DNA of 24,851 nucleotides from a virus, in the IMG/VR virus record IMGVR_UViG_3300032086_003184, positions 1-24,851 of that record, one strand, 5' to 3'. Each line of letters begins with the position of its first letter. Position 1 is the stretch's first letter. Positions 1 to 24,851 of the stretch are shown here, one piece after another. The notes under the pieces were generated by a model. It had not been told where the DNA came from and did no database searches. It saw nothing but the letters and a program-made list of their open reading frames with translations. A program made the translations under genes and the position numbers.

Positions 1-25
1 AGGGCATAGCCTTTGGGCTTGCCCT
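1..25 (+). other. Two-tier hairpin at window edge
   Basis: AGGGCA (1-6) pairs with TGCCCT (20-25), and inside it AGCC (8-11) pairs with GGCT (16-19), leaving a one-base bulge and a 4-nt loop. No T-run follows, so it is not a standard intrinsic terminator. It may close the transcript of an upstream gene outside the window or be a leader structure for the gene at 53. It begins GGGCAT like the repeated leader hairpins described below but lacks their TAAGT bulge. Confidence 0.5.
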
Positions 26-52
26 CTGGGATTTAATTACTGGTAACAAACC

Positions 53-409
53 ATGCTCGACTCAACCACAGCCTCAATCGCAAAAGCCATCGCTGGATAC
101 GAACCCTGCTCAATCGAAGAAGCAGAGGTCCAGTACCCAGCAACAGTCAACTACAACAGACAGTGCTTTAATCCAAAAGACGCTTCCACTTATCCCAGAA
201 CCGGATCGGTCTATCTAGATCCACACGGTGTGATGCGTTCCTACTGGATCCCATCAAGCGTTGCTGATCTTGACTTGGAAGGTTGGTATGACGTGCCAAC
301 AATAGGTGAAATGGAAGAGATGTGCCTTGACCAGGCATACACGCCTGCTGGAGATTATGTCGAACATGATCATCCAGACGGCTGGCCTGCTATCTTAGGT
401 GCCATCTAA
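53..409 (+). CDS. Hypothetical protein (118 aa)
   Basis: This is a complete ATG-started ORF of 118 aa, slightly acidic and rich in Pro, Tyr and Asp, with no signal peptide or membrane segment. The middle (SVYLDPHGVMRSYWIPSS) looks like a small beta-rich fold, and the end is rich in His and Asp (VEHDHPDGWP). I recognise no family. It is the first of a series of small rightward genes. Upstream sequence is hairpin 1-25 followed by an A/C-rich leader without a Shine-Dalgarno site. Confidence 0.7.
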   Translation: MLDSTTASIAKAIAGYEPCSIEEAEVQYPATVNYNRQCFNPKDASTYPRTGSVYLDPHGVMRSYWIPSSVADLDLEGWYDVPTIGEMEEMCLDQAYTPAGDYVEHDHPDGWPAILGAI

Positions 410-440
410 CTCAAAGCTAATCTCTTGCTTTCTTTAACTC

Positions 441-581
441 ATGATTAGGTACATGGCTGGAACTTACCGGTTAACCCATTGCGTTCTCGGTGAGCCCTAC
501 TACGTACGTCTAGAAACAATCAAGTCTCCAGGGCTGCGTAATGCCCTGGGGCGTTGGTTATCACGTCATCTCAAGTTCTAA
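441..581 (+). CDS. Small basic protein (46 aa)
   Basis: A short ORF starts with ATG at 441 (a second in-frame ATG is at 453) and ends with TAA at 579-581. It encodes MIRYMAGTYRLTH, then a basic tail ending LGRWLSRHLKF. Its stop overlaps the ATG of the next gene (TAATG), the coupling used by clearly real genes elsewhere in this window, which is the main reason to call it. The coding region holds a 7-bp inverted repeat, CCAGGGC (528-534) with GCCCTGG (543-549). Function unknown. Confidence 0.5.
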   Translation: MIRYMAGTYRLTHCVLGEPYYVRLETIKSPGLRNALGRWLSRHLKF

Positions 582-811
582 TGCCACTTAAACGAGTCAA
601 TCCGATTTACATCAATCGGCGTTCAACTACTGCCAAAGGCAGGACAGTTGTTACAGTTCAAACCTGTACAACTAGAGAAGAAGCTTTACATGCATTAGAG
701 ATGTGGTTTGATTACGATGATCAATCTCATTACTACATCTGTGATCGCTTGTTAGCTATTGATCTCTCTGCCTCCATACCTCCATGGAAAACAGCCACTA
801 CCAGTAGATAA
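581..811 (+). CDS. Hypothetical protein (76 aa)
   Basis: The ORF is open from a TTG at 554, but the ATG at 581 is preferred because it forms a TAATG overlap with the preceding 46-aa gene. The 76-aa product starts MPLKRVNPIYINRR, has a central TTREEALHALEMWFDYDD helix-like stretch and a basic end. The TREEAL...A.E pattern is common in small phage proteins carrying an amphipathic helix, but I recognise no family. Confidence 0.6.
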   Translation: MPLKRVNPIYINRRSTTAKGRTVVTVQTCTTREEALHALEMWFDYDDQSHYYICDRLLAIDLSASIPPWKTATTSR

Positions 812-827
812 GGCTGTTATATATACC

Positions 828-1163
828 ATGTCAACCAACAATCATCGTCGTAAGTACTGGTTAATTAAACGAGAAGGTATGCCTACCACTCTTGTTTATA
901 ACCTAGTCAAATGGTGCTCAGCTAATGATTACAACATTCAAAAGCTTTACGAAATGCACCGTTCAAAGATTCGTACTTATCAAGACGTTACTTCAATCAA
1001 AGCTCTTAATCAACATGAATACGCAGCATTCGCCTCATCAAATCAATTCAGAGATCGATGCAACTTTATCAATGACCCTACAGCGCTTGACTCACTTGCT
1101 GAAGGAGAACGAAAAGAGTCACATGATGGATGCATATCCATCACAGTTTGTAACAGTGATTGA
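828..1163 (+). CDS. Hypothetical protein (111 aa)
   Basis: The reading frame is open from 759, but the ATG at 828 avoids a 53-nt overlap with the previous gene and is preferred. The 111-aa protein opens with a basic NHRRKYWLIKREG segment and is otherwise mixed helix and loop, with a possible DNA- or RNA-binding surface inferred only from charge. The last roughly 40 nt overlap the next small ORF in another frame. Family not recognised. Confidence 0.55.
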   Translation: MSTNNHRRKYWLIKREGMPTTLVYNLVKWCSANDYNIQKLYEMHRSKIRTYQDVTSIKALNQHEYAAFASSNQFRDRCNFINDPTALDSLAEGERKESHDGCISITVCNSD

Positions 1164-1242
1164 GGATGAAATCATCCCAGCCATTGATGCAATCGTTAAC
1201 TACGATCCAACTCCTGACACTCCTTACGATTTCTTTCACTGA
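1123..1242 (+). CDS. Small acidic protein (39 aa)
   Basis: In the +1 frame relative to its upstream neighbour, an acidic peptide MMDAYPSQFVTVIEDEIIPA... runs to TGA at 1242. A purine-rich GAAAAGAG lies just before ATG 1123. ATGs at 1015 and 1072 are in frame but would overlap the upstream gene far more. The product is 39 aa, strongly acidic and ends in an aromatic YDFFH. Start choice and even reality are uncertain; it fills the space up to the regulatory hairpin at 1275. Confidence 0.4.
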   Translation: MMDAYPSQFVTVIEDEIIPAIDAIVNYDPTPDTPYDFFH

Positions 1243-1274
1243 TTAACTACTGGGCATCTATTTAGTAACGCCAC

Positions 1275-1309
1275 GTCTAGGGCACAAGCTGAATAGTGTA
1301 AGTCCCGAC
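1275..1309 (+). promoter_or_regulatory. TAAGT-bulge leader hairpin, copy 1
   Basis: GTC (1275-1277) and GGG (1280-1282) pair with CCC (1304-1306) and GAC (1307-1309), with TA bulged on the left. CAC (1283-1285) pairs with GTG (1296-1298). Between the two stems, on the 3' side only, lies the bulge TAAGT (1299-1303). The element ends 29 nt before the ATG at 1339. Four other copies share this layout. A degenerate second half-copy (GGGCATC around 1252-1258) sits just upstream. Confidence 0.65.
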
Positions 1310-1338
1310 TTTTATCTTGTTTCTTTACATCAAATCCA

Positions 1339-1665
1339 ATGAAACTTCAACAACGCATTGACAATTTAATTAATGCATCAAAAGATAATTTTATTAAAAG
1401 AGGTAACCATAGTTCAACACTTGAAGTAGAACAAAGACCTGGTCGTAAATACATCAAGATTGTTAATCGAACTGTTGGTCTAAATAAATTAGGTGGAGCT
1501 GAAGCTTGGTCTGTTTGGTGTTTTATTGATAAAGATGGCAATGTATATAAACCAGCATCATATAAAGCGCCAGCCAAACACATTCGTTATTGTTTGTTAG
1601 ATGATGCTTCTTATCAAGAAGCGTTAACTAAAGCAGACTGGGCAGGTAGCTGGCTTTACCTTTAA
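1339..1665 (+). CDS. Conserved phage protein with KPAS-x-KAPAK motif (108 aa)
   Basis: A basic 108-aa protein. Its second half reads like a small beta domain: GRKYIKIV, then WSVWCFIDKDGNVYKPASY, then KAPAKHIRYCLLD. From memory, proteins with a KYxKIV...FIDxxxGxVYKPASWKAPAK core are widespread in marine phages and of unknown function. The final segment (DWAGSWLYL) is aromatic. It is the first gene after leader hairpin copy 1, with a 29-nt A/C-rich leader and no Shine-Dalgarno sequence. Confidence 0.75.
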   Translation: MKLQQRIDNLINASKDNFIKRGNHSSTLEVEQRPGRKYIKIVNRTVGLNKLGGAEAWSVWCFIDKDGNVYKPASYKAPAKHIRYCLLDDASYQEALTKADWAGSWLYL

Positions 1666-1690
1666 ACTCATCTATTAACGTTTCAATTCA

Positions 1691-1924
1691 ATGTCTGACC
1701 TTAAAATTCCTGACAACACTCCAGATCCTTGGACTCTAAAAATGATGGAGTTCACTGCCAAGACTAATGCATCCATGCGTAAGCTTGGTATTCAAGGCAT
1801 TGGTGGTTTTGTAAACCCAACGACTGGTGAAATCTTTTGCCAGTCAGTTGATGGTGCTGAAGTGCCAGAAGAGTTCAAGCAACTGATTCAATCCCAACTC
1901 AACCAGGACTATGACAATGAGTAA
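1691..1924 (+). CDS. Hypothetical protein (77 aa)
   Basis: A 77-aa ORF preceded by TTCAATTCA directly before the ATG, the non-Shine-Dalgarno leader type seen repeatedly here. It has an N-terminal amphipathic helix (WTLKMMEFTAKTNASMRKLG), a Gly-rich turn (GIQGIGGFVNPTTGEIF) and an acidic C-terminus. Its end overlaps the next gene by 14 nt. No family recognised. Confidence 0.65.
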   Translation: MSDLKIPDNTPDPWTLKMMEFTAKTNASMRKLGIQGIGGFVNPTTGEIFCQSVDGAEVPEEFKQLIQSQLNQDYDNE

Positions 1925-2348
1925 TGATTCAAGCATGCTTAATCATCTTGATATCGTCAGAAGGTTTGATGCCGAAGAGTTAACTCCTGCGGAGTATTCT
2001 ACGCTTCGTACTTTGGCAGCAAAGTATCTAACGTATCAAGCGTTATTCCAATGCTTAGCACCTAAGCTTCCTTATAAGCCTGGTGTTAAAGAAGCTTGGG
2101 AAAAGTTAGCTGACTGCATGATGTGCGACGAAGAGGAAGCTAAAAAGCGACGCGAACTTGAAAACGAAATTAATTTAAGAATGCGTTGTGCTGAAGCTGA
2201 GCACAATAAACGTAAACGTAAACAGCACGAAGAGCGGAAGCAAGCTATTGCAGCAGCTCTTGGTCAACAACACAAGCTACAGAAAGTAATTGATGAACTT
2301 CAAGAGTCAATGACTGATCTTCGAAACCAATTGTATTCTCTCCAATGA
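1911..2348 (+). CDS. Coiled-coil protein (145 aa)
   Basis: ATG at 1911 with a second in-frame ATG at 1917; either start overlaps the upstream gene. The N-terminal half (residues about 10-75) is alpha-helical and includes a CMMCDEEE stretch. Residues about 75-145 are a long charged coiled coil with alternating Lys/Arg/Glu and Leu (KKRRELENEINLRMRCAEA, HKLQKVIDELQESMTDL). Such proteins often oligomerise or act as scaffolds, but no function can be assigned. The stop overlaps the next start (ATGA). Confidence 0.7.
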   Translation: MTMSNDSSMLNHLDIVRRFDAEELTPAEYSTLRTLAAKYLTYQALFQCLAPKLPYKPGVKEAWEKLADCMMCDEEEAKKRRELENEINLRMRCAEAEHNKRKRKQHEERKQAIAAALGQQHKLQKVIDELQESMTDLRNQLYSLQ

Positions 2349-2617
2349 CACGTAACAAATCTGCATTCAATTTTGATAAGCAGATGTTCGGTTTCAATAT
2401 TACTGAAACCGGAATCAAGTCATGGACCAAGTCATTCAAACTTGGTCCTTTTTCTCAGACCATTAACATTAACTTGCAAAATGGCAAGATGAGAGGGACC
2501 ACATCCCTTCCAGGCACTGGTGTTGCAAAGCGTTATGACCTCCCAGGTCTGGATGCCTTAAGGACACCAGACCTGCCAGAGTTCAAACGCAAACCTGACA
2601 TGTGGACTGATGACTAA
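2345..2617 (+). CDS. DUF4236-like small protein (90 aa)
   Basis: Starts in an ATGA overlap with the coiled-coil gene. Residues about 30-70 (KSFKLGPFSQTININLQNG then TSLPGTGVAKRYDLPG) resemble the DUF4236 pattern of a basic-aromatic strand, a lipid- or Gly-rich strand and the ending SLPGTGLSY. That family's role is unknown. The protein is basic and ends acidic. The match is from memory and partial, so this call is tentative. Confidence 0.6.
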   Translation: MTRNKSAFNFDKQMFGFNITETGIKSWTKSFKLGPFSQTININLQNGKMRGTTSLPGTGVAKRYDLPGLDALRTPDLPEFKRKPDMWTDD

Positions 2618-2801
2618 TCTTTCTTCTGACATCTCTGACAAACAGTTGTTTATTGGAAAGAGAGGTGGCACTTACTACCTTGATGGAAAAGGAAAGAAGG
2701 TTTATGTCCACATGATTGATCGGCAACGCCGCAAAGTCCAACGCAAACGTTACAATCCACCAACAGGTGCCTTTTCACGGTACCTACAAAACAATTCTTA
2801 G
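2610..2801 (+). CDS. PBCV-type basic adaptor domain protein (63 aa)
   Basis: Overlaps the upstream gene by 8 nt. Residues 13-33 (LFIGKRGGTYYLDGKGKKV plus YV) fit the PBCV-specific basic adaptor pattern, xGxRGGxYYxxxxGKKVYV. That short basic module is known from chloroviruses and some phages, where it is often fused to other virion or enzyme domains. Here it stands nearly alone with a Lys/Arg-rich tail (RQRRKVQRKRYNPPTG), so it may act as a small packaged nucleic-acid-binding or adaptor peptide (inference). Confidence 0.7.
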   Translation: MTNLSSDISDKQLFIGKRGGTYYLDGKGKKVYVHMIDRQRRKVQRKRYNPPTGAFSRYLQNNS

Positions 2802-2804
2802 ATA

Positions 2805-2844
2805 CAATACGGCTGGGCATCCTTTGGTGTAAGTCCTAGTATTG
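2805..2844 (+). promoter_or_regulatory. TAAGT-bulge leader hairpin, copy 2
   Basis: CAATAC (2805-2810) pairs perfectly with GTATTG (2839-2844). TGGG (2814-2817) then pairs with CCTA (2835-2838, one wobble) after a GGC bulge on the left. CAT (2818-2820) pairs with GTG (2827-2829), leaving the 3' bulge TAAGT (2830-2834). This is the longest P1 stem of the five copies, and its outer pairs differ entirely from the others, which supports a conserved structure. It ends 20 nt before ATG 2865. A TACAAT hexamer at 2803-2808 could be a -10 box. Confidence 0.75.
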
Positions 2845-2864
2845 TCCAACTCAACCTCAACTTA

Positions 2865-3077
2865 ATGATTAACGACACTCAGTGGGCTATCTATCGCAAG
2901 GTATCAAAACTTGCAACAGATGCAGACAACAAAGCTTTTAAGCTTGAGCCTTGTACTAATGAATGGGAGCATGCTCTTGGTTACGCTTCTGCATTACGCC
3001 AGCTTGCAATTGATTTGTTATCAAACGATTTCATAGCTGAAGAAACTGAATCCGATCTTGTTACATGTTATGACTGA
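2865..3077 (+). CDS. Hypothetical helical protein (70 aa)
   Basis: A 70-aa acidic, mostly helical protein (WAIYRKVSKLATDADNKAF, WEHALGYASALRQLAIDLL). It follows leader hairpin copy 2 and a leader containing CCAACTCAACC, with no Shine-Dalgarno sequence. It overlaps the following gene by 8 nt, suggesting co-translation. Family not recognised. Confidence 0.65.
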   Translation: MINDTQWAIYRKVSKLATDADNKAFKLEPCTNEWEHALGYASALRQLAIDLLSNDFIAEETESDLVTCYD

Positions 3078-3357
3078 CATCATTGACATTGATTCAATTG
3101 AACTTGATCTTGTAGAACCAAATGGAACAACTCATTGGATCGTTACTGCCACAATTGCTGACGCTGTCCTCTCAGTTCCTGCTCGATACCATCCAGCAGC
3201 TTTTGCCTCACCTGATGAGTACAGTCCAGCAGTATGTGTTAGCGCTTTTCAATTAGAGCCAGAGGATACACCTCCTCCCATCAGTGGTACCCAGCACGAT
3301 CAGATTGAATACATTTCAAATCTAGATCTTGATTGGGATCCAATCGACGACGACTAA
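3070..3357 (+). CDS. Acidic hypothetical protein (95 aa)
   Basis: The frame is open from a TTG at 3058, but ATG 3070 gives the short overlap typical of this genome. The 95-aa protein is very acidic (many Asp/Glu, ending DWDPIDDD). It has an N-terminal strand-rich half (IELDLVEPNGTTHWIVTATI) and a Pro-rich middle. The strong negative charge suggests an interaction or DNA-mimic type surface, but that is only an inference from composition. Confidence 0.65.
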   Translation: MTDIIDIDSIELDLVEPNGTTHWIVTATIADAVLSVPARYHPAAFASPDEYSPAVCVSAFQLEPEDTPPPISGTQHDQIEYISNLDLDWDPIDDD

Positions 3358-3363
3358 ACTACA

Positions 3364-3399
3364 CTAGGCATTGAGTCCCCATCCTCATGTAAGTCCTAG
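3364..3399 (+). promoter_or_regulatory. TAAGT-bulge leader hairpin, copy 3
   Basis: CTAGG (3364-3368) pairs with CCTAG (3395-3399). CAT (3369-3371) pairs with ATG (3387-3389). The bulge TAAGT (3390-3394) is on the 3' side. The apical loop is longer here (15 nt). A run of six T begins a few bases after the stem, so this copy could also terminate transcription, but copies 2, 4 and 5 lack such a run. It ends 21 nt before ATG 3421. Confidence 0.7.
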
Positions 3400-3420
3400 A
3401 CTTTTTTGTTTGAATCGTTT

Positions 3421-3594
3421 ATGGCCAAGCTAACTGGTTACGATTACATTGGTTCAGGTAAGCCGGAAGGTACATCTTTTGGCGGCATGGATTTACGTAA
3501 AGTTAAACGTAAACGCAATCGCCAATTAATCAAAGCAAACTTAAAAGCAAACAAAGCTCAGTGCAGTGTTAAAGCTGTACAAGGCTTTGTTTGA
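3421..3594 (+). CDS. Small basic protein (57 aa)
   Basis: The frame is open from a TTG at 3406; the ATG at 3421 is preferred. The N-terminus is Gly-rich (GYDYIGSGKPEGTSFGG). The second half is strongly basic (LRKVKRKRNRQLIKANLKANK), so nucleic-acid binding is likely by charge. It follows leader hairpin copy 3. No family recognised. Confidence 0.6.
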   Translation: MAKLTGYDYIGSGKPEGTSFGGMDLRKVKRKRNRQLIKANLKANKAQCSVKAVQGFV

Positions 3595-3633
3595 CATTGA
3601 CCTTTTATTTATTCAACTCAACTCTATTCAATC

Positions 3634-5424
3634 ATGCAATTCAATCTTCCTCAGCAACTTCAAATGGAAGTTGTTAAATATGACGCTTCTCGTAAGCAAC
3701 TAGCTAAAGCTTTAGAAGAAAAGAACAAGCCAGCAAAGCGCAAAGCAAGTCATCCTCGTGGCAACGTAATGCCATTAGGTTTAATACCTGATGACATTAT
3801 TAAGCCTGCTGATATGCAAGAGGCTATTGACAATATTAATAAGGCAAGTGCTGACTCTACGTTCCATCGTTTCTTGCGTTTAAAGAAAGATGGTTCTACA
3901 GAATCGTGTGCTGTTCTTTATTACTTTAAACAGTTATGGGTAGCATTTTGGTTGCCTAAAACTTCAGATGATTATTGGTATGGAATGTCTGTTGCATTTA
4001 GGGATACATCCACTGCACGAAAAGCAATGGGTGAATACTTCTGGGGCAATCGAGCCCATGGCAAATCATTGCATACAATTGATAGCTTGAAAGAAACAAA
4101 GATTGGACGTACTACATGGTTACATAAAACAGTCTTTATGACTCAAGATTTAATTGATGAAGGATATACCAGAAATTATTGGGATGATGTTGATGATAAT
4201 CATCATATCCGTTCCTATGGCAAACAATACCAAATGCGAGCAGCCCTTAAATTAGTAGAAGAAGAATTAGCAAAACGTATTCCTAGATGGCGGAATGATC
4301 GCACATATAAGTATGGTTACTGGACACGTACTATTGAAGCAAATAATAATATTCAATATGCCATTGAAAACTTAAGGCTTCCATACTCCGATCGTTTATT
4401 AAAAGAGTATCAACACACTGTTGAGCATTGGCAAGAATTTTATTTAAATACACAAGCATTTATACAGAAACCTGCACTACGTAGGCTAATTACTTCTCCG
4501 TGGTTTCGAAAGAAGCTAAGTTGGATGTGTACTAAAGCTGCAGATGAATTAAACAATGCAACTAATGATGCAAACCTATTTGACATAACCCAGCCAATAG
4601 CCGAAGTTAATAAATTTATTTCGAACTGTCACCAAGTTTGTCATTTATATCCTGATATCAATATTGATTTTCTTATCTCTAGATATGATCTGCTTGTCGA
4701 AACTAACTTTAGGAATAGCTATGAACGAGATCAGTCAGTTCTTTGGTTAGAAACTAATTTACCCTGTGAATCATTCTTTAATATGCTTAGCAAGTTTCAT
4801 GCCTCTCAACTAGCTGAATGTGAAGAGAAAAATTATCGTTATGAATTCAGAACAAATGAACAAACAAATCATGTTGATTTCTTTTGGCGTGATTGGGATG
4901 ATACCATCTCAATGCTGCGTCAAGTTATAGCTTATAACAATGCATTGCCAGAAGATGGCAAGCAACTTGATCCAATGCCAAAACGTTGGAGGTTGACTGA
5001 ATGGCACGATCAACTCATGGCTGAAACATGGAAGATCACCAATAAAAACGAGAATCTCCCTCAAAAATTATTCCCTGAACCTATTAAAGTAACTGGTTCT
5101 TATCAAGGGTTTACTACAGATGATACATACACTTTCTTCCAGCCACTAGATACTCACATGCTTGCTCATTGGGGAAGAACAGTACGCAACTGTGTAGGTA
5201 ATACCAGTTATGCTGCTGGGATTAAAAAGTTTGAACACATTATTATTCTTACTATGATCAATGGCAAGCCTCGTTATACAGTTCAATTACGTGTTGACAA
5301 TGGTGTAATGCATGTTAGCCAAATAGCTGATATTGGTAACCGTCGCCTCACTGATGTAGAGCGTGATGAAATTCAAAGTGCTTTTCAAGAAGCATTGAAG
5401 CTTCGAGAAAAACAACTTAGTTAA
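3634..5424 (+). CDS. PcfJ-like domain protein (596 aa)
   Basis: One of the two largest proteins in the window. The last roughly 100 residues match the PcfJ-like pattern: a hydrophobic LAHWGRTVRNCVGNTSYAAG segment with the invariant Cys-Val-Gly, then IILTMINGKPRYTVQL, then a VSQIADIGNRRLT end. PcfJ-type proteins are found on conjugative plasmids, mobile elements and phages, and their biochemical role is unknown. The upstream roughly 480 residues are rich in Trp, Tyr and Asn with a basic N-terminus (KNKPAKRKASHPRG), and I do not recognise them. The leader is ATTCAACTCAA repeated before the ATG. AT-rich codons (TTA Leu, AAT Asn) are frequent, which fits the downstream UAA-anticodon tRNA. Confidence 0.75.
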   Translation: MQFNLPQQLQMEVVKYDASRKQLAKALEEKNKPAKRKASHPRGNVMPLGLIPDDIIKPADMQEAIDNINKASADSTFHRFLRLKKDGSTESCAVLYYFKQLWVAFWLPKTSDDYWYGMSVAFRDTSTARKAMGEYFWGNRAHGKSLHTIDSLKETKIGRTTWLHKTVFMTQDLIDEGYTRNYWDDVDDNHHIRSYGKQYQMRAALKLVEEELAKRIPRWRNDRTYKYGYWTRTIEANNNIQYAIENLRLPYSDRLLKEYQHTVEHWQEFYLNTQAFIQKPALRRLITSPWFRKKLSWMCTKAADELNNATNDANLFDITQPIAEVNKFISNCHQVCHLYPDINIDFLISRYDLLVETNFRNSYERDQSVLWLETNLPCESFFNMLSKFHASQLAECEEKNYRYEFRTNEQTNHVDFFWRDWDDTISMLRQVIAYNNALPEDGKQLDPMPKRWRLTEWHDQLMAETWKITNKNENLPQKLFPEPIKVTGSYQGFTTDDTYTFFQPLDTHMLAHWGRTVRNCVGNTSYAAGIKKFEHIIILTMINGKPRYTVQLRVDNGVMHVSQIADIGNRRLTDVERDEIQSAFQEALKLREKQLS

Positions 5425-5435
5425 TTATTAGGTTA

Positions 5436-5463
5436 ATATGGGAGCACTCTTGTGCTCCCATAT
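5436..5463 (+). promoter_or_regulatory. 12-bp hairpin carrying the next start codon
   Basis: ATATGGGAGCAC (5436-5447) and GTGCTCCCATAT (5452-5463) are perfect complements around a 4-nt TCTT loop. The ATG at 5462-5464 begins inside the 3' arm, and a second in-frame ATG (5438) lies in the 5' arm. No T-run follows, so termination is unlikely. The hairpin should hide the start region of the following gene and may also protect the 3' end of the PcfJ-like message. Confidence 0.75.
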
Positions 5464-5803
5464 GTCCAACCAAATGATTGACATGAATCTTGTTGATGAC
5501 ATTGTCATGGCAATTCCGGAAGATGCTTGGGATAAAGTCAAAGATAAATTTATTGAATTGTTTGTTGATTCAATGCCTTATGACATTCTTGAACAATTAA
5601 CTGGTGATCACTTGGGGTTTGATAAAGCTGAAACCATATTGTCTGAATATTATGCTCCAGATATTCAACGCATTGAAATCATTATTGATGCATTTCGTAT
5701 TATTGGACCTGAGCAAACAGCTTATGCCCTTGATCTTCTTGGAATTGTGCCAGAAGGAGAAAAAGAGGATACAATCGAAGCCGATCTTAAAGCTTTGACC
5801 TGA
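5462..5803 (+). CDS. Acidic helical protein (113 aa)
   Basis: Two in-frame starts exist, 5438 and 5462. The second is chosen because it puts the gene after the hairpin loop and gives MSNQMIDMNLVDD. The product is strongly acidic and helical (AWDKVKDKFIELFVDSMPYDI, RIEIIIDAFRIIGPEQTAYAL), without membrane segments. No family recognised. Translation is probably limited by the hairpin at 5436-5463. The stop overlaps the next start (TGATG). Confidence 0.65.
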   Translation: MSNQMIDMNLVDDIVMAIPEDAWDKVKDKFIELFVDSMPYDILEQLTGDHLGFDKAETILSEYYAPDIQRIEIIIDAFRIIGPEQTAYALDLLGIVPEGEKEDTIEADLKALT

Positions 5804-5973
5804 TGCCACAACAGCAAGGAGAGTATGGAACTTACACCTGCCCTGTTTGCGATTCTTTATTTACCAGGCGATTATCTAGCGTTCGTACTAGCTTAAAGAA
5901 GAGCAAGTCTGGTCCTTATTGTTCCAAGTCTTGCGCAGCAAAGATTAGTTATCTAATCCGCAAGGGAGTGTAG
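5803..5973 (+). CDS. CxxC/CxxxC zinc-finger peptide (56 aa)
   Basis: A short ORF coupled by TGATG to the gene before it. Cys13-x2-Cys16 and Cys40-x3-Cys44 form a probable zinc site, followed by a basic helix (AAKISYLIRKGV). The spacing CxxC-X23-CxxxC and the TCxxCxSxFTR start are the same as in residues 14-46 of the protein at 7562, so the two are paralogous modules. The TAG stop (5971-5973) lies inside the tRNA gene, overlapping its acceptor stem by 10 nt. Confidence 0.7.
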   Translation: MPQQQGEYGTYTCPVCDSLFTRRLSSVRTSLKKSKSGPYCSKSCAAKISYLIRKGV

Positions 5974-6037
5974 CCCAATTGGCAGAGGCAAACGACTTAA
6001 AATCGTTTCAGTGTGGGTTCGAATCCCACCACTCCTA
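5964..6037 (+). tRNA. tRNA-Leu-like, anticodon UAA, short variable loop
   Basis: A complete cloverleaf can be drawn. The acceptor GGGAGTG pairs with CACTCCT (6030-6036; the first pair is G-U). A GCC/GGC D stem follows, then the anticodon stem AACGA/TCGTT with loop CTTAAAA giving anticodon TAA. The T arm is GTGGG-TTCGAAT-CCCAC and the discriminator is A6037. CCA is not encoded. UAA reads Leu UUA codons, which are common in this window. The variable loop is only 5 nt, whereas bacterial Leu tRNAs normally carry a long variable arm, so charging identity is uncertain. Confidence 0.9.
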
Positions 6038-6038
6038 T

Positions 6039-6150
6039 TGGTAAGGGCGTCCCAGCACAGTGATCAAACTGCACTGGGATTCACTTACCACTCGAAGGAA
6101 ACCACAAAAACTCCGAGTCCCTTGGGGTTGACGTGGTTCTTCTTCACCCC
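6039..6150 (+). ncRNA. Structured RNA after the tRNA: three hairpins with possible kissing loops
   Basis: Hairpin 1: TGGTAAG (6039-6045) with CTTACCA (6084-6090), then TCCCAG (6050-6055) with CTGGGA (6074-6079), then CAGT (6058-6061) with ACTG (6068-6071). Hairpin 2: ACTCG (6090-6094) with CGAGT (6114-6118). Hairpin 3: GGGGT (6124-6128) with ACCCC (6146-6150). The loop of hairpin 2 contains AACCAC (6100-6105), complementary to GTGGTT (6133-6138) in the loop of hairpin 3, so a 6-bp kiss can form. There is no ORF here. It begins one base after the tRNA and ends 24 nt before the next gene. It may be a processed small RNA or a leader for that gene. Confidence 0.6.
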
Positions 6151-6174
6151 TGTTTACTTTAATTCAACTCAATC

Positions 6175-6531
6175 ATGTTTGCAGTAATCAAACAGCTCAT
6201 TCCTCAATTCCATGCTTATGCAGACCAAGATGGTCGCTATAACATGGGAGCTACATGGACTGATCAAGCAGGCCTGCAGGACTATCACAACGTCCAAGTC
6301 ATGTATGTCCGCAACTCAGAGGCCCTTGCGCTCCAGGGTGATCCTCAGCCTGATGGCAGCTTTAAATACACCGAACCTAATGGTCGGGTTCATGTCATGG
6401 AGGCTGATCGAGTCACAAAATTTATGGAGCAAACTTCAAAGCAAGCTACTGTAATGGCTGGCATGCTTGATAAATTAAAAGAATACGAAAGTGTCGGTCA
6501 AACACTGGACACCACAGCTAAGGCAGCTTAA
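6175..6531 (+). CDS. Hypothetical protein (118 aa)
   Basis: A 118-aa protein directly preceded by AATTCAACTCAATC and then ATG, the clearest example of the recurring leader. The N-terminal half looks beta-rich (FHAYADQDGRYNMGATWTDQ, HNVQVMYVRNSEALALQG). The C-terminal third is an amphipathic helix (ADRVTKFMEQTSKQATVMAG). It lies between the structured RNA and a strong terminator, so it is probably the last gene of its transcription unit. Family not recognised. Confidence 0.7.
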   Translation: MFAVIKQLIPQFHAYADQDGRYNMGATWTDQAGLQDYHNVQVMYVRNSEALALQGDPQPDGSFKYTEPNGRVHVMEADRVTKFMEQTSKQATVMAGMLDKLKEYESVGQTLDTTAKAA

Positions 6532-6555
6532 TATTTGCCTGCGACGGTTCTTTGG

Positions 6556-6580
6556 CCCCAGTTAACATCTGGGGTTTTTT
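6556..6580 (+). terminator. Intrinsic terminator
   Basis: CCCCAG (6556-6561) pairs with CTGGGG (6569-6574) around a 7-nt loop and is followed by six T (6575-6580). This is a textbook rho-independent terminator for the gene ending at 6531. Confidence 0.9.
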
Positions 6581-6583
6581 CAC

Positions 6584-6901
6584 ATGCCTGAATCCAAAGT
6601 CAAAGCCAAACCAAAACAAAAGCAAAAAGCAATTTATGATCGAGGCGATCGCGTTGCAGAACGTCCCATTTCAAGGCCTAACATTACAACTGATCAAGAA
6701 CTTCTTAACAAATACAAGAAGCAACGTATTGGTACAGTTGTTGGCCATCGCTACAAAACAAACAAGCGAGGAAGCCGTGAATGCTTTTTACAAATTCAAT
6801 GGGATCATTTGAACCAACCATCTGAACATGCTCAACACCGCATCTGCCATCTTTCAAAACTTAAAGAACTGACTAATGATGCATGCCATGCAATCGGTTA
6901 A
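6584..6901 (+). CDS. Basic protein with SH3/KOW-like core (105 aa)
   Basis: Starts 4 nt after the terminator T-run. The N-terminus is Lys-rich (KVKAKPKQKQK). The core GDRVAERPIS, then RIGTVVGHRYKTNKRGSRECFLQIQWD, has the alternating strand pattern of SH3/KOW-like barrels, with the ending PSEHAQHRICHLSKL. From memory similar small proteins occur in cyanophages, function unknown. It contains the HIP1 octamer GCGATCGC (6645-6652), a sequence over-represented in cyanobacterial genomes. It ends 4 nt before thyX. Confidence 0.65.
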   Translation: MPESKVKAKPKQKQKAIYDRGDRVAERPISRPNITTDQELLNKYKKQRIGTVVGHRYKTNKRGSRECFLQIQWDHLNQPSEHAQHRICHLSKLKELTNDACHAIG

Positions 6902-6905
6902 TCAC

Positions 6906-7562
6906 ATGTCTTCTGTTTCTAAAATCTGGGTAACACCAAATGCTGAGCAACTGATTGTTGTTACAGCTCGTGTCTCTGCTCCAAAGAACCAAACGAATTT
7001 TAAATCTGGTCCACGTCTGTTGGACTATTTGATTCGCAATAACCACTGGTCACCATTTGAAATGGCATCCATGTGTGTGGAGATTAATACCACCAGGGCA
7101 ATCAGCCCTCAAATCCTGAGGCACAAATCATTTAGCTTTCAGGAATTCTCCCAGCGTTATGCAAACACTGGTGAAATGGGCCGCCCTCTTATACCACATC
7201 TTCGTTCTCAAGATTATAAAAATAGACAAAATTCAATTGATGATTTGCCTGAGCGATTAGGTAAATCAAAGCTTAGTGATTACTACAGGAGAATTTCAAT
7301 CTTATTTGAAGACGCAGAACATCTATACCAAGAAATGGTATCCGATGGAATTGCAAAAGAGTGTGCTCGCTCTATTCTTCCTTTAGCGTGTCCAACTCGC
7401 ATGTACATGACCGGAAATCTTAGGTCATGGTTGCATTACATAGATCTAAGAACAGGTAACGGCACCCAGCTTGAGCATCAAGAAATTGCTCAGCAATGCA
7501 AAGAAATTTTTACCAAAGAATTTCCTGTTATTGCTGAAGCAGCATGGAGTGGAGTTCAGTAA
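6906..7562 (+). CDS. thyX: Flavin-dependent thymidylate synthase ThyX
   Basis: ThyX makes dTMP from dUMP with FAD, NADPH and methylene-tetrahydrofolate. ATG 6906 is chosen over 6876 because it starts after the upstream stop and gives a 218-aa protein of normal length. Visible features are VSAPKN near residue 24, HWSPFE (47-52), the signature R72-H73-K74-x7-S82-Q-R84-Y85 and a C-terminal R-x-WLHYIDLRTGNGTQLEHQEI block. The usual RHRx7S motif has Lys in place of its second Arg. ThyX is frequent in cyanophages and supplies thymidylate for phage DNA. It is coupled to the next gene by TAATG. Confidence 0.95.
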   Translation: MSSVSKIWVTPNAEQLIVVTARVSAPKNQTNFKSGPRLLDYLIRNNHWSPFEMASMCVEINTTRAISPQILRHKSFSFQEFSQRYANTGEMGRPLIPHLRSQDYKNRQNSIDDLPERLGKSKLSDYYRRISILFEDAEHLYQEMVSDGIAKECARSILPLACPTRMYMTGNLRSWLHYIDLRTGNGTQLEHQEIAQQCKEIFTKEFPVIAEAAWSGVQ

Positions 7563-8071
7563 TGGCAACAGATCACACCAAAGAACCACAAGTTGAATTA
7601 ACTTGCGCTCATTGCAGTTCAAAGTTTACGCGTTCAGTTTGGACGCATCAATCTGCAATTAAACGTGGGCGCAAGAATACGTTTTGCACAATCGAATGTT
7701 CTCGTGAGTTTAATAGAAAGAAAAATCGAAAGCCTTTATTTCAATTAAAAGATCCTACGTATGATGAACGTGCTATCAGGCAGTTTTGTCCCAACTGTGG
7801 TGAAAAAGGTATCATTTCACTTGAGACAAAGAAAAATAAGTTTGGTCACATCTATAGAAGAAAAGGTTGTATTAAGTGTGATCACCGATATACAACCTTT
7901 GAAATCTCAGCTGAAGATTACAACTTTTATGTCAAAGGCAAAGGGCATGCTGTCATTGCTGCTCAAACTAAAAAATGCCCTAACTGCAAACACAACACAG
8001 GCTCACGCTGTGATTTAGACCTACCAGAATATGGAACACTTGATTCTTTTGATTGCATTCATCACAACTAA
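7562..8071 (+). CDS. Three-site zinc protein with NrdR-type zinc ribbon (169 aa)
   Basis: ATG 7562 (overlapping the thyX stop) is preferred to an in-frame ATG at 7544. Three Cys clusters are visible. First is C15-x2-C18...C42-x3-C46, paralogous to the 56-aa peptide at 5803. Second is C76PNCG...YRRKGCIKC106DHRYTTFE, which follows the N-terminal zinc ribbon of NrdR (CPxCG...RRRxECxxCxxRFTTxE). Third is C139-x2-C142...C150...C165 with HH at the end. The ATP-cone of NrdR is absent. NrdR represses ribonucleotide reductase genes, so with thyX next door a regulatory or DNA-binding role in nucleotide supply is a plausible inference. Confidence 0.8.
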   Translation: MATDHTKEPQVELTCAHCSSKFTRSVWTHQSAIKRGRKNTFCTIECSREFNRKKNRKPLFQLKDPTYDERAIRQFCPNCGEKGIISLETKKNKFGHIYRRKGCIKCDHRYTTFEISAEDYNFYVKGKGHAVIAAQTKKCPNCKHNTGSRCDLDLPEYGTLDSFDCIHHN

Positions 8072-8075
8072 AGCT

Positions 8076-8119
8076 CGGGATCCTGCGGCTCACGCACCTG
8101 ACCAGGTATAGCCATCCCG
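8076..8119 (+). ncRNA. Three-tier stem-loop in intergenic region
   Basis: CGGGAT (8076-8081) pairs with ATCCCG (8114-8119), GGCT (8087-8090) with AGCC (8110-8113), and ACCT (8096-8099) with AGGT (8104-8107). The right-hand arms of the two outer stems are adjacent while the left side has a 5-nt bulge. No T-run follows. It starts 4 nt after the zinc-ribbon gene, so it could be a 3'-end structure or a small RNA. Confidence 0.5.
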
Positions 8120-8135
8120 TTGTGGCTGTAACGCT

Positions 8136-8186
8136 CCATGTTTTTATAGAGTTTACATGGATATTAATTGAGGACGAGTCAATTAA
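8136..8186. repeat. Two short inverted repeats
   Basis: CCATGT (8136-8141) pairs with ACATGG (8155-8160), and TTAATTG (8164-8170) with CAATTAA (8180-8186). With the upstream stem-loop and the following terminator, the 167-nt gap between converging genes (8072-8238) is almost entirely inverted repeats and has no ORF I would call. Confidence 0.45.
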
Positions 8187-8204
8187 CTACATAAAGATAA
8201 CATT

Positions 8205-8234
8205 AAAAAAGGGCTGGTACTTAATCCAGCCCTT
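8205..8234 (-). terminator. Intrinsic terminator for the leftward gene
   Basis: GGGCTGG (8211-8217) pairs with CCAGCCC (8226-8232). The adjacent A-run (8205-8210) reads as TTTTTT on the minus strand. It begins 4 nt beyond the stop of the leftward gene at 8239. Rightward transcripts would meet the same hairpin followed only by TTGTTATT, so it may work weakly in both directions. Confidence 0.85.
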
Positions 8235-8238
8235 GTTA

Positions 8239-8400
8239 TTAAACGATGGTTTCTTTACCTGAGTGCTGCTCAGCATCACGCTTAAGCTCTGCGTTTTCAC
8301 GCATTAACTTACGACGTTCTGATTCAAGATAGCGCAGTAATGCGCCATTGATGCAGCAATTAGTCTCGTAAGAGACACCACGATACGTGCAGGTAGACAT
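8239..8400 (-). CDS. DUF4278-like small protein (53 aa)
   Basis: The ORF is open from 8436, but the ATG at 8400 is preceded by GGAGAAAGAGC on the minus strand, a good Shine-Dalgarno, and yields MSTCTYRGVSYET. TYRGVSYE is the hallmark start of DUF4278 peptides, which are characteristic of cyanobacteria and their phages and of unknown function. Residues 23-45 form a charged helix (RYLESERRKLMRENAELKR). The gene stands alone between + strand units with its own terminator, like a phage cargo gene. Confidence 0.75.
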   Translation of the reverse strand: MSTCTYRGVSYETNCCINGALLRYLESERRKLMRENAELKRDAEQHSGKETIV

Positions 8401-8417
8401 GCTCTTTCTCCAGAAAG

Positions 8418-8463
8418 CCAGTGCCCGTTCCATCACTGGTAAGCATGCGCCCCATGTGGGGTG
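8418..8463. repeat. Two hairpins in the divergent promoter gap
   Basis: CCAGTG (8418-8423) pairs with CACTGG (8434-8439), and CGCCCC (8448-8453) with GGGGTG (8458-8463) around ATGT, followed by GAACGTATTTTT on the + strand. The second could be a weak terminator or an operator. Both lie between the leftward DUF4278-like gene and the rightward GP88-like gene. Confidence 0.45.
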
Positions 8464-8484
8464 AACGTATTTTTAGTTTACCTC

Positions 8485-8512
8485 CTAGGCATCTTTATAG
8501 TGTAAGTCCTAG
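8485..8512 (+). promoter_or_regulatory. TAAGT-bulge leader hairpin, copy 4
   Basis: CTAGG (8485-8489) pairs with CCTAG (8508-8512), and CAT (8490-8492) with GTG (8500-8502). The bulge TAAGT is at 8503-8507 and the loop is CTTTATA. It is the most compact copy and ends 26 nt before ATG 8539. The leader continues with GTCCAACTCAA, as after copy 2. Confidence 0.75.
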
Positions 8513-8538
8513 ATTCAGTCCAACTCAATTTAATTAAA

Positions 8539-9303
8539 ATGCAAACTCTCAAATTTTCAACTGGCAACGCCAAGCTCAGCAAACGTCTAATCTTTTCTTT
8601 GCCAGCAGGGCATTCATGTCCCTGGGCAGGCAGTTGCCGTACATATGCCAGTAGAGCTGATGGCACAATCATTGACCATCCGACACCAGGTAACTCTGTT
8701 ATTCCTGAGTTCAGATGCTTTGCTGCTATGGCTGAGGTAAGGCCCAACGTACGCAATGCACGTTGGTACAACTGGGATCTCATCAGATCTACTCTTTATA
8801 AAGAAGAAGGTGAACAGCTGGATGATTTGATTCAACTGATTGACACTTCTATGACTGTCCAAAAACCATTGCCTTTAGTTCGCGTTCATGAATCAGGTGA
8901 TTTTTGGACTGATAATTATTTTCGTGCTTGGATGGCAGTAGCAGCTAGTAGGCCGAAACAAATCTTTTATGCGTACACCAAAGCACTTACTTTGTGGTAC
9001 AACTATCGACATGAGATTCCAGACAACTTTAAGCTAACTGCATCCTATGGCGGAAAGTTAGATGATATGATCGCACAATTCCCCGATGTTTTTACTCGCT
9101 ATTCTCGTGTGGTTTATACACAAAAGGAAGCAGATGACCTCGGGCTCTCAGTTGATCACGATGATTCTCACTGTCTTGGCGATGAGCCTTTTGCTCTTCT
9201 CGTCCACGGGTCTCAACGTGCAGGATCAGAAGCCAGTAAAGCGATTTCAGAACGAAAGAGAAACGGAAGTTTTGTTGGATACGGTCAAGCATCTCAGAAA
9301 TAA
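8539..9303 (+). CDS. GP88-family phage protein (254 aa)
   Basis: The sequence follows the phage 'Gene product 88' pattern. An N-terminal LKFSTGNAKLSK is followed by FSLPAGHSCPWAGSCRTYAS (Cys27, Cys33), then FRCFAAMAEVRPNVRNARWYN (Cys60), and a central VRVHESGDFWTDNYFRAW with ASRPKQIFYAYTKAL. The three conserved Cys suggest a metal or Fe-S site, but the family's activity is not known to me. It is preceded by leader hairpin copy 4 and starts the replication block, so a role in early DNA or nucleotide metabolism is inferred from context only. Confidence 0.8.
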   Translation: MQTLKFSTGNAKLSKRLIFSLPAGHSCPWAGSCRTYASRADGTIIDHPTPGNSVIPEFRCFAAMAEVRPNVRNARWYNWDLIRSTLYKEEGEQLDDLIQLIDTSMTVQKPLPLVRVHESGDFWTDNYFRAWMAVAASRPKQIFYAYTKALTLWYNYRHEIPDNFKLTASYGGKLDDMIAQFPDVFTRYSRVVYTQKEADDLGLSVDHDDSHCLGDEPFALLVHGSQRAGSEASKAISERKRNGSFVGYGQASQK

Positions 9304-9306
9304 GTA

Positions 9307-9582
9307 TTGACTTCTCCGTTAATTCTGATAACTTGCTTCTGTCTTTTACTTCGACTCGTGACTTACGTTCTTGCTTGTTGGGAAGATGGAATTCCGTACG
9401 GTATCAAATGCAACGAAGACCATTTCTCTTTAGTTAAGTTAGACTCATCTTCTAGAAATGACAGGATCTTTAGCCATCCATATCGATCTGGAGCGCAAAA
9501 GATTTTAAGTTGGATCAAAGAAAATGACGCAGAACTTGGCAGTAAAGAACTCACAATTCAAGACCGAGCCCGTTTCTTCTGA
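9307..9582 (+). CDS. Hypothetical protein, alternative start (91 aa)
   Basis: The frame is open from a TTG at 9307, 3 nt after the preceding stop, and contains no ATG start. GTG at 9355 is the other option. From TTG the N-terminus is hydrophobic (PLILITCFCLLLRLVTYVLAC), possibly a membrane anchor. The rest (WEDGIPYGIKCNEDHFSLVK...) is soluble and ends in RARFF. It overlaps the start of the polymerase gene by 59 nt. Family unknown; start uncertain. Confidence 0.5.
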   Translation: MTSPLILITCFCLLLRLVTYVLACWEDGIPYGIKCNEDHFSLVKLDSSSRNDRIFSHPYRSGAQKILSWIKENDAELGSKELTIQDRARFF

Positions 9583-11383
9583 GACGTGGCTCGTCTTTGA
9601 TTTGGAATCGAATGGTCTTTACGATTCTGTAACTGAATTATTTTGCATTGTTCTACACGATCTCAATGGAAACAAAACTCACCGCTATGGCCCTGATGCT
9701 ATTGACGACGCTCTTAACCATCTGGCTTCCGCTGATGTTCTGATCGGTCACAACATCATCTTCTATGATCTGCCTGTTCTTGAAAAACTGTTTCAGTTTC
9801 AATTCAACGGCAGAGTAATTGATACTTTGATTTGTACCAGGCTCATCTGGCCAAAGGAAATTCTTTTTGATCTTGATGAACACAACTACAACTCAGTCCC
9901 AATCAAACTCAGAGGATCCGCTTCTCTTAAGGCATGGGGGTATCGATTATCAGATCACAAAATTGACTTCAAAGACTTTAGTTGTTTCTCACAAGAAATG
10001 CTCGATTATTGTGTCCAGGATGTCAATGTCACCACTAAACTCTTCCAGTTGGTTGCTGCACAAAAATATCCTGAACCCTCTCTTAAATTGGAGCATGACT
10101 TTGCGAGATGCATTAACCGACAGATTAGAGCTGGCATTCCATTTGATACTGATCAATGCCTTGATCTCGTGGATGATTTACGAAGAAAGAAAAATGAACT
10201 AGAAGTTAGACTTAAAGATGTATTTCCTGCTACCGTACGATACGAAACATTTATACCGAAAGTAAATAACGCAAAGAGGGGTTATGTCAAGGGACAGCCA
10301 TTTACAAAAACAATTACTGAAGAATTCAATCCTGGATCTCGTCAACAGATCGTTGAGCGACTTAAGTCCAAATACAACTGGAAGCCAGAGAGAACAACTG
10401 AAAAAGGAAATCCAATCCTTAATGACGAAGTTTTAGAAAAACTTCCTTATCCAGAAGCAAAACTTCTTGCCGAATACATGCTAATTAAAAAACGTCTGGG
10501 TCAAATTGCAGACGGTAATAATGCTTGGCTGAAATTAGTTAACAACCAAACAGGTCGCATGCATGGTGATGTTGTCACCAATGGTTGTATCACAGGTCGT
10601 TGTAGCCATCGATATCCAAACGCAGCACAGGTTCCAGCTGGTTATTCTCCTTATGGCAAAGAATGTCGTTCATTATTTCATGCGCCAGATGGCTGGGATT
10701 TAATTGGTATTGATGCAAAAGCACTTGAACTTCGCTGCTTAGCTGGTTACCTAGCTCTATGGGATAAAGGCGAATATGGAAATCTAGTTGTTGATCCTGA
10801 GTCTGATATCCATACGTTTAATCAAAAACAGTTTGGTGTAGAGACCAGGGACATCAGCAAGCGTCTTCTTTACGGCATGTTGTATGGGTGTGGAGCAGCA
10901 AAAGCTGGCACAATTATTGATCACAATGAAAAAAATCAACAACGTTTAAAAGCAATGGGAGAAAAAGCTATCAATGGTTTTATGACTGGTGTGCCTGCAC
11001 TTAAAAAATTAAAGCAACAGGTTGAAGAAACAATTGGTAGCCGTGGTTATTTGATTGGATTAGATAGAAGAATTCTTTATTGTCGTTCTGCATTCAAAGG
11101 ATTAAATGTTCTTCTTCAGTCTGCTGGTGCTTTGTTAATGAAACAAGTTGTAATTTTTACTCATCGAAATATCACAGAAAACCTTGGTTTAATTCATGGT
11201 CAAGACTGGGAACAATTGTTAATGATTCATGATGAAATTCAATTAGCTTGCAAGCCTGAACACACTAATGCAATTCGTGAACAAGCCATGCTTGCTTTCC
11301 CACAAGCTCAGGAATTCTTTGGCTTTCAATGCTTGATTGAAGGCGACTCACGGGTAGGATCTAATTGGGCTGAGACCCATTAA
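9524..11383 (+). CDS. Family A DNA polymerase with 3'-5' exonuclease
   Basis: A T7-type PolA of 619 aa that copies phage DNA. Exonuclease motifs are complete: ExoI D26-x-E28 (FDLESNGL), ExoII N77-x3-Y81-D82 and ExoIII Y162-x3-D166. Polymerase motif A is GIDAKALELRCLAG with D397. Motif B is R442-x3-K446-x3-Y450-G, having Tyr as in T7 polymerase where E. coli Pol I has Phe. Motif C is H569-D570-E571. No 5'-nuclease domain is present. T7 polymerase is about 700 aa, so the thumb or insert regions are shorter here. The gene start overlaps the previous ORF and lacks a strong Shine-Dalgarno. Confidence 0.97.
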   Translation: MTQNLAVKNSQFKTEPVSSETWLVFDLESNGLYDSVTELFCIVLHDLNGNKTHRYGPDAIDDALNHLASADVLIGHNIIFYDLPVLEKLFQFQFNGRVIDTLICTRLIWPKEILFDLDEHNYNSVPIKLRGSASLKAWGYRLSDHKIDFKDFSCFSQEMLDYCVQDVNVTTKLFQLVAAQKYPEPSLKLEHDFARCINRQIRAGIPFDTDQCLDLVDDLRRKKNELEVRLKDVFPATVRYETFIPKVNNAKRGYVKGQPFTKTITEEFNPGSRQQIVERLKSKYNWKPERTTEKGNPILNDEVLEKLPYPEAKLLAEYMLIKKRLGQIADGNNAWLKLVNNQTGRMHGDVVTNGCITGRCSHRYPNAAQVPAGYSPYGKECRSLFHAPDGWDLIGIDAKALELRCLAGYLALWDKGEYGNLVVDPESDIHTFNQKQFGVETRDISKRLLYGMLYGCGAAKAGTIIDHNEKNQQRLKAMGEKAINGFMTGVPALKKLKQQVEETIGSRGYLIGLDRRILYCRSAFKGLNVLLQSAGALLMKQVVIFTHRNITENLGLIHGQDWEQLLMIHDEIQLACKPEHTNAIREQAMLAFPQAQEFFGFQCLIEGDSRVGSNWAETH

Positions 11384-11444
11384 TTTATAGTCCTAGATCG
11401 TCCGAAATGACGTTAAACTACTTGTTCTATTCTTTCTGAATCAA

Positions 11445-12254
11445 ATGAACTTTGTTTCAATTTGTGCTCAAACAATCGAAGCCCCTCGTATTGTTTACAT
11501 CAGTGAAACGCAGACTGTTACGCGATGCAATGTGCTTATTCCTCCAGTGGGAAATAAAGCACCTACTGCATGTGAATACAATGTATACGGCAAACAACAA
11601 GAGCAGTTCCGTTCCATTGTTGACGCACCAAATCAACTCATCTTTATTCATGGTGCTAAGTTGCGCCACGATCTAGAGGCGCGTACTCATTCATTGCATG
11701 GTGGCATTACTACTGTTGTCAATGAAGACTTTCCAATTTTCAACACTGTAATCCTTGGTGGACGTTGCATTAAAGATATTGATCCTAATGATTCCAGGCA
11801 ATACAAGACAACACCTGAAGGTTTGATGATTGCAAATCAAACTATTTCAGTTAATACAGGTCGTGCTCAAGCTGATCTGTTTAATTTCTATGCAATCAAC
11901 AAGCAAGAAGATAGATTGCGTAATGCAGAGCTAATCTGTAACTTCACTCGTAAAGGTGTTGGCCTTACAATCAATGGCCGTCTCACCACTGATTCCTGGA
12001 AAGATGGCAATGGTCAGCAACGTACAAATACCAAAATCCAATTGGTATCAATGACTCTTGGACCTAAGCCTGACAGCATTGGAGCTAGTCCTTCCATGAC
12101 TCTTCCTGTTCAGATTCAACAACCACCGGTTAATAATCCTCAGACTCCTGCTCCAAGTCTTTGGGGTGGTAAGACTGTGGACAACAGTGGGCTTCCTGAT
12201 CTGCCTACAAGCTTTGGTTCACCTGTTGCTGTGCCCAACGATGATCCGTTTTGA
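11445..12254 (+). CDS. Single-stranded DNA-binding protein-like (269 aa)
   Basis: Residues about 105-205 fit an SSB OB-fold: GGRCIKDIDP...IANQTISVNTG and then TINGRLTTDSWKDGNGQQRT, where GRL...W.D..GQ.RT is typical of SSB. A first half of similar size (CAQTIEAPRIVYI..., CNVLIPPVG) may be a second, diverged OB domain. A Pro/Gln-rich linker follows. The C-terminus ends in acidic PNDDPF, like the DDIPF tip by which bacterial SSBs recruit partners. It would coat ssDNA during replication beside PolA. TGATG couples it to a tiny membrane peptide. Confidence 0.85.
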   Translation: MNFVSICAQTIEAPRIVYISETQTVTRCNVLIPPVGNKAPTACEYNVYGKQQEQFRSIVDAPNQLIFIHGAKLRHDLEARTHSLHGGITTVVNEDFPIFNTVILGGRCIKDIDPNDSRQYKTTPEGLMIANQTISVNTGRAQADLFNFYAINKQEDRLRNAELICNFTRKGVGLTINGRLTTDSWKDGNGQQRTNTKIQLVSMTLGPKPDSIGASPSMTLPVQIQQPPVNNPQTPAPSLWGGKTVDNSGLPDLPTSFGSPVAVPNDDPF

Positions 12255-12349
12255 TGACGATTGATCAACTTGGATTATTGGTGTTGCTGCTTCTTCCAGC
12301 AATGCTAATGTCAATTTTGATTATGTTCACGTTCGCAGCAAGCGGATAG
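12254..12349 (+). CDS. Single-pass membrane peptide (31 aa)
   Basis: An ORF coupled by TGATG to the SSB-like gene encodes MTIDQLGLLVLLLLPAMLMS and ends TFAASG, a single hydrophobic helix of about 22 residues. Size and the opening IDQLGL are loosely reminiscent of the photosystem II subunit PsbM (VNQLGL...P), but the alignment needs a gap and is weak. It may be a small phage membrane protein of unknown role. Confidence 0.5.
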   Translation: MTIDQLGLLVLLLLPAMLMSILIMFTFAASG

Positions 12350-12359
12350 AACTACAATT

Positions 12360-12402
12360 CAGTGGGCAACGGCATCTCATTGATGGTGTGTAAGTCCCAC
12401 TG
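12360..12402 (+). promoter_or_regulatory. TAAGT-bulge leader hairpin, copy 5
   Basis: CAGTGGG (12360-12366) pairs perfectly with CCCACTG (12396-12402). CA (12367-12368) pairs with TG (12389-12390), and the bulge TAAGT is at 12391-12395. The apical part contains its own CATC/GATG hairpin (12373-12376 with 12382-12385). P1 base pairs differ from those of copies 1-4 while the bulge is unchanged. It ends 33 nt before ATG 12436. A TACAAT hexamer (12352-12357) just upstream could be a -10 box. Confidence 0.75.
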
Positions 12403-12435
12403 TGTCCAAACTACGAACTAACTTCGAACTGTTCA

Positions 12436-13437
12436 ATGGCCTCATCTTCAACTGCTCTGGCTACTCGCTCACTGGAATCATTTCAGATGTTCCAGTCCAA
12501 AGAATTTGTTTCTGGTTATCAAAACCTAGTTACAATTCAACCGCTAAACAAATCAAAAACTCGTGGTTGGTTCATTCGCAAGTCTGATTTAGATACTTGC
12601 GGTTGGACTGCAAAAGAAACTGATTTCAATAGTGACTCAGTTCTTTGGAACTATAAGCAAACTTTTGGGATGGCTCCCAACACTTCTGTTGAGGAAGGTC
12701 TCAACTTTACTCAACCCAAAATTCAAATCCTGTTGCGTTCTCCTTTAATGGTGGAACAGACCATAGGAATGCGATCCACTATTGGCACTTTTGAAGATGA
12801 AGATGTTAAAGCACTGTGGGATGAAGACAGAGAAAAAGCTGATCTTGCAAACAGCAAAGGTGAAATGTACAAACGTCAGTATTCTGTACGCACTAAATAC
12901 CTTATTTACATTCTGACAAAAGATAATACTCGTGCTCATAAGACGCCAATCGTTCTTACCGTCAAAGGATTGAATGGCACTGATCTTTCCGAAAAGGTAA
13001 AACTTTACGAGAAAGAAATGGCTAAGTGTCTTTCAAAAGCACTTGATGCTGAAGTCCCAATGCAATTCAACGAGAAGTTCCATGCCACAACGGTATTCTG
13101 CCCCGTTCTCGTTAATGATATGCGAGGGTCGAACAATGTTGAAATATGTGCTGTCGAAGGATTTGACATTCCTGATTACAGCACAAAAGAAGATGCCATT
13201 GCCTCTCTTGACCGTCTTACAATCCCAGATGCGGATCGCGAATCTACATGGAAATTTCAAGAGATGTTTGAGGACTACATCAATATCCATGCCCAGCAAG
13301 ATGCCAAGCGTCTCAAAGGTGCCTATGGAATGGCTGATGGAGTTAACATCCTCCCCGCAAACCGAACTGTTGAAGCAGTGGATGTCAAGTCACTGCCAAA
13401 CCGCAGTCCTGATACAGGAGAAGACTCTTCGCTCTGA
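12436..13437 (+). CDS. Hypothetical protein downstream of SSB (333 aa)
   Basis: A 333-aa soluble protein with a Ser-rich start. The middle reads GWFIRKSDLDTCGW...PKIQILLRSPLMVE, YSVRTKYLIYILTKDNTRAHKTPIVLTVKGLNGTD, then a helical KLYEKEMAKCLSKAL, and it has a polar tail. It resembles a family of cyanobacterial plasmid and phage proteins of unknown function (possibly DUF5895), recalled with low certainty. Placement after SSB and before replication accessory genes, under leader hairpin copy 5, suggests a replication-associated, well-expressed protein (inference). Confidence 0.75.
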   Translation: MASSSTALATRSLESFQMFQSKEFVSGYQNLVTIQPLNKSKTRGWFIRKSDLDTCGWTAKETDFNSDSVLWNYKQTFGMAPNTSVEEGLNFTQPKIQILLRSPLMVEQTIGMRSTIGTFEDEDVKALWDEDREKADLANSKGEMYKRQYSVRTKYLIYILTKDNTRAHKTPIVLTVKGLNGTDLSEKVKLYEKEMAKCLSKALDAEVPMQFNEKFHATTVFCPVLVNDMRGSNNVEICAVEGFDIPDYSTKEDAIASLDRLTIPDADRESTWKFQEMFEDYINIHAQQDAKRLKGAYGMADGVNILPANRTVEAVDVKSLPNRSPDTGEDSSL

Positions 13438-13439
13438 AT

Positions 13440-13727
13440 CTAAGATTGTGTTTCTAGATCTCCAGGCCAAGGCTTAGGTCTTTCGACTTTAGCCATCCAG
13501 TCTGGTTCTATTTCTTTAGCCTCATCAACCCAGTTGGTGAGGCTTTGTTCCATTAGATCCATGTTTTCTTCAACTAACCATTTGACTGCTGTTTGTCTTG
13601 TTGTTGCAATCTTTGCTAACAACGTTCCAATTTCTCTAAGCTCTTCTATGGAGGTACATTCATTGATGTGACGAATCATCCGTTCTTGCCAAAAACTATC
13701 TTCTGCGCTCGTTTCTAGTTTTTTCAT
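13440..13727 (-). CDS. Leftward helical protein (95 aa)
   Basis: The only good ORF in 13438-13754, on the minus strand with an ATG at 13727. It is helical and charged (CTSIEELREIGTLLAKIATT, WLVEENMDLMEQSLTNWVDEA) and ends in a Pro-rich segment. Two nt separate its stop from that of the converging 333-aa gene. A perfect-looking 12-bp inverted repeat lies inside it (13518-13544). As a lone leftward gene within a rightward block it may be a cargo gene. Family unknown. Confidence 0.6.
   Translation of the reverse strand: MKKLETSAEDSFWQERMIRHINECTSIEELREIGTLLAKIATTRQTAVKWLVEENMDLMEQSLTNWVDEAKEIEPDWMAKVERPKPWPGDLETQS
13518..13544 (+). terminator. 12-bp hairpin, possible terminator for the rightward gene
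   Basis: AGCCTCATCAAC (13518-13529) pairs with GTTGGTGAGGCT (13533-13544) around CCA with one G-T wobble, followed on the + strand by TTGTTCC. It lies 81 nt past the stop of the 333-aa gene and inside the leftward gene, coding for the SLTNWVDEA region. It could stop rightward transcription from invading the leftward gene, though the T-run is short. Confidence 0.4.
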
Positions 13728-13760
13728 TGGATTAATTCGATTTCTTCCATTCTATTGACA

Positions 13761-13958
13761 ATGAATAAAGAAACAACTGCAGCTGTTAAAGCAAGCGCTA
13801 CCACCGCATTGCTTGGAAGTGCAATCCTTATGACAGTTGGTAACCCGGTTGCGTGGGCAGCTCTTACAGTTGCTACAATTCAGGTTGGCAGGACCGCTTA
13901 CCGCAATGCCAAACTCAACTCAAAGCGCTACCACGACGATCAAGATCGGGTCGTCTAA
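13761..13958 (+). CDS. Small membrane protein (65 aa)
   Basis: A TTG at 13755 is in frame, but ATG 13761 is preferred. Residues about 9-41 are hydrophobic and small-residue rich (ATTALLGSAILMTVGNPVAW, then AALTVATIQVG), probably one or two short membrane helices. A basic, soluble tail follows (RTAYRNAKLNSKRYHDDQDR). Function unknown; a holin-like or anchor role cannot be tested from sequence alone. Confidence 0.6.
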   Translation: MNKETTAAVKASATTALLGSAILMTVGNPVAWAALTVATIQVGRTAYRNAKLNSKRYHDDQDRVV

Positions 13959-13979
13959 CCCAATTCAAATCTAATTCAA

Positions 13980-14921
13980 ATGGCTCCAACACTTGAACTC
14001 AACACAGCTCAATCTTTAATCTATTCACGCTCTAACATCAGGAGGGCCTTTAATGACTTTGACGAGACCAGTATTGCGGGGATTTACCGCAGGAGTGATC
14101 ACGTCCTCGTTGTTCGCAATGATGGCACTGAGCAGTCCTACCCAATCCAACCAATCCAAGAACAATTTCAATCCTTTACTGGACGACTTAAAAACTTCTT
14201 TTCCTACCTCGGACCTAACTTCAGAGGTCCCAGCCTTTGGCGGCATAACGCTTACGTCATGTTCAAAGGTTGGTCGTACGTCCATGCCTGTGGTCCTTAC
14301 ACCACTTCTGCTCAGTTACAAGCTCGATGGGCCGATCGATTTATTCATCTGCCCACCGTCCCTCAACTAAACGCTGCCCTTAATTTCAATGAGTTTGAAC
14401 TTGGTCACATTGTTGCACCAAATGGATTAAAACTTCCAAAAGCATCTGTTGATCTTGATTCTGATTTCAGTACACAGCAAGAGGTAGAGGCAGAAAATGA
14501 ATCGCGGCCATGGTGCTCTTGTGGTTCATTTCAGCGTCAACTTAACAACTTGTCTGACTTCCAGGCTGAAATCATTGGTTATCAACCAACCTGCATTCAT
14601 CTCACTTGGTTTCAAAAGTATCGTGAACTACTTACAAAACGTGCTGAGCTTCGGACAGCAATGCCTACACCAGATAAGTGTGTGGCTTGGTGGTACGCAC
14701 CACCAGAAGATGCAACTTCGCAGGGTCGTTTTACCTTGTTACATACAACATCAGGTGCGCAATCACCTTTAACTCACTGGCGCACCTACAAACCCGGCAA
14801 GCATTTCACAGCAGATGATGTCTGGGATTTGTTCTTCAACATGATGGAAGCGGGATACGTTCCGTTTCCTGGCCAATGCTTACCTCAACTTGCCAATGCA
14901 ATTCGTAAGTCCAATGCTTGA
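13980..14921 (+). CDS. SWIM-type zinc-finger protein (313 aa)
   Basis: C179-x-C181 (WCSCGSF) and C205-x-H207 (PTCIHLTWF) match the SWIM zinc-finger pattern CxC...CxH, which mediates DNA or protein binding in several bacterial and eukaryotic families. Flanking regions are aromatic and basic (SLWRHNAYVMFKGWSYVH). The N-terminal roughly 170 residues and the C-terminal WWYAPPEDATSQGRFTLLH region are not recognised. The leader repeats AATTCAAAT before ATG. The stop overlaps the next small gene by 8 nt. A DNA-binding role near replication genes is an inference. Confidence 0.7.
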   Translation: MAPTLELNTAQSLIYSRSNIRRAFNDFDETSIAGIYRRSDHVLVVRNDGTEQSYPIQPIQEQFQSFTGRLKNFFSYLGPNFRGPSLWRHNAYVMFKGWSYVHACGPYTTSAQLQARWADRFIHLPTVPQLNAALNFNEFELGHIVAPNGLKLPKASVDLDSDFSTQQEVEAENESRPWCSCGSFQRQLNNLSDFQAEIIGYQPTCIHLTWFQKYRELLTKRAELRTAMPTPDKCVAWWYAPPEDATSQGRFTLLHTTSGAQSPLTHWRTYKPGKHFTADDVWDLFFNMMEAGYVPFPGQCLPQLANAIRKSNA

Positions 14922-15033
14922 ATCCATCATTGCTGCTGTCCTTCCCATTGCCAAAGACTTGCTTATTACCATTGCTGCAGGCCTAATGGCTTATGCAATG
15001 AACAAACTTCAGTCCTACGTCACTTCTTTCTGA
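14914..15033 (+). CDS. Single-pass membrane peptide (39 aa)
   Basis: The ORF overlaps the SWIM gene by 8 nt and the next gene by one nt (TGATG). It encodes MLESIIAAVLPIAKDLLITI then AAGLMAYAMNKLQSYVTSF, one amphipathic to hydrophobic helix with a Lys in the middle. The tight coupling at both ends argues that it is translated. Similar short membrane peptides occur in cyanophages as far as I recall, role unknown. Confidence 0.65.
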   Translation: MLESIIAAVLPIAKDLLITIAAGLMAYAMNKLQSYVTSF

Positions 15034-15284
15034 TGTTTAAAAAATTATCTGAAAACGAAATTGCTTATCGCCGTGGATTCGATCAAGGCGCTGCTTGTTT
15101 TGCTTATGCATTAGGAATTGATAATGATGTATTACAGAGAACTAAACTCAAACAACGAATTAAAAACTTTAGGATTGGAAGACTGCAAAAAGCTGATACA
15201 TTGTGGGAGCCAACTCCTGCCGAATTGCTAGAGCTTAAAAAGATTATTAAAAGTGTTATTGATGACACTCCTTCTATTGATTAA
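15033..15284 (+). CDS. Small basic protein (83 aa)
   Basis: Starts in a TGATG overlap. It is basic and helical (YRRGFDQGAACFAYALGIDN, LKQRIKNFRIGRLQ), with a C-terminal ELLELKKIIKSVIDD helix. AT-rich codons are used. No family recognised. It precedes the Gp157-like gene after a 21-nt gap. Confidence 0.65.
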   Translation: MFKKLSENEIAYRRGFDQGAACFAYALGIDNDVLQRTKLKQRIKNFRIGRLQKADTLWEPTPAELLELKKIIKSVIDDTPSID

Positions 15285-15305
15285 AAAAATTCATTCGACT
15301 CAATC

Positions 15306-16004
15306 ATGACTCAAATTACTTCAACTAAACTCAAAGAGCTTTCAGTTGTTGAACTGTACGCTCACTATGCTGCCCTGGAACACTCTCTTCCTCTCCTCAC
15401 TCCTGAATCCCAGGAGTTGGCGAAAGCAGAACTGGAGGCTTGCGCTTACCTACGGTCAGAAAAAATTGATCGTATTCATTACGCGCTGGCCACCCATGAA
15501 GATGCCGTTGAGCGGATTAAGAAAGAACAGGAGATGATTCAAGCTGCCAAGAAGCATCATGAATCTCAAATCCAACAACTCAAAGGTTTGCTAAATTACC
15601 TTCGTCGTTCTCTTCCTGCTGATTCAAACAAGATCACAGGAAAGAATTACGAGTTCACCCTAGTCAAAAAGAAAGAGCTTTCTGTTAATGTCTCCATCGA
15701 TCCGGACCTTTGGGAGCCTGAACAAAGAGAATCTTATTGCTTACAAGAAGAAGTCCGAACAACCAAGCACACAATTGTCAGAACACTATCAGGTGAAACA
15801 CTCGAAGAGAGTACTACCCCAAAGGTCACAACCAAAATCCTCCCAAACCTCGATGCAATCCGCAAGGCACACAATGATGGGCAGCAACTACCAAGCGGAG
15901 TTAAAGTACAACAAGAATATTCAATTCGAACAAAAAGGATCTATGGAAAGCAAATGGATTCACAAGCATCCATCAATTCCAGGGAGTTTCCTAGCCAAGA
16001 TTGA
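15306..16004 (+). CDS. Siphovirus Gp157-like protein (232 aa)
   Basis: Residues about 50-105 are a helical coiled coil (IDRIHYALATHEDAVERIKK then EQEMIQAAKKHHESQIQQLKG). A KITGKNYEFTLVKKKELSVNV strand pair follows. The C-terminus is ILPNLDAIRKAHNDGQQLPSG then VKVQQEYSIRTKRI. This order (coiled coil, 'xKIxTxxGxFxLRK', 'AIRKALKxGxxVPG...xSLRIK') is that of siphovirus Gp157 proteins, reported for dairy phages as linked to phage resistance and often found near SSB and recombination genes. The leader ATTCGACTCAATC sits just before ATG. Its 3' end overlaps the next gene by 62 nt. Confidence 0.8.
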   Translation: MTQITSTKLKELSVVELYAHYAALEHSLPLLTPESQELAKAELEACAYLRSEKIDRIHYALATHEDAVERIKKEQEMIQAAKKHHESQIQQLKGLLNYLRRSLPADSNKITGKNYEFTLVKKKELSVNVSIDPDLWEPEQRESYCLQEEVRTTKHTIVRTLSGETLEESTTPKVTTKILPNLDAIRKAHNDGQQLPSGVKVQQEYSIRTKRIYGKQMDSQASINSREFPSQD

Positions 16005-16269
16005 TCCTCCTAATAGCGCATCTGATGCTCACATCAAGCGCCAATGCCATGAACAATCGGTCGATGATTTTAAATTACAAATTGAAATCATTGATCATGA
16101 GATGTCAATGCTCAGAGATTGTGATGGCAACTTGCTTGAGTACAACGAAGAAAACTTTGCTGATCTTGAAAACCGTAAATTAAAACTATTAATGTCGAAG
16201 CGGTTTCACCAGAACGCAGCCCATGCCTACTGGTACTCTGAGCATATGTTGACTTTTCCTGAGAGCTAG
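15943..16269 (+). CDS. Hypothetical protein (108 aa)
   Basis: The frame is open from 15688 inside the Gp157-like gene, but ATG 15943 has AAAAAGGATCT directly upstream, a true Shine-Dalgarno, so the 108-aa version is chosen. The protein starts MESKWIHKHPSIPGSFLAKI, has a helical middle (DDFKLQIEIIDHEMSMLRD) and an aromatic-His end (NAAHAYWYSEHM). Family not recognised. It is the last gene before a terminator. Confidence 0.65.
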   Translation: MESKWIHKHPSIPGSFLAKIDPPNSASDAHIKRQCHEQSVDDFKLQIEIIDHEMSMLRDCDGNLLEYNEENFADLENRKLKLLMSKRFHQNAAHAYWYSEHMLTFPES

Positions 16270-16296
16270 CTAACTTAGTTTTGGGAATGCATCTGA

Positions 16297-16323
16297 GGTC
16301 ACCGTGCTGGCGGTGGCCTTTTT
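16297..16323 (+). terminator. Intrinsic terminator
   Basis: GGTCACC (16297-16303) pairs with GGTGGCC (16312-16318, one wobble) around an 8-nt loop and is followed by TTTTT and ATTT. It ends the replication block transcript after the gene at 15943. Confidence 0.85.
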
Positions 16324-16362
16324 ATTTGTAAGGTATTATAAAAATACAAAGCATTAAGAATT

Positions 16363-16614
16363 ATGGATGAACAACTCACTAATCTAATTGCAGGCTTTAC
16401 CAGTGATGGCACTCCTCTTGCTGCAACTATTGGATCAAAGATGGAATGGGGTGTTGTTGTTCTTACTGCTGCAATGCTGGCTAATGAAAACTTAGCCGCT
16501 TCAATGGATGCAGAAGAAATGGTTGATGCTTCTATTAATTATTACAACATTATTCAAGAACGTTTGGGCTATTACATGAAACAGCAAACACATTCTCTTG
16601 AAAAATTACTGTGA
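16363..16614 (+). CDS. Hypothetical protein (83 aa)
   Basis: An acidic, mostly helical 83-aa protein with a hydrophobic central stretch (WGVVVLTAAMLANENLAASM) and a YYNIIQERLGYYMKQQ helix. It follows a terminator, and TATTATAAAAAT at about 16334-16345 may be its -10 region. Family unknown. Confidence 0.6.
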   Translation: MDEQLTNLIAGFTSDGTPLAATIGSKMEWGVVVLTAAMLANENLAASMDAEEMVDASINYYNIIQERLGYYMKQQTHSLEKLL

Positions 16615-16637
16615 CAAAATTTGGGTTATCATATAAA
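16611..16637 (+). promoter_or_regulatory. Possible sigma-70-like promoter
   Basis: GTGACA (16611-16616) and TATAAA (16632-16637) are separated by 15 nt, slightly short for a sigma-70 promoter. They overlap the end of the upstream gene. The following TTACC-TTT-GGTAA hairpin (16646-16658) and T-run (16662-16666) could be a leader structure. It would serve the gene with a GTG start at 16671. Confidence 0.3.
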
Positions 16638-16670
16638 ACAGTAACTTACCTTTGGTAAAACTTTTTAATA

Positions 16671-16871
16671 GTGGAAGACAAAAAGCCAGTCGCCAGTGTT
16701 CGCATCAACCTTGAATTTGAAGCTGTATACGACTCTTTTAATGGCCGCACTCTGCCTGAGTTCGCTGAACTTCTAGACCAAGAGCTTCATGAATGCCTAA
16801 ATGATTTTCGAGAAGAAGACGTAATTGGTATTTTTTCCAAGGTAGAATCAGTAAACATTGTGACCGAGTAA
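16671..16871 (+). CDS. Hypothetical acidic protein (66 aa)
   Basis: The best start is a GTG at 16671; the first in-frame ATG would remove the conserved-looking beginning. It encodes an acidic alpha/beta protein (VASVRINLEFEAVYDSFNGR, then LLDQELHECLNDFREED and IFSKVESVNIVTE), possibly a small ferredoxin-like fold. No family recognised. The gap to the next gene is 6 nt. Confidence 0.6.
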   Translation: MEDKKPVASVRINLEFEAVYDSFNGRTLPEFAELLDQELHECLNDFREEDVIGIFSKVESVNIVTE

Positions 16872-16877
16872 TGCACC

Positions 16878-17222
16878 ATGAAGATGGAAACTGAGTACTT
16901 GAAGAACTGGGATGTAAAAGCAGAACAGCGTAAAGCTGAGTTCATGGAGCATATGTATAAATGCTCTGGTCGCACCAATGGTCTTTACACAGGACTATGG
17001 GAAGAGTTTGCTGTAAATGAAGCAGCTCCTTACTGTCGAGACATGTATTTTGAACGTCTTGAAGCGATCAAAGAATATGAATTGCAATTGAAGTTGCAAG
17101 AAGAGGCTGCTTTGAAAGAAGCAGAAGATTTTAAATTTGGCATTGAACAAGCAATTACAAATTTAAATCTCACAGAAGTTGAAGCTACTGAGGGGGAGTT
17201 TGTCCCCACTCTTCATGACTAA
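16878..17222 (+). CDS. Helical hypothetical protein (114 aa)
   Basis: ATG 16878 is used; an ATG at 16871 overlapping the previous stop opens a frame that closes at once. The 114-aa product is acidic and helical with long Glu/Lys/Ala stretches (MYFERLEAIKEYELQLKLQE then EAALKEAEDFKFGIEQ), likely a coiled coil. Family unknown. It ends 61 nt before a terminator. Confidence 0.65.
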   Translation: MKMETEYLKNWDVKAEQRKAEFMEHMYKCSGRTNGLYTGLWEEFAVNEAAPYCRDMYFERLEAIKEYELQLKLQEEAALKEAEDFKFGIEQAITNLNLTEVEATEGEFVPTLHD

Positions 17223-17283
17223 GAGGGTCATTGCCTCCAGCAGCAATTGCACATGCTCTTTTATAAAAAAAGCAATCTGTTTT

Positions 17284-17308
17284 ACCAGCCTGTTCAAGGC
17301 TGGTTTTT
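17284..17308 (+). terminator. Intrinsic terminator between converging genes
   Basis: ACCAGCC (17284-17290) pairs with GGCTGGT (17298-17304), followed by T-rich TTTTACTTTTT. It ends the rightward unit of the 114-aa gene. The leftward gene at 17307 stops right at the T-run. The short stretch 17223-17283 holds no gene I would call. Confidence 0.85.
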
Positions 17309-17543
17309 ACTTTTTGCCAATTCTCTCTTGTAGATTTGTCCATAGACGTTTCAAGCTGAGTTTTTCTTGAACTTTGTTTGCCTTTTGAATCAGCCTTTGA
17401 GCTTCTTCTCGTGACTCACACAGCTCAGCTTTTACATTAAGACGTTGCAATTTTTTATATTGTTTTAATTGTTTCATTGTTAATAAGCCGGGTTTTTTGT
17501 CGTCGAACTTAAATACCGTCATGTCTAACCTAAATACCGTCAT
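17307..17543 (-). CDS. Basic leftward protein with tandem N-terminal repeat (78 aa)
   Basis: The ORF starts at ATG 17543 with two copies of a seven-residue unit (MTVFRLD, MTVFKFD) encoded by a 21-bp tandem repeat. Later ATGs at 17522 and 17477 are equally possible starts. The rest is very basic and helical (MKQLKQYKKLQRLNVKAELC, ESREEAQRLIQKANKVQEKL), like small nucleic-acid-binding or regulatory proteins. The first start lies in the centre of a 20-bp palindrome, so it may be autoregulated (inference). Family unknown. Confidence 0.5.
   Translation of the reverse strand: MTVFRLDMTVFKFDDKKPGLLTMKQLKQYKKLQRLNVKAELCESREEAQRLIQKANKVQEKLSLKRLWTNLQERIGKK
17502..17543 (-). repeat. Two 21-bp tandem repeats
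   Basis: On the minus strand two 21-bp units starting ATGACGGTATTTA are adjacent and differ at two positions only. Each contains the CATGACGGTATT half-site. They are in frame within the leftward ORF and lie next to the 20-bp palindrome that includes the first unit's start. Confidence 0.85.
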
Positions 17544-17552
17544 GACGGTATT
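17533..17552. promoter_or_regulatory. 20-bp perfect palindrome, likely operator
   Basis: AATACCGTCA at 17533-17542 is followed by its exact reverse complement (17543-17552). With the neighbouring tandem unit this gives three half-sites AATACCGTCAT in the 58-bp gap between a leftward gene and the rightward Dps-like gene. A candidate -10 TAGAAT lies at about 17569-17574. The layout fits a regulator binding site controlling one or both genes. Confidence 0.65.
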
Positions 17553-17601
17553 ATTGTTATATCTACTTTAGAATACAAAATAGCCATACAAGAATAAGAT
17601 C

Positions 17602-18141
17602 ATGTTTAGCGGGATGACGCCTGACGTAACGCAAGAACCCTCTAGTCGGGAGCCAGAACCAGTAAGCAATGAGCCACAGCCCCAAAGTAAGCGTGAACCC
17701 GTAGCTCGACTGGCTAATGAATTGATCAATCTTACGAGCCAAGCTGCTCACCTGATGATTCAATCTCACTTGATACATTTGAATTTCGAAGGACCACAAT
17801 TCCTTGCGGTACACAAGTTCACCAAGAAACAATATGAAAAGCACCAAGAAGAACTTGACACTTTGGGTGAACTCGTTAGGTCTCTTGATTTTCTTCTCCC
17901 AATGTGTGAAAACGGATTGATGAAGGCCAATAAAAAACTTGAGCATGTCAAAGCCTATGAAGGACCTGCGATGCTCATCACTTATTACAAAAACTTAGAA
18001 ACCTATGGCATGGACGCAAAACGTGTCGGTGAGGTTGCTAAGAAGATCAAAGCACCTGATGTAGAAAATTATTGCGCTGAATTAGTTGGTGAATGCTTTA
18101 AATCGGCTTGGATGATTAAAGCTGTTTTACGCGGCTCTTGA
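17602..18141 (+). CDS. Dps-like ferritin (179 aa)
   Basis: Dps proteins form 12-mers that oxidise iron with peroxide and coat DNA. Here H59-LNFEGPQFLAV-H71, then D86-x3-E90 reproduce the Dps ferroxidase spacing exactly (H51, H63, D78 and E82 in E. coli Dps). The Dps HWNVKG becomes HLNFEG. The extra Dps ligand D67 is replaced by Lys75, so activity may be altered. Residues 1-36 are a disordered tail rich in Pro, Glu and Ser with Arg/Lys, and the C-terminal half is helical. It sits opposite a likely operator. A phage Dps could protect or compact DNA or handle iron from the host; this role is inferred. Confidence 0.8.
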   Translation: MFSGMTPDVTQEPSSREPEPVSNEPQPQSKREPVARLANELINLTSQAAHLMIQSHLIHLNFEGPQFLAVHKFTKKQYEKHQEELDTLGELVRSLDFLLPMCENGLMKANKKLEHVKAYEGPAMLITYYKNLETYGMDAKRVGEVAKKIKAPDVENYCAELVGECFKSAWMIKAVLRGS

Positions 18142-18453
18142 TTGATCTTCTGCATGTCCTCCAGAAATAAAGGTGGACGATATGAATGAGAGCGTTTCAC
18201 TTTTGGTTTCAATCAAGTATTGAGCCGCTCTCTCCATTCTCTCAGGACTATCTTTAAATAAACCTAAGCCTTTATTGCAATTAGGGCAAAGCAATCCTCG
18301 TATCTCACCTGAGTTGTGGCAGTGATCAACAACTAAACCAGAACTTTCAACATTACAAATCTTGCATCGACTGTCTTGACTTACAAGCATCTCATTGTAA
18401 TCAACTAATGTCATGCCGTATCTATACTTTAAGTTCGCTTCCCTAGAGGCCAA
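18127..18453 (-). CDS. Recombination endonuclease VII-like HNH nuclease (108 aa)
   Basis: Matches T4-type endonuclease VII: YGMTLVDYNEML, zinc-site C30-x2-C33, catalytic D43-H44-C45-H46-x-SGEIRGLLC56-x2-C59-N60, and GLGLFKDSPERMERAAQYL. Such enzymes resolve branched DNA before packaging, and relatives occur as free-standing mobile endonucleases. The best start is a TTG at 18453, since no in-frame ATG precedes Met14, so the N-terminus may be short or uncertain. It converges on the Dps-like gene and overlaps its end by 15 nt, possibly a sign of later insertion. Confidence 0.85.
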   Translation of the reverse strand: MASREANLKYRYGMTLVDYNEMLVSQDSRCKICNVESSGLVVDHCHNSGEIRGLLCPNCNKGLGLFKDSPERMERAAQYLIETKSETLSFISSTFISGGHAEDQSRAA

Positions 18454-18482
18454 AACATAATTTTCTTTTAAAAAATAATAAC

Positions 18483-18506
18483 AAAAAAGCGGGTGATTAA
18501 CCCGCT
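18483..18506 (-). terminator. Intrinsic terminator, leftward
   Basis: AGCGGGT (18488-18494) pairs with ACCCGCT (18500-18506) around GATTA. The A-run at 18483-18488 becomes a T-run on the minus strand. It ends the leftward operon that comes from 19691 and separates it from the endonuclease VII gene. Confidence 0.85.
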
Positions 18507-18537
18507 AAATATTCCGTAACCGTTGTTCTCTTCGAAG

Positions 18538-18600
18538 ACGTTGTGTAAACGAAAATTAATGAGGCTGTCGACTATTGCCTCATGTGAAATGATACAACGT
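18538..18600 (-). other. Nested inverted repeats in the operon's 3' region
   Basis: ACGTTGT (18538-18544) pairs with ACAACGT (18594-18600), and inside it TGAGGC (18560-18565) with GCCTCA (18577-18582). Together with the terminator this makes a structured 3' end for the leftward operon. The stretch 18507-18599 has no convincing ORF. Confidence 0.45.
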
Positions 18601-18800
18601 CATTTGTATTTTTTGGTGATTTCACTTTCGAATTTAGAGACGAGGTCATCCAAGTTGCCCAGGTGTTCTAAGCGATGGATTTGTTCACTAATAGCTTGCA
18701 CCATCAAAGCTGATTCAGTACGTGCTGCAAAAGCCAAACCTTCACGCAATGAACGCACAGCATCATCAATTGAATCTTGTACCTGGGTAGAAACTGCCAT
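18600..18800 (-). CDS. Helical hypothetical protein (66 aa)
   Basis: ATG 18800 is preceded by AAAGGATTAAAC, a good Shine-Dalgarno, and lies 2 nt after the stop of the 54-aa gene. The product is all-helical (IDDAVRSLREGLAFAARTES, MVQAISEQIHRLEHLGNLDD, LVSKFESEITKK), of the kind often found as small conserved proteins near cyanophage structural genes. It is the last gene of the leftward operon. Function unknown. Confidence 0.7.
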   Translation of the reverse strand: MAVSTQVQDSIDDAVRSLREGLAFAARTESALMVQAISEQIHRLEHLGNLDDLVSKFESEITKKYK

Positions 18801-18802
18801 GT

Positions 18803-18967
18803 TTAATCCTTTGATTGCTCCCGACGGTAAGGGATGTCGTTTTTAATTAGATGATCCTCATGAAGATCTGCTTCCAGGTCTTCGTAATCATCCCATGCAA
18901 GTATTTTACTGCCTTCTTTTTTTGAGTCGAGGTAGTAAAACCGCACTACGCTTTCCGGTTTATTCAT
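18803..18967 (-). CDS. Small acidic protein (54 aa)
   Basis: On the minus strand ATG 18967 opens a 54-aa ORF: MNKPESVVRFYYLDSKKEGS, then an acidic ILAWDDYEDLEADLHEDH and a polar end. Its start overlaps the stop of the 36-aa membrane peptide and its stop lies 2 nt before the next ATG, so it fits exactly between its neighbours. No family recognised. Confidence 0.7.
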   Translation of the reverse strand: MNKPESVVRFYYLDSKKEGSKILAWDDYEDLEADLHEDHLIKNDIPYRREQSKD

Positions 18968-19074
18968 CTCGCAGACATCGAATGTAAATGATATAAAGCA
19001 ATCATAATGTCGAAAACAGAAAAGACCAGGAATCCACCAAGAAATAATTTAATCGTTACATCAAATCCTTTCAT
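18964..19074 (-). CDS. Single-pass membrane peptide (36 aa)
   Basis: ATG 19074 overlaps the methyltransferase stop (TGATG) and its TGA overlaps the next start (ATGA). It encodes MKGFDVTIKLFLGGFLVFSV then FDIMIALYHLHSMSAR, one hydrophobic helix with a polar, His-containing tail. Coupling at both ends is strong evidence of expression. Role unknown. Confidence 0.65.
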   Translation of the reverse strand: MKGFDVTIKLFLGGFLVFSVFDIMIALYHLHSMSAR

Positions 19075-19691
19075 CAACCTTCCTGCCAAAGCCAACCAAT
19101 TTGATATAAGTCAAACACTGGCTTCTTGCCAAGTGCTTCCAGCATTTCATAAATTAAACGTCCTTTGCCAAGACGAATTAAATGTCCATCATCAGGATGA
19201 TGAACCATAATATTGTCGTCAACTACTACCAATGTCTCTGGAAGTAAACAATAATGAGCAGCAAATAGTTCTTTTAGGTGATGCCCAGCGGGCTCACCGT
19301 CTAATGCCCAATTACCATTAGGAATATTATATGAATCTAAATACAACAGATCAATTTCTTTGTTAAACGTACCAAGCCAAGCAACTGAATCTGATTGATA
19401 TACTTGAGCATGCTTTGTTGCATTACGAGCTAACTCACAGGCTTTTGGGTCAATGTCAACAGAGTACAGTTCTCCGCCAAAACAATCAACATATGCGTCA
19501 AACAAAAGAGTAGAGCATCCATCACCTTCAAAATTATTTTCTTCTCTGTAAGTACCTGTCTCTACAATGACAGGATTTTTAATCTTTTGAAGATGATCGA
19601 AGATGTAGCGGAATCCTTTAGCCCTTGCTCCCAGGCGTATCTGTAGTTCTGGAGTAAAATATTCGCTCCAAACTTTAGTCATAGCTAACAT
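19074..19691 (-). CDS. SAM-dependent methyltransferase-like protein (205 aa)
   Basis: A Rossmann-type methyltransferase layout: motif I VIVETGTYRE (residues 41-50), where E-T-G-T replaces the usual GxG-rich loop, then acidic motif II ELYSVDIDPKACELA with D79/D81, then DSVAWLG, IDLLYLDSY and LVVVDDN at strands 4 and 5. This resembles Methyltransf_24-type enzymes. The target (glycan, protein or nucleic acid) cannot be told. Met1 and Met4 are both possible starts. It heads a four-gene leftward operon divergent from a virion-type gene. Confidence 0.75.
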   Translation of the reverse strand: MLAMTKVWSEYFTPELQIRLGARAKGFRYIFDHLQKIKNPVIVETGTYREENNFEGDGCSTLLFDAYVDCFGGELYSVDIDPKACELARNATKHAQVYQSDSVAWLGTFNKEIDLLYLDSYNIPNGNWALDGEPAGHHLKELFAAHYCLLPETLVVVDDNIMVHHPDDGHLIRLGKGRLIYEMLEALGKKPVFDLYQIGWLWQEG

Positions 19692-19749
19692 CTAGTCAAT
19701 ATGGGTTAGTTTAACCTTAAAGGATAGGAAGGCGACAATTTTTTACAAA

Positions 19750-20331
19750 ATGGCAACACCAATCCATCCTCCAATACCAATACCAACTTCAATTTCAATT
19801 CCTACGCCAATACTAGAACTCCCTCAGATACCTCAAATTCAATACATCAAAGTTCCAACTAGACCACAAAAGGAACTGCCTACGCCAGAACCTAAAGTTG
19901 AAAAACGTAAGCCACTCGAAGCCGAATCTCTTTTGCCACCAAAAGAAGTTCCAATCAACATACAAGATGTACAAGATTTAATTGAAAAGAATCTTAAAGA
20001 AGTCATACAAGAAAAGCCAGTACTTCCTCCTATTCCTCGCATAGATCCAACCGTTAAGAAAATTACAATCCCAATCCTTGATGCTGAGTTACCTATTCCT
20101 TCAAAAGAAGTCATGACAACAGCTACATTCACAGCGGGTGCTGCCAGTGTCGCTTCTGTAGCTGGAACATTAGCTGCAACCGCAATTTTTAAACGTGTAG
20201 TTCAGATATTAAGGCCAGCTTTTACTTTTGTTTTAAAGAAGACTGCTCACCTTCACGGGAAGAAGCAAGAGACTTACGGTAGGCGTCGATTGAAACAACG
20301 TCTGAACAAATTGAATAAAACGGGGACTTAG
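19750..20331 (+). CDS. Proline-rich membrane protein (193 aa)
   Basis: The N-terminal 110 residues are a low-complexity Pro/Ile repeat (MATPIHPPIPIPTSISIPTP, and later LPPIPRIDPTVKKITIP). A small-residue membrane segment follows (TAGAASVASVAGTLAATAIF), then a basic C-terminus (GRRRLKQRLNKLNK). Proteins of this layout occur near cyanophage tail genes and may be virion-associated or membrane-active during DNA entry (recalled, not tested). Shine-Dalgarno-like AGGAAGG lies upstream. Its last 110 nt overlap a converging gene. Confidence 0.7.
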   Translation: MATPIHPPIPIPTSISIPTPILELPQIPQIQYIKVPTRPQKELPTPEPKVEKRKPLEAESLLPPKEVPINIQDVQDLIEKNLKEVIQEKPVLPPIPRIDPTVKKITIPILDAELPIPSKEVMTTATFTAGAASVASVAGTLAATAIFKRVVQILRPAFTFVLKKTAHLHGKKQETYGRRRLKQRLNKLNKTGT

Positions 20332-20905
20332 GGTGAATCATATATCCTTTTTCATATATAGAAATACATTCTTTAATACGTACTAATTCGTAATCTAATC
20401 GACTCTTTTCTAAACTTTTTCTAGCTAGATCTTTGCATAGTTCAACTGCATCCATATCTAATGGAAATGAAATCGAAACTTGGCCCCCAAAGTTTCGATT
20501 TTTTGTAAATACAGATGTGTCAGTTTCTGTTTGCAAATAATAAGGTGCAATGCTCATAACAGGGCCATTGCAATAATGATTCTTGCCATAGCCCTGAGTA
20601 CTAAGGGAGCCTTGATTGATTTGTACAGCTTGATTAGCTACTGATCCACTAATAGCAGCCTGCGGCTGAGCTGAAATGCTTGTCGTGCCTTCAGCAAATA
20701 CAGGTGTGCCAATTATTGAGAAAAGACAGAGAGCGTATTTGTAGTAGCTGTTGTAGTAATTGTCCTTGTGATATCTTCTGTTTCTACGATGCCAGCGGAA
20801 CGTGTTACTGTTTCTAGCTGCCAGGGGATTGAAGTATCGACAATTGAAAATGTTGTGGAGGGATCTGAGATAGGTCCTGATGCCGACACGTTGTCTCCTT
20901 TCCAT
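20222..20905 (-). CDS. Secreted-type protein with uncertain start
   Basis: From about residue 57 the ORF reads as a signal peptide (YALCLFSIIGTPVFAEG) and then a secreted domain (AISGSVANQAVQINQGSLST, VSISFPLDMDAVELC, IKECISIYEKGYMIHPKSPF). The only ATG/GTG/TTG in frame is ATG 20905, which makes an Arg/Tyr-rich 57-aa extension that merely reads the neighbouring secreted gene in its -1 frame. The true N-terminus is therefore unclear: a -1 frameshift from the upstream gene, a rare start near 20710-20720, or ATG 20905. Envelope or cell-surface function is inferred. Confidence 0.55.
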   Translation of the reverse strand: MERRQRVGIRTYLRSLHNIFNCRYFNPLAARNSNTFRWHRRNRRYHKDNYYNSYYKYALCLFSIIGTPVFAEGTTSISAQPQAAISGSVANQAVQINQGSLSTQGYGKNHYCNGPVMSIAPYYLQTETDTSVFTKNRNFGGQVSISFPLDMDAVELCKDLARKSLEKSRLDYELVRIKECISIYEKGYMIHPKSPFYSICSDVVSIDAYRKSLASSREGEQSSLKQK

Positions 20906-21069
20906 GTCGTAACTGCTCCACCAAAACGCTCAATCGAAATTGTTTCACTAATGGTTTGACTTGAAGTAACAGTTTGAGTCATACTTCCGGTTGTAAAATT
21001 AGGAGTGACTGACTGTGCTCTAACAGAAGGAGCAACAAGTACAAACAGCAAAAATAAAATTGATTTCAT
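20713..21069 (-). CDS. Secreted beta-rich protein (118 aa)
   Basis: Residues 1-18 (MKSILFLLFVLVAPSVRA) are a classic signal peptide with cleavage after VRA. The rest is Thr/Ser-rich and strand-like (NFTTGSMTQTVTSSQTISET, TITTTATTNTLSVFSQ). From memory, similar proteins ending in SLSVFSQ occur in cyanophages and cyanobacteria. It would be exported to the periplasm or membrane. It overlaps the downstream leftward ORF by 193 nt in the -1 frame relation. Confidence 0.75.
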   Translation of the reverse strand: MKSILFLLFVLVAPSVRAQSVTPNFTTGSMTQTVTSSQTISETISIERFGGAVTTWKGDNVSASGPISDPSTTFSIVDTSIPWQLETVTRSAGIVETEDITRTITTTATTNTLSVFSQ

Positions 21070-21112
21070 CTAAACTATAGCTAACTCTAATTTATTCTAA
21101 ATAGAGTAATAT

Positions 21113-21322
21113 ATGCAGGAAAATAAGTCTAAAAGGTTAAAAGATTTTATTTCCTCTGTAGTACCTATGGCCGTACTGGGTTGGGCGCTTGCTATTTTGA
21201 CTGCAAGCTATTTTGGAGTTGCTAAAAATATTGATAGTGCATTTATTAGTAGTCTTGTAACTACAGTTTTAGCTAGTTATGGTGTTTCTAGAAATATTTC
21301 TGACAGATCTAACCGCCGATAA
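21113..21322 (+). CDS. Two-helix membrane protein, holin-sized (69 aa)
   Basis: A basic start (MQENKSKRLKDF) precedes two probable membrane helices (VVPMAVLGWALAILTASYFG and SAFISSLVTTVLASYGV) and a basic tail (RNISDRSNRR). Size and topology fit class II holins, but no lysis enzyme is visible next to it, so this stays a suggestion. It is divergent from the secreted gene at 21069 and upstream of the large structural gene. Confidence 0.65.
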   Translation: MQENKSKRLKDFISSVVPMAVLGWALAILTASYFGVAKNIDSAFISSLVTTVLASYGVSRNISDRSNRR

Positions 21323-21365
21323 AAACTGGGGTGGGATAATAGTTATATAGATTTTAACAAAACAT

Positions 21366-22985
21366 ATGTCCGGTCCTATTTATTTTGACCCGAGCAGCCA
21401 TGCACTGTATGACACCATCAAAGTTCAAACTTGCAGTGGTCAACCACTTGAAGTAAATCCAAATCCAATTAGTAATCCCGGTGCATCTACGGCATTTGGA
21501 GAGTATTCTTTTGAAACTAATACACCTGTTTTTCAATTAGATGGTCTTTATGGAATTAGTGATACTGATGACTTTCAATTAAATAGTGCATTAAGTGGTT
21601 CGCAATCTGTAGATAGTAACGGTTTGATGTCAGTCTCTACTGGCACTACTGCAGGTTCGTTTGCAACCTTGCGTTCAAAACGAAGCATCCGCTATCGACC
21701 AGGGCAAGGTTCAGTGACCCGTTTTACGGCGATGTTCCCGAATGGTCATGTTGCTGGCTACCAGCAAGTGGCTGGTTATTTAAATCAAAGCGATATTATT
21801 GGCGTTGGTTATAACTATCCTTCTGATAAAACTAGCTTTGGCATCTTAAGACGTAGTGGAAGTAAAGGAGAAATCTATAAAGTTTCTATTGGAGCAGGAG
21901 CATCAGGCGCAGAAGTAGTACGAATCACGCTGAATGACGTTGTTTTTGACGTTAATGTCACAAGTGGTACAGCAGCTTTTAATGCTGCGGAATTAGCAAG
22001 TGCTTCTTACACACGATGGATTGTTGATATTGTAGGAACAGATATCTATTTCCTTTATGACGGTGGTCCAGGTGATCTAACTGGTACCTTTGATTGTGAA
22101 AACACAACTGTAGGCGGCACTTTAACTTGTACCGGCACAACTTTAGAAAACGGTGCTGCTGGAAATGATGAGTGGGTTTATCAAACGGATTGGAACGTTG
22201 ATCAATTAGACGGAACCGGCCCGTCTAAAATGACATTAGACCCCACGAAATTAAATGTTTTCCAGATTGATTTCCGTTGGCTTGGAGCAGGCATCATTCG
22301 TTGGAGCATTGAAGACGAAGCTACAGGTAATTTAATTCCTTTTCATATCCTGCATTACGTCAATAAAAACATAAAGCCGCATGTTTCAAATCCTTCCCTG
22401 CGAGTTGGATATGGCGTTATTAATGCAGCGCCCGCTGTTGGCTCTAATACTGACGTTGTTGTTAAAGGTGGTTCCATGATGGGTGCAATCCAAGGAAAGA
22501 TTGCAATTAACCGCACCACTAGAGCTGTTTCAAATACACTGAATAATTTAAGCGCTACGGATGTACACCATGTAATCAGCTTGAAGAATGATCGCATCAA
22601 TGAAGATGGGACCAATGGTAAATTAAATCAACGTGAAGTTATTATTCAGACACTGGCGGTAGGTGCTCTTGCTAATGCTGGCAACCTTGCGACTTTCTAT
22701 ATCTACAAAGGAGCTGCTATTACTGATGGTGCGGGAACACCTGCTGATGTTGACTTCCAGTGGACTGCCAGTACGAGCAATGCTTCTTCTACGATAACAA
22801 CAGGAGAATATAAAGCAGATAGTGGAGAATTGGTGACTTGCGCTATTGTTTCGGCTGATACATCGGCCAATATTGACATGACTCCATATCGAGTGATATT
22901 AGCTCCTCTCGAAACAATGAATGTCTTTGTATCATGTCCTGCACAAGTCTCGCCTATGGTTAGCCTCACCTTCGTTACTGAATAA
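21366..22985 (+). CDS. Virion structural / tail protein (539 aa)
   Basis: A beta-rich 539-aa protein with Ser/Thr/Gly-rich sequence and few Cys. The segment TLRSKRSIRYRPGQGSVTRF, then MFPNGHVAGYQQVAGYLN, and later VFQIDFRWLGAGIIRWSIED are typical of phage tail or fibre-associated virion proteins ('R-S-x-R-x-x-R-Y-x-P-G' type). It is likely part of the tail or adsorption apparatus. There is no transmembrane segment or signal peptide. The upstream leader is AT-rich with a possible -10 at about 21336-21341. Confidence 0.75.
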   Translation: MSGPIYFDPSSHALYDTIKVQTCSGQPLEVNPNPISNPGASTAFGEYSFETNTPVFQLDGLYGISDTDDFQLNSALSGSQSVDSNGLMSVSTGTTAGSFATLRSKRSIRYRPGQGSVTRFTAMFPNGHVAGYQQVAGYLNQSDIIGVGYNYPSDKTSFGILRRSGSKGEIYKVSIGAGASGAEVVRITLNDVVFDVNVTSGTAAFNAAELASASYTRWIVDIVGTDIYFLYDGGPGDLTGTFDCENTTVGGTLTCTGTTLENGAAGNDEWVYQTDWNVDQLDGTGPSKMTLDPTKLNVFQIDFRWLGAGIIRWSIEDEATGNLIPFHILHYVNKNIKPHVSNPSLRVGYGVINAAPAVGSNTDVVVKGGSMMGAIQGKIAINRTTRAVSNTLNNLSATDVHHVISLKNDRINEDGTNGKLNQREVIIQTLAVGALANAGNLATFYIYKGAAITDGAGTPADVDFQWTASTSNASSTITTGEYKADSGELVTCAIVSADTSANIDMTPYRVILAPLETMNVFVSCPAQVSPMVSLTFVTE

Positions 22986-22997
22986 ATATGTTACATT

Positions 22998-23015
22998 GCG
23001 GGTAATATATACCGC
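22998..23015 (+). other. Short hairpin before the exonuclease gene
   Basis: GCGG plus TA (22998-23004, one bulged G) pairs with TACCGC (23010-23015) around an AT loop. There is no T-run. It sits 6 nt before the ATG at 23021, so it may influence initiation of that gene. Confidence 0.4.
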
Positions 23016-23020
23016 ATAAA

Positions 23021-23848
23021 ATGGCTGATAAGCTAGTAAATAAGCCGGAGTTGATGGATGAAATCAACAAAACGGCAGCACGTATAACACTTAATGGCAG
23101 AAGGCATTACACAACCCCGCTCGCAACGGGGCCTGCGCCTTCTGTCACTACAATTATTTCGCAGACAGCATCAGAAGCCAACAAGAAAAAGCTTGAGATG
23201 TGGTCTAAGGCAAACCCAGGTGTTAAAGAAAAGGCGGCAGAGCGTGGCACGGCAATCCACTACGGCATGGAGTGCTATCTCAAAGGAGATAAAAATCCTG
23301 AAATCCCTAGTGAATACGCAGACTTTTGGGAGGGGATGCCGAAAGTTCTCGACCAATTTCAAGAAGTACTATGGGCGGAATCCCCTGTTCTGGATAAATT
23401 TAAGTTCACTCTTGGTAGTGATGACGTGGCCAGAGTTTGGGGATGTGATGACCAGGGTCGTGCTTGGGCTGGCGCACCTGACATCATTGGTGTTGCTAAT
23501 AACAAGCTTACCCTGGCTGACCTCAAAACCTCCGTTAAACCGTATGCCAGACGTTGGCCATCGCACCTTGAAAAGGGGTCGCAAGAATGGCGCGATCTAT
23601 TAGGTGGCCATTTAAAATTTAAAAAAACATGCAAGCAACTTGCTGCATATGACTTAGGTATTCAACAAACGTTGAATATGAAAGTACAGCAAGCAGCAAT
23701 CCTTGTTTCAACACCAAATGGTACACAGATCTTTAAGATCAGTCGCAGATTCCTCGACATGCTTCACGAGGATTGGCTCAAGATTGTTGCTGAGTATTAC
23801 AAACAAGTAGAAGAACTTGGAGAGTATGACCCAGATCTTATCCCCTGA
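23021..23848 (+). CDS. PD-(D/E)XK exonuclease, RecB/Cas4-like (275 aa)
   Basis: Motifs of the RecB-type nuclease fold occur in order: RGTAIH with H80, an acidic E120 after a hydrophobic strand, GAPD154IIG, LADLKTS with D167-x-K169, and motif Q206-x3-Y210 (QLAAYDLGIQ). The family digests DNA ends, and phage members process or degrade DNA for recombination or recycle host DNA. Family members with the same layout occur in T7-like cyanophages. The C-terminal helix ends acidic (EELGEYDPDLIP). It overlaps the next gene by 23 nt. Confidence 0.9.
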   Translation: MADKLVNKPELMDEINKTAARITLNGRRHYTTPLATGPAPSVTTIISQTASEANKKKLEMWSKANPGVKEKAAERGTAIHYGMECYLKGDKNPEIPSEYADFWEGMPKVLDQFQEVLWAESPVLDKFKFTLGSDDVARVWGCDDQGRAWAGAPDIIGVANNKLTLADLKTSVKPYARRWPSHLEKGSQEWRDLLGGHLKFKKTCKQLAAYDLGIQQTLNMKVQQAAILVSTPNGTQIFKISRRFLDMLHEDWLKIVAEYYKQVEELGEYDPDLIP

Positions 23849-24347
23849 ACCCGAAAATCCTTGCTTTTGTCCTTTAAAAACAAAGGCAAAAAGTATTGTG
23901 GATTGTGCTTTAACCATTGTCCAAGATAACTTGGAATGGGAAGAGCACTTTGGCTTCGACGCATTTGAGCTTTCGCTTGATCCTGTTCTTCAGTTGGAAC
24001 CAGCTCTGAAGGCTGTTGATGACAAGCACAAAATACAACGTATCGGCATCTTGCGTACAAATGCAAACAGCATGTATGACTGGCATGTTGATGAATTTAG
24101 ATTGTCTTGCATCAATCTATTGATCAGCCAAAAACATCACAGCCATACATTATTTGGCATGCAAAGGAACTACGCCAACAAGGTAGTTACTGAATTGAAG
24201 TATGAGCCAAATACTTTTTATTTATTTAATAACCAAATTCAACATTGTGTAATCAATTTAGACGGGCCTAGGTATTTACTTTCTTTATACTTTGAAGAAG
24301 AAATACCTTTTATTAAGTTAAAAGAAAAACTCGCTGATTTGATTTGA
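23826..24347 (+). CDS. 2OG-Fe(II) oxygenase-like protein (173 aa)
   Basis: The frame is open from a TTG at 23817, but ATG 23826 with GGAG upstream is preferred. The double-stranded beta-helix signature is visible: H87-V-D89 (YDWHVDEFR), then a distal H140 and R149 in QHCVINLDGPRYLLSLYF, which would bind iron and 2-oxoglutarate. Cyanophages commonly carry such oxygenases, and substrates are mostly unknown. It is translationally linked to the exonuclease gene. The spacing between the two metal motifs (51 residues) is normal for short members. Confidence 0.75.
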   Translation: MTQILSPEPENPCFCPLKTKAKSIVDCALTIVQDNLEWEEHFGFDAFELSLDPVLQLEPALKAVDDKHKIQRIGILRTNANSMYDWHVDEFRLSCINLLISQKHHSHTLFGMQRNYANKVVTELKYEPNTFYLFNNQIQHCVINLDGPRYLLSLYFEEEIPFIKLKEKLADLI

Positions 24348-24348
24348 T

Positions 24349-24657
24349 ATGGGTTTCACTGCTATTGCAGGTCCTCTCCTAAAGGACATAATTAAAGCTA
24401 TCAAGAAATGGCTTAAAAAACTTTGGTTCGAATCCAAAATGAAAGCTCGTCTCAAACGTATTGAATGGGACAATACGCGAGAGTATTACTACGAACTTAA
24501 TGAAGACTTCGAACCTGTCTACAGAGAATACAAGCCCAAAGATCCCGGATCGGAAGCAGCGAAGCTAGGTGGCGCAATGCGTCTCACTGCGAAACATCAT
24601 AAGTCTTATGAGTCTGAAGAAGACTTAATGGATGCTTATAGCCAAACGGATTTGTAA
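24349..24657 (+). CDS. Basic hypothetical protein (102 aa)
   Basis: Starts one nt after the oxygenase stop. The N-terminal amphipathic helix (GPLLKDIIKAIKKWLKKLWF) is very basic and could bind membrane or nucleic acid. The remainder is charged and Tyr-rich (EWDNTREYYYELNEDFEPVY), with a helical acidic C-terminus. No family recognised. Confidence 0.65.
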   Translation: MGFTAIAGPLLKDIIKAIKKWLKKLWFESKMKARLKRIEWDNTREYYYELNEDFEPVYREYKPKDPGSEAAKLGGAMRLTAKHHKSYESEEDLMDAYSQTDL

Positions 24658-24689
24658 CCCTAGACTGAAGAGAGTTCAACTCAACCGCC

Positions 24690-24851
24690 ATGGCTGACAT
24701 CTACGTAGGTGTTGGCGAATGGATGGTGTCTCTCAAGCAGCACATGCACAATGTGTCAGCGAACGATACTATTCATTTGCCAACTCAAATGCATCTTCAT
24801 GCATTTAATTTATTACAAGAGTCAGATTTCATCGGTAAAGAGTTTAAAGTA
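24690..24851 (+). CDS. Hypothetical protein, cut by window end
   Basis: ATG 24690, preceded by GTTCAACTCAACCGCC (the recurring leader), opens a frame with no stop to the window edge: MADIYVGVGEWMVSLKQHMH, then a His/Leu-rich segment. Only 54 residues are visible. Family cannot be told. Confidence 0.6.
   Translation, partial: MADIYVGVGEWMVSLKQHMHNVSANDTIHLPTQMHLHAFNLLQESDFIGKEFKV

Follow-up and report, generated by a model that had tools for sequence, protein, structure and literature searches.

Cobalamin-type riboswitches contain a core hairpin loop that kisses a hairpin located further 3', close to where the next gene begins. GOLLD and ROOL, found in phages and prophages, are structured orphan RNAs that are often encoded near tRNA genes and are rich in kissing loops; they are hundreds of nucleotides long and multimeric (PMC12286853). 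The structured RNA motifs manA, wcaG and PhotoRC-II are found in cyanophages, with manA and wcaG located in probable 5' UTRs (PMC2864571). Phage RNA classes backed by covariation are uncommon and the roles of most are not known.

Here, we analyzed a 24.9-kb record (the window), a genome fragment of a freshwater cyanobacterial virus. It represents a Synechococcus phage S-EIVl-like cyanophage with a DNA polymerase 66% identical to that of S-EIVl and a gene order agreeing with S-EIVl and IMG/VR relatives. A structured stretch follows directly after a tRNA-Leu(UAA) gene and precedes an ORF of 118 codons (Table 1). Based on sequence comparison, the RNA in this stretch represents a previously undescribed structured family of S-EIVl-like cyanophages. 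None of the families in Rfam 15 reached the gathering threshold (best match RsaE, 26.1 bits vs 79), ribozyme families gave no match and the GOLLD and ROOL models showed no combined sequence and structure match. Like GOLLD and ROOL, the RNA is carried by phages and contains kissing loops, and in the window it also has a tRNA neighbor. In contrast, it is only ca. 110 nt long, its kissing contact forms within one molecule, its sequence, size and structure differ and proximity to tRNA genes is not a trait of the family. Cyanophage carriage is shared with manA, wcaG and PhotoRC-II, but the sequences differ and none of the three matched here. The docking of a core loop to a downstream hairpin near the next gene resembles cobalamin-type riboswitches by analogy, not by membership; no Rfam cobalamin match was found and the conserved sequence boxes of that class were not recognized. 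The same phages also carry a glutamine-II (downstream-peptide) riboswitch (RF01704), which is a separate element on the minus strand (8418-8470), whereas the phage genes lie on the other strand; it is retained at the equivalent position in loci L002, L003 and L004.

Table 1. Features of the RNA and its surroundings in the window (window coordinates).
Feature	Position	Strand	Remarks
tRNA-Leu(UAA)	5964..6037	+	5' neighbor of the RNA in this phage; CCA not encoded
Whole RNA domain (~110 nt)	6043..6150	+	conserved unit; present in 18 further distinct phage sequences, flanks differing
P0, 5' strand AAGGG	6043..6047	+	pairs with 6119-6123
P0, 3' strand CCCTT	6119..6123	+	pairs with 6043-6047
Pa, 5' strand	6050..6054	+	pairs with 6075-6079
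Pa, 3' strand	6075..6079	+	pairs with 6050-6054
Pa inner hairpin	6058..6071	+	stem 6058-6060:6069-6071 covaries A-U/G-C
P1 hairpin	6090..6118	+	stem 6090-6097:6111-6118; 5/8 pairs covary
Kissing hexamer AACCAC, P1 loop	6100..6105	+	100% paired with 6133-6138 (18 sequences)
P2 hairpin	6124..6150	+	stem 6124-6128:6146-6150; 4/5 pairs covary
Kissing hexamer GTGGTT, P2 loop	6133..6138	+	pairs with 6100-6105; GCTGCT, GTAGCT in relatives
ORF6175 (118 aa)	6175..6531	+	3' of the RNA; function not assigned; conserved in S-EIVl-like phages
Second motif copies	1251-1307, 2812-2840, 3364-3399, 8485-8512, 12360-12402	+	

Fold of the RNA and its covariation

The stretch from 6038 to 6174 folds with a minimum free energy of -51.7 kcal/mol (z = -6.2), equaled by 0 of 200 shuffles, and exceeds in stability all 826 tiles of 115 nt from both strands of the window. 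An earlier note, made from this one sequence, had described a three-tier hairpin and two smaller hairpins with exactly complementary loop hexamers that can kiss, and had argued that such complementarity is unlikely by chance. The hexamers are indeed exact complements. The chance argument fails, since shuffling this stretch produces one or more complementary hexamer pairs in 65% of cases. In addition, the minimum-energy fold is one long nested hairpin (6094-6145) with the hexamer pair as its middle stem. Because the hexamers are nested in this fold and shuffles often hold complementary pairs, a single sequence is insufficient to decide on a kissing interaction. The two smaller hairpins stand as P1 and P2, while the outermost tier (GGTAAG:CTTACC) was rejected as a conserved element; it is perfect in the window only and shows many mismatches in relatives. 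Its place is taken by P0, a longer-range helix kept by relatives that the earlier note had missed.

We compared 19 distinct sequences (alignment A8) using a model consisting of P0, Pa with its inner stem, P1, P2 and the kissing helix. Of the 580 cells of this model, 96.7% are paired. Compensatory changes on both sides were found for 17 of the 32 pairs, compared with one to four when partners were slid. As a null, we used a simple simulation built for this analysis, running along the RNA tree with changes per column matched and sites independent, which yielded a mean of 5.5 and a maximum of 12 double-change pairs in 1000 runs. Judged from this alignment, the RNA is a structured, conserved element with compensatory changes beyond chance. 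RNAalifold, given the alignment only, recovers P0, Pa, most of P1 and P2. P0 is paired in 100% of cases (18 sequences) with one double change from G-C to A-U, and three of the five pairs of the outer Pa helix covary. One pair of the Pa inner stem has lost both partners in L070. The unpaired segments of the RNA are conserved as well. The apical loop of Pa reads TGATCA in the window, with GATCA kept in all full-length copies and GATCAA in most.

The kissing helix contains three double-change pairs in two lineages, the loops being AACCAC:GTGGTT in the window, AGCAGC:GCTGCT in most carriers and AGCTAC:GTAGCT in L070. A fully paired kissing helix was found in 0 of 20,000 simulations; the double-change count alone is weaker evidence, with 31 of 1000 simulations reaching three. 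The kissing loops are thus borne out by comparison, not by energy minimization, and the paired changes that the earlier note had suggested looking for in relatives are present both in the stems and in the hexamers. This covariation rules out that the hexamers are complementary by chance, which would be likely for a single sequence. That the minimum-energy fold is correct, with one long nested hairpin and no kissing loops, is very improbable. It is the lowest-energy fold in the window (P0, Pa, P1 and P2 together reach -24.2 kcal/mol before kissing energy) and fits many carriers, though not all. However, the pairs specific to it are formed in only 81% of cells and fail in many relatives, its double changes fall mostly in the shared hexamer, and P1 and P2 covary, which led us to reject it as the common fold. 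Covariation instead makes it near-certain that P0 closes a junction holding Pa and P1, that P2 follows, and that pairing between the P1 and P2 loops locks both hairpins.

Distribution, genomic context and inheritance

The immediate neighborhood of the RNA yielded few relatives. The L002 record begins inside the RNA, in its 3' half. Other loci, including L003 and L004, contain the tRNA-Leu or ORF6175 but lack the RNA at that site. Among the fetched loci, a sequence-profile search identified full-length homologs in L010, L011 and L013 at another site, between thyX and a homolog of the window gene at 8539-9303, a member of the GP88 family (PF17338). Later searches by pattern scans and covariance models (window match at 6040-6151, 112.9 bits) brought the total to 25 records including the window, representing the 19 distinct sequences. 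Forty records were searched whole, of which 21 carry the RNA; the remaining carriers are the window and three further contigs. Exactly one copy is present in each carrier record. The other 19 records searched whole, S-EIVl among them, are without it, some of these records being fragments. Searching INPHARED phages with the L010 copy gave no match. A host origin, though possible, gained no support from one genome pattern scan, using a pattern that covers only some RNA variants. Among its 15 matches, only L034, L046 and L047 rose above background in the model search (20-21 bits); they are weak, mostly confined to the searched motif, and none is cyanobacterial by record title.

Most carriers have the RNA in the interval from thyX to the GP88 gene, several of them with other ORFs between the RNA and GP88. 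In every carrier inspected, it lies on the same strand as its neighbors, 18-65 nt 5' of an ATG. The gene immediately 3' of the RNA is GP88 in most carriers, ORF6175 in the window and L002, and other ORFs in L032, L057, L067, L108 and L120; these downstream ORFs differ among carriers and mostly have no assigned function. ORF6175 has homologs at 21 IMG/VR loci and in S-EIVl and no match in PHROG or Pfam. The upstream reading frame terminates within the RNA in at least 8 of 15 carriers examined, ending in EGVTSR, EGVTSQ or EGVTPQ before the stop, and by eye also in L108 and L116. A 58-aa ORF crossing the RNA region of the window (6011-6187) is mechanical only and no gene candidate. Endonuclease-like ORFs (HNH or homing, by eye) are located near the RNA in L032 (2839-3393, minus strand), L067 (3' of the RNA) and L010 (8872-9417) and may be a source of the variable gene content there.

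The coupling of RNA and tRNA proposed in the earlier note is no general feature. Among all carriers, the window alone has a tRNA directly upstream; where a tRNA is found in the others, it lies about 2.5 kb or more upstream. Relatives with adjacent tRNA-Leu and ORF6175 have only ca. 20-65 nt between the two and no RNA, so a general rule of tRNA linkage was discarded. The tRNA-Leu of the window has no encoded CCA and lacks the long variable arm that is typical of tRNA-Leu; unlike the window, relatives encode the CCA in their tRNAs at the corresponding site, which vary in length (73-89 nt) and all carry the anticodon UAA.

On the DNA polymerase tree, the window and L002 are sister taxa and both carry the RNA ahead of ORF6175. 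The presence of the RNA requires 2 changes on this tree compared with 12.1 for shuffled labels, indicating that it is old, mainly vertically inherited and relocated in the window/L002 lineage. A freely mobile or multi-copy element was rejected, since each carrier has the RNA only once and the tree requires just two changes. Between the window and L002, the RNA is the best conserved segment (38/44 identical positions), compared with 17/27 for the spacer and 257/357 for the coding sequence.

Possible roles of the RNA

A regulatory role of the RNA is plausible. Our main reading, to which we assign a probability of roughly 45%, is that of an intercistronic leader or regulatory RNA, a leader mechanism being the most likely of several. 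The RNA would be transcribed within a polycistronic message, as no conserved promoter of its own was seen. Many carriers have no non-coding room for one, with the upstream frame terminating within the RNA, which argues for a leader. A promoter inside P2 (TTGACG-18-TATAAT) was noted by eye in one subclade only and dismissed. As a leader, the RNA would control the gene beginning 18-65 nt downstream. The kissing contact between P1 and P2 may dock and undock, perhaps set by a protein or metabolite that binds the conserved loop of Pa and the junction, and the docking state could determine whether the compact fold or the competing nested hairpin is adopted, altering translation or processing. No Shine-Dalgarno sequestration or terminator was identified at the RNA, which counts against a leader, as does the variable downstream gene. 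At the gene starts of these phages (window 6160-6175, for example), a recurrent unstructured CAACTCA-type spacer precedes the ATG; a Shine-Dalgarno sequence is not evident there.

Retention of the fold after relocation also suits a free-standing small RNA, cut from the operon transcript and acting in trans on RNAs or proteins of the host or the phage, with incidental neighbors. This is possible but doubtful: the RNA moved between loci yet stayed intact (window and L002 vs the rest), downstream genes differ and each carrier record holds one copy, whereas neither an own promoter nor a terminator was found and the position is always just 5' of an ORF. It is unlikely that the RNA instead serves as an RNA-processing, stability or self-cleavage element separating cistrons, which in the window would be the tRNA and the mRNA. 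The location at gene boundaries, the direct contact with the 3' end of a tRNA without encoded CCA in the window and a second sense-strand hairpin motif at comparable inter-gene sites would fit such an element, but no Rfam ribozyme family matched and upstream reading frames enter the RNA in many carriers. Both are serious rivals of the leader reading, given the variable downstream gene and the persistence of the RNA through relocation.

A more specific and rather speculative proposal is a new class of riboswitch or ribozyme, restricted to these freshwater cyanophages, whose junction core would sense an infection signal and whose P1-P2 kiss would act as the switch. If the RNA does sense a ligand, it would represent a new phage-borne switch. 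Its small size, defined fold and explicit covarying tertiary contact make it open to probing, mutation and reporter tests. S-EIVl-like cyanophages carry RNA elements missing from current libraries, possibly steering the infected cyanobacterial cell.

Other hairpins in this phage group

A second structured motif of the type NNNNGGCAU-hairpin-GUGUAAGUCCNNNN is dispersed in the window. Four copies satisfy a strict descriptor for which no matches are expected in shuffles; the copy at 1251-1307 passed a looser one. In related loci, the motif is almost always located between genes on the gene-sense strand. An Rfam search with one copy gave no match. It may serve this phage group as a leader or processing element present in multiple copies. 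The GP88 gene of the window and of L002 is preceded by this motif (8485-8512 and L002 1838-1881, respectively), not by the kissing RNA. A small conserved hairpin of the GTCCTAAGCATGACGTTAAACT or GGACCTGGGATGTCCTTAAACT type is located ahead of the next ORF just 3' of the RNA in L010 (7817-7850) and other carriers, and after a tRNA in L007.
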